This document shows positions 1 through 64,000 of a stretch of DNA of 64,000 bases, piece after piece. This stretch comes from Wenyingzhuangia fucanilytica. Lineage in GTDB: Bacteria; Bacteroidota; Bacteroidia; Flavobacteriales; Flavobacteriaceae. Made by a program: the position numbers and the translations under genes. Numbering within the stretch: the stretch's first letter is position 1; every line of letters starts with the position of its first letter. Location of the stretch: contig NZ_CP014224.1 in assembly GCF_001697185.1 (NCBI RefSeq), positions 1,488,001 to 1,552,000 of the forward strand. The letters are read 5' to 3'. A model generated the notes under the pieces. It searched no databases. It saw only the letters and a program-made list of their open reading frames with translations, and was not told the DNA's origin.

Positions 1-3000
1 CTGGAGGAAATACAGTTAAAATTCAATTACCACAACCTAAAACCAAATTAAATTATTACAGAGATATTGCTGTGTTGGCGTTTCCAAAGCCAAAAGAAGA
101 TATAAAAATAGAAGGCTTAGATTTTAAAAATTTAACAGGTCGTATTCGTAATCACTTATTACCAGACACCAAACAAATACCAAATTCAGGAATTATCAAT
201 AAAAATGAAATTATTGATTTGACTTTAAAAATGAATAAAGATGGTGTTTTAGAATGGAAAGCTCCTAAAGGAGAATGGGTTGTTTTAAGATTAGGGCATA
301 CTCCAACAGGTAAAAATAATCATCCTGCACCAGATGGAGGTCATGGATTAGAGGTTGACAAAATGAGTACAAAAGCGCTTGATGTTTATTGGCAAGGAGG
401 CATACAACCTATTCTTAATAAGTTAGGAGATCTGGTGGGAACTACAGTTAATAATTGTTTGATAGATAGTTACGAGGTTGGAACAGCCAATTGGACTCCA
501 GGATTTGATAAAAAGTTTGAAAAATTAAGAGGATATCATCTTTTTTCATATTTACCAATTTTGGCTGGTTATTATGTAGAAAGTGGTGAAGTTTCCGAGC
601 GTTTTTTATGGGATTTTAGAAGGACTATAGGTGATTTAATGGCCAAAAATTATTATGCTCATTTTGGAGAATTGTGTCATAAAAATAACATGAAATTTTC
701 TGTAGAACCTTATTGGGGACCTTTTGATAACATGCAAGTTGGAGCTACAGGAGATATTGTAATGTGTGAGTTTTGGAGCGGTGGATATCCTTTTTTTGAT
801 TCTCCAAAATTTGTATCTTCTATAGCACATTTAAACGGTAGTGCTATTGTTGGAGCAGAATCCTTTACCGGTATTGGTGGTTGGGATGAGCATCCAGCCA
901 TGTTAAAATCTATAGGAGATAGAGCTTGGGGGCAAGGAATTACACGTTTTATTTTTCATACTTATGTGCATCAGCCATGGGATGTTGCTCCAGGGTTAGG
1001 ATTGAGTTATCATGGTACCGATTTTAATCGTTTAAATACTTGGTGGAAACAAGGAAAGGCTTACATGGATTATATTGCTCGTTCTCAGTTTTTATTACAA
1101 CAAGGTCAAAATGTTGCTGATGTTTTGGTGTTTACAGGAGAGTCATCACCAAACGATGCTCTTTTATTACCAGAAATTAAAGCCATGGGATTTGATTATG
1201 ATTTAATTGGAGCTAATAAATTATCCAGTTTAACAGTTAAAAATGGAACTATTTATTCCTCTGTAGGTAATAAATATCGTGTATTGGTTTTGCCAGAATC
1301 TAGTTGGATGAAACCTGAAACGCTTTATAAAATAAAAGAACTTACAAAAGCAGGAGCAAGAGTAATTGGAACACGTCCTAAAAAATCACCAAGTTTAGAA
1401 AACTATCCAAATAGTGATGTAATAGTTCAAAAACTGTCAGATGAATTATGGAGTTCAGGTTTGGTTAAAGATATTTCTATCAATCAATTCTTAAAAGAAA
1501 GCAAGGTGCCTACAGATTTTAAGATAGAAGAAGGTAATGCTGCAGATATTAGTTTTATCCATAGAAAAACAAAGAATACTGATATTTATTTTATAGCCAA
1601 CGCAAAAAAAGAAAGTAGAGAAATTTCTGTACGTTTTAGAGTGTTTGGCAAGCAACCAGAGTTGTGGAGTTCTGAAAAAGGAAAAATTAAAAATATTGCT
1701 GTTTGGAAAGAAAATATTGATGGTACTACTACAATCCCTATTTCATTAGGAATGGAAGAATCTGTGTTTGTTGTTTTTAGAAAACCTTCCATAAATAAAA
1801 ATCATTTAGTAAAAACTTCTGTAGAATTAGAGAATATAAAGGCTGAAAAGCTTTCAGGTTTGGAAATTGTTAAGGCAGAATATGGAACATTTTTACAAGA
1901 GGGATTGGTGGATATTACTGATAAAGTAGCTGCGGAAGTAAAAGATAATGAATTACATATTCAGGCCTCTAGACATTTTTGCGATTGTGATCCTGCTATG
2001 GGATATGTGAAAGAGTTTAGAATGGAATATAAAATAGGAAAAGAGGTTAAAATTATTTCTGTAAAAGAAAAAGAGTTTATAGACATCAAAGGAGGAGATA
2101 AAGAATTAAAGGTTTTAAAAGCTGTTTTTGGAAAGTTTAAACCAGAAACCAAAGGCGTTCCTAAAAATTATTTAACATTCAATATCACCCAAAAAATAAA
2201 AGATTTAGTATCTAATAAAACTTTTGAGATTCCTGTAACCAATACATTAATAAACGGCAAAACTGCAGAAGGTAATAAAGTTGGTTTGCGTATTACCTAT
2301 AAAACTGATGGTGAAGAACGCACGGAGATTATTCCACAAGGAGAAGTGTTGAATTTAACAAAAGATATTTTAAAGTCAGAACTTATTTTAGCTAAAGATA
2401 AAATGTTTTGGAAAACAGCATATCCAGGAAAAATAACCTACACAAATGCCAGAGGAAAAACAAAAACATTAAGAGTGAAATCTGTACCTAAACCTATAGA
2501 ATTAACTGGTGATTGGGAGGTGAGTTTTCCATCAAAAACAGGAAATCTAAAAACAACAACATTTAATGATTTAGTTTCTTGGTCAACATCATCTGATGAA
2601 GAAATTTGTCATTATTCTGGTACTGCTACTTATAAAAAGGAGTTTGAGTTATCAAGAAAAATATTGAAATCAGGTAATAGCTTAACCTTAGATTTAGGAA
2701 GTGTGGCAGTTATTGCAGAAGTATATGTAAATGGTAAAAATGCTGGAATTTTATGGAAAGCTCCATTTAGAACAAATATTGATGATTTGGTAAAATCTGG
2801 TAAAAATATTTTAGAAGTAAAGGTGACCAATCTGTGGCCAAATAGACTGATTGGGGATGAGGAATTATTGTTGGATTACGAAAGAAAAGGAACTAAAATG
2901 AAAAGCTTGCCAGATTGGTTATTAAATAATACCAAACGCCCAAGTAATAGAACCACATTTCCATCGTGGAAACATTGGGATAAGAATGATGAATTATTGA

Positions 3001-3056
3001 CTTCGGGATTGTTAGGACCTGTAAAGATTAATATATCAATATCTAAAAAAATATAA
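1..3056 (+). CDS. GH106-type alpha-L-rhamnosidase, 5'-truncated by window edge
   Basis: The reading frame is open from the first complete codon (position 3), so the gene starts outside the window; the GTG at 72 is internal. The visible part is about 1017 residues. The stretch around the YYRDIAVLAFP motif (54-89) is typical of GH106 alpha-L-rhamnosidases. A TIM-barrel-like catalytic core follows, with a DSYEVG motif (Glu codon at 474) that may carry a catalytic acid. The C-terminus has a GH2-like jelly-roll with EVYVNGKNAGILWKAPF (about 2719-2769). Family knowledge: GH106 enzymes release L-rhamnose from plant and algal polysaccharides. The four sulfatases downstream, starting 4 nt after the stop, and the rhamnose catabolic genes support a rhamnose-containing sulfated substrate. 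Linkage specificity cannot be read from sequence. Confidence 0.88.
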   Translation, partial: GGNTVKIQLPQPKTKLNYYRDIAVLAFPKPKEDIKIEGLDFKNLTGRIRNHLLPDTKQIPNSGIINKNEIIDLTLKMNKDGVLEWKAPKGEWVVLRLGHTPTGKNNHPAPDGGHGLEVDKMSTKALDVYWQGGIQPILNKLGDLVGTTVNNCLIDSYEVGTANWTPGFDKKFEKLRGYHLFSYLPILAGYYVESGEVSERFLWDFRRTIGDLMAKNYYAHFGELCHKNNMKFSVEPYWGPFDNMQVGATGDIVMCEFWSGGYPFFDSPKFVSSIAHLNGSAIVGAESFTGIGGWDEHPAMLKSIGDRAWGQGITRFIFHTYVHQPWDVAPGLGLSYHGTDFNRLNTWWKQGKAYMDYIARSQFLLQQGQNVADVLVFTGESSPNDALLLPEIKAMGFDYDLIGANKLSSLTVKNGTIYSSVGNKYRVLVLPESSWMKPETLYKIKELTKAGARVIGTRPKKSPSLENYPNSDVIVQKLSDELWSSGLVKDISINQFLKESKVPTDFKIEEGNAADISFIHRKTKNTDIYFIANAKKESREISVRFRVFGKQPELWSSEKGKIKNIAVWKENIDGTTTIPISLGMEESVFVVFRKPSINKNHLVKTSVELENIKAEKLSGLEIVKAEYGTFLQEGLVDITDKVAAEVKDNELHIQASRHFCDCDPAMGYVKEFRMEYKIGKEVKIISVKEKEFIDIKGGDKELKVLKAVFGKFKPETKGVPKNYLTFNITQKIKDLVSNKTFEIPVTNTLINGKTAEGNKVGLRITYKTDGEERTEIIPQGEVLNLTKDILKSELILAKDKMFWKTAYPGKITYTNARGKTKTLRVKSVPKPIELTGDWEVSFPSKTGNLKTTTFNDLVSWSTSSDEEICHYSGTATYKKEFELSRKILKSGNSLTLDLGSVAVIAEVYVNGKNAGILWKAPFRTNIDDLVKSGKNILEVKVTNLWPNRLIGDEELLLDYERKGTKMKSLPDWLLNNTKRPSNRTTFPSWKHWDKNDELLTSGLLGPVKINISISKKI

Positions 3057-3060
3057 TGAG

Positions 3061-4557
3061 ATGAAAAAAATAATCTATATAATATTAATCTCAGTAGTGT
3101 CTTTAGCTTGTACAAGTAAAGAGAAGGCTAAAAAAGAAAATGTAAAACGTAAAAAACCAAATATATTATTTATTGCTGTAGACGATTTAAATAATATGAT
3201 TAGTCCTATTGGTAATTTTTCTAACATAAAAACACCAAACTTTGATAGGCTTGCAGCTATGGGAGTTACTTTTACAAATGCACATTGTCAAGCACCTCTT
3301 TGTGGTCCATCTAGAGCTTCTATTATGACAGGTTTACGTCCATCAACAACAGGTATTTATGGAATGACACCAGATAATAAAATACGTAGGACAGATAATG
3401 ATACTACAAAAGATATTGTTTTTCTTCCTGAATATTTTAAAAAGAATGGATATCATACTATGGGAATAGGAAAACTATTTCATACACATGCTCCTGATGG
3501 TTTGTTTGATGAATCTGGTGGTAGAATAAAAGGTTTTGGTCCTTATCCAGAAAAACGTTTTGTTTGGGATGGTTTTGGAACCTCTAAATCAAAAAAAGGG
3601 AAGTATGGAAAAACCAATACAGATTGGGGAGCTTTTCCAGAGAACGACACCTTAATGCCAGATCATCAATCTGTAAATTGGGTAAAAGAGCGCTTGAGTA
3701 AAGATTATCAACAACCATTCTTTTTAGGATTAGGTTTTCAGAGACCACATGTGCCCTTGTATGTACCTCAAAAATGGTTTGATTTATATCCGTTAGATAA
3801 AATAGAAACTCCTCCTTACATATTAGATGATTTAAATGATATTCCATCTGTTGGATTAAAAATTAATGATTTACCTATGATGCCTTCAACCGAGTGGGCT
3901 ATTAATAGTGGTGAGTGGAAAAAAATTATACAAGCTTATTTGGCTTGTGTAAGTTATGTAGATTATGAGTTAGGACGTGTGTTAGATGCACTGGAAAAGA
4001 GTAAATATGCCGATAATACAATTATTGTATTGTGGTCAGATCATGGTTATCGTTTAGGAGAAAAAGGAACTTTTGCTAAACATGGACTTTGGGAAACAGC
4101 TACAAAAGCTCCATTAATGTTTGTAGGCCCTAATTTGCCTAAAGGTAAAAAGATAAATGCTCCAGTAGAAATGTTGTCTATTTATCCCACGTTATTAGAG
4201 TTAAGTGGTTTGCCTACATATACTAAAAATGAAGGTAAAAGTTTGGTGGGAATGATGAAAAATAATGAAAAGATAGAGGATTCGTATGCTATAACTACCT
4301 ATGGGATGAATAATCATGCGGTAAAGATAAATGGCTACAGATATATTCAATATGAAGATGGAACAGAAGAGTTTTATAATCAAAATTTAGATCCTAATGA
4401 ATGGTATAATGAGGCTAATAATCCTATTTACAAGAAAAAAATAGAGGATTTAAAAAAGTATTTGCCACAAACAAATGCAAAATGGGATTCTGAATCTAAC
4501 TATACTTTTCAACCTTATTTTGTAGAACAAAAAGATAAAACAAGTAGAGGTGAGTAA
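3061..4557 (+). CDS. S1 family sulfatase, iduronate-2-sulfatase-like lipoprotein
   Basis: This is a 498-residue formylglycine-dependent arylsulfatase-type enzyme. The N-terminus is hydrophobic with a probable lipoprotein Cys at residue 17. Metal-binding Asp41-Asp42 (AVDD) precedes the C-x-P-S-R activation motif at residues 81-85 (CGPSR). The later motifs GFQRPHVPLYVP and WSDHGYRLGEKGTFAKHGLWE are typical of the iduronate-2-sulfatase-like group (S1_7-like, my assignment). It starts 4 nt after the rhamnosidase stop, so the two are almost certainly co-transcribed. It probably removes a sulfate ester from ulvan-like oligosaccharides in the periplasm or at the cell surface. It is clearly paralogous to the sulfatase at 7855. 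The Cys must be converted to formylglycine by an enzyme not present in this window. Confidence 0.9.
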   Translation: MKKIIYIILISVVSLACTSKEKAKKENVKRKKPNILFIAVDDLNNMISPIGNFSNIKTPNFDRLAAMGVTFTNAHCQAPLCGPSRASIMTGLRPSTTGIYGMTPDNKIRRTDNDTTKDIVFLPEYFKKNGYHTMGIGKLFHTHAPDGLFDESGGRIKGFGPYPEKRFVWDGFGTSKSKKGKYGKTNTDWGAFPENDTLMPDHQSVNWVKERLSKDYQQPFFLGLGFQRPHVPLYVPQKWFDLYPLDKIETPPYILDDLNDIPSVGLKINDLPMMPSTEWAINSGEWKKIIQAYLACVSYVDYELGRVLDALEKSKYADNTIIVLWSDHGYRLGEKGTFAKHGLWETATKAPLMFVGPNLPKGKKINAPVEMLSIYPTLLELSGLPTYTKNEGKSLVGMMKNNEKIEDSYAITTYGMNNHAVKINGYRYIQYEDGTEEFYNQNLDPNEWYNEANNPIYKKKIEDLKKYLPQTNAKWDSESNYTFQPYFVEQKDKTSRGE

Positions 4558-4719
4558 AGATATAAATAGGTGAACTCAGTTTAAGGCTATAAATCTTATT
4601 TCAGTACACATCATAACACTTCAGGCTATTCATCTAAGTAAATTTATAACGAAAATGTAGCATAGCTAATTATTAGTTATAGATACTGTTCTCATCGTTT
4701 GTGTAAAAAAAGAATCAAT

Positions 4720-6360
4720 ATGAAATTATTTTCAAAACTTATAATCTTTAGTTTATCAACAATACCTTTATTAACTTTTTCTCAAAAAAAAGCAGAAAAA
4801 CCTAATATCATTTTTATTATGGCAGATGATTTAGGTTGGACAGACTTAAGTTCGCCTAATACAAGTTTAGGTAATGGATCTAAGTATTATGAAAGTCCTA
4901 ATATTGATAAATTGGCTACGCAAGGGATGTCATTAACTTATGCATATACACAGCAAAATTGTCAGCCAACAAGAGCAGCACTTCTTTCAGGGCAATATGC
5001 TACAGGTCCACAAAACGGAGTGTATAATGTTGGAAGTCTTAAAAGAGCTTCTAAAGGAGTTGTAACACCAATCACACCACATTATCAAAATAATTATTTA
5101 AAAGAGCAGTGTGTTTCTATGTTTGAAACCTTAAAAAAAGTCGGTTATCATACTTCATGGTTTGGAAAATTTCATGCTATTAAAGTGGGAGAACATGCCG
5201 AAAGTTATATGGGGGTTGATTATAATTTAGCGTTGCATAAAGAAACTAAAGCTACTGTAAAAGGAGTAAAAGTTAAAAATGAGTTTTTTGCACAAAAGGA
5301 TGATGTTAAAGGTTGGATGTTTGAGAACGAAAAGTTAAAACCCTATGCACAGCCTTATGACTCTACATATATTAAAAATGTATTAGAGCCTATAAAAAAT
5401 GGAAATGATCCTTGGTTGTTAGAAGGAACTCCAAAACATCTTACGGATGCTCTAGGAGATGCTGTTGTTGATTATATTAAAGATAGGTCACAAAAAGATT
5501 CGCCATTTTTTGCATACATTCCTTTTCATGCCGTACACGTAACCATACTTCCACGTTTAGATTTAGAAGCTAAATACAAAGCTAAAACATCTAAGGATAC
5601 AAGACATAAAAAAGCTGATTACGCTGCTTTTGTAGAGCTTTTGGATCAGACGGTAGGCCGTATTTTAAATGCTTTAGAAGATCCAAATGGAGATGGTAAT
5701 AAAATAGACGGAATAGCCAATAACACATTGGTGGTTTTTTATTCTGATAATGGTGGTTTTATGGGACCGACAGATAATACACCATTACGCTTAAGAAAAG
5801 GAACTTATTATGAAGGTGGTGTTCGTGTGCCTTTGATTTTTAGATATCCAGGTGTTATAAAACCTAATACAATAAATACAACTCAAGAAATTCACGCTAT
5901 TGATTTTTATCCTACGCTAGCGGATATTGCAGGAGCCAAACTTCCCAACTCTCAAACACATGAACTGGATGGTAAGTCTATAGCCCCTGTGTTAAAAGGA
6001 GAAGCTGATGCGCTTGACGATAAAAATGAGTTGTTTTGGCATTTCCCAGGATATATGGATGTGCGTAATATGCCTCAATCTGTTATTCACTACAGACATT
6101 CCGATAATCAACATTATAAACTATTTTATCGTTATGAAGACGAATCTTATGAGTTGTATAATCTTACTAATGACATTGGTGAAACCACCAATCTTTTAGA
6201 AAACAACCCAAGTCATCAGATAATAGAATTAGCAACCATCATGAATAATAAATTACGAACGTGGCTCCTTAAAAGAAATGCTCCAACAGGAACTTGGGCA
6301 AAAAATGGAGAAAAAGTAGCTTATCCTAAGCAAGATGGTATTAAAAAATATTGTAAATAA
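4720..6360 (+). CDS. S1 family sulfatase, secreted
   Basis: A 546-residue arylsulfatase-type enzyme. I chose the ATG at 4720 rather than the in-frame TTG at 4699 because it places a normal signal peptide at the start (MKLFSK...LLTFSQ, with a likely signal peptidase I cut before Gln22). Residues 34-37 (IMAD region) supply metal ligands. The formylglycine motif is CQPTR at residues 81-85, a Thr-containing variant of C-x-P-S-R that is still compatible with maturation. Further conserved motifs are YSDNGGFMGPTDNTPLR and RKGTYYEGGVRVPLIF. It is preceded by a 162-nt gap without an evident terminator and followed 8 nt later by the next sulfatase. The subfamily differs from its neighbours, which suggests a different sulfate position on the same polymer. 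Confidence 0.9.
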   Translation: MKLFSKLIIFSLSTIPLLTFSQKKAEKPNIIFIMADDLGWTDLSSPNTSLGNGSKYYESPNIDKLATQGMSLTYAYTQQNCQPTRAALLSGQYATGPQNGVYNVGSLKRASKGVVTPITPHYQNNYLKEQCVSMFETLKKVGYHTSWFGKFHAIKVGEHAESYMGVDYNLALHKETKATVKGVKVKNEFFAQKDDVKGWMFENEKLKPYAQPYDSTYIKNVLEPIKNGNDPWLLEGTPKHLTDALGDAVVDYIKDRSQKDSPFFAYIPFHAVHVTILPRLDLEAKYKAKTSKDTRHKKADYAAFVELLDQTVGRILNALEDPNGDGNKIDGIANNTLVVFYSDNGGFMGPTDNTPLRLRKGTYYEGGVRVPLIFRYPGVIKPNTINTTQEIHAIDFYPTLADIAGAKLPNSQTHELDGKSIAPVLKGEADALDDKNELFWHFPGYMDVRNMPQSVIHYRHSDNQHYKLFYRYEDESYELYNLTNDIGETTNLLENNPSHQIIELATIMNNKLRTWLLKRNAPTGTWAKNGEKVAYPKQDGIKKYCK

Positions 6361-6368
6361 AAGTACGA

Positions 6369-7853
6369 ATGAAAAATAATAAGTTTTATCTGTTAGTTGT
6401 AGTAACTTCTTTGCTATTATTAAGTTGTTTAAGTATTAAGGATAGAAAAAAATCAGAAGAAGAAAAACAAAACACATCAAATAAAAACGAACAACCTAAT
6501 ATGGTGTTCTTTTTAGCTGATGATCAAGATGTGTATGATTATGGTTGTTATGGTAATGAAAAAGTGAATACAGCAGCTGTAGATCGTTTGGCAAAAGAAG
6601 GAATGTTGTTTACAAATGCATTTACTGCACAGGCCATTTGTGCTCCAAGTAGATCGCAGCTTTTTACAGGTAAGTATCCCTTAAAAAATGGTTGCTTTGC
6701 CAATCATACAGCAACAAAACCTACTATACAAAGTGTAACAACACATATGAAAAACTTAGGGTATGAAGTAGTTTTGGCAGGAAAGAGTCATGTTAAACCT
6801 TCTAATGTTTATCATTGGGATAAAGAATGGGAACCTGTTCCTAAAAAAAATGTTCCAAGAGATTATATTCCTTTAGATAGTATTGAAAACTACTTTAAAA
6901 ATGCTAAAAAGCCGTTTTGTATGTTCATCACCTCAAAATATCCACATAGTAAATATTTTGACGTAAAAAATGCCAAAGCGGATGATATTAAATTCTTTCC
7001 ATTTAACGAGAATAAAAAATCAGACCAAGCTTTTGTTAAAAATAAAGCAGGTTATTACAGAAGTATTGAAGAAGATAATACCCAATTAGAAGGAGTGTTA
7101 AAGTTGGTAGACACTTATTTAACAGACAATACACTTTTTATTTATAGTGCGGATCATGGTGTTTCAGGAAAATTTACCGTAAAAGATATAGGATTAAAAG
7201 TGCCTTTTGTAGTGCGTTGGCCTAAAGTAATAAAAGCAGGATCTACCTCTAATCAATTAATTCATTATACTGATGTATTGCCAACATTTATGGAAATAGC
7301 TGGAGGAAATGCAACTCCTGATATGGATGGTAAAAGTTTTTTATCCTTGCTTAAAGGAAAAGATAATAACATTCATGAATATGTTTACGGAGTAAGAACC
7401 AATCAAAATATATTAAATTCTGAAATATTTCCATCGAGAATGATTCGTGATAAGCGTCATAAATATATCAGAAATTTTAACGCGTTAGAAGTGCTTGATA
7501 AAAACTTAACAGGAAAACCCAATGTAGATTATTTTATTAAGAGAGGAGCAAATGCTCATAAAAACGAACCTTTTGAAGAATTATATGATTTACAAAATGA
7601 TCCTTTTGAGCAACATAACTTAGCTAGTGACCTAGACTATAAATCGATTAAAGAAAAATTAGCTAAAGATATGTTTGTTTGGATGAAAACTCAGGGAGAT
7701 ATTTTAAGTGAAGATATGATTGGAATTCCAATCATTACACCAAAAGGAAATAAAGGATTTAAATTAGATCAAGATACACCTAGACGAAAAATTCCAGAAG
7801 CTATAAAAAATACACTTACAAAAGACGATTATATTGTTATTGAACACTGGTAA
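6369..7853 (+). CDS. S1 family sulfatase, lipoprotein
   Basis: A 494-residue sulfatase with a lipobox-type signal ending LLLLSC (Cys20), so it is expected to be membrane-anchored. Metal-binding residues FLADDQD lie at about 48-54. The activation motif is CAPSR at residues 91-95, followed by SQLFTGKYP. The later SADHGVSGKFTVKDIGLKVPFVVRWP region carries the conserved DHG and Lys. It is shorter around the middle than the neighbouring enzymes and looks like a choline-sulfatase/heparan-sulfatase-like branch; I cannot fix the subfamily by eye. It lies 8 nt after the previous stop and 1 nt before the next start codon, so it sits in the same transcription unit. Confidence 0.88.
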   Translation: MKNNKFYLLVVVTSLLLLSCLSIKDRKKSEEEKQNTSNKNEQPNMVFFLADDQDVYDYGCYGNEKVNTAAVDRLAKEGMLFTNAFTAQAICAPSRSQLFTGKYPLKNGCFANHTATKPTIQSVTTHMKNLGYEVVLAGKSHVKPSNVYHWDKEWEPVPKKNVPRDYIPLDSIENYFKNAKKPFCMFITSKYPHSKYFDVKNAKADDIKFFPFNENKKSDQAFVKNKAGYYRSIEEDNTQLEGVLKLVDTYLTDNTLFIYSADHGVSGKFTVKDIGLKVPFVVRWPKVIKAGSTSNQLIHYTDVLPTFMEIAGGNATPDMDGKSFLSLLKGKDNNIHEYVYGVRTNQNILNSEIFPSRMIRDKRHKYIRNFNALEVLDKNLTGKPNVDYFIKRGANAHKNEPFEELYDLQNDPFEQHNLASDLDYKSIKEKLAKDMFVWMKTQGDILSEDMIGIPIITPKGNKGFKLDQDTPRRKIPEAIKNTLTKDDYIVIEHW

Positions 7854-7854
7854 A

Positions 7855-9270
7855 ATGAGAAAAATGAAAAGGTTATTTATATACGGATTGGGTTTGTTAA
7901 CATTTTTATCATCATGTAAAAATGGAAAAGAAAAAACGACAGTTGTTAAGGGTCAAAAACCGATGAATGTATTGTTTATTGCTATTGATGATTTAAGACC
8001 TGAACTAAGTTGTTATGGGGCACCGCAAGTAAAATCGCCTAACATAGATCAATTTGCAAAAGAAGCTATTGTCTTTAATCGTGCCTATTGTAACGTTCCT
8101 GTTTGTGGAGCATCTAGAGCAAGTTTGTTAACAAGTATTTTACCTACAAAAAACCGTTTTATAGATTACACAGCAAAGGCCCAAGAAGATGTGCCAAATG
8201 CAAAAACCTTACCAGGTATTTTTAAGGCTGCTGGCTATACTAGTATTTCTAACGGAAAGATTTTTCATTATAATAAAGATGTTCAGGAAGCAAGTTGGAG
8301 TGAAAACCCTTGGATGCCAAAAGGTGGGCATCGTGTAAGTTATGATCCTACAACAAATGACGTAATTATGAAATCTGGTAATGGACGTATTTATGAAGCA
8401 CCAGAAGTAGATGATAGCGTGTATTCAGATTATAAGATTGCACAAAAAACGATAAGCGATTTACGAAAGTTCAAAGCATCAGGAGAATCTTTCTTTATGG
8501 CTTGTGGGTTTTTCCGTCCTCACATGCCGTTTTATGCTCCTAAAAAGTATTGGGATTTATATAATAGAGATTCAGTCGAGGTAGCCGATAACCGACATTT
8601 ACCAGAAAATGCCCCTAAGTTATTACGTAGTAGTGGCGAATTTAAGTCCTACAGTTTTGGAGACTATAAGCCGAATACCAACGAATTTCATAAAATGATG
8701 CGTCACGGTTATTATGCCTGTGTGAGTTATGTAGATCAGTTGGTAGGAGAAGTGCTTCAAGAGTTGGAAACCCTCGGTTTAGCTGAAAACACCATTGTTG
8801 TATTATGGGGAGATCACGGTTGGCATCTTGGAGAGCACGAGTTTTGGGGTAAACACAATACTTTACATAATGCGTTGCAGGTACCGTTAATTGTAAAAGT
8901 ACCAGGGAAAGTAAAAGGGGAACAAACTGAGGCATTGGTAGAGAGCGTTGATATTTATCCTACGCTTTGTGATCTAGCCAACTTAGCTACGCCTGATTAC
9001 ATTATGGGAAAAAGTTTTAAAGCCATTCTAGACAATCCTAAGCAAACGTTTAGAAAAAACGTTTATGCGCGCTTTAAAGTGGCAGATGCTATTGTAACCG
9101 AAAACTTTACCTATTCTCTTTATGAAAATGGAGAGGAGATGTTATACAATCGTAAACTGGATCCTGAAGAAAATAAGAATGTTGCAGCAGATGCTAACTA
9201 TAATAAGGTGATTAAAGGCATGCGAAATGCATTGAAGATAAAGCAGAAACAAGCCAAAAGTTATAAGTAA
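7855..9270 (+). CDS. S1 family sulfatase, iduronate-2-sulfatase-like lipoprotein with C-x-A-S-R motif
   Basis: A 471-residue sulfatase. The frame opens at a TTG at 7834 that overlaps the previous gene; the ATG at 7855, 1 nt after the previous TAA, is the better start (7864 is also possible). The lipobox is FLSSC (Cys21). Metal ligands IAIDDLRPE are at 42-50. The formylglycine motif is CGASR at residues 84-88, with Ala where most family members have Pro. Motifs GFFRPHMPFYAPKKYWDLY and WGDHGWHLGEHEFWGKH show that it is a paralogue of the enzyme at 3061, probably acting on a related but distinct sulfate ester. No terminator follows, so transcription may continue into the lyase at 9338. Confidence 0.88.
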   Translation: MRKMKRLFIYGLGLLTFLSSCKNGKEKTTVVKGQKPMNVLFIAIDDLRPELSCYGAPQVKSPNIDQFAKEAIVFNRAYCNVPVCGASRASLLTSILPTKNRFIDYTAKAQEDVPNAKTLPGIFKAAGYTSISNGKIFHYNKDVQEASWSENPWMPKGGHRVSYDPTTNDVIMKSGNGRIYEAPEVDDSVYSDYKIAQKTISDLRKFKASGESFFMACGFFRPHMPFYAPKKYWDLYNRDSVEVADNRHLPENAPKLLRSSGEFKSYSFGDYKPNTNEFHKMMRHGYYACVSYVDQLVGEVLQELETLGLAENTIVVLWGDHGWHLGEHEFWGKHNTLHNALQVPLIVKVPGKVKGEQTEALVESVDIYPTLCDLANLATPDYIMGKSFKAILDNPKQTFRKNVYARFKVADAIVTENFTYSLYENGEEMLYNRKLDPEENKNVAADANYNKVIKGMRNALKIKQKQAKSYK

Positions 9271-9337
9271 ATTGGCTAAAGAGTTAAGATTAAAGTGGGG
9301 TGAATATTTTTTGAAATAATAAAATTATATTAGTAAT

Positions 9338-11797
9338 ATGATAAAATTAAAAGTTAAAACAATTCTCTTTTCGGGAATGTTTTTAGTAGTATTAAATATA
9401 ACTGCTCAATCTTTAAAACATCCTGTTATATGGGTAACAGAAGAAGAAAGAAGCGATGTTTTGGAGAAAATAGATAAATATGATTGGGCAAAAAAGATGT
9501 CTAATGATTTACATCGTTTTGTAGATAAAAAAGTAGAAGAACATCAAAAGAATCCTTTGGCAATTTTATCAACTATTCCAGAGATACCTGCGGATAATAA
9601 ATTAACAGAATTTAAAGCAACAACTGTAAATGAGCACGCAGCAGTGCTTACAGATGCCTCTTATGCTGCTATGTTATATTTTTTAACAAAAGAAGAAAAA
9701 TATGCTCAGTTTTCAGCAGATATATTATGGCATTATGTGTCTGTTTTATCTGAAAGAAGCCCCGAAAACACCACTATTTGCGGAAATCATTTTTACGACC
9801 CACGTACTTCTTATGCGCAGTTTGCTTTGGCTTACGATTTTCTTTATAATTATTTAGACAATCCAAAAACCAAAGTTTATAATGAGTCTACTAAAAAAAG
9901 AGCATCTTTTGATAAAAGTAAGTTTCAAAAAACCATTACTAACATGGTTGGAAGTACATTGCAAGAATATGGTCATCCTGATAAACATGGTAAATTTATT
10001 TCAAACCATCCAATTTTAACAGCACCAGGAGTACTTTTTGGAATTCTTTGTGTAGAGGATGACAAAGAAAGAGAACGCTTGTTTAATATATTTTGGGAAA
10101 AAGGAACTGCTCATCAAAATTCTTTTAAAAACACCATTTTACCTATGTTTGGTAAACAAGGTATATGGCCAGAATCTACAAGCTATAGTTTTATGCCGGA
10201 CGTAACTATGGTTTTAAACATAATAGATAGAGTTTTTCCAGAAATGGATGAAACTAAAGGATATAAAAATATTTTTAAAGGAAATTTTTTATTTGATAAT
10301 TTAAGAATGCCTGATGGTAGATTTGTTAGATATGGAGATTCTAAAAGAAATCATGATGGTACTAAAAAATTGTATATCTACACACTTAATTTAGCTAAAA
10401 GACGAGGTTATAAAGATTTGGAAAAGCAAGCAGAGGTAGCACTTAGACAAGCGTATAATAGAGAAGGAGATTATCATCCAAAGATTTCACCTTCTACTTT
10501 TAATAACTCAGAGCCTTTAAAGTTATTTTGGGGAAATGATATTCCTGAGTTAACAAATGGACAAATAGATTTTAAAAAACCTACTGTTTTAATAGAACAC
10601 GCAGGTATTGCTTTACAACGTAATTACGTAAAAAAGGATAATGAATTATATGGTTTGTGTGGAATTATTGGTGGAGCACATTATGTACACTCTCACTTAA
10701 CTGGAATAACGATGGAACTTTATGGAGCAGGATATGTAATGGCTCCTAACGCAGGTTTGCCTAAAACGGTAAAAGAAAGAAGAATTCCTTTACACGAAAA
10801 TTATTTTAGATTATATGCAGGAAATAATACAGTAATTGTTAATGGAACTTCTCATGGTATTCAACCAGGGTCATGGAAAGATGGCGCTTATGTATGGCAA
10901 AATAAAGTTGTTAATATTACTTCTGAACCAAAACATTTAGAAGATCCCATAAGTCCAAATTTTAATTTTGCAACACAGTTTTTAAATGATGAAATTAATA
11001 AGGCTAAACAAGAACGTACTTTAAGCATTGTACGTACTAGTGATGAAACAGCTTATTATGTAGATGTTTTTCGTTCTAAATCTATGGATGAGAATAAATT
11101 TCACGATTATATTTATCACAATATTGGAGATAATACAATCATAAAAAATAGTAATGGAAAGGTTTTAGATGTTAAAGAAACAAGTCGTTATCAAAATGAT
11201 ATTGGTGACCCTGTACAATCTCCAGGTTGGCGTTATTTTGAAAATACACAAGTTACCAAACCAATAAAAGAAGCCGTAAATATTAGTTTTCATATAAAAG
11301 AAGACAATCGTTACATGCATATGTTTGTTCCAGAAGGTATAGAGAGAGAATACACAAAAGCATTAGCACCACCAACAAGAGAAGCTAAAAATGGTTATGA
11401 AAATAAAAAAACGCAAGTACTTGCCATCAAACAAAAAGGAGAAGCTTGGGATAGACCTTTTATAACTGTTTTAGAACCTTCAAATCATCAAGAAACTAGT
11501 ATTCAAAATGTAGAACCTTTAATAACTGGTAGTAAAACTGTAGGTTCTAAGGTAGTTTCAAAAGTAAAAAACCATATCATAACAGATTATGTTATTTCTC
11601 AAGATAATGCTAATGAGGTTTACTTTGATAGAAAGTTAAATATAAAATTTACTGGACGATTTGGAATTGTTAGAGTAGATAAAGTAGATGATAAAGAAAC
11701 TATTAGTCTTTATATTGGTGATGGAAAAGACCTTAGTTTTAAATCATATCATATTACAGGTGATGATGAAAATAAAGCCTTTAAATTATTTAATTAA
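9338..11797 (+). CDS. Heparinase II/III-like polysaccharide lyase, secreted
   Basis: An 819-residue protein with a Sec signal peptide (cleavage near NITAQS, residues 20-25). The N-terminal half looks like the helical toroid of heparinase II/III-fold lyases, with a conserved N-H pair at residues 223-224 in HGKFISNHP. The second half has the family's beta-sandwich signature GAHYVHSHLTGITMELYGAG (His448, His451, His453). Enzymes of this fold (PL12, 15, 17, 21, 39 and others) cleave uronic-acid-containing polymers by beta-elimination. In a locus with rhamnosidase, sulfatases and rhamnose catabolism, an ulvan lyase role (Rha3S-GlcA/IdoA) is the best inference. Lack of activity on ulvan would overturn this. 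A strong terminator follows at once, marking the end of the saccharolytic block. Confidence 0.78.
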   Translation: MIKLKVKTILFSGMFLVVLNITAQSLKHPVIWVTEEERSDVLEKIDKYDWAKKMSNDLHRFVDKKVEEHQKNPLAILSTIPEIPADNKLTEFKATTVNEHAAVLTDASYAAMLYFLTKEEKYAQFSADILWHYVSVLSERSPENTTICGNHFYDPRTSYAQFALAYDFLYNYLDNPKTKVYNESTKKRASFDKSKFQKTITNMVGSTLQEYGHPDKHGKFISNHPILTAPGVLFGILCVEDDKERERLFNIFWEKGTAHQNSFKNTILPMFGKQGIWPESTSYSFMPDVTMVLNIIDRVFPEMDETKGYKNIFKGNFLFDNLRMPDGRFVRYGDSKRNHDGTKKLYIYTLNLAKRRGYKDLEKQAEVALRQAYNREGDYHPKISPSTFNNSEPLKLFWGNDIPELTNGQIDFKKPTVLIEHAGIALQRNYVKKDNELYGLCGIIGGAHYVHSHLTGITMELYGAGYVMAPNAGLPKTVKERRIPLHENYFRLYAGNNTVIVNGTSHGIQPGSWKDGAYVWQNKVVNITSEPKHLEDPISPNFNFATQFLNDEINKAKQERTLSIVRTSDETAYYVDVFRSKSMDENKFHDYIYHNIGDNTIIKNSNGKVLDVKETSRYQNDIGDPVQSPGWRYFENTQVTKPIKEAVNISFHIKEDNRYMHMFVPEGIEREYTKALAPPTREAKNGYENKKTQVLAIKQKGEAWDRPFITVLEPSNHQETSIQNVEPLITGSKTVGSKVVSKVKNHIITDYVISQDNANEVYFDRKLNIKFTGRFGIVRVDKVDDKETISLYIGDGKDLSFKSYHITGDDENKAFKLFN

Positions 11798-11800
11798 AAA

Positions 11801-11830
11801 AGAGAAGTCATATGACTTCTCTTTTTTTTT
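11801..11830 (+). terminator. Rho-independent terminator after the lyase gene
   Basis: An 11-bp perfect inverted repeat, AGAGAAGTCAT/ATGACTTCTCT (11801-11811 with 11812-11822), is followed directly by a run of T to 11830. It starts 4 nt after the lyase stop codon and separates the degradative genes from the regulator and rhamnose genes. Confidence 0.92.
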
Positions 11831-11957
11831 GATATCTGATATGTTTTTTAGATATCAACTAAAAAAACTTTTGTGCTTATTGTTATAAAAATATCAAGGA
11901 TATCATTTATAAATATGGTGTTAATTGTTATATTCATACCACAAAGTAATTAAAGAT

Positions 11958-12998
11958 ATGTTTGAATTTATAAAAATAGATACAAATTCAAGAGTTCCCA
12001 AGTACAAACAAATTGTAGACTCCATTATTTATAATATATCCGAAGGTAATTTTGTAATGGATCAAAAAATTCCATCTATAAACATGTTTAGCGAGGAGTT
12101 TTATTTGTCTAGAGATACGGTAGAAAAAGCATATAGTATATTAAAACAACGCAATATTATATGTTCTATTAGAGGGAAAGGATATTATATTTCTAGAACC
12201 AAATTAATATCTAAAGTCAATATTCTATTTTTAGTAAACAAACTAAGTCCTTATAAAACTAGAATTTACGAATCATTTATAAATACTATTGGAGCAAACT
12301 CACATGTAGATATTCATGTTTATCATTGTGATGAATCTGTTTTTTTAAACCTCTTAAATAAATACAAGTCGAGCTATGACTATTATGTAGTTATGACTCA
12401 TTTTAAAACAGATGATTTAAAACATATAACCATTACTGATGAAGTATATAAAGCCATACAAAAAATACCTAAAGAAAAATTAGTTGTTTTAGATAATATA
12501 AAACTAGGTAATGATGGCGATATTATTGAAGTATATCAAGATTTTGAAAATGATATTTATAATGCACTAAGTGAAGGAGTAACTAAAATTACTAAATACG
12601 AAAATATCATATTAGTTTATCCTTCAAAATCAGTATATCCGTATCCAAAAAGAATTCTGCATGGTTTTAGAAAGTTTTGTGTACAAAACAAATTAAACTT
12701 TGAAATTCTTGATGAAGTGTATGATGATATCATTTTAAAAAGAGGAGATTTATTTATAACTATTGAAGAATCTGACTTGGTAAAACTCATCAAACAAATT
12801 AGGGAAGAAGAGTATGTGTTAGGAAAAGATATTGGTGTTATTTCATATAACGATACACCTTTAAAAGAGTTATTAGGCATTACAGTTATGTCAACTGATT
12901 TTAGAATTATGGGAGAAACTACAGCCAAAATGATTTTAAATAAAGAAAAAGGAAAGGTTAAAATCCCTTTTAATTTCATAGATAGAAACTCTATCTAA
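11958..12998 (+). CDS. GntR-family transcriptional regulator with sugar-binding-like sensor domain
   Basis: A 346-residue protein. I prefer the ATG at 11958 (MFEFIKIDTNSRVPKYKQI), which begins the GntR winged-helix domain. The earlier in-frame codon at 11925 would add an unconserved extension. Residues about 10-80 contain the GntR signature (QIVDSI...LPS-like IPSINMFSEEF, SRDTVEKAYSIL, GKGYYIS). The rest resembles a periplasmic-binding-protein/LacI-type effector domain, including DIGVISYNDTPLKELLGITV. Such GntR/LacI hybrids control rhamnose catabolism in Bacteroidota (family knowledge). Its position directly before the rhamnose genes makes it the likely local repressor or activator, with rhamnose or a phosphorylated intermediate as ligand (inference). 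Confidence 0.85.
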   Translation: MFEFIKIDTNSRVPKYKQIVDSIIYNISEGNFVMDQKIPSINMFSEEFYLSRDTVEKAYSILKQRNIICSIRGKGYYISRTKLISKVNILFLVNKLSPYKTRIYESFINTIGANSHVDIHVYHCDESVFLNLLNKYKSSYDYYVVMTHFKTDDLKHITITDEVYKAIQKIPKEKLVVLDNIKLGNDGDIIEVYQDFENDIYNALSEGVTKITKYENIILVYPSKSVYPYPKRILHGFRKFCVQNKLNFEILDEVYDDIILKRGDLFITIEESDLVKLIKQIREEEYVLGKDIGVISYNDTPLKELLGITVMSTDFRIMGETTAKMILNKEKGKVKIPFNFIDRNSI

Positions 12999-13020
12999 AT
13001 ACTGAATAATCAATAAATCT

Positions 13021-13083
13021 ACTGTTTTTTTCAATCAACAGTACAGTACAGGATAGAGGTAACCCGCTCTTATTATAATTTTG
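13021..13083 (+). promoter_or_regulatory. Candidate promoter/operator of the rhamnose operon
   Basis: The 122-nt gap between the GntR gene and the aldolase gene holds an inverted repeat ACTGTT-N10-AACAGT (13021-13042) overlapping a short GTACAGTAC palindrome. It also holds an octamer TAATTTTG (13076-13083) that fits the Bacteroidota -7 consensus TAnnTTTG. No good -33 TTG sits at the usual distance, so the promoter call is weak. The repeat is a plausible GntR operator by position only. Confidence 0.35.
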
Positions 13084-13120
13084 AGAGTATTACATAATAT
13101 AATTACATCAAAATTTAAAA

Positions 13121-15226
13121 ATGGAAAATCAGACTAAAAACTTCAAGTACGTTGACTATCTGTGGGATGATAAAAAAGCAGAATCTTTAGGAGATGATCA
13201 AGTATCATTATTCTTATATCGTTCTAATATCTTAGGTGCAGACTTAAGAATTACTAACTATGGTGGAGGAAACACTAGTTGTAAAACAATTGAAACAGAC
13301 CCTTTAACTAATGAAGAAGTTGAAGTTATGTGGGTAAAAGGTTCTGGAGGAGATATCGGAACTTTAGACAGAGCAGGAATTGCTGGTCTATACACTAAAA
13401 GATTAAGAGATTTAAAGAATGTATATGGCGGAATGGCTGATGAAGATCGTATGGTAGGTTTGTTTGACCACTGTATTTACGATTTAGATAGTAAAGCTCC
13501 TTCTATTGATACGCCTTTACATGGTTTATTACCATTTGCACATATAGATCACCTACATCCTGATGCTTTAATTGCAGTTGCTGCAGCTAAAGACAGTGAG
13601 AAAGTAACCAAAGAAATTTGGGGTGATACTATGGGATGGGTGCCTTGGCAACGTCCTGGATTTGATTTAGGCTTACAGTTAGAAAAATGTTTGGCTGACA
13701 ATCCTGGAATTAGAGGAATCGTTTTAGGTTCTCACGGTTTATTTACTTGGGGAGATACTTCTTACGAATGTTATATGAATAGTTTAGAAGTTATTGAAAT
13801 GGCTTCTGAGTTTATAGAGAAAAAAATAGCTGAAAAAGGTAGCGTTTTTGGTGGTCAAAAAATTGAGAGTTTACCAAAAGAAGAGCGTTACGAAAAAGCA
13901 GCTCAAATTATGCCTTTATTAAGAGGTTTATGTTCTTCAGAAAACAGAATGATTGGTCATTTCTCTGATTCTGATGTAGTGATGGAATATATCAATAGTA
14001 ATGATTTAGAAAGATTAGCTCCAATGGGAACTTCTTGTCCAGATCACTTCTTAAGAACTAAAATTCAACCTTTAGTATTAACATTAGACAAAAACGAAGA
14101 TTTATCTGATGCTGAAGCAATTTTAAAGAAATTAGAACCTGCATTTGAAGCTTATAGAGCTGAATATGCTGAATACTACAATACTTGTAAAAAAGACAAT
14201 AGTCCTGCTATTCGTGATGCTAACCCAGTTATTATTATTTACCCAGGAGTTGGTATGTTTAGTTTTGCAAAAAACAAACAAACTACACGTGTAGCTAACG
14301 AGTTCTACGTTAATGCAATTAATGTAATGCGTGGTGCTGAAGCAATTACTGAGTACACATCTTTACCAAGACAAGAAGCTTTTGATATTGAGTACTGGTT
14401 GTTAGAAGAAGCTAAATTACAACGTATGCCAAAAGAACAACCATTGTCTCGTAAAGTTGCATTGGTAACTGGTGCTGGTGGTGGAATTGGTAAAGCCATT
14501 GCTGATAAATTAGCTGCGGAAGGAGCTAACGTTGTGTTAACTGATATTAACGAACAAAGTTTAATTGAAGCGAATGCAACTTATAAAAGAGATGTTTCTA
14601 CCTATGCTATTTGTGATGTAACAAACCCAGATTCTATTGCTTCTGCTTATAAAAAAGCTTGCGTAGAGTTTGGAGGGATTGATATTGTTGTTCACAGTGC
14701 AGGATTGGCAATTTCTAAAGCTTTAGAAGATACTACTGATAAAGATTGGAATATTTTACAAAGCATTTTAGTAAAAGGTCAGTTTGATTTAGCTAAACAA
14801 TTTTCTGCTATTACTCGTAAACAAAACTTAGGTGGAGATTATATCTCTATTGCAAGTAAAAACGGATTAGTAGCTGGACCAAACAACGTTGCATACGGAA
14901 CAGCAAAAGCTGCTCAACAGCACATGGTACGTTTATTAGCTGCTGAATTGGCAAAAGATAAAGTACGTGTAAACACAGTGAATCCTGATGGAGTTATTGT
15001 AGGTAGTAAAATTTGGGAAGGAGCTTGGGCAGAAGGAAGAGCTAAAGCTAACGGAATTACCGTAGAAGAATTACCTGCTTTCTATGCAAAAAGAAACTTA
15101 TTAAACGAAATTATTACTCCTGCTGACATTGCAAATGGTGTTTTCTCTTTCGTAGGAGTTTTAGATAAATCTACAGGAAATATTATCAATGTTGATGGAG
15201 GTATGGCAAATGCTTTCGTGAGATAA
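13121..15226 (+). CDS. rhaEW: Bifunctional rhamnulose-1-phosphate aldolase / short-chain (lactaldehyde) dehydrogenase
   Basis: A 701-residue two-domain enzyme. The N-terminal part (about 20-400) is a class II aldolase-like domain with the metal-binding HIDHLHPDAL segment. The C-terminal part (about 440-701) is a short-chain dehydrogenase with the TGAGGGIG nucleotide-binding motif (residues 450-457), Ser579, Tyr592 and Lys596 (YGTAK), the full catalytic triad at normal spacing. The family splits L-rhamnulose 1-phosphate into DHAP and L-lactaldehyde and oxidises the aldehyde to L-lactate with NAD. It is the first gene of the rhamnose block and is followed by an intrinsic terminator before the isomerase. 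The lactate dehydrogenase gene downstream fits lactate as the product. Confidence 0.93.
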   Translation: MENQTKNFKYVDYLWDDKKAESLGDDQVSLFLYRSNILGADLRITNYGGGNTSCKTIETDPLTNEEVEVMWVKGSGGDIGTLDRAGIAGLYTKRLRDLKNVYGGMADEDRMVGLFDHCIYDLDSKAPSIDTPLHGLLPFAHIDHLHPDALIAVAAAKDSEKVTKEIWGDTMGWVPWQRPGFDLGLQLEKCLADNPGIRGIVLGSHGLFTWGDTSYECYMNSLEVIEMASEFIEKKIAEKGSVFGGQKIESLPKEERYEKAAQIMPLLRGLCSSENRMIGHFSDSDVVMEYINSNDLERLAPMGTSCPDHFLRTKIQPLVLTLDKNEDLSDAEAILKKLEPAFEAYRAEYAEYYNTCKKDNSPAIRDANPVIIIYPGVGMFSFAKNKQTTRVANEFYVNAINVMRGAEAITEYTSLPRQEAFDIEYWLLEEAKLQRMPKEQPLSRKVALVTGAGGGIGKAIADKLAAEGANVVLTDINEQSLIEANATYKRDVSTYAICDVTNPDSIASAYKKACVEFGGIDIVVHSAGLAISKALEDTTDKDWNILQSILVKGQFDLAKQFSAITRKQNLGGDYISIASKNGLVAGPNNVAYGTAKAAQQHMVRLLAAELAKDKVRVNTVNPDGVIVGSKIWEGAWAEGRAKANGITVEELPAFYAKRNLLNEIITPADIANGVFSFVGVLDKSTGNIINVDGGMANAFVR

Positions 15227-15243
15227 TAAAATATATATTTTAC

Positions 15244-15280
15244 AAACTCCCATAGTCAAAAATTATGGGAGTTTTTTTTC
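15244..15280 (+). terminator. Intrinsic terminator inside the rhamnose gene cluster
   Basis: An 11-bp perfect stem, AAACTCCCATA (15244-15254) with TATGGGAGTTT (15264-15274), has a 9-nt loop and is followed by a T run to 15279. It sits between the aldolase/dehydrogenase and isomerase genes, 17 nt before the isomerase ATG. It would reduce or stop read-through into the isomerase and kinase unless a separate promoter or partial termination is used. Confidence 0.88.
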
Positions 15281-15295
15281 TAAATTTTAAAAAAA

Positions 15296-16576
15296 ATGAA
15301 AATACAAAATCAACATATTCAAGATGTTAATAAAAACATTATTGAAGACCATAATGATAGCTTTGATTTTTTAGCAAATAAATTGACTAAAAATGGACAT
15401 GATGTAAATACTATTTTATCAAAATTAGCTGAATTCCAAGTGGCGATTCCTAGTTGGGCTTTAGGAGCCGGAGGAACTCGTTTTGGACGTTTTGGTTTTT
15501 ACGGTGAACCAACTACACTAGAACAAAAAATAGAAGATGTTGGAATTTTACATTCTTTAACACAAACTGCTGGAGCTGTATCTTTACACATTCCATGGGA
15601 TGTACCTCAAGATTACAATGCTGTTAGTGAATTAGCTTCATCTTTAGATATTAAATTCGATGCAGTAAACTCTAACACTTTTCAAGATCAAAAAGATGTT
15701 AAAGAATCATATAAATACGGATCTTTAAGTAACACAAGTCAAGCAGTTCGCGAACAAGCAATTCAACACAATATTGATGTTATTAAAATTGGAGAAAAAT
15801 TAGGATCTAAAGCATTAACCGTTTGGTTGGCAGATGGTTCTTGTTTCCCAGGACAAAATAACTTTCAAACAGCTTTTCAAAACACTCAAGACAGTTTAAA
15901 ATCTATTTATAAAGACATTCCTGAAGATTGGAAAATGTTAATAGAGTACAAACCATACGAGCCAAACTTTTATAGTACGGTAATTCAAGATTGGGGTGCT
16001 TCTTTAATGTTGGCTAACGAATGTGGAGAAAAAGCTTATACTTTGGTTGATTTAGGTCACCATTTACCAAACAGTAACATAGAGCAAATTGTTTCTATTT
16101 TAAGTTTAAAAGGTAAACTAGGAGGTTTCCATTTTAACGATAGTAAGTATGGAGATGATGATTTAACTGTAGGAAGTATTAAGCCTTATGCCTTGTTCTT
16201 AATTTTTAATGAATTGGTATATGGAATGGCAAACAATCCTCAAAATCCAGATTTAGCTTGGATGATTGATGCAAGTCATAACGTAAAAGATCCTTTAGAA
16301 GATTTAATTCAGTCTTTAGAAGCTATTCAAGAGGCATACGCAAAAGCATTGTTAATTGATCAAAAAGCATTAAAAGAGGCTCAATTAAACAATGATGTTG
16401 TAAAATGTCAAGAAATTCTACAAGGAGCTTACAGAACAGATGTTCGTCCTTTAATTGAAAAAGCTAGACTTGACAGAGGTGGAGCTATTAGCCCAATAAA
16501 AGCATATCGTGAGTTAGATTTAAGAAATTATTTAATTAAAGAAAGAGGTAGAAATACTGTAGCTACAGGATTATAA
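15296..16576 (+). CDS. rhaI: L-rhamnose isomerase
   Basis: A 426-residue TIM-barrel sugar isomerase of the RhaI type (Pseudomonas stutzeri-like, distinct from E. coli RhaA). It converts L-rhamnose to L-rhamnulose with divalent metal ions in the cytoplasm. Supporting stretches are the early SWALGAGGTRFGRF segment, SLHIPWDVP, the Glu-rich LIEYKPYEPNFY metal-site region, LVDLGHHLPN, GGFHFNDSKYGDDDL and MIDASHNVKDPLEDL. These hold the conserved Glu, Asp and His residues expected for two metal sites. It lies downstream of an intrinsic terminator and 10 nt upstream of the kinase gene. Confidence 0.93.
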   Translation: MKIQNQHIQDVNKNIIEDHNDSFDFLANKLTKNGHDVNTILSKLAEFQVAIPSWALGAGGTRFGRFGFYGEPTTLEQKIEDVGILHSLTQTAGAVSLHIPWDVPQDYNAVSELASSLDIKFDAVNSNTFQDQKDVKESYKYGSLSNTSQAVREQAIQHNIDVIKIGEKLGSKALTVWLADGSCFPGQNNFQTAFQNTQDSLKSIYKDIPEDWKMLIEYKPYEPNFYSTVIQDWGASLMLANECGEKAYTLVDLGHHLPNSNIEQIVSILSLKGKLGGFHFNDSKYGDDDLTVGSIKPYALFLIFNELVYGMANNPQNPDLAWMIDASHNVKDPLEDLIQSLEAIQEAYAKALLIDQKALKEAQLNNDVVKCQEILQGAYRTDVRPLIEKARLDRGGAISPIKAYRELDLRNYLIKERGRNTVATGL

Positions 16577-16586
16577 ACCATGTGAT

Positions 16587-17972
16587 ATGAAACAAAAAGT
16601 AACGGCCGTTTTTGATATTGGAAAAACCAATAAAAAATTCTTTTTATTTGATAAGGATTTTAAAGAAATACACAAAGAGTATATTTCTTTTGATGAAATC
16701 AAAGATGAAGATGGTCATCCAACAGAAAACATACATGCATTACAAGAATGGTTAAAATCTGTATTTAATCGTATATTAGAAACGAAAGAATACCATGTAA
16801 AGGCCATTAACTTCTCAACATATGGAGCTAGTTTTGTTCATATTGATGAAGATGGTAACCCATTAACTCCTTTGTATAATTATACAAAGGAGTTGCCTAA
16901 AGAAATAATAGAGAGTTTTTTCAATAAATATGGAGATAAAGAATCTTTTTTAAAGAAGACAGGTTGTGCAGATCTTAGCATGTTAAATTCAGGTTTGCAA
17001 TTGTATTGGTTAAAACAAACCCAGCCAGAAGTATTTAAGAAAATAAAATACTCTTTGCATTTACCACAATACTTAAGCTTTATATTTACAGGAATACCTT
17101 TAAGTGAATATACAAGTATTGGATGTCATACAGCCCTGTGGGATTATGATAAAAAAGATTATCATGACTGGGTATATAAAGAAGAGTTACATAAAATATT
17201 ACCTCCAATTGTTTCTACAGAAACAAGTATTAATATGAACTATAATGGTTGTCGTATTAAAATAGGAGTAGGGATTCATGATAGCTCTGCTGCATTACTT
17301 CCTTACATGAAAAGTATTGAAAAAGAATTTGTTTTAATCTCTACAGGAACATGGAGTATTACTTTTAATCCATTTACCAAAGAAGCAATTTCTAACGATG
17401 TAAATGATCAAGACTCATTAAACTATATGCGTCTTAATGGAGATCCAGTAAAAGCATCTCGTTTATTTTTAGGTAACGAATACAAAGTACAAGTAGATTT
17501 ACTAAACAAACATTTTGGAGTAGATAAGGATTATCATACAACAGTAAAATTTGATTATGATATTTATACTGATGTAACAACAGATTTTAAATATTGTCAC
17601 CATTGGGATAGCTTGCAGAGTGATAAAATGCCTAAAACATTAAAGGTGTTATACAATACTTATGAAGAGGCTTACCATCAATTAATGATTGAATTAGTTT
17701 TATTACAGAATAAGTGTATAGATAGTGTTATTGGTAATCATATAATTGGAGAAATATATATAGATGGAGGATTTAGTGATAATGATGTCTTTGTAAAATT
17801 GTTAACACATTATTATCGAGATAAAAAATTAAGAACTACTAGCGCTTCACTTGGTTCAGCATTAGGAGCAGCTCTTTCTATATCAGATACAAAATTGAAT
17901 TCTAAGTTCTTAAAAAAGAATTATGATTTAAAGAAACATATTCCATTTATTCTTAATCAAACAATTAATTAA
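16587..17972 (+). CDS. rhaB: FGGY-family carbohydrate kinase, probable rhamnulokinase
   Basis: A 461-residue ASKHA-fold sugar kinase. The N-terminal phosphate motif is FDIGKTNKKFFLFD (about 10-23). The middle has GVGIHDSSAALLPY and LISTGTWSITFNPF, and the C-terminal adenosine region has EIYIDGGFSDNDVFVKLL. FGGY kinases phosphorylate sugars or ketoses. Beside rhamnose isomerase and rhamnulose-1-P aldolase, the substrate is almost certainly L-rhamnulose (ATP to rhamnulose 1-phosphate). It begins 10 nt after rhaI. It contains a 30-bp perfect palindrome in the coding sequence at 16865-16894. The next gene is 226 nt away. Confidence 0.88.
   Translation: MKQKVTAVFDIGKTNKKFFLFDKDFKEIHKEYISFDEIKDEDGHPTENIHALQEWLKSVFNRILETKEYHVKAINFSTYGASFVHIDEDGNPLTPLYNYTKELPKEIIESFFNKYGDKESFLKKTGCADLSMLNSGLQLYWLKQTQPEVFKKIKYSLHLPQYLSFIFTGIPLSEYTSIGCHTALWDYDKKDYHDWVYKEELHKILPPIVSTETSINMNYNGCRIKIGVGIHDSSAALLPYMKSIEKEFVLISTGTWSITFNPFTKEAISNDVNDQDSLNYMRLNGDPVKASRLFLGNEYKVQVDLLNKHFGVDKDYHTTVKFDYDIYTDVTTDFKYCHHWDSLQSDKMPKTLKVLYNTYEEAYHQLMIELVLLQNKCIDSVIGNHIIGEIYIDGGFSDNDVFVKLLTHYYRDKKLRTTSASLGSALGAALSISDTKLNSKFLKKNYDLKKHIPFILNQTIN
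16865..16894. repeat. 30-bp perfect palindrome inside the rhamnulokinase gene
   Basis: The half-site AACTCCTTTGTATAA (16865-16879) is followed with no spacer by its exact reverse complement (16880-16894). The core TTGTATAATTATACAA resembles the symmetric operators used by many one-component regulators. A zero-loop palindrome this long is unlikely by chance, even in AT-rich coding DNA. Whether it binds a protein is unknown. Confidence 0.8.
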
Positions 17973-18198
17973 AAAACAGTTAATGATATATTTTCAATAT
18001 AGTTTACCCATTTAAAATATGTCAAAAAATAAACTTTAAATATTTAAGGAATCAAGTCACTTTTAATATTTATTGGATTAACAAAAGATGATAACTACTA
18101 CTTAAGACGGAGTATTTCTATAGTTTAAGAGAAATGGAACCATAAATGATGATTAAGTAGAAGAATTAAGAAAAAAGTTTTTATCATAAAGAAAGATT

Positions 18199-19347
18199 AT
18201 GGCGATAAAATTTAATACAGATTATCCATCTATAGATGATCTAAGATCAAAAGCACAAAAGAAAATTCCAAAATTTGCTTTTGAATATCTTGACGGCGGA
18301 TGTAACGAAGATGTTAACATACACAGAAATACAGCTGATATTAGAGATATTCAGTTGAATCCAGAATACATAAAGAAGTTTTCAGGCTCATCGCTTAAAA
18401 CAAAACTATTTGGAATAGAATATGATGCTCCCTTTGGTATTGCTCCAGTTGGTTTGCAAGGACTCATGTGGCCAAATGCCCCAGAAATTTTAGCAAAGTC
18501 GGCATTTGAACATAATATTCCCTTTATCTTAAGTACAGTTACAACTACAAGTATAGAGCGAGCTAGTGAAATAACCGAAGGTAAATCTTGGTTTCAGTTG
18601 TACCATCCTGCAGAAGACAGGCTTAGAGATGATATTATTAAAAGAGCAGAAGCAGCTCATTGTCCAGTATTAGTTGTGTTGTGTGATGTACCAACTTTTG
18701 GATTTAGACCTAGAGATATTAGAAATGGTTTAGCAATGCCTCCTAAAATGTCTGTAAAAAATATTTTACAAGTCTTAGGAAAACCTCATTGGGCAATGCA
18801 AACACTAATTCATGGACAACCTAATTTTGAAACTTTAAAGCCATATATGCCTAAAGGGTTAGATTTAAAACAATTAGGAAAGTTTATGGATCAAACATTT
18901 AATGGTAGATTAAATGAAGAAAAAATAAAACCTATTCGTGATATGTGGAAAGGGAAGTTAGTTTTAAAAGGAGTTTCTTCGGAGTATGATGCACAACAAG
19001 CAATTAAATTAGGGTTTGATGGGATCATTGTTTCTAATCACGGAGGACGTCAATTAGATGCAGGAGAATCTGCTGTAAGTTCACTTTCTAACATTGCAAA
19101 AAAATATGGAGATCAGATTGAGGTGATGATGGATAGTGGAGTTCGTTCGGGACCAGATGTAGCCAGAGCAATGGCTTCAGGTGCTAAATTTACTTTTATG
19201 GGACGTTCATTTATGTATGGAGTTTCGGCTTTAGGAAAAAATGGAGGAGATCATACGATTTCTTTACTTAAAACAGAATTAAAGCAAGTGATGGATCAAT
19301 TGTGTTGTGAAAGAACACAAGATTTTCCTAATCATTTGTTAAAATAA
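18199..19347 (+). CDS. lldD: FMN-dependent L-lactate dehydrogenase / alpha-hydroxy-acid oxidase
   Basis: A 382-residue FMN TIM-barrel enzyme of the alpha-hydroxy-acid dehydrogenase family. The active-site signature SNHGGRQLD carries catalytic His281 and substrate-binding Arg284. The N-terminus has FEYLDGGCNEDVNIHRN and the C-terminus DSGVRSGPDVARAMASGAKFTFMGRSFMYG, the FMN phosphate-binding part. The family oxidises L-lactate to pyruvate, passing electrons to quinone or oxygen. Placed after the rhamnose genes, it would clear the L-lactate produced by the aldolase/dehydrogenase. It is separated from the kinase by a 226-nt leader in which I see no terminator or clear promoter, and from the permease by 57 nt. 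Confidence 0.9.
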   Translation: MAIKFNTDYPSIDDLRSKAQKKIPKFAFEYLDGGCNEDVNIHRNTADIRDIQLNPEYIKKFSGSSLKTKLFGIEYDAPFGIAPVGLQGLMWPNAPEILAKSAFEHNIPFILSTVTTTSIERASEITEGKSWFQLYHPAEDRLRDDIIKRAEAAHCPVLVVLCDVPTFGFRPRDIRNGLAMPPKMSVKNILQVLGKPHWAMQTLIHGQPNFETLKPYMPKGLDLKQLGKFMDQTFNGRLNEEKIKPIRDMWKGKLVLKGVSSEYDAQQAIKLGFDGIIVSNHGGRQLDAGESAVSSLSNIAKKYGDQIEVMMDSGVRSGPDVARAMASGAKFTFMGRSFMYGVSALGKNGGDHTISLLKTELKQVMDQLCCERTQDFPNHLLK

Positions 19348-19404
19348 TCAGAAAAGAAAGATGTTAGATTCAATTTTAATCTAATAATTAAAAACATAAT
19401 CATT

Positions 19405-20820
19405 ATGACAAAATATCAGCAAAGTGCAGATGTAGTAGAGGATGTTTCTGGTGGCGAATTTGAAAGAACTCCAGTACCTACCTCAAAATTAAAAGGCTGG
19501 AAAAGCTTTATAGGGATGTATGCGGGAGAGCATGCTGCAGGAACCGAGTTTATGATTGGTCCTTTATTTTTAACAGCAGGAGTAAGCGCATTTGACCTTA
19601 TTATTGGTTTGTTATTAGGTAATATTTTAGCCGTTTTAAGTTGGAGGTTTTTAACAGCAGAGATTGCGGTTAAAAATAGATTAACATTATACTTCCAATT
19701 AGAAAAAATATGTGGTAAAAAGTTAGTAACTGGATATAATTTAGCTAATGGTATTTTGTTTTGTTTTTTAGCAGGTTCTATGATAACCGTTTCTGCTACA
19801 GCGGTCGGTATACCATTTGATATGCCTATGCCTAAGTTAGATGATACTTTGCCAAATGGTATGACTTGGATTATTATAGTTATTGTTATTGGTGCAGTTA
19901 TCTCAATTATTGCCGCACGTGGGTATGATACAGTAACCAAGGCTGCAAACTGGATGTCTCCAGTAATTGTTTTAGCATTTGTTGCTGCTGGTATAGTTGC
20001 GCTTAGTCAGTTAGGAGTTGGTAGTTTTTCTGATTTTTGGAATATTTGGGGTGATGGAGGAGAACCTTTTCCTGGACAAACAAAATTTACTTTTTGGCAT
20101 GTTGTTATTTGGTCATGGTTTGCCAATGGAGCTATGCATATAGGAATGTCAGATTTATCCGTATTTAGATTCGCAAAAGAGGCAAAAGCAGGGTGGGCAA
20201 CAGCAGCAGGAATGTATGTTGGACACTATATGGCATGGATTGCAGCAGCGTTGTTATATGCTGTATATTTAAAGTCACCAGAGGCTTTGTCTTACTTAAA
20301 CGAAGGAAGTGCTCCTCCTGTTGCACCTGGGCCAATGGCTTATAATGCTATTGGAGTATTAGGAATTATTGCTGTAGTATTAGCAGGTTGGACAACAGCA
20401 AATCCTACCATATACCGAGCAGGTTTAGCTTTTCAAGCAATTTTACCTAAATTATCTACAGCAAAAGTTACTATACTAGCAGGAAGTGTGGCTACTATAG
20501 CAGGTTTATTTCCTGCTTTTGCAATGAAGTTGTTAGGATTTGTGGCTTTATATGGATTTATATTAGCACCATTTGGAGCTGTGATTGTATTTGAACATTT
20601 CTTTCATAATAAAGTAGGGATATTAAAGAACTATGCAGAAAAAGCAAAATTATCATTTAATAAATCTGTGTTTTGGGCATGGGCTATAAGTTTTGGTTTG
20701 TTTTACTTTATATCAATACAGTTTGATGTGTTTTTGTCTTTTGTAACACTACCAGCTTGGTTGTTATGTGGAATACTTTTCTTAGTCTTTAGTAAGTATT
20801 CTCAAAATAAAAATATATAA
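19405..20820 (+). CDS. NCS1-family permease (cytosine/purine permease fold)
   Basis: A 471-residue integral membrane protein with about 12 hydrophobic segments. The overall pattern is that of nucleobase:cation symporter-1 (Transp_cyt_pur) permeases, including an EHAAGTEFMIGPLF stretch near the first helix, the FANGAMHIGMSDLSVFRFAKEA segment and TTANPTIYRAGLAF. It is 57 nt after lldD and is the last gene of the rhamnose block, followed by a terminator at 20944-20981. NCS1 members normally move nucleobases, allantoin, hydantoins or thiamine. Neither nucleobase nor vitamin genes are nearby, so rhamnose, another deoxysugar or lactate is a possible substrate here (inference). No other rhamnose transporter is visible in the window. 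Confidence 0.82.
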   Translation: MTKYQQSADVVEDVSGGEFERTPVPTSKLKGWKSFIGMYAGEHAAGTEFMIGPLFLTAGVSAFDLIIGLLLGNILAVLSWRFLTAEIAVKNRLTLYFQLEKICGKKLVTGYNLANGILFCFLAGSMITVSATAVGIPFDMPMPKLDDTLPNGMTWIIIVIVIGAVISIIAARGYDTVTKAANWMSPVIVLAFVAAGIVALSQLGVGSFSDFWNIWGDGGEPFPGQTKFTFWHVVIWSWFANGAMHIGMSDLSVFRFAKEAKAGWATAAGMYVGHYMAWIAAALLYAVYLKSPEALSYLNEGSAPPVAPGPMAYNAIGVLGIIAVVLAGWTTANPTIYRAGLAFQAILPKLSTAKVTILAGSVATIAGLFPAFAMKLLGFVALYGFILAPFGAVIVFEHFFHNKVGILKNYAEKAKLSFNKSVFWAWAISFGLFYFISIQFDVFLSFVTLPAWLLCGILFLVFSKYSQNKNI

Positions 20821-20943
20821 ATATTATTGAAGTTTTAAATTCATGTATTACATTTTTTATGTTGAATGTAAACTTTGAATAAAGTAGTGAAAGTAAAAAA
20901 TCAGGTTATATTTTTAGGAATGAATAACCTTATAGTACATCTT

Positions 20944-20985
20944 AAAAAAGGTCATGATATATTTTAATCTTGACCTTTTTTGGGT
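20944..20985 (+). terminator. Terminator after the NCS1 permease gene
   Basis: The arms AAAAAAGGTCA (20944-20954) and TGACCTTTTTT (20971-20981) are perfect reverse complements with a 16-nt loop. They form an intrinsic terminator that can work in both directions. It closes the rhamnose/lactate transcription unit. Confidence 0.85.
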
Positions 20986-20988
20986 TAT

Positions 20989-21264
20989 TTAAAAGGTTAA
21001 CAATTCCAGTTTGTTATTATTTCTTGGATACGATTTGTAGTTTATATTTTGATTTAGGTGCAAGTGTTTTGGAGTGCATAAATCAAGACTACAATGTGGA
21101 TGAAGATTGTTATAAATATCGACTGCCTTTTTGATGATCGTTTTTGCTAATTTAAGATTTTGTATGACATATTTCAGTCCATATTCATATTTTAAAGATT
21201 GCCTGTGATAATGCCTAATTATTGTGTTTAGGCAAAAATATTCGTTAGCCTTGAAAAGACTGTA
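20989..21264 (-). pseudogene. Remnant of an IS3-family transposase (orfB C-terminus)
   Basis: Read on the minus strand, ending at a TAA at 20989-20991, the frame encodes a C-terminal transposase tail. It includes SLKYEYGLKYVIQNLKLAK, then AVDIYNNLHPHCSLDLCTPK and KSYPRNNNKLELLTF. This matches the end of IS3/IS150-type integrase-core transposases, where a YNxxRPHxSLxxxTP motif is usual. The frame is blocked upstream by a TGA at 21265-21267, no catalytic DDE residues remain upstream, and no complete terminal repeats were seen. It is a dead fragment marking a past insertion at the border between the rhamnose locus and the redox operon. Confidence 0.75.
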
Positions 21265-21280
21265 TCACTTTTACATCAGT

Positions 21281-21341
21281 AGAGAAGAGAACAGTGTTTT
21301 AAAATAGTTAAGAGATATTTTAAAACAGATTTTCTCTTTTT
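21281..21341 (+). repeat. AT-rich hairpin, possible terminator
   Basis: The arms TGTTTTAAAATA (21295-21306) and TATTTTAAAACA (21316-21327) are perfect complements. An outer AGAGAA (21281-21286) pairs with TTCTCT (21332-21337), followed by TTTT. It could stop plus-strand transcription or be an end-remnant of the decayed IS element. Confidence 0.5.
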
Positions 21342-21382
21342 ATATTTTATACAGCTTATTTAGTTTGAATGGAGGCAGGTGT

Positions 21383-22171
21383 CTACTCTATAAAATGAAG
21401 AAAACCGAATTTGCTTGGCTCGTGAACATCAATCTTTTCTTCGTCAATTGGGAATATTGAAGATGTGATTCTTCGATTACCTTCAACTTCGTTACGTTCT
21501 TGTCTAACGGCTAAAAAAGTCCATTTAGCACCTGCTTTTACTGGGGCGTAGGTATCTATTTTAAAGAACAATTTTAAGGGTATAGCCATTTCCATTGTCC
21601 AACCTTTATCAATATCTGAATTATCGTTTATTGTTCCATTTAAAGTAGTTTCTACTTTAAATTCAGGATTAAAAGCCTTTAATACTCCAGGTTGCCCATT
21701 ATAGAAATCGGTCATAAATAAAAAGTCGTTAGATGTTTTGTATAGATTTACTTCAAACCCCATATGAGTACTCAATATTTCAGGAGCAGGTGATAAAAAA
21801 ATCTCGGCACAATCGTCAAAATAAGGCGCTCCGTCTCTTACTTTTTCACGTGCTGTTAAATATTTATCTTCGCTTTCAAAAAAGACATATAAAAATTCAT
21901 CGTCCCATAACATTCGAAATGTAGTTTTTTGCTTGTCATCGGCTTTATTAATCGCATCATAATGATAAAAGTTATTGAATGTAGCAGCTTCGGTTCTATT
22001 CCAATCTAGCTCGTCCCTTTTTCCGTCAATTACCATTTGAGTATTTGCTTTAGATACTTTAAATTCAGAATGTGTAACTACTTTAATAGTAGTTTGTTCA
22101 TTTTTTACTTCTTTACAACTTTTACAAATTAGAGCTGTTATAAATAAAATACAAAAGATAATTTTTTTCAT
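21383..22171 (-). CDS. CBM9-like (carbohydrate-binding family 9-like) lipoprotein
   Basis: A 262-residue lipoprotein (signal ending ICKSC, Cys19) with one beta-sandwich domain. VIDGKRDELDWNRTEAATF, MLWDDEFLYVFFESED, PYFDDCAEIFLSP, GFEVNLY and WTMEMAIPLKLF are the hallmarks of the CBM9-like/DOMON-type fold used to bind sugars or haem. No catalytic residues are apparent. It is the last gene of a six-gene minus-strand operon, 27 nt after the di-haem peroxidase gene. In this company it may hold a carbohydrate or an electron-transfer cofactor (inference). C-terminal residues run to the stop without an added sorting domain. Confidence 0.78.
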   Translation of the reverse strand: MKKIIFCILFITALICKSCKEVKNEQTTIKVVTHSEFKVSKANTQMVIDGKRDELDWNRTEAATFNNFYHYDAINKADDKQKTTFRMLWDDEFLYVFFESEDKYLTAREKVRDGAPYFDDCAEIFLSPAPEILSTHMGFEVNLYKTSNDFLFMTDFYNGQPGVLKAFNPEFKVETTLNGTINDNSDIDKGWTMEMAIPLKLFFKIDTYAPVKAGAKWTFLAVRQERNEVEGNRRITSSIFPIDEEKIDVHEPSKFGFLHFIE

Positions 22172-22198
22172 TTTTGATTACTTTCCATAAGTGACTAA

Positions 22199-23368
22199 TT
22201 ATTGTATGTTTCCACCTACAGGTAAGTTACTAGGAACTTTTTCTGGGATGGTTTTGTCAAAATCTTCAGCATTTAAGGTGTTAAAGAAAGAGATGATAGT
22301 GGTCATATCTTTTACCTTTAAAGGAATTCCTTTAGTTAAGGTATCTAGCTGTTTTGAAGCCACGTGTTTGTTTCTTGAATTTCCGTGAGCAATGTCTTCA
22401 TAAAACTCTAAAACTTGTTGTAATGTTTGTAAAGACCCGTTATGCATATAAGGAGCTGTATATCGTAAATTCCTTAAAGTTGGAGTTCTAAATCCATAGC
22501 TTTTTTGATGTCCATCGTCTGTATAGTTTAGTTTATCATTATCCTCTACACCTAAAATGTGGATTTTATAATCACTAAACATTGGACCTGAGTGACAAGT
22601 GTGACACTTTGCTTTTTTAAACAATTTAAAACCTTCTTTTTCGGTTTCAGAGATTGCATTTACATCTCCTTGTAAATACTTGTCAAAACGTGTATTTGGG
22701 GTTGTTAATGTACGTTCAAAAGTTGCAATGGCTTTAGCTAGATGAATTTTGTTTATATGAGGTAGTTCTTTGGGAAAAGCTTTTTTAAAAAGATCTTGAT
22801 AGGCATCAATTTGTTGCAATCGGTGAATAATTGTGTCTAAAATAACAGTCTCAGAAATTCTATCTCCTCTCATTTCTTCCAATGTAGTTAAAGGGCCAAG
22901 TACCTGATTCTCTAAACTATTCATTCTATTGTCCCAAAACATAGGAGCTTGAGAAGGAGAGTAATGTTGATTGTTGTCAATTCCGTTATAAGCAGTGTTT
23001 AAAATGGTATGCGCATTTCTTTTTACAAAAGAAATATTGTTGTTGGAGTTAAATTTTCTGGTATAACCAAGTCCTTTTCCATTTACACCAATAGACAAAT
23101 CAATTCCATCACTATATCCATAATCTGGATGATGACAGGTAGCACAAGCCACCTCTTTATTTCCAGATAAAATAGGATCGTAAAAAAGAAGTCTTCCTAG
23201 CGCTACTTTTTCAGGAGTAATTGGGTTGTTTTTAGGAGTAATGATTTGTTGTGGCAACGGAAGATATACATCTTCCATTGCCTTTGTTGTTTTTTGTGTT
23301 GACGATTGACAAGCAACCATCAATAAGAATGTACCAACAATACTTGTTATTTTTAATAGAGCATACAT
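22199..23368 (-). CDS. Di-haem cytochrome c peroxidase (MauG/CcpA family) lipoprotein
   Basis: A 389-residue protein with a lipoprotein signal (LLMVAC, Cys20) and two c-haem attachment motifs: CATCH at residues 75-79 and CHTCH at 255-259. The surroundings ALGRLLFYDPILSGN, MFWDNRMNSLENQ, FRTPTLRNLRYTAPYMHNG and SLQTLQQVLEFY are diagnostic of the bacterial cytochrome c peroxidase/MauG family. Members reduce H2O2 or carry out radical oxidations of substrates or proteins. It starts 11 nt after the upstream DUF2231 gene, so the two are translationally close partners. The precise reaction in this operon is unknown; oxidation of a polysaccharide-derived compound is a guess. Confidence 0.9.
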   Translation of the reverse strand: MYALLKITSIVGTFLLMVACQSSTQKTTKAMEDVYLPLPQQIITPKNNPITPEKVALGRLLFYDPILSGNKEVACATCHHPDYGYSDGIDLSIGVNGKGLGYTRKFNSNNNISFVKRNAHTILNTAYNGIDNNQHYSPSQAPMFWDNRMNSLENQVLGPLTTLEEMRGDRISETVILDTIIHRLQQIDAYQDLFKKAFPKELPHINKIHLAKAIATFERTLTTPNTRFDKYLQGDVNAISETEKEGFKLFKKAKCHTCHSGPMFSDYKIHILGVEDNDKLNYTDDGHQKSYGFRTPTLRNLRYTAPYMHNGSLQTLQQVLEFYEDIAHGNSRNKHVASKQLDTLTKGIPLKVKDMTTIISFFNTLNAEDFDKTIPEKVPSNLPVGGNIQ

Positions 23369-23379
23369 AAAGTAATTCT

Positions 23380-24771
23380 TTAGTCTGCCATTCCTAAATA
23401 TAATTTAGGCGCCTCGTTGTTGGTTTGATATTGCTGAACAGCCTCTTTAGATACCTTTGTTTTCCATAAATAGACATGTTTTAAGTTTTTGAATTTTGGA
23501 AAATCGGCAAGGCTTTGTTCGGTGACCAATGTACCATATAAATTTAGAGCCTCTAAAGGAGCTATGTTTTCTAATTCGTGAATTCCAGCATCTGTAATAT
23601 TGTTTTGATTCAGCTCTAATTTTCTTAGGTTTTTAAATTTCCCAATAAATTTTAAGTGTTCATCTTCTACCGAATTATCAACAAGAGATAATGATAATAC
23701 ATGGTCTTTGATTTCTTGTAAATTAGTGAGTAATCTATTTAATTCTGTAACGTTTTTAGCTGTTTTTCCAGGCAATACAACATCATATATACTTTTGTTG
23801 TAAATCAATTCTCTAATGGTAAATCCAGCTTGTGCTAATTTGTTAATCAACAAACTATCTACAGGTTTTAGTTCAGGAATTTTGGAAGATTCATCTGCTT
23901 GTCCGTCTTTTCCAAAGCCTAAGAAATTAGCCGCCAATAGCATTAGCTCTTTGTTATTTTCTGCAGTGATTAATTTGATATTAAAATCAGCTTTAGCAGT
24001 CGTAATCCAATAAGAAATGATTTGAATTTCTTCTTTAGTTAACGGCGTTTTTCCTTTTGGAGGCATGAATTTTTTATCGTGATCATTTAAGTTTACACGA
24101 TGAATAAGTTCTGATTTAGACAAATCACCTGCAACAATGGCCAAACCGTTTTTTCCTCCTTTTAAGATCGCTTCAGGAGTTTCTAAAGACAAACCTCCTT
24201 TTTTCTTAGAGGAGTTATGACAACTTATACATTTTTCTTCTAAAATAGGATGTATCAGGTGATTGTATATTTCTACTTCACCCATAGTTTTAGGCGGAAG
24301 TACTTCGATAGGTTTTTCTGCAAAAGGAGCGTATTTGGTTAAATAATCAGACCCATGTGTTAAATTACCTCCATAATGACCTGTAATACTTACCAAAAGA
24401 ACCAAAAGAGTTAAAGCAGATATATTGGCTTTAAATTGATTTAATTTTAAGAAAGGCAGTTTGTCTATTCTAATCAACCAAGCAATAAAGGTAATGACAG
24501 TTGTTGCTATCCCAAACCAAAAATGTCCATCTAATTGATCTCCTTCGTATTCTCCACTAAGAGAAAGCATATAGCCAAGTACACAGGCACCTGTAGCAGA
24601 GAGAGCTCCTAAAAACAAAGCATATGGGATGGCTGTTTTTAATTCTTCTACTTTGTTCCATTTACTGATGATTTCTAAGAGAAAAGCAAATAAAATCAAC
24701 CCAATAGGGATGTGTACAATTAAAGGGTGGAAGCGTCCTAAGAACAGGACAAAATCTGGTACTTGATTCAT
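23380..24771 (-). CDS. Membrane protein with DUF2231-type helices, c-haem domain and leucine-rich repeats
   Basis: A 463-residue protein. Residues 1-135 form about four transmembrane helices with conserved FHPLIVHIPIGL, typical of DUF2231. A planctomycete-type cytochrome domain follows, with CISCH at residues 181-185, KKGGLSLET and KFMPPKGKTPLT. The last third (about 365-455) has leucine-rich-repeat units such as LRKLELNQNNITDAGIHEL and LKHVYLWKTKVS. Such proteins are probable membrane-bound electron-transfer components, with the LRR serving partner binding. It sits between the di-haem peroxidase (11 nt downstream) and the propeller protein (27 nt upstream). It could pass electrons between the periplasmic oxidases and the quinone pool (inference). 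Confidence 0.8.
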   Translation of the reverse strand: MNQVPDFVLFLGRFHPLIVHIPIGLILFAFLLEIISKWNKVEELKTAIPYALFLGALSATGACVLGYMLSLSGEYEGDQLDGHFWFGIATTVITFIAWLIRIDKLPFLKLNQFKANISALTLLVLLVSITGHYGGNLTHGSDYLTKYAPFAEKPIEVLPPKTMGEVEIYNHLIHPILEEKCISCHNSSKKKGGLSLETPEAILKGGKNGLAIVAGDLSKSELIHRVNLNDHDKKFMPPKGKTPLTKEEIQIISYWITTAKADFNIKLITAENNKELMLLAANFLGFGKDGQADESSKIPELKPVDSLLINKLAQAGFTIRELIYNKSIYDVVLPGKTAKNVTELNRLLTNLQEIKDHVLSLSLVDNSVEDEHLKFIGKFKNLRKLELNQNNITDAGIHELENIAPLEALNLYGTLVTEQSLADFPKFKNLKHVYLWKTKVSKEAVQQYQTNNEAPKLYLGMAD

Positions 24772-24798
24772 AGTTATCGAGTTAGTTGTTTTTTGATG

Positions 24799-25908
24799 TT
24801 ATATTCTTTCTAATTTTAAAGGAGGGGTTTTGTTGGCCCTCCATTGACAAACGTATAAGTTTTTGTCATTGTCCACACAAACATCATGACCATGAGAAAT
24901 AGGTCGTTCTGGTAATTGAAAAGATTTTTGTAGTTCTCCACCCACATAAATAGGTGCTGTTGCTCCAGGATTAGAGACAACTTTGTCTCCTTCTAAAATG
25001 GTGACAAAGCCTGTAGGTTGTGTCCAATCTGTACGTCCTACCTTAGGTTGCGACCAACAAACGCCAGCATATAAATTGTTGTCATCAAAAACGGGTCTAC
25101 ATACTTGCATATTGGGTAAGTATAAGGTTTTAATGTAGGTTCCATCTAAGGTAAACCACTTAAAACTTGCTTGGTTTCTAGAGGTAACGACCACCATTGG
25201 ATTGCCTTTTTCTCGATAATCGATGGCTACACCATGTGCACTTTTTATTTGATAATTAGGGTCAGGATTGTCACTTCCTCCCCAGTGTCTAATGTATTTT
25301 CCGTTGTAATCGTATTGAATAATTCTACTCATTCCATATCCATCCGCTACATAAATATCCCCGTTGGGACCAATAGCAGTTTCTGTAGGACAGAAAGATT
25401 CACCAGGTTTGTATACTCCAATTGTTTGTGGATGACCAATATCAAATAAAACTCTACCGTCCATAGTAGTTTTGGTAATTCGTCCGTTGTGTTTGGTCCA
25501 TTTTCCTATTTTGTTTAAAAACCAACCGGATTCTGCCAAAAACAAAAAATCTTCTCCACCTTCGTTAGAAATGGTCAATCCATGACCTCCGGGATAGGCA
25601 TTTCCCCATGAGTCTAATACCTTTCCAGATTTGTCAAAAATAATGATATTATTAGCTGGATGATCTCCAATCATTACCAAACGTCCTTTACTGTCCATTT
25701 GCATTTCATGGCAGTTTAGTAAAGGGGTTTCTATGGAACTCATTTGTGCCCAATCTCTAATGAGTTTGTATTGATAATCTCCATGCCCTAAAATGATATC
25801 ATTTTTGGTAGATTTTTTTATAAAATGAAAACCAAAAGAAGGGATGGTTGCTAGGCCAACACCTGCTAAAGCAGATTTTTTCATAAAGTTTCTTCTTGTA
25901 TCACTCAT
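24799..25908 (-). CDS. Tat-exported NHL/6-bladed beta-propeller protein
   Basis: A 369-residue protein with a twin-arginine signal (DTRRNFMKKSALAGVGLA). After the signal it shows repeated propeller blades such as MQMDSKGRLVMIGDHPANNI, TAIGPNGDIYVADGYG, HGVAIDYREKGNPMVVVTSR and HDVCVDNDKNLYVCQW, characteristic of NHL/SMP30-like beta-propellers. No catalytic motif is evident. Propellers of this kind bind small molecules, metal ions or partner proteins. Tat export implies it folds or binds a cofactor before export. It lies 11 nt after the DUF1501 gene and 27 nt before the DUF2231 gene, within one operon. Confidence 0.78.
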   Translation of the reverse strand: MSDTRRNFMKKSALAGVGLATIPSFGFHFIKKSTKNDIILGHGDYQYKLIRDWAQMSSIETPLLNCHEMQMDSKGRLVMIGDHPANNIIIFDKSGKVLDSWGNAYPGGHGLTISNEGGEDFLFLAESGWFLNKIGKWTKHNGRITKTTMDGRVLFDIGHPQTIGVYKPGESFCPTETAIGPNGDIYVADGYGMSRIIQYDYNGKYIRHWGGSDNPDPNYQIKSAHGVAIDYREKGNPMVVVTSRNQASFKWFTLDGTYIKTLYLPNMQVCRPVFDDNNLYAGVCWSQPKVGRTDWTQPTGFVTILEGDKVVSNPGATAPIYVGGELQKSFQLPERPISHGHDVCVDNDKNLYVCQWRANKTPPLKLERI

Positions 25909-25919
25909 GTGTTAGTTTT

Positions 25920-27437
25920 TTAAGTCAATAAATCTTTAACCACATTTCCATGTACATCAGTCAATCTGTATCTTCTTCCTTGGTGTTTAAAGGTGAGTTT
26001 TTCATGATCAACACCAAATAAGTGGAGTAGTGTTGCATGAAAATCGTGAACGTGTACAGGGTCTTTGGTAACGTTGTAACTAAAGTCATCTGTTTCTCCA
26101 AAGGTAAATCCAGGTTTAACACCAGCACCTGCCATCCACATCGTAAATGCTTTTGGATGGTGGTCTCTACCATAGTTAGTACTTGTAAGTTGACCTTGAG
26201 AATAGACGGTTCTACCAAATTCACCTCCCCAAATCACTAGGGTGTCTTCAAACATTCCACGTTGTTTTAAATCTTTAATCAATGCAGCAGTTGCTTGATC
26301 TGTTTTTTTAGATTGACTTTTTACTCCACTTGGACAATAGTTGTGCTGATCCCATCCTTGATGATACAATTGCACAAATTTGACTCCTTTTTCTAATAGT
26401 TTTCTAGCCATCAAACAATTGGCAGCATAAGTTCCAGGGTCTTTACTGTCTTTTCCATACATTTCAAAAATATGTTCTGGCTCATCGCTAATATCGGTGA
26501 CCTCTGGCACAGATGTTTGCATTTTAAAAGCCATTTCGTATTGAGACATTCTAGCTTGAATTTCTGGATCTCCATAAGCATCACCTTGCAAGTCGTTTAG
26601 ATGACTTAAATAATCTAACATATGTCTTCTATCATGACCATCATAATTTTCAGGATCTGTTAAATACAATACTGGATCTTTTCCTGATCTAAATTGTACT
26701 CCTTGATGTTCTGTAGGTAAAAAACCATTTCCCCATAAACTAGATTTTAAAGGTTGTCCTTTTCCATTTTTAGAAACTAGCGTAATAAAAGTAGGAAGGT
26801 TTTCATTGTCTGAACCCAATCCATAACTTAACCAAGAACCAATAGAGGGTCTACCCGGTAATTGATTTCCTGTTTGCATAAAAGTAATGGCAGGAGTATG
26901 GTTTATTTGGTCGGTTTGCATTCCTTTGATAAAACATAAATCATCAACAACTTCTGATAAGTAGGGCATGATTTCACTTACCCAAGCTCTAGATTCTCCA
27001 TATTGTTTAAATTTAAAAGCTGAAGGAGCAATAGGCAAGGTGCTTTGGCTACCACTCATTCCTGTCAATTTGGTGGCTCCAATAACAGACTCTGGCAATT
27101 CTTTTCCAAACATGTCTGTAAGTTTAGGTTTGTAATCAAACAAGTCCATTTGCGAAGGCCCTCCACTTTGAAATAAGTATACCACTCGTTTTGCTTTAGG
27201 CAGATGATGTGGCAATCCCAATCTATTTTTATTATAAGCTTGTAATAATTGTTCTGTTGCTTTTTCTTGTTTTACAGCGCTCCATAGTTTTTCTGTTCCT
27301 AATAAACTTCCTAAAGCCAAGGCTCCTAAACCAAGAGAAGTTTGTTTTAGGAAATGTCTTCTGTCCAATTGCTTTTCAATTCCTTGTAAGTCTCTATTGT
27401 TAGATCTCAGTTTTTTATGTTCGTGATTGTTACACAT
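25920..27437 (-). CDS. DUF1501 protein, Tat-exported
   Basis: A 505-residue protein with a twin-arginine motif (LDRRHFLKQTSLGLGALAL, about residues 24-42) and the DUF1501 signatures VVYLFQSGGPSQMDLFDYKP, HTPAITFMQTG, GWDQHNYC, VIWGGEFGRT and GRDHHPKAFTMWMAGAG. DUF1501 belongs to the alkaline-phosphatase/sulfatase-like superfamily, so a hydrolase role on a phosphate or sulfate ester is conceivable. No family member's reaction is known to me. In Planctomycetes, DUF1501 genes regularly follow PSCyt1-DUF1549-DUF1553 genes, exactly as here (29 nt downstream of that gene). Confidence 0.85.
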   Translation of the reverse strand: MCNNHEHKKLRSNNRDLQGIEKQLDRRHFLKQTSLGLGALALGSLLGTEKLWSAVKQEKATEQLLQAYNKNRLGLPHHLPKAKRVVYLFQSGGPSQMDLFDYKPKLTDMFGKELPESVIGATKLTGMSGSQSTLPIAPSAFKFKQYGESRAWVSEIMPYLSEVVDDLCFIKGMQTDQINHTPAITFMQTGNQLPGRPSIGSWLSYGLGSDNENLPTFITLVSKNGKGQPLKSSLWGNGFLPTEHQGVQFRSGKDPVLYLTDPENYDGHDRRHMLDYLSHLNDLQGDAYGDPEIQARMSQYEMAFKMQTSVPEVTDISDEPEHIFEMYGKDSKDPGTYAANCLMARKLLEKGVKFVQLYHQGWDQHNYCPSGVKSQSKKTDQATAALIKDLKQRGMFEDTLVIWGGEFGRTVYSQGQLTSTNYGRDHHPKAFTMWMAGAGVKPGFTFGETDDFSYNVTKDPVHVHDFHATLLHLFGVDHEKLTFKHQGRRYRLTDVHGNVVKDLLT

Positions 27438-27466
27438 AATTTTATCTTATATAAGAGGTTTGCAAT

Positions 27467-30400
27467 TTATCTTTTAGTAATGGTTGCATCAGAATTCATA
27501 ATAGTACTCGCTACAACGGCATTGGCGGCAATCAGTGCTTTATCATCTGATGGGTTGATTTTATAGCTTCCGGTAGTTAACCATCCTAAGGTCTTTTTAG
27601 GGTTTTTCTGGAATTTTTGATATTCTGATTGTTGTAATTCTGTGAGTAATTCAAGTTCTTTGGTTGTTACTGTTCTCCCTGTTAACTTTCTGAATATTTG
27701 TTGAATTCCTGCTTTGGCATTTTTTGCTTCTGCAATTTGTTTTCCTAAAACTCTAGATGCTTCAATATAAGTAGGGTCATTTAATACCACTAAGGCTTGT
27801 AAAGGTGTGTTTGTTTTTTGTCTACGTGTGGTACACAAATCTCTGGTAGGCGCATCAAAAGTAGCAATGGTTGGGTTGGGTACAGTACGTTTCCAAATGG
27901 TATACATACTTCTTCTATACAAACCATCAAACCCATCTTGTTCATAATGATCTCCATTTACTCTCCACAATCCTTTTGGTTGGTAGGGTTTTACACTTTC
28001 TCCTCCAATTTTATCATTCATCAATCCAGAAGCAAACAAAGCATTGTCTCTTAACATTTCTCCTGTTAATCTATTGGCAGGTCCTCGGGCTAGTAATCTG
28101 TTTTCATTGTCTATTTCTAATAGTTTTTGACTAATAGCTGAACTTTGTTGGTAGGTATTAGACATCATTATTGTTTTATGAAGTTTTTTAACATCCCATC
28201 CAGATTCTATAAACTCTAAGGCTAACCAATCTAATAATTTAGGGTGTGTAGGCATTTCTCCTTGATTTCCAAAATCATCTGATGTTACGACCAATCCTTG
28301 TCCAAAAATATTTTGCCAATATCTATTTACAGTTACTCTAGCGGTTAGCGGATTGTTTGGATCCATGATCCATTTTGCCAAACCAACTCTGTTTTTAGGG
28401 ATTTGTTTGTCTATAGGAAATATTTCGTTGGGTACGTTTGGAAATACGGAATCTGTAGGAGAATCGTAGTTACCTCTATCTAAAATATAGGTTTGTCTAG
28501 GGGTTTTTCTTTCCTTCATCACCATGATTTGTTTCACCTTATTGATGCTATCAACAAAAACACTTCTTTCTTTTTCTAGTTGTTGAATGCTGTTTTTGTA
28601 AACCGGTGAATTGGTTGCTAGATAATAATCCGTTAATAGTTGTTTTTCTTGATGGTTTAACGAGGCGTAATTTTTAGACTCTAAGGTTTGTATTTTTTTA
28701 GGGTTGGCTATTTGCATTACTTCAATAGCACTCAGTTTTTTGTTAAAAACAAGTAAATTATCTACCGTAGCTCCTCCAATACCTTTTCCTCTCCATACTG
28801 CGCCAACACGTAAGCCAGGTTCTACTTTTGGACTGTCCTCACCATACAATCTTAAACCATGGAAAATGATGTCTTTATAAAGATTGTCAAAAGAAGTTGT
28901 CGTTTCTAATTTTTCCCCATCAAGGTAGATATGAAGTCCTTTTGCTTTACTAGAGCCATCATAAGTCATGGTTAATTGGACCCATTTTTCTTTAGGAATT
29001 TCTTTTTTAGACTCAATAACGATGGCATTATCAGGGTATACATGTGCTAACAAGGCTTCTATTTTATTGTTTTTTATTTTTAGGTGATAGCCTCTAAAAC
29101 CATGTAGTTCTGGACTATTCATTTTGTGAAAAATAACTCCTGTTTCAAGATCTTTTGGAACAAAAATATCTATCCCAATACTAAAAGACTGACTTCTCTG
29201 AAAGATTCCAATTTTATCTAAATCTAACCAGGTGTCCCCATTAAAAGTCAACCCTTTTCCTTGTTTTCCTTGTTTGTATACAGCGGGTTCGTTTTCTACA
29301 AATTGTTGACGCATTTGGATGTGATTTTTTCCATTACCACCTATTTTGTTAGTTAGTTTTTTGGTATCAAAATCAAATTCAGCTATTAATCCAGAAGGTT
29401 TTTTATGACTAGGGATTTTTTGAAAGTTGTTTTGTGCAAGCCATTTAGTTGCTTTTTTGCTTTCTTCTTTTTTGATATTCTCTACTTTGTTTTCTGAGGT
29501 TGTTACAATTCCTCTTAAATAAGCCAATACGTCTTTTTGTTGTTGTGTAGGTAATAACATAGCAGGAACAGGAGTTGCCAAATCCCAAGGAATTAGACCG
29601 GTTTCATCTATATTGTTAAAGAAAGCATACATTTCATAGTAGTTTTTCTGAGAGATAGGATCGTATTTGTGATCGTGACACTTGGCACAAGCATAGGATA
29701 GTCCTAATAATCCTTGACTTACGGTTGCTGTTCTATCTGCTACATACTCAGACCTAAATTCTTCATCTATAATTCCACCTTCTAAGTTTTGTGGATGTAA
29801 TCTGTTAAATGCCGTAGCTAATTTTTGTTCTTTTGTGGCATTAGGCAGCATATCTCCAGCAATTTGCCAAGTAACAAATTGGTCATAAGGCATGTTTTCG
29901 TTAAAAGATTTAATAACCCAATCTCTCCATGGAGAGGTGTCTCTATATTTGTCATTACTATATCCATGGGTGTCTGCATAACGAGCTAAATCCATCCAGT
30001 CCAAGGTTCTTTGTTCTCCGTAGTGAGGTGATGCTAACAAACGATCAATTTGTTTTTCATAAGCATTAGGAGAGTTATCTTTTAAAAACACATCTAATTC
30101 CTTTAAAGTAGGAGGTAAGCCTATTAAATCTAAAGAGGCACGTCTTAACAATATTTCTTTGTCTGCTTTTTTAGAAGGACTGATGTTTCTTTCTTCCAAT
30201 TTGGCAATTACAAAATTATCAATAGGATTGGCAACCAAGTTTTTTTCTTTTACATTGGGTACTTCATATTTTTCGGGTTTTATAAAAGCCCAATGTTTTT
30301 TATATGTAGCACCCTCTTCAATCCATTTAATTAAAATAGCCTTTTCCTTTGCTGTTAATAATAAATGTGATTCTGGGGTTGGCATGATTACATTAGGATC

Positions 30401-30706
30401 TTCACTAATTATTCTATGAAAAACTTCAGAAGACTTTAAGTCTTTAGGTACTATAGCATATTTTCCTGGTGATTCAGAAAGCTCTGCATATGCAGCTTCT
30501 GCAGAATGTAATTGCACACCTCCTTTGATGTTTTTTGCATCAGGTCCATGACATAAAAAACACTTGTCTGATAAAATAGGTTTTACATGTTGGTTAAAAT
30601 CTAATTTAGTAGGCAAGGCTTTATAAGCAGTTTCCACATCGGTAGACAGACTAGGTTTGCACGAGGTTAATACTAAAATAATGATCGCAGTAAAAATGTA
30701 TTTCAT
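27467..30706 (-). CDS. PSCyt1-DUF1549-LamG-DUF1553 lipoprotein (planctomycete-type cytochrome)
   Basis: A 1079-residue lipoprotein (LTSC, Cys16). Domains in order: a PSCyt1 c-haem domain with CFLCH at 49-53 and MPTPESHLLL; DUF1549 at about 150-370 (RRASLDLIGLPPT, WMDLARYADTHGYSND); a LamG/concanavalin-like domain at about 440-640 (LTFNGDTWLDLDKI, GLHIYLDGEKL); and DUF1553 at about 760-1030 (NRYWQNIFGQGLV, RRSMYTIWKR, CTTRRQKTNTPLQALVVLNDP). The architecture is abundant in Planctomycetes and Verrucomicrobia and uncommon in flavobacteria. It is the first gene of the operon, divergent from the AraC gene. The function is unknown. A LamG domain suggests glycan binding and the haem suggests an oxidoreductase. 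Confidence 0.88.
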   Translation of the reverse strand: MKYIFTAIIILVLTSCKPSLSTDVETAYKALPTKLDFNQHVKPILSDKCFLCHGPDAKNIKGGVQLHSAEAAYAELSESPGKYAIVPKDLKSSEVFHRIISEDPNVIMPTPESHLLLTAKEKAILIKWIEEGATYKKHWAFIKPEKYEVPNVKEKNLVANPIDNFVIAKLEERNISPSKKADKEILLRRASLDLIGLPPTLKELDVFLKDNSPNAYEKQIDRLLASPHYGEQRTLDWMDLARYADTHGYSNDKYRDTSPWRDWVIKSFNENMPYDQFVTWQIAGDMLPNATKEQKLATAFNRLHPQNLEGGIIDEEFRSEYVADRTATVSQGLLGLSYACAKCHDHKYDPISQKNYYEMYAFFNNIDETGLIPWDLATPVPAMLLPTQQQKDVLAYLRGIVTTSENKVENIKKEESKKATKWLAQNNFQKIPSHKKPSGLIAEFDFDTKKLTNKIGGNGKNHIQMRQQFVENEPAVYKQGKQGKGLTFNGDTWLDLDKIGIFQRSQSFSIGIDIFVPKDLETGVIFHKMNSPELHGFRGYHLKIKNNKIEALLAHVYPDNAIVIESKKEIPKEKWVQLTMTYDGSSKAKGLHIYLDGEKLETTTSFDNLYKDIIFHGLRLYGEDSPKVEPGLRVGAVWRGKGIGGATVDNLLVFNKKLSAIEVMQIANPKKIQTLESKNYASLNHQEKQLLTDYYLATNSPVYKNSIQQLEKERSVFVDSINKVKQIMVMKERKTPRQTYILDRGNYDSPTDSVFPNVPNEIFPIDKQIPKNRVGLAKWIMDPNNPLTARVTVNRYWQNIFGQGLVVTSDDFGNQGEMPTHPKLLDWLALEFIESGWDVKKLHKTIMMSNTYQQSSAISQKLLEIDNENRLLARGPANRLTGEMLRDNALFASGLMNDKIGGESVKPYQPKGLWRVNGDHYEQDGFDGLYRRSMYTIWKRTVPNPTIATFDAPTRDLCTTRRQKTNTPLQALVVLNDPTYIEASRVLGKQIAEAKNAKAGIQQIFRKLTGRTVTTKELELLTELQQSEYQKFQKNPKKTLGWLTTGSYKINPSDDKALIAANAVVASTIMNSDATITKR

Positions 30707-30831
30707 GGTTTTTTGTTTCGTAGTTTCACAAAATTAGCGCGACATGTAGGTAGATTTTATATATTTGGCAGACTAATTATTGCACAAATCCGACATGTTC
30801 AGTTGATGTCGTGTTAAAAACTTATTAAAAA
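30707..30831. promoter_or_regulatory. Divergent control region between the redox operon and the AraC gene
   Basis: 125 nt separate the two divergent starts. On the minus strand TAATTTTG (complement of 30729-30736) fits a -7 element for the operon; on the plus strand TATATTTG (30760-30767) fits one for the AraC gene. CGACATGT occurs at 30740 and again at 30791, the second as half of CGACAT-N9-ATGTCG. These repeated half-sites are candidate AraC binding sites. -33 elements are not convincing, as expected for activator-dependent promoters. Confidence 0.45.
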
Positions 30832-31707
30832 GTGTATAAAAGCATAGAAAATTTATCAATATCGTTATTAAACGTAGGATATGTTAATTTAAATGAGGCT
30901 TGGGATTTTGAAAATGTTATCAGTCCATTTTTTAGATTGTATTACATTACAGATGGAGATGCTTATGTTTACCATCATCAAAAACGATATGATTTAAAGC
31001 CAGGATATATGTATTTGATTCCGAGTTTTACTTACAGTCATTACAAATGTTCGGGGTCAATGAGTCAATATTATATTAGTGCACTTGAAGTTTCGACTAC
31101 TGGAGTTTCTGTTTTTTCTGTACTTAATTTTTTATATGAAATAGAAGGAGATGAGTTTAGTTTGATGTGCTTTAAAAGAATTTTGGAATTAAACCCGAAT
31201 AGGACCATTGTAAAAGATGACCCTAAAGTATATGACAATCCTACAGGGTTGGATTTTTTTAGAAATGAAAATAAAAAATTATCGGAAAGTACTTATTTAG
31301 AAACGAGAGACTTGTTGTTGGCTTTGTTGTCAAAGTTTATATCTTCAGCTAAAGAAGTTGATTTTACAGATAAAACCTCAAAAATTGGAAGAATCGCTAA
31401 TTATATAGAAATTAACTTAGCTACAGAAATTACTGTAAAAGATTTGGCAGATGTTTGTCATTTAAATGTAGACTATTTTTCTAGGTTATTTAAACAGACT
31501 TATCATATTAGACCTAACGAGTATATTCAAAAGAAAAGAGTAGAAAGAGCACAGTTGTTGTTGATAGCAAGTTCAGATTCTTTGAAAGAAATTGCTGACA
31601 AAGTAGGTTTTACAAGCGTGACATATTTTTCTAGAGTGTTTAAAAAACATACAAAAAAAAGTCCATTGCAATATAGAAAAGAGCAATGGACTTTTAAAAA
31701 AGAGTAG
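30832..31707 (+). CDS. AraC-family transcriptional regulator
   Basis: A 291-residue protein starting at GTG (30832). An in-frame TAA lies just upstream at 30826 and no ATG is available at the domain edge. The N-terminal half is a cupin-type effector domain (FRLYYITDGDAYVYHHQKRYDLKPGYMYLIP). The C-terminal 100 residues carry the paired HTH motifs of AraC (VKDLADVCHLNVDYFSRLFKQ and LKEIADKVGFTSVTYFSRVFKKH). The divergent orientation and shared 125-nt control region point to regulation of the PSCyt1/DUF1501/peroxidase operon. The inducer is unknown; sugars are the usual ligands. It converges with trxB, 11 nt away. Confidence 0.9.
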   Translation: MYKSIENLSISLLNVGYVNLNEAWDFENVISPFFRLYYITDGDAYVYHHQKRYDLKPGYMYLIPSFTYSHYKCSGSMSQYYISALEVSTTGVSVFSVLNFLYEIEGDEFSLMCFKRILELNPNRTIVKDDPKVYDNPTGLDFFRNENKKLSESTYLETRDLLLALLSKFISSAKEVDFTDKTSKIGRIANYIEINLATEITVKDLADVCHLNVDYFSRLFKQTYHIRPNEYIQKKRVERAQLLLIASSDSLKEIADKVGFTSVTYFSRVFKKHTKKSPLQYRKEQWTFKKE

Positions 31708-31718
31708 GTGTTAAAAAC

Positions 31719-32666
31719 CTATTCTAAATTTCCTAAATAACGTTCTGCATCTAAAGCAGCCATACATCCTGTACCAGCAGCGGTAACAGCTTGTCTGTAT
31801 TCATGATCTTGAACATCACCAGCAGCAAAAACTCCAGGTTTGTTTGTTTTAGTAGATTTTCCTTTGGTTACTAAATAACCAGTTTCATCCATTTCTAATT
31901 GTCCTTTAAAGATATCTGTATTTGGAGTGTGACCAATAGCAATAAACACACCTGTAACAGCAATTTCATGCTTGTCATTAGTTTGGTTGTTTACCACACG
32001 AACACCTTCAACAACATTATCTCCTAAAACTTCATCCAATTCAGTATTGTATAAAACTTCAATGTTTTCAGTTTTTTCAACTCTGTGAATCATCGCTTTA
32101 GAAGCTCTCATATAATCCTTACGAACCAACATAGTAACTTTGTTACAAATATTAGCTAAGTAAGTAGCTTCTTCGGCAGCAGTATCTCCAGCTCCAACAA
32201 CAATTACATCTTGTTTACGGTAAAAGAACCCATCACAAGTAGCACAAGCAGAAACTCCACCACCTTTTAAACGTTCTTCACTTTCTAAACCTAAATATTT
32301 AGCAGTAGCACCGGTAGTAATAATTACTGTTTCAGCTTCTATTTGTTTGTCTCCATCAATAGTAACCTTGTGTATACCACCAACTTCACTACTAAAATCT
32401 ACAGCAGTAGCTAATCCAAAACGAACTTCTGTTCCAAAACGCTCAGCCTGATTTTTTAAGTCTTCCATCATAGCAGTACCATCAGTACCGTTAGGATATC
32501 CAGGAAAGTTGTCAACCTCTGTAGTAGTGGTTAATTGTCCTCCCATTTGCATTCCAGTATACATAACTGGTTTTAAATCTGCTCTAGAAGCATATATGGC
32601 AGCAGTGTAACCTGCAGGACCTGATCCGATAATCAAGCATTTAATTCTTTCAATAGTATCTGACAT
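31719..32666 (-). CDS. trxB: Thioredoxin-disulfide reductase
   Basis: A 315-residue NADPH-dependent flavoprotein. FAD-binding GSGPAG at residues 14-19, redox-active CATC at 141-144 and the NADPH-binding GAGDTAAEEA stretch are all present, followed by GVFAAGDVQDHEYRQAVTAAGTGCMAALDAE. Length and domain order match standard low-molecular-weight TrxB. It keeps cytoplasmic thioredoxin reduced. It is monocistronic and convergent with the AraC gene, with 265 nt of non-coding sequence upstream. Confidence 0.96.
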   Translation of the reverse strand: MSDTIERIKCLIIGSGPAGYTAAIYASRADLKPVMYTGMQMGGQLTTTTEVDNFPGYPNGTDGTAMMEDLKNQAERFGTEVRFGLATAVDFSSEVGGIHKVTIDGDKQIEAETVIITTGATAKYLGLESEERLKGGGVSACATCDGFFYRKQDVIVVGAGDTAAEEATYLANICNKVTMLVRKDYMRASKAMIHRVEKTENIEVLYNTELDEVLGDNVVEGVRVVNNQTNDKHEIAVTGVFIAIGHTPNTDIFKGQLEMDETGYLVTKGKSTKTNKPGVFAAGDVQDHEYRQAVTAAGTGCMAALDAERYLGNLE

Positions 32667-32931
32667 TTTCTATTTTATTTTAGAATTTATGAGTCGCTAA
32701 AATAAATCTTTTTTACACTTTTAAGTGTTAATGTTTATAACTTTTAACAATCTAACCATCAATTTTTGTGATGTAAATTTGTTGGGCTTTTTTTGTATAA
32801 ATAACCTAGGTTTTTATAGTGATAATTGAAGAGTTTATTCGTTTTCTATATCCATAAATAATGCTATTTTTACAATTGCGTTAAATTAAGGTTAACCCAA
32901 TGTATATTTCCACAAGTTATTCAACTACTCT

Positions 32932-33684
32932 ATGTTAGATACTACTAAAAAATATGATTTGATTATTGTAATTCCCTCTTACAACGAGTCTAAATCATTG
33001 AAAGAAAAAAAGTTTATTTCTTTTTTAAACAATAAAAGTAATGTGGCAATTTGCTTTGTAAATGATGGGTCTACAGACAATACTTTAGAGATATTAAAAT
33101 CTTTTGAAAGTAAATTAGAAGATCAAATAGTTGTTTTTGATTGTGTTGAAAACCAAGGAAAAGCAGGAGCAACTATGATGGGAATGAACTATTGTGCAGA
33201 ACATTTTAATTTTGATAAAATTGCTTATTTAGATGCTGACTTGGCTACTCCATTAAGGGAATGTTATAGAATTAGTAGAAAGTTAAATGGAAAGCTAACT
33301 TTTGTTTTTGGGTCTAGAATAAAAAAATTAGGGTCTAGAATAGAACGTAGTTCTTTTAGATTTTTTACAGGACGTATTATTGCCACCTTTATTTCTAACA
33401 TATTAAGATTAGGGGTTTATGATACACAGTGTGGAATAAAAGTTTTTACCAAAGATTTAAGCATTGTTGTTTTTAACAAACCTTTTTTGTCTAAATGGTT
33501 ATTTGATGTAGAAATTTTCTTTAGAATTATTCAGTTCTACAGTAGGGAAGTAGCCATTGTAAAAATGAAAGAAATTCCTTTAAGAAAATGGGTAGACAAA
33601 GGAGATTCTAAGGTTAAAATGAGTTACTTCTTTAAGTTATGGCTAGATTTGCTAAAAATTAACCAAGCTTATAAAAAACTATAA
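32932..33684 (+). CDS. GT2 glycosyltransferase (polyprenyl/dolichyl-phosphate sugar synthase-like)
   Basis: A 250-residue GT-A-fold glycosyltransferase. IPSYNES (about 14-20), VNDGSTDN (43-50) and LDADLATP with the DxD metal-binding Asp101-x-Asp103 identify family GT2. QCGIKVFTKD and WLFDVEIFFR match dolichyl/undecaprenyl-phosphate glucose or mannose synthases. It would load a sugar onto a lipid phosphate. The next gene, 5 nt downstream, is an ArnT/PMT-like enzyme that uses such lipid-linked sugars as donors, so the pair is a coherent cell-envelope glycosylation unit (inference). There are no C-terminal membrane helices. Confidence 0.87.
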   Translation: MLDTTKKYDLIIVIPSYNESKSLKEKKFISFLNNKSNVAICFVNDGSTDNTLEILKSFESKLEDQIVVFDCVENQGKAGATMMGMNYCAEHFNFDKIAYLDADLATPLRECYRISRKLNGKLTFVFGSRIKKLGSRIERSSFRFFTGRIIATFISNILRLGVYDTQCGIKVFTKDLSIVVFNKPFLSKWLFDVEIFFRIIQFYSREVAIVKMKEIPLRKWVDKGDSKVKMSYFFKLWLDLLKINQAYKKL

Positions 33685-33689
33685 AATTC

Positions 33690-35099
33690 ATGTTGGCAAA
33701 TATTAAAAAGTACGCTTTAGAAATTACAGTGTTTTTTCTTGGAGCCCTTCGTTTATTGGTAAGTGCATGGCTTCCTTTGTTAGATAAAACAGAAGCTAGA
33801 TATGCCGAAATTGCTCGTATTATGTATGATACAGGAAATTGGGTAACTCCTCAAATAGATTACGGAGTTCCTTTTTGGGCAAAACCACCAATGTCTACGT
33901 GGATTTCTGCTTTTAGTTACCAAATTTTTGGGGTGAATGAGTTTGCTGCTCGTTTACCTTCTTTTTTATTACAAGTTTTCTTAATTGTTTTTGTTGCTAA
34001 AGCTTTAGATTTTACCAAAAAACAAACGTATTGGTTTGCATTGGTGTTGTTTACCATTCCAGAATATTACATTCATTGCGGAGTAGTGTCTACAGATTCT
34101 TCTTTGTTAGTAGGGATTACTTTAATTATGGTTGGTTTTTGGAATTCATTGAAAGAAAATTACAATCAAAGAGCGTGGAAGTTTGTTACTTGGGTAGGTG
34201 TTGCTATTGGTATGTTGGCTAAAGGGCCTATTGTTTTGGTTTTAACTGTTCCGCCAATTTTTGTGTGGTCTTGTTTGTATAAAGGACAATTAGTAGCGTT
34301 TTTTAAAAAAGCTTTTTGGTTGCCAGGAATGATGATTGCTTTTGTAATTTCATTTACATGGTATTATTGGGCAGAAGTTAGAACTCCTGGTTTTATTGAT
34401 TACTTTTTTGTTGGAGAACATTACAAACGTTTTTTTGAATCTGGATGGAAAGGAGATAAATACGGCTTTGCCAAGCAACAACCTATGGGAATGATTTGGG
34501 TATTTTTATTACTTTTTTCTCTTCCTTGGATTCAGTTTGTTATTGCCAAAGGAATTAAAAAGAAAAACGAATTGATAAAAGACAAATGGGGAACTTATTT
34601 GTGGTTTTGGATGTTATGGACTCCTTTATTTTTTACCATTTCTAAAAGTTTAATTCATACTTATACCTTACCAAGTATGATTCCTTTAGGATTGTTGGTA
34701 ATGCATTATTTTGAGAATTATCAAAAACAAAAGGCTTGGTTTATAGGAGCTATGGTTGTACCTGTATTAGTATTTATTGGTTTTATAGGGATGAATACTT
34801 TTTATACAGACACCAATTGGCAAAATACAGACAAGCATTTATTAAAAGAAATGACCCACAAAGAAGTAACAGATTGTTATGCGTGGGAGTTTAAATCTTA
34901 TTCTTCGCAGTTTTATACTTCTGGAAAAATAAAAGTCATTGATACGGCAGAAGAATTAGGAGATTTAATGAAACAAGAAGATCCTTTTTATATTTTATCA
35001 AGGAATTCACATTATAAAAACATGCCAGATGTTTTTAAAGAACAATTAACATTGGTTGGGACTAATAAAAAATCTCAATTATTTATATACAATCCTTAA
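33690..35099 (+). CDS. ArnT/PMT-like membrane glycosyltransferase (GT39/GT83 type)
   Basis: A 469-residue multi-spanning membrane protein. The first periplasmic loop holds LLDKTEARYAEIARIMYDTG with the acidic Asp32/Glu35 typical of GT-C glycosyltransferases, then VPFWAKPPMSTWISA. About 10-11 hydrophobic helices follow. Family members transfer a sugar from a polyprenyl phosphate to lipid A, protein or glycan on the outer face of the inner membrane. It lies 5 nt after the GT2 gene that probably makes the donor, and is closed by a terminator at 35104-35140. The acceptor is unknown; lipid A or cell-surface glycan are the likeliest. Confidence 0.85.
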   Translation: MLANIKKYALEITVFFLGALRLLVSAWLPLLDKTEARYAEIARIMYDTGNWVTPQIDYGVPFWAKPPMSTWISAFSYQIFGVNEFAARLPSFLLQVFLIVFVAKALDFTKKQTYWFALVLFTIPEYYIHCGVVSTDSSLLVGITLIMVGFWNSLKENYNQRAWKFVTWVGVAIGMLAKGPIVLVLTVPPIFVWSCLYKGQLVAFFKKAFWLPGMMIAFVISFTWYYWAEVRTPGFIDYFFVGEHYKRFFESGWKGDKYGFAKQQPMGMIWVFLLLFSLPWIQFVIAKGIKKKNELIKDKWGTYLWFWMLWTPLFFTISKSLIHTYTLPSMIPLGLLVMHYFENYQKQKAWFIGAMVVPVLVFIGFIGMNTFYTDTNWQNTDKHLLKEMTHKEVTDCYAWEFKSYSSQFYTSGKIKVIDTAEELGDLMKQEDPFYILSRNSHYKNMPDVFKEQLTLVGTNKKSQLFIYNP

Positions 35100-35103
35100 A
35101 ACA

Positions 35104-35140
35104 AAAAGAGCTGTTATATTTAATAACAGCTCTTTTTTTT
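35104..35140 (+). terminator. Terminator, bidirectional, after the GT2/ArnT-like pair
   Basis: A stem of AAAAGAGCTGTTAT (35104-35117) with ATAACAGCTCTTTT and then a T run to 35140. It lies between convergent genes and can serve both, because the minus-strand copy also ends in T5. Confidence 0.9.
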
Positions 35141-35158
35141 GATGTATTAATTGGGTGC

Positions 35159-35803
35159 TTATTTTTTGATGTACTTGTGAGAACCATCGCAATTGGGCAT
35201 TCTTTTAGATAGACCACAAACACAATCGTTTATACCTTTACCATTAAGAATTCGTTCTTCGTATTTTTCAATTCTAGAAATACGTGTTTTAGATTGTTTT
35301 GCTCCTGAAAAAAATAAGTTATAAGCTCTTTTTCGTCCAGGGGTTAAAGCATTAAAAGCAGTATTTAATTTGCTGTTTTCTTTTAACTTTTCTTGTAGTT
35401 CTTCTACCAATTCAAAATCTGTACTTTTTTTTAGGTCTACTTTTAATCCTGCTTTTTCAATTTCAATAGCTTCATAAATATAAGATTTTATGATAGGAGT
35501 AAGTTTTTGAATCTCTTGAGGGTTGGTAAACTTAAGATATTTTACAGATTGTGAATTTTCTCCAGGAGAAATCAAAAGGTTTTCAGTGTCCTTTAGCAAA
35601 ACTCCTTTTAAAAAGCTAATAGCACAGTAATCTTTAAAATTGGCTAGTAATATCACATTTTTATTGTTAAAGGTATAGCAAGGAACTCGCCATTTAAACT
35701 CTTCGGTAAGCATACAATCTATAAGAATGGCTCTTAATATTTCCAATTCTTCTTGCCATTTTTTTAGCTTGTTTAAATACTCATCAACCTTGGGATTCAT
35801 CAT
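35159..35803 (-). CDS. YdeI-like protein (DUF1801 plus YdeI region) with C-terminal CDGSH iron-sulfur motif
   Basis: A 214-residue protein. Residues about 1-125 match the DUF1801/YdhG fold (EEFKWRVPCYTFNNKNVILLANFKDYCAISF, LKFTNPQEI). Residues 126-185 match the YdeI C-terminal helical region (LNTAFNALTPGRKRAYNLFFSGAKQSKTRISRIEKY). The last about 20 residues are C-V-C-x2-S-x3-P-x-C-D-G-S-H, an exact CDGSH consensus that binds a [2Fe-2S] cluster through three Cys and one His. The role of YdeI-type proteins is not settled (stress or antimicrobial peptide tolerance has been suggested for relatives). The cluster suggests redox or iron sensing. It is monocistronic, with a 407-nt gap upstream. Confidence 0.82.
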   Translation of the reverse strand: MMNPKVDEYLNKLKKWQEELEILRAILIDCMLTEEFKWRVPCYTFNNKNVILLANFKDYCAISFLKGVLLKDTENLLISPGENSQSVKYLKFTNPQEIQKLTPIIKSYIYEAIEIEKAGLKVDLKKSTDFELVEELQEKLKENSKLNTAFNALTPGRKRAYNLFFSGAKQSKTRISRIEKYEERILNGKGINDCVCGLSKRMPNCDGSHKYIKK

Positions 35804-36210
35804 TCTTACTTTTTGATAGGAAGCTCTAATTTACCATATCTCCTGTAGATAATCAATACTCTAATTTGGACAAAATATTATTTTTTTGATTCCTTTAAAT
35901 CATAGATAATTAAAGTACCTTTGATTAAGTATTATTTATCAGTTGATATTAATTATTCTTTCGCATTTCTTTAGCGAATTTATGATGCTTGTTTCTTTAG
36001 CATTTATTACGATCAATAAAACCATAGGAGTCAGCTTAATGATTGATGACTATAATGATGATCTAATTTTAATTTTACGATTTACTTTGCTCATTACTCT
36101 GCAAATCGCAACCATTTAAAAAACACATCACGCTACTAAATATTAAAAGTTGTTTAGTCTTTTAATAAAATGCATGATGAGTGTTTGTTTAATTTCTTAT
36201 AAAAGAAGTA
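35804..36210. other. 407-nt intergenic gap, mostly featureless
   Basis: This lies between divergent genes. An octamer TACCTTTG (35916-35923) fits a -7 promoter element, but the nearest TTG is 27 nt upstream, longer than usual. Two direct copies of TTTCTTTAGC occur at 35966 and 35992. A 45-codon frame (35982-36119) was judged insufficient. Otherwise nothing is recognised. Confidence 0.5.
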
Positions 36211-37278
36211 ATGATTACAGATATTAGTGTAAATAAACCAGCACCTATGGTAGTTGGAAAACGATTAGGGATGTTTAACGCAGCCTCTGATGTAAAACGT
36301 ACCATTAAAGATTTAGAAGCAGGTAAGCCTGTGTTAATTACTGCATTTTATAGTAATGGATTGTTATTGCTTAAGGAGTTACACCTATATCTATCTAAAA
36401 AAATCCCTAACGAATCTTTTCAAGAGCAACGTGATTATAGGGCACAATATCATAAATTATCAAATTTAATTTTGATAGAAATTGTAGCTAATAAGTTAAT
36501 TGTTAAAAAAGCCCCCTCCATTGGTTGGTTAGAAAAATTATATCCAGATACAGCAAATTTTTTATTGACTTTTCCACAAGTACAAGGATTGAATAGTGCT
36601 TGGCAATGGTTTAAAAATGGAATTACTATTCCGGTGTTAAGAAACAAAGTACATCCTTATTATGGAACTTATTTTCCCACTCGTTTTGATCATTTAATTT
36701 TGTTAGACAATTGGTTAAAACGTTATGAAGGGACTAAAAAATCTGCTATTGATGTTGGAGTTGGGAGTGGAGTACTTTCTTTTTTAATGATTAAACACGG
36801 TTTTCAGAAGGTTTTTGCTACAGATACCAATCCAAACGCCATTATAGGATTAAAGGAATTTATGGGAGAAACAAAACTGTCTAGAAAATTAGAATTGAAT
36901 TTTGGGAATTTGTTTGGTGCTTGGCATAAGCCTAGTGAATTGATTGTTTTTAATCCACCTTGGTTGCCAGAATCTAGCGATATTGAGAATCTTGATGAGG
37001 CTATTTATTATAATGAAACTCTATTTCCTGCCTTTTTTGAAGCTGCTAAAAAAAGATTATTACCCAATGGAAAACTGCTAGTTGTTTTTTCTAATCTAGC
37101 ACAAATCACAGGGGTAACAAAAGAACATCCTGTAGAAAAAGAATTGGCTAATGGAGGTAGATTTAAATTAGAAAAATGTTTAAAGAAGTCTGTTAAATCA
37201 GCTTCTGACAAAACAAAAAGAGAACAACATTGGCGTGCAGCAGAAGAAGTAGAGTTGTGGGTGCTGATAAATATATAA
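36211..37278 (+). CDS. Class I SAM-dependent methyltransferase with NPPW motif
   Basis: A 355-residue protein. The SAM-binding motif DVGVGSG spans residues 181-187 and FATDTNPNAI follows. The catalytic NPPW at 248-251 is the (N/D)PP(Y/F/W) motif of amino-methyltransferases acting on Gln (PrmC/HemK) or on adenine/guanine amino groups. The first about 150 residues form a separate, unrecognised domain that may recognise substrate. The target may be rRNA or a protein; I cannot choose from sequence. It has no operon partners. Confidence 0.75.
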   Translation: MITDISVNKPAPMVVGKRLGMFNAASDVKRTIKDLEAGKPVLITAFYSNGLLLLKELHLYLSKKIPNESFQEQRDYRAQYHKLSNLILIEIVANKLIVKKAPSIGWLEKLYPDTANFLLTFPQVQGLNSAWQWFKNGITIPVLRNKVHPYYGTYFPTRFDHLILLDNWLKRYEGTKKSAIDVGVGSGVLSFLMIKHGFQKVFATDTNPNAIIGLKEFMGETKLSRKLELNFGNLFGAWHKPSELIVFNPPWLPESSDIENLDEAIYYNETLFPAFFEAAKKRLLPNGKLLVVFSNLAQITGVTKEHPVEKELANGGRFKLEKCLKKSVKSASDKTKREQHWRAAEEVELWVLINI

Positions 37279-37558
37279 ATAAACCCGTTGTGTATTTGTA
37301 ACAATATTTGTCAGATTGAGTGAATTTTACGATTGTAAATGAGTGAAATTTGTATCGAAATCGGATTTTGATACTAGTAAAATTAGTTCTCTTCCGAAGT
37401 TTCGGGAACAATTTTTACTTTCTTTTCTCAGAAAAAAATTTTCGAACTGACATCTGTAATTTATTTTTTACTCCAAATACACAACGGGTAAATCAATTAA
37501 TTTTTAGTTTGATTTTTTCAGTACTTATTTACTGAAAAATCTTCTTCAGAAAAATATA

Positions 37559-38566
37559 TTATGAATCTTTTGGGAAATATTTAGGAATCAATTCTTTTAA
37601 CTTGTTTAGGGTTTCATCAACGGTTAATTCGCTCATTCCTCCAGAAGCATTTGCGTGTCCACCACCATTAAAATGTTCGGTTGCTAAAACATTTACAGGA
37701 TTTTCTGCTCCTTTAGATCTAAATGAAATTTTCATAATACCATCTCTTTCAGTAAAAACAATAGCGGCTTTCATTCCTTTGATTGATAAAACCAAATTGG
37801 CTAAGCTATCAGTATCTCCTTTTTTATAGTTGTATTTGGCCAATTCTTCTTTAGATAAAGATATTATAGCCACATTATAATCATACAAAATTTCAAGTTT
37901 TTCACTCATTGCGTATCCTTGTAAACGCAAACGACTTTCTGTATTATTATCGTTTAGTTTTTCATGAATTAAATGATGTTCTACACCTGAGGCTAAAAGT
38001 TTTGCTAATATTTCGTGAGTTCTAGGTTGTACAGAGTTAAACCTAAAACTACCAGTATCTGTTAGGATTCCTAGGTATAATGGCGTTCCAATTTTTTGAT
38101 CTAACAAATCAATATGTCCCGATTGTTCTATCAATTCAACAATTAACTGTGAAGTAGAACAAACCGTTGTTTCTGATACTGTTAAGAAAGGAAAATCTTC
38201 GGGATTTAGATGATGATCTATCATGATTTTTTTACAAGTAGACACTTCTAATAAACTTTGCATTTCTGGTCCAACTCTGTTGGTTGCATTGTAATCCAAA
38301 CAAAAAATTAAATCTGCTTGTTTAAATGCAGAAGTAACTTTTTCTGGGGTTTCCTCCATCAACAAAATGTTGGTGGTATCTAACCAATATAAAAAGTCTG
38401 GTGCTTTATCAGGATGGCAAATAACGGCTGATTTACCTAGTTTTTCTATAAAATATAATAAACCTAAAGAAGATCCTACGGAGTCTCCGTCTGCAGATTT
38501 GTGTGCAGTAATAACGATATGCGAGGCAGCTAATATTTCTGCTTCAATTTGTTTGTAGATATTCAT
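37559..38566 (-). CDS. nrnA: DHH/DHHA1 family phosphoesterase, NrnA-like (oligoribonuclease / pAp phosphatase)
   Basis: A 335-residue protein. The N-terminal metal-binding region HKSADGDSVGSSLGL (about 22-36) and the DHH motif at residues 117-119 (MIDHHLNPEDFP) define the DHH domain. The C-terminal DHHA1 part carries SFRSKGAENPVNVLATEHFNGGGHANASGG. The NrnA group degrades nano-RNA 2-5-mers and dephosphorylates 3'-phosphoadenosine 5'-phosphate, the by-product of sulfate assimilation. It acts in the cytoplasm with Mn2+. It lies 47 nt downstream of the rlmF-like gene on the same strand. Confidence 0.88.
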   Translation of the reverse strand: MNIYKQIEAEILAASHIVITAHKSADGDSVGSSLGLLYFIEKLGKSAVICHPDKAPDFLYWLDTTNILLMEETPEKVTSAFKQADLIFCLDYNATNRVGPEMQSLLEVSTCKKIMIDHHLNPEDFPFLTVSETTVCSTSQLIVELIEQSGHIDLLDQKIGTPLYLGILTDTGSFRFNSVQPRTHEILAKLLASGVEHHLIHEKLNDNNTESRLRLQGYAMSEKLEILYDYNVAIISLSKEELAKYNYKKGDTDSLANLVLSIKGMKAAIVFTERDGIMKISFRSKGAENPVNVLATEHFNGGGHANASGGMSELTVDETLNKLKELIPKYFPKDS

Positions 38567-38613
38567 GAAATAGAGGTGAGTAAATACTCTTTTTAAGTGT
38601 TTTTAAATTACAA

Positions 38614-39570
38614 TTATTCTTGAGACGAAGTTGTCTTTTTAGGTGTCCATCTTAATTTTTTCCAATCAATTTGTTCTGCTTTTGAGAGAAATGTCCAAGC
38701 AATAATTTGGCTAGATTTATTCCCAATTCCCATAGGGATGGTTTTGGTTTGTGTTGCTCCTAGTTCCTTTAAAAAATCTATCATACCTCTTTGGTTAGAT
38801 TGCTTGCTTACCAAGGCAGAAAACCAAAAACAATTTTGTGAGAACTTTTTACTTTCTTTTACTAGTTTTTGTAAAAATGCAGTTTCTCCACCATCATAAA
38901 TAATTTCACTTCCAATTTCAGATAGTGAGTAAGGAGCGTTTTTTTTCTGTACTCCTTTTTGGGCTTCTTCTAAGGAACTGTATAAAGGAGGGTGACAAAT
39001 AGAAATATCTACTTTTTCATCCTTTTCTATAATACCATAAAAAAAGTCTTTTAAAGTACCTTGTAACCTACAAGCAATTTTGTCTTTTAGAGAATCATTA
39101 GCATTTACAATGGCTTGAGCAGATAGGAGAGAAGTTTCATCAATTTCAGAACCTATAAAATTCCAATGGTATTCTGTAACTCCAATAATAGGGTAGATGC
39201 ATGTAGCCCCCATACCAATATCATAACAAGTAATATTTTTACCTAAGGGTAAACTACCAAAATTACTTTCGGTTAAAACATCTGCTATGTGGTGAATGTA
39301 ATCTGCTTTGTTGGGGATAGATGGACAGATGTAATCATCAGAAAAATTCCAATTTTTAATACCATAATAATATTGCAATAAAGATTGGTTTAATGTTTTT
39401 ATGGCAGTCGGATTTGTAAAATCAATGGTGTCTTCTCCTTTTATATTTGGTTTAATATAATTTGTTAATTGAGGGTTGATTTTACTCAAAGCCTTTAAAT
39501 CATATCGATCTTTGTTTTTGTTACGAGAATGAATTTTATTTTTAATAGGTTTCTTTTTCTCTTTAGACAT
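38614..39570 (-). CDS. rlmF: RlmF-like 23S rRNA (adenine-1618 N6) methyltransferase with altered catalytic motif
   Basis: About 318 residues from the ATG at 39570 (MSKEKKKPIKN...); the frame extends to 39630 but the added residues look non-conserved. A basic N-terminus, DRYDLKALSKINPQLTNYIKPN, DFTNPTAIKTLNQSLLQ, SAM-binding CYDIGMGATCIYP and FIGSEIDETSLLSA follow the RlmF/METTL16 family throughout. The motif expected to be NPPF reads CHPPLY at residues 192-197, with His in place of the catalytic Asn and Leu in place of the aromatic residue. Either the enzyme uses another residue or activity is altered. It is followed by nrnA. Confidence 0.8.
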   Translation of the reverse strand: MSKEKKKPIKNKIHSRNKNKDRYDLKALSKINPQLTNYIKPNIKGEDTIDFTNPTAIKTLNQSLLQYYYGIKNWNFSDDYICPSIPNKADYIHHIADVLTESNFGSLPLGKNITCYDIGMGATCIYPIIGVTEYHWNFIGSEIDETSLLSAQAIVNANDSLKDKIACRLQGTLKDFFYGIIEKDEKVDISICHPPLYSSLEEAQKGVQKKNAPYSLSEIGSEIIYDGGETAFLQKLVKESKKFSQNCFWFSALVSKQSNQRGMIDFLKELGATQTKTIPMGIGNKSSQIIAWTFLSKAEQIDWKKLRWTPKKTTSSQE

Positions 39571-39697
39571 GATGGATTGTTTTGTTACTTCTGTTTTTAA
39601 AAAGCTTTTTAGCAATTGGTAAAGATACACAAAGCATTGGAGTTAGAATCAATCCTTAAAATGTGTTTATAAGTTTGTGTGGAGAATTATAAAAACA

Positions 39698-39737
39698 AAA
39701 CAACCGAGATGTTTCTTAAGAAATATCTCGGTTGTTT
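39698..39737 (-). terminator. Terminator after the aquaporin gene
   Basis: Near-continuous arms centred on TTTCTTAAGAAA, with AACAACCGAGAT pairing to ATCTCGGTTGTT. On the minus strand the stem is followed by a T-rich tail (gttttgttttt). It is placed just past the aquaporin stop. Confidence 0.88.
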
Positions 39738-39759
39738 CATAAAAAATAAATGTATTGTT

Positions 39760-40449
39760 TTAATTTTTGGTTTCAGGTGATATAAATTTATAAACCAATC
39801 CTGCTAAAATTGCTCCTACAATTGGGGCTATCCAAAACAACCATAATTGTCCCATTGCCCAATCTCCTGCAAATAATGCTTGACTTGTACTTCTTGCTGG
39901 GTTAACAGAGGTATTGGTAACAGGTATACTAATTAAGTGTATTAATGTTAATCCTAAACCTATGGCTATACCCGCAAAACCTTTGGGTGCTTTAGGATGT
40001 GTAGCTCCTAAAATAATAATCAGAAACATAAAGGTCATTGTAATTTCTGTAATAAGTGCTGACATCATATTATAACCATCAGGAGAATGTTCACCATATC
40101 CGTTTGCAGCAAATCCTCCAATGTCAAATCCAGATTTTCCACTTACGATCAGGTATAAAATACTTGCACCAACAATTCCTCCTAATACTTGAGCAACAAT
40201 GTAAGGGATTAGTTCTCTTTTGTCAAATCTACCACCTACCCAAAGTCCAATGGTTACAGCTGGGTTTAAATGACAGCCTGAAATATGGCCAATTGCATAA
40301 GCCATTGTTAGAACTGTTAAACCAAAGGCAATGGAAACACCAACGAATCCTATTCCTAATTCTGGATAAGCAGCGGCTAAAACAGCACTACCACACCCAC
40401 CAAGTACTAACCATAAGGTTCCAATAAATTCTGCGACTAGTTTTTTCAT
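39760..40449 (-). CDS. aqpZ: Aquaporin Z-like water channel
   Basis: 229 residues from the ATG at 40449 ([11 protein letters not shown]); the frame extends upstream to 40494 without conserved sequence. Six transmembrane helices and two half-helices carry NPA motifs at 62-64 (LNPAVT) and 183-185 (VNPARS). Phe42, His171, Thr180 and Arg186 occupy the positions of the AqpZ aromatic/arginine filter, which predicts a water-selective pore rather than a glycerol facilitator. It acts in the inner membrane in osmotic balance. It is monocistronic with its own terminator. Confidence 0.92.
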
Positions 40450-40633
40450 AATTTTTTTGTTAGTTATTAAATAGTTTAGTTGATCAAAAGACACAAACCA
40501 ATAGTGTTAGGGTTTGGTAACTTTTGTTTTATGTAGTTAGCTTAAAAAAACGACATTCTTTAAATATAATAAAAACTTAGGTTTTGTAGTAAGCTAATTA
40601 TCTTAGCTACTGTAGATTATTTTTTTATGTCTT

Positions 40634-41005
40634 TTAACGATGTTGATCAATTAAAATAACATTCCCATCAGGGTCTGATATCATAAGATTTGCTGGCCCA
40701 GTTGTATTTTTTTCCACTTCTGTAATTAGGGAAATATTTTTGTTTTGTAATTGTTTTTGAATTTCTCTAATATCATCAAACTCATTAATATTTTCTGCAT
40801 TTTCATTCCAACCAGGATTAAAAGTGAGAATATTATGATCAAACATTCCCTGAAACAGACCTATTAATGAATTTTCGTTTTTCATGATTAGATAGTTTTG
40901 TTGGATGTCTCCTGCAAATATTTTAAATCCAAGATTTTCGTAAAACTGTTTTGAAGCTTCAATGTCTTTAACATTTAGACTCACAGAAAATGCACCTAAT
41001 TTCAT
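40634..41005 (-). CDS. VOC (glyoxalase/bleomycin-resistance-like) family protein
   Basis: A 123-residue protein starting at the ATG at 41005; the longer frame would need a TTG at 41012-41014. The beta-alpha-beta-beta-beta pattern with SLNVKDIEASKQFYENLGFKIFAG, YLIMKNENSLIGLFQ and ANLMISDPDGNVILIDQH is typical of one VOC module. It probably dimerises and may bind a metal through its His/Glu residues. The substrate is unknown. No operon partner; a 349-nt gap follows on the upstream side. Confidence 0.8.
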   Translation of the reverse strand: MKLGAFSVSLNVKDIEASKQFYENLGFKIFAGDIQQNYLIMKNENSLIGLFQGMFDHNILTFNPGWNENAENINEFDDIREIQKQLQNKNISLITEVEKNTTGPANLMISDPDGNVILIDQHR

Positions 41006-41354
41006 AGTGATCAATTTTAAATTTATTCTTTGCTACTAAATTTAAGGAATAATCTTCTTTGTTATAAAGCCTTAATATTTTTTTAGTTTTTAATGATTGA
41101 CTAGAGTAGGAGTATTAAATAAAATCACTGGTTTTTATGCTAAAACAAACTCTAATTACATTCTAATTTTTCTCTAATCCCTTTTTAATACAGTGAAAGT
41201 AAATTTGTTTTAATAAAAAAAGTTTAGTTAGCTTTTTTAGGTAAATGCTCATCAATGGTGGTACATTGGTGGGCTTTACTCATTTATAAAAGGTAAACTA
41301 CCTTTTAAAGAGATTTAAAATCACCCCAAAAATTCTTTGAGGTGATTTGATTTT
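41006..41354. other. 349-nt intergenic gap with two hairpins
   Basis: AT-rich sequence between the VOC gene and the metalloprotease. It contains AAAAGGTA-N3-TACCTTTT (about 41288-41306) and the metalloprotease terminator (41318-41348). No gene was recognised. Confidence 0.5.
41318..41348 (-). terminator. Terminator after the metalloprotease gene
   Basis: AAATCACC (41318-41325) pairs with GGTGATTT (41341-41348). The minus-strand copy runs into TTTTAAAT. It lies 7 nt past the stop codon of the 892-residue protease. Confidence 0.75.
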
Positions 41355-44033
41355 TTAATACTTATAAATTTTTATAGATGTTGTGTTATTAACGATTAAA
41401 AAATAAACACCAGTCCTTAAATTACTAATATCAAGTTGATTGTTAGATGTTCTAGTAAATTGACAGGCGCGCCCAGTTATATCAATAATGTTTAACGTTT
41501 TTATTGAGTCTATTCCAGAAATGGTAAGTATTCCATCTGTAGGAGTTGGACTTACTGTAATACCTTGTGAATTTTCTTCAGAATTATTTGTTTTTAAAGT
41601 ATCAGTAGGAATTTCAATGCCATCAAATAAGTAGTCATTTGTGATGTTTAAAGTTTCATCTTTAATTTCAAATGAAGTAATTTCATAAGGTTCGTGTCCA
41701 GCAGCATAGTGGTATCCTTGATTGATATCAAGAGTTTTTAAATATTCTAATCCTTTACCTATAGCATTTTGCACTAAGTACTCTTGAAATTCAGGAGATG
41801 TTCTGTCTGATGGTAATTCTATGTTATGAAGTCCCCATGCTCCTCCAAATTCTGCTGGAGTTCTACATCTTCCTCTTGCCAAAATATTAGCATCTCCAGA
41901 ATTGTTAGCTTCTAATGCTAAACTTCTACCAGTCATTTCATTTTTCAGTACCAATAAATCATTTTGACTCACCATATAAGAATGATGAATATTAGATAAT
42001 AGTACATGAGAATTATTACTTCTAACACAATAACTAGATCCGTGACTAAAACCTAAGGTGTGTCCAATTTCATGTGCTGTAAGATTCCAAGGAGTATCTC
42101 CTTTTGAAGAAATAGTACTATCACTTAATAAATAATATCTTTGATTTTTTTCATAAAGTTCTACAAATGCAGGTTCGTAATTAAATAATTTACCAACAAA
42201 ATTCTTATTATCAAGGCCTAAAGTAGCACCACCTCCAAGACCACCACCTCCAGTAATTCCAAGGTTAAATGTTTTGGTTTTGTATTTTTCTAGAATTTTT
42301 GCTCTATGTGCTTTGTTATAAATATGTTTGGTATCAACCGTCCATCCATTACTTTCCCATATACTTTTTTCTTCCTCACTATAATTGTCAAGCTCAGCTT
42401 GTAAAACTCTATCTTCGTCAGGTATGTTGTTATCAGAAAAGTTGTTAAAAGATGTTTTTAGCCAATCCTCTTGAAAAAGAGGTTTAGATACCATATAAGC
42501 ACCATTCTCCATAAGTGTTAACAGATATCTTAATTCCAATGGCCTATGTGTATTCCAAGGAATAGTTCCGCCACAAATATCTTTATCACCGGTTAGTACA
42601 CGGTCATAAAATTGTAATTTCCAATCTACAGTAACTTGTTTTAATCTTTGTAGATTTTCATTGTCTAATGCTAAATAATTAAGTTCAAAATCATTTATAT
42701 TTTGCTCAGAAACTTCAGAAAAATCTAAAGAAACATTAGTGTTGTTACTTAAATTTACTCCATTTGATTTAAAGTTTTTTGCTTTCCATGGTTTTGGAAT
42801 AAAGTAGGCTGTTAATCCTTTTAAAGTATCTATAACCCCTATGTTAAATTGATAATTATCTACTTTACCTACAAGATGTACATTGTAGTAATCTTTGGCT
42901 AGCCAATTGTTTACTTTAATATAGTTTTCATGTGCAACAACTTCTATTAATTCTTTGGTTTTTATATAGTGCTTTGCTGTAGTGTTTCTTAGTTCTTTGT
43001 CGTTTAATAATTTATAGTATGACAAATCCTTTTGAGCATACAATTTTGTAGCAATGTCTGTATTTTCCTCTGCTATATAGATGTTTTTTTTATTTGGTCT
43101 AATAGATTTAAAAACTTTTGAGTTCTCACTACTTTGATAATAAAAATAATTTTCAGTTGTAAAATAGTTTCCAAACCCATTTGTATCTGTAAGGGGGTTG
43201 GGATTAGAATTGTTTTCTAAGTCAAAAAAGACAGCCACATTGTTTTTACTAAATACTCCATAAAATTCACCAATAAAAGCTCCGTATTCTGGATTGTTTA
43301 CTTCTATATTTAGTGCTGTTAATGGTATAGTGTCTTCAGTAATTTCTGACTCTTTAAAGGTGTGTATTTTACTACTGCTTCTTTCTGTTAAATAAATAAC
43401 ATCTCCTTTTTGAGCAAATACATCTCTATCATAATTATTGGATCCATTCCCTGTTAATGCTTCAGAGTAGGCATATTTTACTGGTAAATTTTGAGCGGTA
43501 GAATTGATGACATCCTCTAATTTCCAAGCCGAAACCCTGTTACGTGTTCTTATATATACATATTGATTCGTAATTAATAAGGCCCTCCCTCTGTTAAACT
43601 TTGTTGGGTGGTCTACACCATAACTATCTGTTTGTCCTATTTGGAATTTTTGAGTACCTGTTAAATCGTAAAAATACGCTACATGTTTATATAGTAAACC
43701 AAAATAATTACCGTTAAAACTGATGTCTGTAATTACATTATTGTTATCATTATCGGGATGAAGGTTTACATCAAGTGTTAATATTTCATCTCCATTTTCG
43801 TATACATGAAGAACTTTGTCCGTATCTACTAAAAACATTTTTTGGTGATGATATCTTACAATGTCTGGTGTATATGGCAATTCCATCTCACTCCCATATT
43901 CATGGGAATAACTTGGTATGCTACCCGTTTCGGTAGTTTGTTGGCCAGTTGGTAATTGACCGGATATTGTTATGCTAAAGCATAAACAAATAATAAAAAG
44001 ACTGAATACTTTAATTGGGGACTTATAAATCAT
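41355..44033 (-). CDS. Secreted metzincin-type metalloprotease with T9SS sorting domain
   Basis: 892 residues with a Sec signal peptide (FSLFIICLCFSITISGQ). The first about 400 residues resemble a beta-propeller-like region (VRYHHQKMFLVDTDKVLHVYENGDEIL and similar repeats). The zinc site HEIGHTLGFSH spans residues 654-664 (His654, Glu655, His658, His664), the HExxHxxGxxH motif of metzincins, preceded by a glycine-rich GGGGLGGGA segment. The C-terminus (about 815-892) is a type A T9SS sorting domain (ITVSPTPTDGILTISG... LDISNLRTGVYFLIVN). It should be secreted or surface-anchored. The substrate is unknown. It is monocistronic. Confidence 0.85.
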   Translation of the reverse strand: MIYKSPIKVFSLFIICLCFSITISGQLPTGQQTTETGSIPSYSHEYGSEMELPYTPDIVRYHHQKMFLVDTDKVLHVYENGDEILTLDVNLHPDNDNNNVITDISFNGNYFGLLYKHVAYFYDLTGTQKFQIGQTDSYGVDHPTKFNRGRALLITNQYVYIRTRNRVSAWKLEDVINSTAQNLPVKYAYSEALTGNGSNNYDRDVFAQKGDVIYLTERSSSKIHTFKESEITEDTIPLTALNIEVNNPEYGAFIGEFYGVFSKNNVAVFFDLENNSNPNPLTDTNGFGNYFTTENYFYYQSSENSKVFKSIRPNKKNIYIAEENTDIATKLYAQKDLSYYKLLNDKELRNTTAKHYIKTKELIEVVAHENYIKVNNWLAKDYYNVHLVGKVDNYQFNIGVIDTLKGLTAYFIPKPWKAKNFKSNGVNLSNNTNVSLDFSEVSEQNINDFELNYLALDNENLQRLKQVTVDWKLQFYDRVLTGDKDICGGTIPWNTHRPLELRYLLTLMENGAYMVSKPLFQEDWLKTSFNNFSDNNIPDEDRVLQAELDNYSEEEKSIWESNGWTVDTKHIYNKAHRAKILEKYKTKTFNLGITGGGGLGGGATLGLDNKNFVGKLFNYEPAFVELYEKNQRYYLLSDSTISSKGDTPWNLTAHEIGHTLGFSHGSSYCVRSNNSHVLLSNIHHSYMVSQNDLLVLKNEMTGRSLALEANNSGDANILARGRCRTPAEFGGAWGLHNIELPSDRTSPEFQEYLVQNAIGKGLEYLKTLDINQGYHYAAGHEPYEITSFEIKDETLNITNDYLFDGIEIPTDTLKTNNSEENSQGITVSPTPTDGILTISGIDSIKTLNIIDITGRACQFTRTSNNQLDISNLRTGVYFLIVNNTTSIKIYKY

Positions 44034-44443
44034 ATTATATAATATTTGATTGATATAATTAATTTTTAAGCTTAGTTAGACTTTTTTATTAAAGCATGAT
44101 AGGTGAGTTATGGACTTAAATCCATGATAAAAACAGTAAAAAGTTTTTCCATAATAGGTTTAAGGGTAATGTTTAATTATTGATAATTTCGTCAAATTTA
44201 ACTAAATCATAAATTGTTTTAAAGTTTTAAGGGTGATATATTTAAAAATAAATATGTTTTTATGGTTTTTGATGAAATATTGATAACTCTAGTTTGTTTT
44301 GACGAAACACACAAAGCATATGTGAATTTGTAACTATGAGTGTTGATTATAGGATATAAAAATAGGCGATGACTACTCATCGAGTTTGATACAAAGCAAA
44401 CTCTTTAGTCATCGCCTATTTTATTGGATAGGTATTTATTTTT
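44034..44443. other. 410-nt intergenic gap
   Basis: A non-coding AT-rich stretch upstream of the metalloprotease. A minus-strand TAAATTTG (complement of 44193-44200) fits a -7 element but lacks a partner -33. The end holds a long terminator hairpin (44359-44422) belonging to the 190-residue protein gene. Nothing else is seen. Confidence 0.5.
44359..44422 (-). terminator. Long bidirectional terminator hairpin
   Basis: Outer arms of 17 bp are perfect (AAAATAGGCGATGACTA at 44359-44375 with its complement at 44406-44422). An inner GAGTTT/AAACTC stem adds stability. It lies 22 nt after the stop of the small secreted protein gene on the minus strand. Confidence 0.9.
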
Positions 44444-45016
44444 TTAATGTTTTAATGCTGGGTTTTTACCATATTCATAATCCGTTTTATTTGTCATAAG
44501 CCATTTATTTCCATCAACTTTCCAAACAATCAGCATTACTTTTTTGGTGTCTTCGTTAACCCAATATTCAGAACTGTTACCTGGTGATATTTGATCAACC
44601 CAATAAGAAACTTTAAACCCTTTATCACTTAGTTTTTTACGTTCCTCATTTATTTTAGCTGCATCTACAGGAGCTTGACCATCGTGATATTTTTCCCAAA
44701 TTTTATGAGATGCCTCTATCGCTTTTTGACACTTTGTAACTTCTGAGTTAGGTAATACTTCTGTAATCACTTTTTTCTTGTCAAATTTAATGGTTATACA
44801 ATTTTTAGTGGATTCGTTATACCAATCTTGTTTTTTACCAAACAAACTAGATCCACAAATTTCATAACCAAGATCGGATAGTTTTTCCTGTCCTTTTTCT
44901 AAGTCCATTTTAACAATAGATGTTACCTCTGTTGGAATTCCATCTTGGGCATTTACTTTGTTACTAGTAAGAAAACCAACTAAGGTTAACAGTAATAAAA
45001 ATTTTGTTGCTTTCAT
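44444..45016 (-). CDS. Small secreted protein with two related repeats, function unknown
   Basis: 190 residues with a clear signal peptide (KFLLLLTLVGFLTSNKVNAQ). The mature part contains two similar units. The first, about 42-95, has EKLSDLGYEICGSS... WYNESTKNCITIKFD. The second, about 127-180, has KKLSDKGFKVSYWV... YWVNEDTKKVMLIVW. Both run K-L-S-D-x-G-(Y/F), then about 20 residues, then W-x-N-E-x-T-K-(N/K). The first repeat has two extra Cys. I do not recognise the family; the pattern is vaguely PepSY-like. It is monocistronic, with strong terminators on both sides. Periplasmic or secreted. Confidence 0.75.
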   Translation of the reverse strand: MKATKFLLLLTLVGFLTSNKVNAQDGIPTEVTSIVKMDLEKGQEKLSDLGYEICGSSLFGKKQDWYNESTKNCITIKFDKKKVITEVLPNSEVTKCQKAIEASHKIWEKYHDGQAPVDAAKINEERKKLSDKGFKVSYWVDQISPGNSSEYWVNEDTKKVMLIVWKVDGNKWLMTNKTDYEYGKNPALKH

Positions 45017-45423
45017 TTTTCTGATATTTAAATTATTAATTTTTTGTTCTTAAACTATTATTGTGATTTGATATTTATGTGTTTGTAGTAGATATAACTA
45101 AGATGATGAAGCATATAAATGTTGTTAAATATATATGAATAGTTTTTTTGATGTGTGGTCTGTACTAAAGTAAGATTTTTTATCACAAGTTTTAACTCCT
45201 AATTTATAATTTAAAGTTATGTTAATACGTTTAGGGATTATATGACGTTTATCATATTGTTCTTTTATGCTTATTCATGTTATATTTTCCTCAGAAAAAT
45301 TAGTTTTAACTGTTACTAAAAAAAACTCTTAATGATTAAAACCATTAAGAGTTTGCTTTGTACAGTATTATATTTTGAACTAGGAAATATAAATTAGGAC
45401 AATGATGTTGTTTTAATACTGAA
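45017..45423. other. 407-nt intergenic gap
   Basis: AT-rich, with no coding frame that can be supported. It contains the terminator of the orphan sulfatase (45323-45354) at its high-coordinate end. The remainder is presumably the promoter region of the 190-residue protein gene, but no convincing elements were found. Confidence 0.5.
45312..45354 (-). terminator. Terminator after the orphan sulfatase
   Basis: AAACTCTTAATG (45323-45334) pairs perfectly with CATTAAGAGTTT (45343-45354), loop 8 nt. On the minus strand a T8 run follows. Confidence 0.9.
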
Positions 45424-46803
45424 TTATTTTATTCTAGAGGCTTCTGCTTGTAAAGCATCAAAAGCATTTTGTTCTTCATCACTTAAATTCCCATCATATA
45501 AATTGATTGTTTCTGCATAATCATTCATCACATCAAACAAATAACTTTCCTGAAGGTCTTCATTATAGATTAATTTATATTGATGATTTCTAACGGTATA
45601 TCCTCCAAAAGAAGGACCGTTTGCAAGTACTTCGCTAAAAGAAAATTGTCTAGCATGTTTAATACTTTGGCTAAGCAAAGGTTTAAAAGAAATACTTTCG
45701 TTTATATCGTGATTTGTAACATTACAAATGTCTGCAATGGTAGCAAATAAATCGGTGGTTTGAATTAATGAATCATCACTTTCATTTTTTCTAGAAACAT
45801 TGGCACCAGCAACAATTAAAGGAATATTTACGCCTCCGTTATATAAAGAACCTTTGGCTTTTCCTCTGCTAAAAGGACTTTGTGCTACTTGAGAGGGCGT
45901 TCCGTTATCACCAACAAAAATAATTGTTGTATTGGCTAATTCATCAGGTGGAATACTGTTTAACAATCGTCCTATTTCAGTATCCATAGCTTCTAGCATT
46001 TGTATATACATGTCTAAAGTGCTACTCCCTTCGTGAGTATATAAACTTTCATCTTTGGGTGTGTGAAAAGTTGAATGTGCAGCATTATATGCCAACCAAC
46101 AAAACCATGGTTCTGTTTGGTTGTTAATCCAATCAATGGCATAGTCTGTATAAGCAGTGGTTCCATAATAATTTGTAATACTAGTATTGATACCATCTTC
46201 TTGTAAAGTCCAATTGTAATAATCGTTTAATCCACCTCTTGTGTTTCCTTTATAACTATCAATTCCTAATTTTTCAGGGTCGCTAGAGTTTGTAGACAAA
46301 TGCCATTTTCCTAACAAAGCAGTTGCATAAGGAGTGGTTCCATTGTTGTTGATAAAAGTTTGTAGGCTAGTTTCATTTAGGTTAATAACATCTCCTGGGG
46401 ATAACATATTTGTAGAAACGGCATGTTTTCCTGTTAAAATACTTGCACGAGTTGGCGTACAAAGTGGATAAGCCCAAGCGTTGTTAAATCTTACCCCATT
46501 TTGTGTGAGATGATCTAAATTTGGCATGGTAGGTTTTATACTACTTAACAGTGTTGCATAAGGTGTAGCATCCATTCCCATATCATCGGCAATAATTAAT
46601 AAAACATTTGGCTTTTGTACGTTTTGATGGTAAGTAAATAAAGTGTCTTTTTCTTCTGAAACATCAATGTTATCTACCATAATATCATTAGCAGAAGCAC
46701 TACAGCTAGTGGCAAAAAATATAAAATAACAGGTAATGATAAAGATAATTATAAATTGAACCTGTATAAAAATGTGTTTTTTCTTTTTATTAAATTTTAC
46801 CAT
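45424..46803 (-). CDS. S1 family sulfatase, lipoprotein, outside the PUL
   Basis: A 459-residue sulfatase with a long hydrophobic N-terminus ending ATSC (Cys34), so probably a lipoprotein. Metal ligands IIADDMGMD are at 70-78. The activation motif CTPTR is at residues 115-119, with RASILTGKHAVS after it. LLGKWHLS, WFCWLAYNAAHSTFHTP and FVGDNGTPSQVAQSPFSRGKAKGSLYNGGVNIPLIV are further family motifs. It stands alone, about 25 kb from the PUL sulfatases, with its own terminator. Its start codon is 90 nt from the divergent D-lactate dehydrogenase-like gene. The substrate is unknown. Confidence 0.88.
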   Translation of the reverse strand: MVKFNKKKKHIFIQVQFIIIFIITCYFIFFATSCSASANDIMVDNIDVSEEKDTLFTYHQNVQKPNVLLIIADDMGMDATPYATLLSSIKPTMPNLDHLTQNGVRFNNAWAYPLCTPTRASILTGKHAVSTNMLSPGDVINLNETSLQTFINNNGTTPYATALLGKWHLSTNSSDPEKLGIDSYKGNTRGGLNDYYNWTLQEDGINTSITNYYGTTAYTDYAIDWINNQTEPWFCWLAYNAAHSTFHTPKDESLYTHEGSSTLDMYIQMLEAMDTEIGRLLNSIPPDELANTTIIFVGDNGTPSQVAQSPFSRGKAKGSLYNGGVNIPLIVAGANVSRKNESDDSLIQTTDLFATIADICNVTNHDINESISFKPLLSQSIKHARQFSFSEVLANGPSFGGYTVRNHQYKLIYNEDLQESYLFDVMNDYAETINLYDGNLSDEEQNAFDALQAEASRIK

Positions 46804-46893
46804 GGTGTATTGTTTTTTACTAAAACAAGAAACTTTTGTTTTACCCTACCATTAGATAAAGAAATCTCATTCCATTTCTTTATTTTTAAACTC

Positions 46894-49797
46894 ATGAAAA
46901 AATCACTAAAAAAACTGAATAAAAGCTTAGAAGGAAATCTTTTAACAGATAAGCTACACAAAAATATTTATGCAACTGATGCATCGGTATATAGAAAAAT
47001 TCCTGTTGGGGTAGCTTATCCTAAGTCTAAGAGTGATTTAAAACGTATTATTGCTTTTGCCAATAAGCACAACACAACTTTAATTCCACGTACTGCCGGA
47101 ACTTCTTTGGCAGGGCAATGTGTGGGTGATGGATTGGTGGTAGATGTTTCTAAATATTTTACACAAATCTTAAATTATAACAAAGAGCTAAAACAAATTA
47201 CTGTTCAGCCAGGAGTAATTCGCGATGATTTAAATCGTTATGTACAAGCAGATGGTTTGTTTTTTGGTCCTAATACTTCTACGGCTAACAGATGTATGAT
47301 AGGAGGAATGGTGGGGAACAATAGCTCTGGAACTACTTCTATTAGATACGGAGTTACTCGCGATAAAATCATCCGTTTACAAACCATTTTAAGTGATGGG
47401 AGTGAAGTGGCTTTTGAGGCTATAAATGCCGATGATTTTAAACAAAAAGCAACGTTAGATTCTGTTGAAGGAAATATTTATAAAATGATCTTAAATCAAT
47501 TTTCTAAAGTTGATGTTCAGCAAGAGATTGTTAAGGAATTTCCTAAAATGGATATCCATAGAAGAAATACAGGATATGCTATTGATGAATTGCTAAAGTT
47601 TGAATTGTTTGGAGGAACAGAAAAAACAATTAATCTGGCAAAAGTCTTGTGTGGTAGCGAGGGGACTTTGGCTTTTACTACCGAAATTACTTTGCAGTTA
47701 GATGATGTTCCCCCTACAAAAAACATAATGGTGGCTTCGCATTTTAACTCAGTTCAAGAGTGTATGGAATCTGTGGTGATAGCCATGAAGCACAAATTGT
47801 ACAATTGTGAATTGATGGATAAAATCATTTTAGATTGTACCAAATCTATACGTTCTCAACAAGAAAATAGAACTTTTTTAGAAGGAGATCCTGCCGCTAT
47901 TTTGATGTTAGAAGTAGCTTCTGATACGATGGGAGATGCCCAAAAGCAAGCGGATGCTCTAATAGCAGATTTAGAAAATCATGGGTTTGGATATGCACAT
48001 CCTAAAATTGTTGGAGACAAAATAAATGGCATTCACGATTTGCGTAAAGCTGGTTTAGGGGCTTTGGGGAATTTAATTGGTGATAAAAAAGCAGTAGCTT
48101 GTATAGAAGATACCGCGGTAAGTTTAGCAGACTTGCCTAATTTTATTGCTGATTTTTCTAAAATGATGAATGAATACAACCAACAAGCAGTGTATTATGC
48201 ACATGCTGGAGCTGGAGAAATTCATTTGCGTCCTATTTTAAATTTAAAATCAGAAAATGATGTGGTGTTGTTTAGAACCATTACCACAAGAGTGGCGCAA
48301 TTGGTAAAACAATACAAAGGATCTTTAAGTGGTGAACACGGTGATGGAATTGTGAGGGCAGAGTTTATTCCAATGATGATTGGTGAAGAAAACTATGCAC
48401 TGATAAAAGAATTAAAAGAAACTTTTGATCCTCATTATATTTTTAACAAGGGAAAAATTATCAATCCATTTTCTATGGATAAATCTTTGCGTTACGAAGT
48501 CAATAGGGTAGAACCACAAATTACTACTTTAATGAATTTTACCGATAACCAGGGAATTTTACGTTTGGCAGAACAATGTAACGGATCTGGAGATTGCAGA
48601 AAATCTGTAGCTGCAGGAGGAACCATGTGTCCTAGTTACAGAGCAACCAAAAACGAAAAAGATACTACTAGGGCAAGAGCCAATGCTTTAAGAGAAGTGT
48701 TGACCAACAATAAAACCGACAACAAGTTTGATGATGAAACTTTAAAAGAAGTTTTTGACTTATGCATCAGCTGTAAGGCTTGTGCTAGTGAGTGCCCAAG
48801 TAATGTAGATGTGTCGGCTTTAAAGGCAGAATTTTTATATCAATATCAAGAGAAAAACGGCTATTCTTTTAGAAACAAATTGTTTGCAAAAGTAAACAAC
48901 ATCAATCAGCAACTTACAGTAGTTAGTGGTTTCATCAATATGTTTAGCAATACTTTATTGGCTAAAAAAGTATTGGGAATTAGCACCAAAAGAACTTTGC
49001 CAAGTTTAAAAAGATTTACACTAACGCAGTGGATTCAAAACAACTACGAAAAATTACAACTGAAAAATCCAATTAAAAAAATTTATTTTTTTAATGATGA
49101 ATTCACCAATTATTACGATGTAGAAATAGGAATTGATGCGTTGGAGTTGTTACATCAATTAAATTATCAAGTGGTGTTTTTAGAACATGAGCAAAGTGGT
49201 AGGGCTTTGATATCTAAAGGATTTTTAAAAGAAGCCAAAGAAGTTGCCAATACAAACGTTGAAATTTTTGGTCAAGTACTTGATGAAAATCACAGTTTGA
49301 TAGGGGTAGAACCCTCTGCTATTCTAACTTTTAGAGATGAATACTTAAGACTCTGTGATGATATTGATTTGGCTAAAAAAACAGCAAAACATGTTTTGGG
49401 TATTGAAGAGTTCATCAGTAAAGAAATAGCACTTGGAAATATAGTTGCTAATGCTTTTACCAAAGAAGATAAAAATGTTAAGATTCATGTGCATTGTCAT
49501 CAAAAATCTTTAAGTACTAGCAAACATACTTTTGACATGTTAAATATAGTCCCTAATTACAAGGTTACCGTTTTAAACACTGGTTGTTGTGGTATGGCAG
49601 GTTCTTTTGGGTATGAAGAAGAACATTACGAGGTGAGTATGCAAATGGGAGAAGATACTTTGTTTCCTAAACTAAGAAATTTAGAGGCAGAAAGTTTAAT
49701 TGTAGCTTCTGGAACCAGTTGTAGACACCAAATAAAAGACGGAACACAAAAAGAAAGTTTGCATGCTGTTTCGGCATTAAGACAAGCTTTGATTTAG
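46894..49797 (+). CDS. FAD-binding and (Fe-S)-binding oxidoreductase, D-lactate dehydrogenase-like
   Basis: 967 residues from the ATG at 46894 (MKKSLKKLNKS). The frame extends upstream to 46756 but overlaps the start of the divergent sulfatase and has no conserved sequence. Domains: PCMH-type FAD-binding (IPRTAGTSLAGQCVGDGLVVDVSKY, GGMVGNNSSGTTSIRYG), FAD-oxidase C-terminal domain (HAGAGEIHLRP, SGEHGDGIVRAEF, NKGKIINP), two 4Fe-4S ferredoxin motifs (CNGSGDC... and CISCKACASECP) and a CCG domain (NTGCCGMAGSFGYE). This matches the long Dld/YdiJ-type enzymes that oxidise D-lactate or D-2-hydroxyglutarate and reduce quinone. Confidence 0.88.
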   Translation: MKKSLKKLNKSLEGNLLTDKLHKNIYATDASVYRKIPVGVAYPKSKSDLKRIIAFANKHNTTLIPRTAGTSLAGQCVGDGLVVDVSKYFTQILNYNKELKQITVQPGVIRDDLNRYVQADGLFFGPNTSTANRCMIGGMVGNNSSGTTSIRYGVTRDKIIRLQTILSDGSEVAFEAINADDFKQKATLDSVEGNIYKMILNQFSKVDVQQEIVKEFPKMDIHRRNTGYAIDELLKFELFGGTEKTINLAKVLCGSEGTLAFTTEITLQLDDVPPTKNIMVASHFNSVQECMESVVIAMKHKLYNCELMDKIILDCTKSIRSQQENRTFLEGDPAAILMLEVASDTMGDAQKQADALIADLENHGFGYAHPKIVGDKINGIHDLRKAGLGALGNLIGDKKAVACIEDTAVSLADLPNFIADFSKMMNEYNQQAVYYAHAGAGEIHLRPILNLKSENDVVLFRTITTRVAQLVKQYKGSLSGEHGDGIVRAEFIPMMIGEENYALIKELKETFDPHYIFNKGKIINPFSMDKSLRYEVNRVEPQITTLMNFTDNQGILRLAEQCNGSGDCRKSVAAGGTMCPSYRATKNEKDTTRARANALREVLTNNKTDNKFDDETLKEVFDLCISCKACASECPSNVDVSALKAEFLYQYQEKNGYSFRNKLFAKVNNINQQLTVVSGFINMFSNTLLAKKVLGISTKRTLPSLKRFTLTQWIQNNYEKLQLKNPIKKIYFFNDEFTNYYDVEIGIDALELLHQLNYQVVFLEHEQSGRALISKGFLKEAKEVANTNVEIFGQVLDENHSLIGVEPSAILTFRDEYLRLCDDIDLAKKTAKHVLGIEEFISKEIALGNIVANAFTKEDKNVKIHVHCHQKSLSTSKHTFDMLNIVPNYKVTVLNTGCCGMAGSFGYEEEHYEVSMQMGEDTLFPKLRNLEAESLIVASGTSCRHQIKDGTQKESLHAVSALRQALI

Positions 49798-49882
49798 TCT
49801 AAAAACTATAAAACATAAAGTGTTCAAGAAGCTTGTGTTAATCTTTGCAAAAGCATAGTTGAGGATTCTTTACAAAACAGGG

Positions 49883-49901
49883 CCACTGAGCGGAGTAGAA
49901 G
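49883..49901. repeat. Degenerate flavobacterial intergenic repeat
   Basis: CCACTGAGCGGAGTAGAAG is a close match to the CTGAGCGGAGTCGAAG-type repeat that I remember as common between genes in Flavobacteriaceae. A single copy was seen here, inside the 138-nt gap before the TfoX-N gene. This is from memory and unverified. Confidence 0.45.
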
Positions 49902-49935
49902 AGTAGTCTATCATATTTATAAAACAGAATTTAAC

Positions 49936-50283
49936 ATGGCATACGATACCTATTTAGAAGAAAGAATTACCAGAGTTTTAAAAGGTAAAAACATTGTTTT
50001 TAACGCTAAAAAAATGATGGGTGGTTTGTGCTATATGGTTGATGATAAAATGTGTTTTGGAATTGTGAAGGAACAATTCATGGCAAGGATCGGTACAGAT
50101 TTTTATCCTTTCGCATTAGAAATGAATCATGTAAATGAAATGAATTTTACAGGACGTGCCATGAAAGGTTATGTGTTTATTGATGCCGATGGTTTAGATA
50201 CTGAAGAACAATTAGCGTTTTGGATTCAGAAATGTTTAGACTTTAATCCTTTGGCTAAAAGTTCTAAAAAGAAGAGATCTTAA
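49936..50283 (+). CDS. TfoX N-terminal domain protein
   Basis: A 115-residue single-domain protein. RVLKGKNIVFNAKKMMGGLCYMVDDKMCFGIV, MARIGTDFYPFALEMNHVNEMNFTGRAMKGYVFI and LAFWIQKCLDFNPLAK fit the TfoX_N fold. In gamma-proteobacteria Sxy/TfoX promotes competence gene expression, but free-standing TfoX_N proteins in Bacteroidota have no established role. The lysine-rich C-terminus is short. No operon partner. Confidence 0.8.
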   Translation: MAYDTYLEERITRVLKGKNIVFNAKKMMGGLCYMVDDKMCFGIVKEQFMARIGTDFYPFALEMNHVNEMNFTGRAMKGYVFIDADGLDTEEQLAFWIQKCLDFNPLAKSSKKKRS

Positions 50284-50460
50284 TTTATACCATTAATCTT
50301 TATTCCATGATTAATAAAAGGTAGTGGAATTGGGTGTTATATTCTGTTGTTAATAGATATAGAAGGTTTGTTTTATACACTTAAACCTGTATTAAAATTG
50401 GTAAATTTGATTGTTAAACCTAATGTTTTTAAATAGGATCTTCATTACAAAACATAGTCT

Positions 50461-50823
50461 ATGAAACAAGTAGTTATTATTTTAGTTTGTTTACTTATAG
50501 GAGAATTGATTGTCTACCTTACTGGAGTCAAATTACCTTCAAGTATTATAGGGATGTTATTATTAACACTTTCTTTACAATTGGGTTGGGTAAAAATAGC
50601 TACAGTTAGCGGAATTTCTTCTTTTTTAACCCAAAATATGTCTTTCTTTTTTGTGCCTCCAGGTGTGGCTATTATGTTGTATTTGGATGTGATTCAAACT
50701 TCTTTTTGGTCTATACTAATTGCTTCTTTGGTTAGTACTATTTTGGTTTTAGCTATTACTGGTTGGACACATCAATTGTTTATTGATAACAAAAGTGTGG
50801 TACAGAAAAAAACAAACAAATAG
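50461..50823 (+). CDS. lrgA: CidA/LrgA family membrane protein
   Basis: 120 residues with four predicted transmembrane helices. VKLPSSIIGMLLLTLSLQLGWV and FVPPGVAIMLYLDVI are the conserved LrgA/CidA segments. Family members are holin-like proteins associated with murein hydrolase control or, in other bacteria, with pyruvate/glycolate export. The partner LrgB gene starts 9 nt downstream, so the two form an operon. A TAAATTTG octamer at 50402-50409 could be its -7 promoter element, without a good -33 match. Confidence 0.88.
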   Translation: MKQVVIILVCLLIGELIVYLTGVKLPSSIIGMLLLTLSLQLGWVKIATVSGISSFLTQNMSFFFVPPGVAIMLYLDVIQTSFWSILIASLVSTILVLAITGWTHQLFIDNKSVVQKKTNK

Positions 50824-50832
50824 AAATTAGCT

Positions 50833-51540
50833 ATGGCACGTTTTTTTGAAAATGACATATGTATTGTAACCTTAACTTTTGTCGCGTTTTTTGTGGCTCA
50901 ACTTATTCAGAAAAAGACTCGAATCATTTTGTTAAATCCCATTTTGGTTGCCATCATTATGATTATTTCTTTTCTTTTTATTTTTAAAATTGATTTTGAA
51001 GTCTACCACAAAGGAAGTAGATTGATTGAGTTTTTCTTAAAACCAGCAATTGTAGCCTTGGGAGTTCCTTTGTATCAACAATTAGGTAAAATTAAAAAAC
51101 AAGCAGTGCCTATATTGGTTTCTCAATTGGTAGGTTGTTTGGTAGGAGTAGTCTCTGTAGTATTGATTGCCAAATGGATGGGGGCCCCTAGAGATATTAT
51201 TTTGTCTTTAGCACCAAAATCTGTTACCACACCTATTGCCATGGAAGTTTCTAAAACCATTGGAGGTATTCCGCCTTTAACTGCATCAGTAGTTATTTTG
51301 GTTGGAATTTTTGGTTCTATTTTTGGTTATGGAATTATGAAGTTTAGCCGAGTAAAAAGTACTCTTGCTCAAGGAATTTCTATGGGAACTGCAGCTCATG
51401 TAGTAGGGACCTCTAAATCTATGGAGATTAGCGAAAATTATGGTGTGATGTCTAGTATAGGACTTATAGTTAATGGAATTTTAACCGCTTTGTTAGCTCC
51501 ATATATTTTACAATTATTACATTATTGTGACTTGTTTTAA
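50833..51540 (+). CDS. lrgB: LrgB/CidB family membrane protein
   Basis: 235 residues with about seven hydrophobic segments. FLKPAIVALGVPLYQQLGKIKKQAVPILVSQLVG, LAPKSVTTPIAMEVSKTIGG and MGTAAHVVGTSKSMEISENYGVMSSI are the LrgB signature. It is made together with the LrgA-like protein 9 nt upstream. In plastids and some bacteria LrgAB-type proteins move glycolate or pyruvate. Whether that holds here is unknown. No stem-loop terminator lies immediately after the stop; the nearest T-run structure ends about 250 nt downstream. Confidence 0.9.
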   Translation: MARFFENDICIVTLTFVAFFVAQLIQKKTRIILLNPILVAIIMIISFLFIFKIDFEVYHKGSRLIEFFLKPAIVALGVPLYQQLGKIKKQAVPILVSQLVGCLVGVVSVVLIAKWMGAPRDIILSLAPKSVTTPIAMEVSKTIGGIPPLTASVVILVGIFGSIFGYGIMKFSRVKSTLAQGISMGTAAHVVGTSKSMEISENYGVMSSIGLIVNGILTALLAPYILQLLHYCDLF

Positions 51541-51678
51541 ATTTCACCAATCATTCTGTTTTTTATAAATTGATTATAAAAGAATTAATACTCCTCAAAA
51601 GAAGGTTTTATAAAGTACTCAAACAGGGTTTTTAAACATCCCAAAACTTTATGATATATGGAGGAAGTCATCCAAATT

Positions 51679-51789
51679 AAAAAGCAACGTTTCTCTTAAA
51701 CAACTGAAACGTTTCTTTTGTACAACTGCAACGCTCCTCTTTGTAAAGAGGAGCGTTGCAGTTAAGTAAAAGTAAAGGTGCTTTTTTTT
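51679..51789 (+). repeat. Imperfect tandem repeats folding into a 19-bp hairpin with outer stem and T-run
   Basis: Units beginning GCAACGTTTCTCTT (51684), CAACTGAAACGTTTC (51701) and CAACTGCAACGCTCC (51723) are related copies. The last forms one arm of a perfect 19-bp stem, 51724-51742 with 51745-51763, separated by only 2 nt. AAAAAGCA (51679-51686) can pair with TGCTTTTT (51779-51786), and a T run follows. It could be a distant terminator for lrgAB, a structured RNA, or a small mobile repeat. Confidence 0.7.
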
Positions 51790-51882
51790 ATTGCAAAGGT
51801 TGAATTTTTTTAAGCTGATAGAAAGTACTTTTTTTAATTAAATTAATGCAATAGAGTGGAAAGAACAACTCAAAAATTATCT

Positions 51883-51912
51883 TGACTAAGTAAATTGATT
51901 TACTTAGTTTAG
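51883..51912 (+). promoter_or_regulatory. Promoter with palindromic operator upstream of the Nudix-helicase operon
   Basis: TTG (51883-51885), a 19-nt spacer and TAGTTTAG (51905-51912) match the Bacteroidota promoter form TTG-N17-23-TAnnTTTG with one mismatch. A perfect inverted repeat CTAAGTAAAT-N2-ATTTACTTAG occupies 51886-51907, lying between the two elements and touching both. A protein bound there would block RNA polymerase, so repression is the natural reading (inference). Confidence 0.6.
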
Positions 51913-51913
51913 T

Positions 51914-51930
51914 TAATCAGTTTCTGATTA
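51914..51930 (+). promoter_or_regulatory. Second inverted repeat near the predicted transcription start
   Basis: TAATCAG-N3-CTGATTA, a perfect 7-bp repeat, lies 2 nt after the predicted -7 element and 41 nt before the Nudix start codon. It could be an additional operator half or a short RNA hairpin in the leader. Confidence 0.45.
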
Positions 51931-51970
51931 GTTCTGTAGCTGATTTCCAGATTAAATTCCCTTAAATTAA

Positions 51971-52366
51971 ATGAAGAAAATAGAAGTAGTTGCAGCAATC
52001 ATCCATTTTGAAGATGAAATTTTATGTGTTCAACGAGCAGAAAGTAAATTAGATTATATTTCTGAGAAATTTGAATTTCCTGGAGGTAAAATTGAAAAGG
52101 GAGAAACTAAAGAAGAAGCATTGGCTAGAGAGTTAACTGAAGAACTAGACATTAAGCCTGTGATTAAAGATTTGTTTTTGACGGTTGTACATACTTATCC
52201 AGATTTTGAAATAACAATGCACAGTTTCAACTGTATAACAAATTCTAAAAAAATAAAGTTGAAAGAACATATTTCAGCACAATGGTTAAAAAATGATAAT
52301 CTAAGTCATTTAGATTGGGCTGCTGCTGATTTACCAATAGTTTCAAAATTAATTGATAATGAATAA
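51971..52366 (+). CDS. MutT-like Nudix hydrolase
   Basis: 131 residues. The Nudix box G39-x5-E45-x7-R53-E54-L-x-E57-E58 is complete (GGKIEKGETKEEALARELTEELDI region), with Asp in the variable second-last position as in many (d)NTP pyrophosphohydrolases. VVAAIIHFEDEILCVQRAESK and FEFPGG also match MutT/CTP-pyrophosphohydrolase-like enzymes. It would hydrolyse a nucleoside triphosphate such as 8-oxo-dGTP or a modified CTP. The stop codon overlaps the helicase start by 8 nt (52359-52366), so the two proteins are translationally coupled and likely work together. Confidence 0.9.
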   Translation: MKKIEVVAAIIHFEDEILCVQRAESKLDYISEKFEFPGGKIEKGETKEEALARELTEELDIKPVIKDLFLTVVHTYPDFEITMHSFNCITNSKKIKLKEHISAQWLKNDNLSHLDWAAADLPIVSKLIDNE

Positions 52367-55300
52367 ATTTTCGATTCAAGGTTTTGAAAAAAGTATTCAA
52401 ACAGGTTTTATAGACAAAACTATTAATTCAGAAATTCTTTATCAACCAGAGTTATTGGTAAATAGAAAGAAGCCTAAAGTAAAAGTCTTATCAACTATTA
52501 TTAATGAGTTAGAGTCTTGTGAATCTTTTTTTATATCAGTTGCATTTGTAACAACTGGAGGTGTTGCTACTTTAATGAATACCTTAGTAGCACTTGAGAA
52601 AAGAAATATTAAAGGTAAAATATTAGTTTCTCAATACTTGAATTTTACTCAGCCAGAAGCATTAAAAAGACTTTTAAAATTTAAAAACATTGAACTTAGA
52701 ATAGCTACTAAAGAAAATTCACATTCTAAAGGGTATCTTTTTAAAACAGCTGATTATTACAATTTAATAATAGGTAGTAGCAACTTAACAGATTCAGCTC
52801 TGACTACAAATAAAGAGTGGAACCTTAAGGTTTCTGCTTTATATGATAGTGAAATTGTAGATAAAGTAGTAGGAGAGTTTGAAGATGACTTTAATAAAGG
52901 AATTGTTGTTACTTCTGAATTTATAGAAGAGTATAAAGAAGTATACAATAAACAAAGATTGTATAGTACAAAAGGAGATGATGAGCATATCACAACTAAA
53001 ACAATCTCTCCAAACTCAATGCAGAAAGAAGCATTGAAAAACATAGAGGTTTTGAGGTTGGCTAATAAAAATAAGGCCTTGTTAATTTCTGCTACGGGTA
53101 CAGGTAAAACATATTTATCAGCTTTTGATGCTAAGGCTTTTAATTCTAAAAAATTATTATTTGTTGTTCATAGATTGAATATTGCTAAAAAAGCTTTAGA
53201 AACATTTCAATCAGTTTTTGGTCAAACAAAAACAATGGGGTTATACTCTGGAAATCACAAAGATTTAGATAAAGATTTTATTTTTTCTACGGTACAAACT
53301 ATTTCAAGAGAAAATCATTTACATCAATTTGATAAAGATTTATTTGATTATATTATTATTGATGAATCTCACAGGTCAGGTGCTGAGTCTTATTTAAGAT
53401 TAATAGAATATTTTACTCCTAAGTTTTTACTAGGAATGACAGCGACTCCTGAAAGAACAGATGGGAATGATATTTTTAGTTTATTTGACCATAATATAGC
53501 TTATGAAATTAGATTAAACAGAGCTATGGAAGAAAATATGCTTAGTCCTTTTCATTATTATGGAGTAACGGATTTAAGTATTAATGATGAATTAATTGAA
53601 AATAAAAGTGATTTTAATTTATTAGCTGCGGATGAAAGAGTTGATAAAATTATTGAAAAGGCTCATCTGTATGGTTGCGATAATGGAATAGTTAGAGGAC
53701 TTGTTTTTTGTTCATCAAACAAAGAGGCTAGAATACTTTCTTTAAAGTTTAATGAGAGGAAATATAAGACAATAGCGCTATCTGGTGATAATTCTGAAGA
53801 TGAAAGGATTAGAGCAATTGAATTATTAGAGTCGGATAATATAAACGAAAAAATTGATTACATTTTTACTGTTGATATTTTTAATGAAGGAATTGATATA
53901 CCAAAAGTGAATCAAATTATTATGATGAGACCAACAGACTCATCAATTATTTTTATTCAACAACTAGGTAGAGGACTTAGAAAAATTAATGAGAAACATT
54001 ATTTAACAATTATTGATTTTATTGGTAATTATACCAATAACTATTTAATTCCTATAGCTCTTTATGGAGACACTTCATATAATAAAGACACATTAAGAAA
54101 ATTATTATCAGAAGGTAGTAGAGAAATACCAGGAACTTCAACAATTAATTTTGATGAAATTTCTAAAGAAAAAATTTTTAAATCTATCGATAATGCAAAA
54201 ATGGATAGATTAGCAGATTTGAGAAAAGATTATGAGTTATTAAAATTCAAATTAGGAAGAATTCCTATGATGATGGATTTTGTAAAACATGGTTCTAGAG
54301 ACCCATATCTATATGTTGATTACTCAAAGTCCTATTTAAATTTCGTAAACAAAGTAGAAAAAGATTACAAACACACACTTTCTAATAAATCAGTAAAATT
54401 GTTGGAATTGTTTTCTAAAGAAATTAACAATGCAAAGAGAATTACAGAAAGTATATTACTTAAAGAGTTAATAGAGAATCATAAAATCACTTATGATAAT
54501 TTTATAAATTTAATAAATTACACTTATGGGTTTGAAATCAGTAAAGAGACTTTAAATTCAACGATATCAAATATTAACTTTGAATTCATTAGAGATAAAA
54601 AAGATAAAAAGTTAATTGCAGTAAAAGATATTTATAATTTAAAAATAGTTTATGTAGAGAATGAAACTATTTTCTTAGAGGATGAGTTTTTACAATTAAT
54701 ACAAGAAGATATATTCAATTCTTATTTGATAGATTCTATTAAACTTTCAATTGATACATTTAATAATAAATTTAAAATTGAGGATTGGAAGGATGGATTT
54801 ATTTTATACCAAAAATATTCAAGAAAAGATGTTTTCAGAATATTAAATACTCCTGAGAATCCTGTAGCACAAAATGTAGGAGGTTACCTGGTAAGTGCAG
54901 ACTACAAAAATTGTCCAATTTTTTTAAACTATAATAAAGAAGAAGATATTTCAGAATCTACGAAGTATGAAGATAAATTTGTTAACAACAAAGAATTGGA
55001 ATACATGTCAAAGTCTAATCGTAAATTGACAAGTAAAGATGTTAAGTCAATTTTAGGAGTTCAAGGTGATATTAGGTTACCTCTTTTTACTAAAAAAAGT
55101 AATGATGAAGGTTCTGAGTTTTATTATTTAGGAGATATTTATCTTAATAAAGAAAAAGTTGAACAAACAAGGACAAGTGATGGTAAACCAATTATTAAGT
55201 TTAATTTTTTATTAGAACATCCTGTACCGGATAACTTATATAGATATATAACAACCACAGTTGATACAAATTTATTAGAATTACCTAAAGCTGTAATAGA

Positions 55301-55772
55301 GAAAAATATAGTTAAAGAAGAAAAACCAATTTTCACTATTCCTTTTTATGATTTTTATGCAGCAGCTGGTTCTTTTAGTGAAATGCAAGTAGATAAAGAT
55401 TATTCAATGCTCGAAGTTGATACAGATTATAATAATCAAAATGTTTTTGCATGTAAAGTTCTGGGAGAGTCTATGAATAAAATCATTCCTAACAATTCAA
55501 TATGTCTATTTAAGGAATATTCAGGAGGTTCTAGGAATGGAAAAATTGTTTTAGTAGAAAATGTTGATTTTCAAAACACAGAATTCAATTCTGCATTCAC
55601 TGTTAAAACTTATGTAAGTGAAAAGATTGTTACAGAAGATGGTTGGGGACATACAGCAATTTATTTAAAACCAAATTCATATGATAGTAACTTTAAAGAC
55701 ATTATTATAAACGAAGAAAATGGTCAAAATATGAGAGTGGTAGGGGAGTTTGTAAAAGTGTTAGAGTCTTAA
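52359..55772 (+). CDS. HKD nuclease - SF2 helicase - DUF3427 - LexA-like S24 protease fusion
   Basis: 1137 residues. PLD/HKD nuclease domain at about 35-170, with HSKGYLFK (His122, Lys124) and IIGSSNLT. SF2 helicase at about 225-580: Walker A SATGTGKT (244-251), DESH (335-338), SATPERTDG-like motif III region and QQLGRGLRK (534-542). DUF3427 region at about 800-960 (RILNTPENPVAQNVGGYLVS). C-terminal S24 peptidase-like domain at about 985-1137: AAAG at 1001-1004, GESM with Ser1038, and FTVKTY with Lys1083, then PNS...FKDI and RVVGEFV as in LexA/UmuD. Gly1004-to-Ser1038 spacing equals that of LexA (85 to 119). No HTH was seen. The stop overlaps that of the convergent desulfurase by 3-4 nt. A defence or repair role is inferred. 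Confidence 0.85.
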   Translation: MNKFSIQGFEKSIQTGFIDKTINSEILYQPELLVNRKKPKVKVLSTIINELESCESFFISVAFVTTGGVATLMNTLVALEKRNIKGKILVSQYLNFTQPEALKRLLKFKNIELRIATKENSHSKGYLFKTADYYNLIIGSSNLTDSALTTNKEWNLKVSALYDSEIVDKVVGEFEDDFNKGIVVTSEFIEEYKEVYNKQRLYSTKGDDEHITTKTISPNSMQKEALKNIEVLRLANKNKALLISATGTGKTYLSAFDAKAFNSKKLLFVVHRLNIAKKALETFQSVFGQTKTMGLYSGNHKDLDKDFIFSTVQTISRENHLHQFDKDLFDYIIIDESHRSGAESYLRLIEYFTPKFLLGMTATPERTDGNDIFSLFDHNIAYEIRLNRAMEENMLSPFHYYGVTDLSINDELIENKSDFNLLAADERVDKIIEKAHLYGCDNGIVRGLVFCSSNKEARILSLKFNERKYKTIALSGDNSEDERIRAIELLESDNINEKIDYIFTVDIFNEGIDIPKVNQIIMMRPTDSSIIFIQQLGRGLRKINEKHYLTIIDFIGNYTNNYLIPIALYGDTSYNKDTLRKLLSEGSREIPGTSTINFDEISKEKIFKSIDNAKMDRLADLRKDYELLKFKLGRIPMMMDFVKHGSRDPYLYVDYSKSYLNFVNKVEKDYKHTLSNKSVKLLELFSKEINNAKRITESILLKELIENHKITYDNFINLINYTYGFEISKETLNSTISNINFEFIRDKKDKKLIAVKDIYNLKIVYVENETIFLEDEFLQLIQEDIFNSYLIDSIKLSIDTFNNKFKIEDWKDGFILYQKYSRKDVFRILNTPENPVAQNVGGYLVSADYKNCPIFLNYNKEEDISESTKYEDKFVNNKELEYMSKSNRKLTSKDVKSILGVQGDIRLPLFTKKSNDEGSEFYYLGDIYLNKEKVEQTRTSDGKPIIKFNFLLEHPVPDNLYRYITTTVDTNLLELPKAVIEKNIVKEEKPIFTIPFYDFYAAAGSFSEMQVDKDYSMLEVDTDYNNQNVFACKVLGESMNKIIPNNSICLFKEYSGGSRNGKIVLVENVDFQNTEFNSAFTVKTYVSEKIVTEDGWGHTAIYLKPNSYDSNFKDIIINEENGQNMRVVGEFVKVLES

Positions 55773-56899
55773 ACCAACCCCACAATCTCCTCCACAAAAT
55801 AATCAACTTCTTCTTTGCTGGTGAGTTTAGAAAAAGAAACTCTTAAAGAAGTGTTTTGTTGTGCTTCATCGTTTAAAAAACTTTGGAGTACATGCGAACC
55901 TTTGTTGCTTCCGCTTTGGCAAGCAGAACCACCAGAAACCGCAATTCCTTTCATGTCTAGTTGAAAAAGCAGCATAGGTAAATCTTTGTCAAACTGTATG
56001 TTAATAACTGTATGAGTACTTTGGTGTACATCACCAGATACTCCGTTAAATTTTGCAGTAGGGACCTTAGAAATAAATTTGCTGATAAAATACTCTTTAA
56101 GGTTTTTTAAGTGAGCTACATCATCTTCCATATGCTGAACACATATAGACAAAGCTTTTTCCATCCCTACAATGGCAGCAGTATTTTCTGTTCCAGCTCT
56201 AGAACCACGTTCTTGTTCACCTCCTAAAATTTCTGGATGTATTCCAGTTCCTTTTCTAAAAAAAGCAAAACCAATTCCTTTTGGGCCGTGAAATTTATGA
56301 GCAGCAGCCGTAATAAAATCAATATTTATATCAGCTAAATTTAGAGGAAAATGTCCTATAGATTGCACAGTATCACTATGAAACAAAGCATTGTACTGCT
56401 GCTTTAAAGCAATTACTTTAGGTAAGTCTAAAATGGTTCCAATTTCATTGTTCACATGCATCAAAGAAATCAACGTTTTTTGAGTGCTTTTAGATAAAAG
56501 ATCTTCTAAATGCTGATAATCTATAGTTCCATCATTTAAAGTATTTACATATGAAATTTGAGTGCCTTTAGCAGCTAAAAAATCAACAGTGTGTAATACC
56601 GCATGATGCTCCAAAGGAGAAGTAATAATATGTTGAACACCCAAGTGATTAACCGCATTTTTAAGAATAAAATTATCAGCCTCAGTACCTCCAGAGGTAA
56701 ACACAATTTCCGAAGTAGTACAGTGTAAATGTTTGGCAATATTTTTACGAGCATTTTCTATCACCGCTTTAGCGCTACGTCCAAAAGCATGGGTAGATGA
56801 AGGGTTTCCAAAAGTGGATTGCATGGTGGCTACCATTACTTCCACAACCTCTGGAAGCATTGGAGTAGTAGCGGCATTGTCTAAATATACTCGTTTCAT
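55769..56899 (-). CDS. iscS: Cysteine desulfurase, IscS/NifS family
   Basis: 376 residues. PLP-binding Lys202 lies in ITAAAHKFHGPKGIGF, the N-terminus is YLDNAATTPMLPEV, and the catalytic Cys327 lies in GGSACQSGS within the mobile loop. It takes sulfur from cysteine for Fe-S cluster and tRNA thiolation. SHTVINIQFD and RVSFSKLTSKEEVDYFVEEI complete the family pattern. It is convergent with the helicase, with overlapping stop codons (55769-55772). No isc/suf partners are adjacent. The symbol is by family resemblance; NifS-like is equally fair. Confidence 0.88.
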   Translation of the reverse strand: MKRVYLDNAATTPMLPEVVEVMVATMQSTFGNPSSTHAFGRSAKAVIENARKNIAKHLHCTTSEIVFTSGGTEADNFILKNAVNHLGVQHIITSPLEHHAVLHTVDFLAAKGTQISYVNTLNDGTIDYQHLEDLLSKSTQKTLISLMHVNNEIGTILDLPKVIALKQQYNALFHSDTVQSIGHFPLNLADINIDFITAAAHKFHGPKGIGFAFFRKGTGIHPEILGGEQERGSRAGTENTAAIVGMEKALSICVQHMEDDVAHLKNLKEYFISKFISKVPTAKFNGVSGDVHQSTHTVINIQFDKDLPMLLFQLDMKGIAVSGGSACQSGSNKGSHVLQSFLNDEAQQNTSLRVSFSKLTSKEEVDYFVEEIVGLV

Positions 56900-57021
56900 A
56901 CCTGCAAAAGTAAGTGTTCTGTATATAATACACCATAGCTATTTACAATTTGTCAGTTTTATAGGTATGGCATCAATATTGACTTAATTAGCCTAGCTAA
57001 TAATACATGCTTGATTTTCTG

Positions 57022-57029
57022 TATCTTTG
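57022..57029 (+). promoter_or_regulatory. Possible -7 promoter element for lon
   Basis: TATCTTTG fits the TAnnTTTG consensus exactly and lies 58 nt before the lon start codon. A TTG at the usual -33 distance was not found, so the assignment is tentative. Confidence 0.4.
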
Positions 57030-57086
57030 CAGATTCCAATTGAGCAAATAAAAACTTAGACAATGTCATAATGACATTTATTGAAT

Positions 57087-59537
57087 ATGAGCAGACATAA
57101 AAACATAAAAATAGACACATTGTCTTTTCACAATATGATTGATGAAGATTCAGATTTAATTCCATTATTATCTCCTGAAGATGAAGAGGAAATGAATAAA
57201 GAATTAGTGCCTGAAACCTTACCTATTTTACCTTTAAGAAACACTGTTTTGTTTCCGGGAGTAGTCATTCCAATTACTGCCACTAGAGATAAAGCGATAG
57301 AGTTGATTAAAGCGGTAAACAAAGGAGATAAGATTTTAGGAATTGTAGCTCAAAAAGATGCAGCTAATAAAAATCCAACTTTTGAGGATGTATACCACAC
57401 AGGGGTAGTAGCACAAATTTTACGTGTGCTAAAAATGCCTGATGGAAATACTACGGTAATCATTCAAGGTAAAAAGCGTATCAAATTAAATGCGGTAGTG
57501 CAAAACGAACCATATATTATGGCTGCTACTTCCGAAATGATTGATGATATGTTTGTGCAAGACTCAGAAGAGTTTAAGGAAATTATTGAAACTGTTAAAG
57601 ACACAGCTTTAAACGTAATTCAAGAAAACCCTAATATTCCATCCGAAGGAACCTTTGCTATTAAAAACATTCAGAGCAACTCATTTTTAATCAACTTTAT
57701 ATCTTCTAATATTGATTTATCTGTAGAAGAAAAGCAGGAGTTGTTAGAAATCAATAGCTTAAAAGATAGGGCTATTGCAACCTTAAAAAAGTTGAACACC
57801 GAGTTACAACGTTTGGAGTTACGTAATGATATTCAGAACAAAACTAGAATTGATTTAGACCAACAACAACGTGAGTATTATTTACATCAGCAATTAAAAA
57901 CCATTCAAGATGAGTTGGGAGGAAACTCTCACGAAGTTGAAATTCAAGAGTTGCTAAAAAAGGCCAAAAAGAAAAAATGGTCTAAAGATGTTAAAGAAAC
58001 TTTTGAAAAAGAAGTGACTAGAATGAAGCGTTTGAATCCTCAAATGCCGGAATATTCTATACAGCGTAACTATTTAGAGTTGATGCTGGAGTTACCATGG
58101 AATACTTATACCAAAGACAAGTTTGATTTAAAACAAGCAGAAGAAGTTTTAGATCGTGATCACTTTGGATTAGAAAAAGTAAAAGATAGAATTATAGAGC
58201 ATTTGGCTGTTCTAAAATTAAAAGGAGACATGAAATCTCCAATCATCTGTTTATACGGACCTCCAGGAGTTGGAAAAACTTCTTTAGGAAAATCCGTTGC
58301 CGAAGCTTTGGGTAGAAAATATATCAGAATGGCCTTAGGTGGTTTACGTGATGAGTCCGAAATTAGAGGACACCGTAAAACTTATATTGGAGCCATGCCA
58401 GGTAGATTGATTCAGAACATTAAAAAAGCGGGGACAAGTAATCCTGTTTTTGTGTTAGATGAAATTGATAAAATGGCTGCGGGTATGCAAGGAGATCCTG
58501 CATCGGCAATGTTAGAAGTATTAGACCCTGAACAAAACTCAGCTTTTTACGACAATTTTTTAGAAGTTGGATATGACTTATCTAAAGTAATGTTTATTGC
58601 TACTGCCAATAGCATTGGAGATATTCCTTGGGCTTTAAGAGATCGTATGGAAATGATTAATGTTTCTGGATATACAATTGAAGAAAAATTAGAGATTGCC
58701 AAGAGACATTTATTGCCAAAACAATTAAAAGAACACGGACTAAAAGCCTCACATTTAAAAATTGGGAAATCTCAATTGGAATTTGTGGTAACGGGTTATA
58801 CTCGCGAATCTGGAGTGCGTAATTTAGAAAAAGTTATTGCTAAATTGGTTCGTTATGCTGCCAAATCCATCGCTATGGAAGAGGAGTACGAAGTAAGTTT
58901 AAATAATGAAATAATTGAAACCATTCTTGGGCCTGCTAGAATGGAACGTGACAAATACGAAAACAACGATGTTGCTGGAGTTGTTACAGGTTTGGCTTGG
59001 ACAAGTGTTGGTGGTGATATTTTGTTTATTGAATCTATTTTATCTAAAGGAAAAGGATTGTCTATTACAGGAAATTTAGGAAATGTAATGAAAGAATCTG
59101 CAACCATTGCTTTAGAATATATCAAAGCAAATGCGGATGCTTTTGGAATCAAACAAAAAACTTTAGACGAAAACAAAGTACATATTCACGTGCCAGAAGG
59201 AGCAACTCCTAAAGATGGACCAAGTGCAGGTATTACCATGTTAACTTCTTTGGTTTCTAGTTTTACACAACGCAAAGTAAAATCTAAAATTGCCATGACA
59301 GGGGAGATTACTTTAAGAGGTAAAGTGTTACCTGTAGGGGGAATAAAAGAAAAAATATTGGCTGCTAAAAGAGCAAACATCAAAGAAATTATTTTGTGCG
59401 AAGCCAATAAAAAAGACATAGAGGAAATTAATGAATCTTATGTAAAAGGATTAAAATTCCACTATGTATCAGAAATGAAAGAAGTGCTAGAAATAGCCTT
59501 AACCAAACAAAAAGTGCAAAACGCTAAACGTTTGTAA
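57087..59537 (+). CDS. lon: ATP-dependent protease Lon
   Basis: 816 residues from the ATG at 57087 ([13 protein letters not shown]); the frame reaches back to a TTG at 57081. The order is the Lon substrate-binding N-terminal domain ([18 protein letters not shown]), coiled-coil region, AAA+ module with Walker [10 protein letters not shown] (391-399; Lys397) and FVLDEIDKM, and the Ser-Lys protease domain (DGPSAGITM with Ser713; GGIKEK at 752-757 carrying the dyad Lys). It degrades damaged and regulatory proteins in the cytoplasm. It is monocistronic, ending at a terminator at 59559-59592. Confidence 0.96.
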
Positions 59538-59558
59538 GCATAATTATTAAAGTTAATT

Positions 59559-59592
59559 AAAAGCATCTATATTATTTATAGGTGCTTTTTTT
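59559..59592 (+). terminator. Terminator after lon
   Basis: AAAAGCATCTATA (59559-59571) pairs with TATAGGTGCTTTT (59577-59589) with one G-U pair, followed by T. It lies between the convergent lon and VIT genes. Confidence 0.85.
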
Positions 59593-60151
59593 ATTTGATC
59601 ATCCCTTCAATAAAATCACCCACATAATAAGAAACCAAAGCGGCCAATAATCCCAATAATAAAGTTTCTGCAACTCCTTTCCATATGGCTTTATGGTTTA
59701 CATATGATTTTAAGGAACCTACAATAATAAAACCAATTCCGGTACAAATAGAAGAGTATAAAAATACATTTGTGGTGATGGGGTTGATATAATCTACCAC
59801 ATAAGCTAATAAAGGAAAAATACCGATAAATAAGAATGAAATATAGGTTACAAAACCTTTAGACAAAGGGTTTACGCTTTCTTCTATTTTAATAGCATCA
59901 TTTTTATTATCTGCATATTTTAAATTGTTTTCTTTTTCTGTTTTGGCAGATAAATATGCTCCGATAGACATGGCAAAACCATCGGCAAGTAAATTGGCAA
60001 AACCTAGAATAATAATGATAGAACTATCTAAATTAGCTCCTACAGAACCCGCAACCACGGCAAAAGTTGTTACACAACCATCAATTCCTCCATAGACAAA
60101 TTCGCCTAAGTACTTTTCGGTTTTTTGATATAAAGTTGATGTAGTCGCCAT
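59591..60151 (-). CDS. VIT1/CCC1-family transporter
   Basis: 186 residues. [58 protein letters not shown] is the conserved first half of VIT1/CCC1 iron/manganese transporters, and about five hydrophobic segments are present overall. It would carry divalent metal ions across the inner membrane. It is shorter than the plant and yeast proteins but similar to other bacterial members. It is convergent with lon, and 77 nt downstream of the 122-residue protein gene on the same strand. Confidence 0.88.
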
Positions 60152-60228
60152 TCTATAGTTTTATTAAACTTATCCTAAAGTTAGGATTTTGTTCGTTTAG
60201 AAGCTATAAAAATTGGGATGTGATGTTA

Positions 60229-60597
60229 TTAATAACTGTCCTGTAAGCGTTGTCCTATGATTTGAATAATACGTCTGCCATATTCAGCAGGATTGGTTAA
60301 ATAGTGATCAAACTCCTCATCGGTAAACATTCCAGAAACAATTCCTACATATTGGTTTCGCATATGTTGATTTCTAGAAACGACTGTTTTTAAAAACTCC
60401 ATTCTTTTGTCTTTTTCCAAAGTATTGATGTCAAAGTCAGAATGTTTTAAATAGCTGTTAAATAGTGCTATAATAATGTGATGTTGCATTTTAATTACAG
60501 GTCGAAGTACAGTGTTTTGGAATTTTTCTGTAGCTGATGTATGCTCGTTAATTTCCGCAGTAGTTATTACAGGTCTTAGGCTTTGTTTGTTTTGCAT
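60229..60597 (-). CDS. Conserved small protein of unknown function, coupled to uvrA
   Basis: 122 residues, soluble and rich in charged and aromatic residues, probably all-helical (FQNTVLRPVIKMQHHIIIALFNSYLKHSD, KRMEFLKTVVSRNQHMRNQYVGIVSGMFTDEEFDHYL). I do not recognise a family, though similar proteins seem common in flavobacteria. Its ATG overlaps the uvrA stop in the sequence TAATG (60595-60599), so translation of the two is coupled. A role connected to UvrA or DNA repair is possible but unproven. Confidence 0.8.
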   Translation of the reverse strand: MQNKQSLRPVITTAEINEHTSATEKFQNTVLRPVIKMQHHIIIALFNSYLKHSDFDINTLEKDKRMEFLKTVVSRNQHMRNQYVGIVSGMFTDEEFDHYLTNPAEYGRRIIQIIGQRLQDSY

Positions 60598-63386
60598 TAC
60601 TTTAGTTTTTCTTTTAAAAATTGACCTGTGTATGATTCTTTGTTTTGTGTTAAAGCTTCTGGTGTTCCCATAAACAATACATTTCCTCCATTTTTACCAC
60701 CTTCTTTTCCTATGTCAATAATATAATCTGCACACTTAATAAAATCTATGTTATGTTCAATCACAATTAGAGAATGTCCGTTTTCTATTAAGGCATTCAT
60801 AGATTTTAGTAACTTTTTAATATCGTGAAAATGCAATCCTGTAGTAGGTTCATCAAAAATAAATAGAGTAGGTTCTTGTCTACCACCTTTGACCAAGAAT
60901 GAAGCCAATTTGATACGTTGAGCCTCCCCACCAGAAAGGGTAGAAGAGGACTGACCTAAAGCTACATAACCCAAACCAACATCTTGTAAAGGTTGTAGTT
61001 TTTTGCTGATTTTACTTTGTTTGTGTTTTTTGAAAAAACTCAAAGCTTCATCAATAGATAAATTTAAAATATCATCAATATTTTTATCGTGATATTTTAC
61101 TTCTAACACTTCTTTTTGGAAACGTTTACCATTACAAGTTTCACAAGGCAAGTGTACATCGGCCATAAACTGCATTTCTATGGTTACTTCACCTTCACCT
61201 TTACATGTTTCGCATCGTCCACCATCTACGTTAAAAGAAAAATGTTTGGGTTGATAATTACGCATTTTAGCCAAATTTTCGTTGGCAAATAAAGCACGAA
61301 TATCATCATAAGCTTTGATGTAGGTTACCGGATTAGAACGTGAAGATTTCCCTATAGGATTTTGATCTATAAATTCTACATTTTTAACAGCATCTAAATC
61401 CCCTTTAACAGCAGTAACTTCTCCTATTTTATTTCCTTGACCAAAAATGTGTTTTTGTAAAGTAGGATAAACAATATCTTTAACCAAGGTACTTTTTCCA
61501 CTACCCGAAACTCCTGTAATTACTGACAAACAGTTTAAAGGAATGGTAACATTTATATTTTTTAAGTTGTTTTCTCTAGCGCCAACAACTTCAATTTTAT
61601 TTTTGGTATTTCTTCTTTTAAGCGGTACTTCAATAATATCGGCACCACTTAAATAATTTGCAGTGTGAGTGCTTGCTTTTAAAATGTCATCATAGGTTCC
61701 TTCTGCAACCAATTCCCCTCCAAAAACACCAGCGTTTGGACCAATATCTATAATATAATCGGCCTGTTTCATAATATCTTCATCGTGTTCTACCACAATA
61801 ACGGTGTTTCCTAAATCTCTTAATTTTTTAAGAACTTCTATCAGTTTTAAACTGTCTTTGGGGTGTAAACCAATACTAGGTTCATCTAAAATATACATAG
61901 AACCTACCAAGCTACTCCCTAAAGATGTAGCCAAATTGATACGTTGACTTTCTCCTCCAGACAAAGTATTAGAAGCTCTGTTTAAGGTTAAATACCCTAA
62001 ACCAACTTTGTCTAAAAAGCCTAAACGGTTGTTGATTTCTACCAACAATCTTTTTCCAATTTCAGCATCGTATTTGTTTAATGATAAGTTTTTCATGAAC
62101 TGCGTTAACTCATCAATAGGTAAGTTTATCAATTCATTGATGTTTTTATCTCCTACAAAAACATTGTTGGTTTCTGGCCTTAAACGAGTTCCTTTACAAG
62201 TGGTACATTTGGTTTTACCTCGGTAACGAGATAACATGACACGGAACTGAATTTTATAACTTTTAGATTCTAAATACTTGAAAAAATCGTGAATTCCCTC
62301 AAAAGATTTGGTTCCGTTCCACACCAATTCTTTTTGTGCTTCGGTTAATTCAAACCAAGGCTTATGTACAGGAATATCGTATTCAAAAGCATAATTGATC
62401 AAAGCATTTTTGTAATCAGAACTGCTTTCTCCTTTCCAAGGAGCAATACAATCTTCGTAAATAGAAAGAGAAGTATTGGGAATGACTAATTCTTCATCAA
62501 CACCAATAACATTTCCATACCCTTCACAAGTAGGGCAGGCTCCATAAGGATTGTTAAAACTAAAAAAATGAGTGTTGGGCTCGTAAAAAGTCATGCCATC
62601 TAACTCAAACTTATTGCTAAATTCTCTTGTAGATTTATTATTTAGGTTTTCTAAAACACAAAGTCCTTTTCCCTCATAAAAAGCAGTTTGAATAGAATCT
62701 GCCAAACGATTATAATAATCTTCATCATCTTTAACAACAATTCTGTCAATCACCAAATTCAGCTTTGTTTTTTTAGTGATTTTAGAAGCATCAACCTCTT
62801 CAATTCTATAGGTTTCTTCATCAACCTTAATTCTTGCATACCCTTGTTGAACCAAAATTTGCAAAGCTTTATCAGCATCTCTATCGCCTAAATCATAAGG
62901 AGCTAATAATAACAGTTTTGTTCTTTCCTCTAAAGATTTTAGATGGTTAATAACATCAGAAACCGTTTCTTTTTTTACTTCGTTCCCCGAAATAGGAGAG
63001 ATGGTTTTACCAATACGAGCGTATAAAAGTTTTAGGTAATCGTATATTTCTGTAGTAGTTCCCACGGTAGAACGTGGGTTAGAGGAGTTTACTTTTTGCT
63101 CAATAGCAATAGCAGGAGCAATTCCCTTGATATAATCTACCTTAGGTTTGTTTAGTTTTCCTAAAAACTGACGAGCATAAGATGATAAACTTTCTACATA
63201 CCTACGTTGTCCTTCGGCATATAAAGTATCAAAAGCCAAGCTAGATTTTCCTGAACCGGATAAACCTGTAATTACCACTAATTTGTTTCTTGGAATGGCT
63301 ACATCAATATCTTTTAAATTGTGTAAACCAGCACCTTTGATTAATATGTATTCTTTAGGAGATAATTTTTCTAGTACTTGACTCAT
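60597..63386 (-). CDS. uvrA: Excinuclease ABC subunit A
   Basis: 929 residues. Two ABC ATPase modules: GLSGSGKSSLAFDTLYAEGQ at the N-terminus and GVSGSGKSTLVKDIV at about 625. The two LSGGE signatures are NTLSGGESQRINLA and STLSGGEAQRIKLA. Zinc-binding Cys motifs CPTCEGYG, CTTCKGTRL, CETCKGEGEV and CETCNGKR are present. It recognises bulky DNA lesions for nucleotide-excision repair with UvrB and UvrC. The gene is upstream of, and overlaps by one base, the 122-residue protein gene. Length is that of a normal UvrA. Confidence 0.97.
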   Translation of the reverse strand: MSQVLEKLSPKEYILIKGAGLHNLKDIDVAIPRNKLVVITGLSGSGKSSLAFDTLYAEGQRRYVESLSSYARQFLGKLNKPKVDYIKGIAPAIAIEQKVNSSNPRSTVGTTTEIYDYLKLLYARIGKTISPISGNEVKKETVSDVINHLKSLEERTKLLLLAPYDLGDRDADKALQILVQQGYARIKVDEETYRIEEVDASKITKKTKLNLVIDRIVVKDDEDYYNRLADSIQTAFYEGKGLCVLENLNNKSTREFSNKFELDGMTFYEPNTHFFSFNNPYGACPTCEGYGNVIGVDEELVIPNTSLSIYEDCIAPWKGESSSDYKNALINYAFEYDIPVHKPWFELTEAQKELVWNGTKSFEGIHDFFKYLESKSYKIQFRVMLSRYRGKTKCTTCKGTRLRPETNNVFVGDKNINELINLPIDELTQFMKNLSLNKYDAEIGKRLLVEINNRLGFLDKVGLGYLTLNRASNTLSGGESQRINLATSLGSSLVGSMYILDEPSIGLHPKDSLKLIEVLKKLRDLGNTVIVVEHDEDIMKQADYIIDIGPNAGVFGGELVAEGTYDDILKASTHTANYLSGADIIEVPLKRRNTKNKIEVVGARENNLKNINVTIPLNCLSVITGVSGSGKSTLVKDIVYPTLQKHIFGQGNKIGEVTAVKGDLDAVKNVEFIDQNPIGKSSRSNPVTYIKAYDDIRALFANENLAKMRNYQPKHFSFNVDGGRCETCKGEGEVTIEMQFMADVHLPCETCNGKRFQKEVLEVKYHDKNIDDILNLSIDEALSFFKKHKQSKISKKLQPLQDVGLGYVALGQSSSTLSGGEAQRIKLASFLVKGGRQEPTLFIFDEPTTGLHFHDIKKLLKSMNALIENGHSLIVIEHNIDFIKCADYIIDIGKEGGKNGGNVLFMGTPEALTQNKESYTGQFLKEKLK

Positions 63387-63574
63387 GAATGATGCTTGTG
63401 TTGAGAATGTAAAAATAATTTATTTGATGCAATATGAAACCAAAAGATGAGATTATATAAATTCATGAGTAATTAAATTTTTGGTATATTTATTGCTCCT
63501 AAAGAATTAATATTAACGCTAAAATCAATTGCTTATTCCACAAAATTACATCAACTAATAAAAGTAATTAATAG

Positions 63575-64000
63575 ATGGATTTTACACCTAAGCACTCAGA
63601 TGCTGTCCTAGTTTCTATGTATATAAAGGGAAACGAAGATTGCTTGTCTGAATTGATTTCTAGACACCAAGAAAAAATATTTGGTTATATATATTCTAAA
63701 ACTTTTGATAAGGAACTTTCTGATGATCTTTTTCAAGACACCTTTATTAAAATAATTCACACTTTAAAAAGAGGAAAATACAACGAAGAAGGTAAGTTTT
63801 TGCCTTGGGCTTTGCGTATTGCCCATAATTTAACCATGGATTATTACCGTGATAAAAAGCGAAAAAAAACAAAATACGCATCTGAAAATTATGATGTTTT
63901 TGATTTTTTAGCCGCAGAAGATTTAAATGCAGAAGATAAAATTGAGTTAGAACAAACGCTAAATAAAATTACAAATCTGATTGATTTTTTACCTGCAGAC
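63575..64000 (+). CDS. ECF RNA polymerase sigma factor, 3'-truncated by window edge
   Basis: 142 residues are visible from the ATG at 63575 with no stop before 64000. Residues about 10-90 fit sigma-70 region 2: LVSMYIKGNEDCLSELISRHQEKIFGYIY, LSDDLFQDTFIKIIHTLKRG and LPWALRIAHNLTMDYYRD. The last visible part (EDKIELEQTLNKITNLIDFLPAD) is the linker and the beginning of region 4. It would activate extracytoplasmic-function regulons. It is divergent from uvrA, with 188 nt between. The C-terminal part and any anti-sigma gene lie outside the window. Confidence 0.88.
   Translation, partial: MDFTPKHSDAVLVSMYIKGNEDCLSELISRHQEKIFGYIYSKTFDKELSDDLFQDTFIKIIHTLKRGKYNEEGKFLPWALRIAHNLTMDYYRDKKRKKTKYASENYDVFDFLAAEDLNAEDKIELEQTLNKITNLIDFLPAD

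Follow-up and report, generated by a model that had tools for sequence, protein, structure and literature searches.

A Nudix hydrolase operon of Wenyingzhuangia fucanilytica encoding a SauUSI-like protein with a predicted LexA-type tail: a possible type IV restriction cassette with an off switch

A two-gene operon of Wenyingzhuangia fucanilytica encodes a Nudix hydrolase and what is most likely a SauUSI-like type IV restriction enzyme, to which a predicted LexA-type S24 domain is fused at the C-terminus. The operon lies in a window of 64,000 nucleotides, which is the whole stretch of DNA that was analyzed. It may represent a type IV restriction cassette that carries its own safety catch, in which a self-cleaving S24 domain would serve as an off switch; we give this reading a chance just short of even. 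The enzyme family, the predicted fold, the conservation, the gene pairing, and the occurrence of one S24 subfamily on three unrelated motors were all computed. Host self-protection from modification-dependent nucleases is, in our judgment, little understood. The operon suggests two possible safeguards: its Nudix partner would remove the modified precursor, and its LexA-type tail could disable the nuclease after DNA damage.

The Nudix hydrolase gene (positions 51971–52366, forward strand) encodes 131 amino acids, and the large gene (positions 52359–55772, forward strand) encodes 1,137 amino acids. Both genes start with ATG and their frames overlap by 8 nucleotides, as the sequence-only reading had described. 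The residues of the large protein are numbered from the ATG at 52359; the start given by the open reading frame tool is a TTG at 52353. An inverted repeat is located upstream of the operon (51876–51917), and no counterpart of it was found in five relatives compared. Promoter-like sites did not exceed the chance level, and a search for a terminator-like site gave none.

The core of the large protein, residues 7–965, is related over its full length to SauUSI, the type IV endonuclease of S. aureus for 5mC/5hmC DNA (PDB 7clg, E 4e-223), with a PLD nuclease, an SF2 motor, a coupler, and an SRA domain in identical order. The PLD-family nuclease domain covers approximately residues 7–191 (52377–52931, forward strand; its limit is taken from SauUSI, and its evidence is the PLDc_2 match at residues 67–176, the 7clg alignment, and the invariant columns of alignment A6). 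It is followed by the SF2 motor at approximately residues 216–617 (53004–54209, forward strand; Pfam ResIII and Helicase_C), and then by the coupler and SRA target-recognition domain at approximately residues 618–965 (54210–55253, forward strand; SauUSI alignment and Pfam DUF3427, residues 685–965, 243 bits). The last Pfam match is Peptidase_S24. The HKD nuclease (H122, K124), the SF2 helicase, and the DUF3427-like region had already been recognized from the sequence, and H122 and K124 lie at the positions given there. H122, K124, GTGKT at 247–251, and D335-E336 are invariant in a 43-row alignment, N142 of the nuclease domain is invariant in alignment A6, and the motor contains QQLGRGLRK at 534–542. 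The sequence-only reading recognized no named system, a view overruled for the core by the PADLOC mREase_IV match (775 bits) and by 7clg. RadD (84 bits against an NCBIfam cut-off of 720) and EcoAI-type HsdR (106 bits against an equivalog cut-off of 550) were rejected as identities. Three of the six residues of the SauUSI 5mC pocket named in the available text of PMC7913695 are identical in the large protein (Tyr831, Phe841, and Asp858 correspond to Tyr843, Phe855, and Asp872), while Ile842 is replaced by Leu856, Met829 by Gly841, and Trp868 by Tyr882. By its sequence, the enzyme most likely cuts 5mC/5hmC DNA. SauUSI ends at the SRA domain, whereas the window protein has about 170 more C-terminal residues, which form a linker and the S24 domain.

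The linker (residues 966–993; 55254–55337, forward strand) is predicted to be disordered and is probably flexible; residues 969–990 have a pLDDT below 50 in the full-length model, which is weak between domains (pTM 0.41). The S24/LexA-type domain follows at residues 994–1137 (55338–55769, forward strand), with a Peptidase_S24 Pfam match at residues 1000–1131 (28.7 bits, cut-off 23.3). A predicted model of residues 967–1137 (pLDDT 79.8) matched LexA in the PDB, with a Z of 14.6 for 1jhe and 14.2 for RecA-bound LexA (8gms), at about 20% identity to LexA. At E 0.01, a sequence search with a profile built from six S24 tails gave no PDB chain; therefore, the LexA fold is claimed from the fold search with the predicted model. 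A chance S24 match was ruled out by conservation and the LexA fold matches, and the C-terminal S24 domain of the sequence-only reading thus gains a modeled fold. The residues read earlier are also in place. The predicted self-cleavage site Ala1001-Ala-Ala|Gly1004 (AAAG, 55359–55370), the predicted catalytic Ser1038 (55470–55472), and the predicted catalytic Lys1083 (55605–55607) all lie on the forward strand, and in an alignment of 63 S24 rows, the P1 Ala, the Ser, and the Lys belong to the 19 invariant columns among the 166 that are well filled. The distance from G1004 to S1038 is indeed 34 residues, and the Gly-to-Ser spacing across the fusion family is 33–37. The Ser–Lys spacing is 45 residues, whereas it is 37 in LexA, which makes the efficiency of cleavage uncertain. 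The tail resembles the C-terminal domain of LexA and phage repressors in its predicted fold, its Ala-Gly site, its Ser and Lys, and the Ala-Ala before the cut. It differs from LexA in the Ser–Lys spacing and in its fusion partner, a nuclease-motor in place of the DNA-binding domain of a repressor. On this modeling, the tail may be a LexA-type self-cleaving module.

The fusion is conserved as a unit. Two checks named by the sequence-only reading, conservation of the dyad and co-occurrence with Nudix genes, gave the same result in the 61 intact SauUSI-type fusions: all 61 keep the equivalents of Ser1038 and Lys1083, and all 61 have a Nudix gene directly upstream, in 43 of them with the identical 8-nucleotide overlap. 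The Ala|Gly site is present in 60 of the 61, the exception being locus L044 with Ala-Ser. When fusions of three enzyme types are taken together, all 77 have the Ser and Lys and 75 have Ala-Ala before the cut, the other two being GIY-type proteins with Ser-Ala or Thr-Ala; this Ala-Ala count is biased, because one scan pattern contained FYAAAG and the filter demanded FYAAA. After the filter was removed, Ala-Ala still preceded the cut in 74/74 SauUSI-type loci, and a domain search without the FYAAAG pattern found it in 6/6. Viral contigs yielded no S24 fusion; a full-alignment scan of them detected 64 partial relatives, none covering the S24 tail. Only 6 of 538 matching plasmid records and 4 of 1,796 phage-labeled records covered at least 80% of the query, and the matches listed at this coverage end at residues 960–978, without the S24 tail. 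In the literature searched, which leaves most subscription journals outside its scope, no title or abstract opening describes S24–restriction fusions.

In the proposed mechanism, the SRA domain would bind 5mC/5hmC DNA, the SF2 motor would translocate, and a PLD nuclease dimer would cut, as in SauUSI, which works as a dimer according to the available part of PMC7913695. The Nudix enzyme probably serves to keep host DNA free of modified cytosine and may also starve phages that make hydroxymethyl-dCTP. We infer self-cleavage, the RecA trigger, and degradation as follows. The S24 tail on its flexible linker would use Ser1038/Lys1083 to cleave itself at Ala1003|Gly1004, and RecA filaments on damaged DNA would be the probable stimulus. 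This cleavage would leave the nuclease-motor with a C-terminal -YAAA, which resembles the ends of ssrA and LexA and which a ClpXP-type protease could recognize; the host's own tmRNA tag ends in -AMAA. The enzyme would thus be shut down whenever the chromosome is endangered, which would amount to cis-encoded restriction alleviation. During restriction alleviation, ClpXP degrades EcoKI HsdR, the degron of which was not found, as far as the available text of PMC4231737 states; ClpXP-dependent alleviation also follows DNA damage, according to the accessible portion of PMC12707154. The removal of a restriction motor is the likeness to EcoKI, for the window enzyme as a proposal only, and the difference is that the proposed switch is in cis.

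The predicted scar of the fusions ends in -AAA/-VAA, which is LexA-like and unlike UmuD. Among stand-alone S24 proteins, Ala-Ala preceded the cut in 15 of 16 LexA-like proteins (L295 has Thr-Ala) and in 0 of 12 UmuD/CI-like proteins, with sites and classes judged by eye in a sample of 32 (the best-scoring 30 loci and the host's two; L274, L277, L281, and L294 unread). Because of this LexA-like scar, inactivation or degradation fits at least as well as activation. We favor the off switch, although the data equally allow an activating cleavage. Such activation is rather unlikely in our estimate; the intact tail would restrain the enzyme, and cleavage at Ala1003-Gly1004 upon infection or DNA damage would free an active nuclease, following a UmuD-like logic. 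In its favor, S24 cleavage activates UmuD, the core is complete without the tail, and the linker beside the SRA domain is predicted to be disordered. However, the Ala-Ala before the cut differs from the Gln/Lys/Pro/Ser-Ala of UmuD/CI-like proteins, type IV enzymes would presumably hit incoming DNA before ssDNA–RecA filaments form, and the tail is also found on HsdR, a motor that is switched off after damage in E. coli (available text of PMC12707154). The sequence-only reading, in which cleavage releases the nuclease, is not supported as worded, since the unfused relatives examined stop at the SRA domain and SauUSI is active without an S24-type tail (PMC7913695, in the text available). A non-proteolytic S24 domain is still less probable; the tail would then serve for dimerization or for docking to RecA or a partner, so as to position the enzyme or detect filaments, with cleavage rare or absent. 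The Ser–Lys spacing, 8 residues longer than in LexA, and the one homologue with Ala-Ser at the site are consistent with such a role. The dimeric state of SauUSI (PMC7913695, same portion) also agrees with it, but the invariance of the P1 Ala, Ser, and Lys and the retention of the dyad across three enzyme families argue against it.

The small protein matches Pfam NUDIX, has an intact Nudix box, and matches the PADLOC candidate family PDC-S07 (154 bits), a candidate label whose entry gives no function. Its best PDB match is 3gwy (Q5LBB1 of Bacteroides fragilis), a 5-methyl-/5-hydroxymethyl-dCTP hydrolase with 52% identity over 130 residues and a common Nudix box and Asp120. The Nudix family profile scored 3gwy at 185 bits, 5x1x at 125, NudG at 74, and MutT at 70. 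PDB 5x1x, entered as "Mutator mutT protein" without a function, is nearly identical to the Nudix protein beside S. aureus SauUSI. E. coli NudG (Orf135), a 5-methyl-dCTP hydrolase, shares the Nudix family, the Asp at position 120, and the proposed substrate, but its similarity is weaker. The available part of PMC5158307 gives kcat/Km values for 3GWY of 4.8e6 with 5-Me-dCTP, 4.4e6 with 5-hydroxymethyl-dCTP, and a slightly higher 6.7e6 with the ribonucleotide 5-Me-CTP. Because of this ribonucleotide activity, and because E. coli MutT also hydrolyses 5-methyl-dCTP (PMC3744803, text available), the substrate argument is not exclusive. By analogy with the assayed enzyme, the Nudix protein is likely a 5-methyl-/5-hydroxymethyl-dCTP pyrophosphatase. 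The earlier suggestion that it alters the nucleotide pool can be narrowed to modified dCTP in view of the PDC-S07 match and of the nearest solved relative, which acts on these nucleotides. A search for 3GWY relatives in 86 genomes of one family gave a sole match, 52% identical, in genome G060.

The pairing of the Nudix gene with SauUSI-like genes extends beyond the fusions. Across 395 genomes, the nine best Nudix matches (at least 207 bits; the tenth has 130) are from the nine genomes with a full-length SauUSI-like gene, and the two genes adjoin in the window as well as in all 8 neighborhoods examined. The Nudix gene lies one base upstream of SauUSI in S. aureus (953 residues, 2066 bits to 7clg), and the pair also occurs in Latilactobacillus, Lactiplantibacillus, and Hymenobacter. 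Only nine of about 37 other genomes with DUF3427 have the Nudix protein at E 1e-15. No Nudix gene was found near the Fusobacterium homologue, and 13 Nudix relatives in viral contigs had no SauUSI-like gene in the stretch examined. No title or abstract opening in the literature searched, which lacks most subscription journals, describes a Nudix gene paired with SauUSI or with another type IV restriction system; the available text of PMC7159879 names Nudix and SauUS1 in unrelated passages. On this reading, the well-studied S. aureus SauUSI system would gain an overlooked second gene.

Besides the guard role, the Nudix enzyme could be a weapon that drains 5-hydroxymethyl-dCTP (or dCTP) during infection, so that a phage is cut if modified and otherwise cannot replicate. 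This is possible but unlikely; it is compatible with either tail model and is supported by the rapid action of the nearest solved relative on 5-hydroxymethyl-dCTP and by a non-homologous dCTPase-like enzyme at the equivalent place in the GIY-YIG system, but the guard role accounts equally for the modified-dCTP substrate and for the coupling to the nuclease through the overlap. A general MutT/NudG house-cleaning enzyme, present as a chance passenger or against oxidative damage, is very improbable. The NCBIfam MutT and NudG models score the protein equally, both below cut-off, which would suit it; against it stand the adjacency in every intact fusion, the pairing retained in S. aureus and Lactobacillaceae, the score gap across the 395 genomes, and the 3GWY substrate data (PMC5158307, available part).

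In related bacteria, the same S24 subfamily also occurs on GIY-YIG/Schlafen (SLFN)-helicase proteins and on type I HsdR. The S24-bearing GIY-YIG/SLFN-helicase proteins have a MazG-like gene upstream in all 14 loci examined. This gene is most similar to dCTP pyrophosphatase 1, whose family acts on 5-methyl-dCTP according to the available text of PMC10742078. It can be tentatively proposed, at somewhat less than an even chance, that one LexA-type module has been grafted C-terminally onto at least three unrelated restriction/nuclease motors as a RecA-triggered cis degron switch, two of them paired with unrelated enzymes that destroy (modified) dCTP. If true, this would be a general design that spares hosts from their own modification-targeting nucleases.

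Both genes of the overlapping pair, a Nudix gene (51971-52366) and a large gene (52359-55772) on the forward strand, are real, and all of the residues named in the sequence-only reading are in place when numbered from the ATG at 52359. The first protein belongs to the Pfam family NUDIX, and the second carries PLDc_2, ResIII, Helicase_C, DUF3427, and Peptidase_S24. Residues 7-965 of the large protein match SauUSI (PDB 7clg, 953 aa) end to end (E 4.1e-223), and the PADLOC model mREase_IV matches it with 775 bits. SauUSI is described as a PLD nuclease dimer with an SF2 motor and a 5mC-reading SRA domain (PMC7913695). Three of the six named SauUSI pocket residues are identical in our own reading of the alignment with 7clg (Tyr831, Phe841, and Asp858 correspond to Tyr843, Phe855, and Asp872), and the other three differ (Ile842 to Leu856, Met829 to Gly841, and Trp868 to Tyr882). 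The C5-cytosine methylase family PF00145 gave no match in the host genome (single contig, 3.43 Mb) in a search that hit 10 of the 14 control genomes; such an absence is expected beside a SauUSI-like enzyme. The earlier statement that no named system has this content fails for the core, which is SauUSI-like. Both the core and the S24 fold are of known kinds. Searches of a paper library with few subscription journals found neither the fusion of S24 to a restriction enzyme, nor its spread over three motor families, nor an agreement between the substrate of the Nudix and the target of restriction.

The Nudix gene is a regular partner of SauUSI-like genes. Among 395 genomes of the same phylum, the nine top Nudix matches (207-243 bits; the tenth-ranked has 130) belong to the same nine in which a SauUSI-like gene is present at full length, and the two genes adjoin in the window and in all eight neighborhoods fetched. 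Genome G380 has a DUF3427 fragment only, at a contig end, without such a Nudix. Among the matches listed, at least 9 of 37 other DUF3427 genomes (G021, G080, G141, G161, G197, G198, G218, G226, and G257) have a same-strand Nudix some 2.3-2.7 kb upstream of their DUF3427 match, and DUF3427 genome G281 has no upstream Nudix among them. A Nudix also lies directly upstream of the SauUSI-like gene in other phyla (S. aureus, Latilactobacillus, and Lactiplantibacillus) and on a Hymenobacter plasmid of the same phylum. The S. aureus gene (locus L300:1980-4841) is SauUSI itself, matching all 953 residues of 7clg with 2066 bits; its Nudix (L300:1577-1978) stops one base before it and is almost the same protein as PDB 5x1x, an entry titled 'Mutator mutT protein'. 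The Nudix is downstream instead in two gut contigs, and none was found around a Fusobacterium homolog.

The top PDB match of the window's Nudix (profile A3, 185 bits) is 3gwy, a 'putative CTP pyrophosphohydrolase' of Bacteroides fragilis, with 52% identity over 130 residues. The 3gwy protein, Q5LBB1, has reported kcat/Km values of 6.7e6 for 5-Me-CTP, 4.8e6 for 5-Me-dCTP, 4.4e6 for 5-MeOH-dCTP (hydroxymethyl), and 8.5e4 for 5-OH-dCTP (PMC5158307). SauUSI is reviewed as cutting both m5C and hm5C (PMC3874153), and 5-Me-dCTP and 5-MeOH-dCTP are precursors of the bases it attacks. Sanitizing enzymes of this type are reported to exclude noncanonical dNTPs from DNA (PMC10742078), with the caveat for this argument that 5-methyl-dCTP is reportedly hydrolyzed by MutT too (PMC3744803).

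The proposed S24 assignment of the tail is supported by a predicted model of the large protein's last 171 residues, built from the 63-row alignment A5 (pLDDT 79.8, pTM 0.73), whose first structural match is LexA (1jhe; Z 14.6, rmsd 2.3, 120 residues). RecA-filament-bound LexA (Z 14.2-14.4), lambda repressor (13.3), and UmuD' (9.5) also match. Six tails were used to search the genomes of 84,980 species, and 80 of the 172 relatives found were retained. SauUSI-type proteins or their pieces account for 74 of these loci (L042-L115); 61 are intact by length (1,090-1,200 aa), a frame closed within the locus, and a required FYAAA, and the remaining 13 are contig-end cuts, split, or truncated. Co-occurrence with the Nudix gene is complete in the intact fusions, where the gene is directly upstream in 61 of 61, with gaps of -56 to +13 and an 8-nt overlap in 43. 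The record titles are mostly Bacteroidota; others are Balneola-type, Neptunomonas, Colwellia, Psychrosphaera, Spirochaetales, and one labeled Rhizobium, and several records are metagenome bins. In a quick LG+G4 core tree with some long unfused branches, 26 fused proteins (the window's and 25 of the 61) are split from 10 unfused proteins by a single change (SH-aLRT 99), so a single origin is enough to explain the SauUSI-S24 fusion. At L091:7541-8459, a Nudix frame is followed directly by a 200-aa frame with an S24 part, which resembles loss of the middle of the large gene.

Tails of this S24 subfamily also occur on other motors. Proteins of 724-737 aa that end in such a tail are encoded at six of the 80 loci (L116-L121), and each of the four scanned combines GIY-YIG, Schlafen group 3 helicase, and S24 domains. 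The subfamily profile A4 (395 genomes, E 1e-6) found 18 members, namely six SauUSI-type, nine GIY-YIG/helicase-type, two type I HsdR, and one cut at a contig end; eight of the nine GIY-type members were retrieved and their identity confirmed by resemblance to L118 (one is split), and G308 was assigned by frame length only. None of the 17 readable members is a stand-alone S24 protein. The HsdR-S24 proteins (L182:4025-7570 and L183:6036-9584) have HSDR_N, SWI2_SNF2, T1R_D3-like, and C-terminal S24 domains, with HsdS-like genes upstream by eye. AAA ATPase-like and HNH-like genes, putatively Septu-like by eye, lie between HsdS-like and HsdR genes at both loci.

A MazG-like gene is upstream of the GIY-type gene in all 14 loci read, and the one tested has dCTP pyrophosphatase 1 as its top PDB match, an enzyme named with 5-methyl-dCTP hydrolase activity (PMC10742078). 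The dCTP pyrophosphatase 1-like MazG followed by GIY-YIG/Schlafen-helicase/S24 at L116-L121 and L186-L192 is a candidate separate defense system. The two systems can be neighbors: a MazG and GIY-YIG/helicase/S24 pair lies near the SauUSI-S24 gene at L066:85-2606 and L067:1584-4120, and MazG with a more distant helicase relative does so at L093, L099, and L102. A Lactiplantibacillus plasmid (L126:4559-9954) has a row of Nudix, SauUSI-like, MazG-like, and GIY-type helicase genes, none with an S24 tail.

The predicted Ser/Lys dyad is conserved in all 77 fusions (61 SauUSI-type, 14 GIY-type, and 2 HsdR), always 45 residues apart. Ala-Ala directly precedes the predicted cut in 75 of the 77, a count that leans on the FYAAA filter; with the filter removed, it is at the site in 74 of 74 SauUSI-type loci. 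At L066 this reading took the adjacent GIY-type frame, and the SauUSI-type frame there carries FYAAAG. Stand-alone S24 proteins from the phylum, read by eye (28 of 32 readable), have Ala-Ala in 15 of 16 LexA-like and 0 of 12 UmuD/CI-like cases. No LexA was found in the host genome, whose two further S24 proteins are UmuD-like and adjoin UmuC-like genes by eye. The amino-terminal fragment of LexA, ending in -VAA, is a ClpXP substrate, and the host tmRNA tag is GEESFAMAA. In restriction alleviation, ClpXP is reported to degrade HsdR of EcoKI, with the degron not found in the account given there (PMC4231737), and this degradation reportedly also follows DNA damage (PMC12707154). Because the LexA-like Ala-Ala site, the LexA end recognized by ClpXP, the tmRNA tag, and the EcoKI HsdR precedent come together, we favor S24 self-cleavage as an off switch. 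The predicted cleavage may instead activate the nuclease, or the tail may have a non-proteolytic role.

By eye, the operon is flanked by lrgAB-like genes on one side and a cysteine desulfurase gene on the other. An inverted repeat with 20-nt arms (85% complementary) lies upstream of the operon at 51876-51917 and is absent from the five relatives compared. An lrgB relative occurs in three of the seven genomes of the genus searched, including the window's; in one of these, G399, the stretch read does not contain the desulfurase. In G395, the slot between lrgB and desulfurase (L306:2345-6815, against 51540-55768 in the window) is filled by other genes: one encodes a C5-cytosine methylase (PADLOC MTase_II, 287 bits), and two further ORFs are 790 aa (weak MzaB match) and 298 aa long. 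This result indicates that the cargo of the slot is exchangeable, and one would expect the methylase version and the SauUSI-like operon to clash if they shared a cell.
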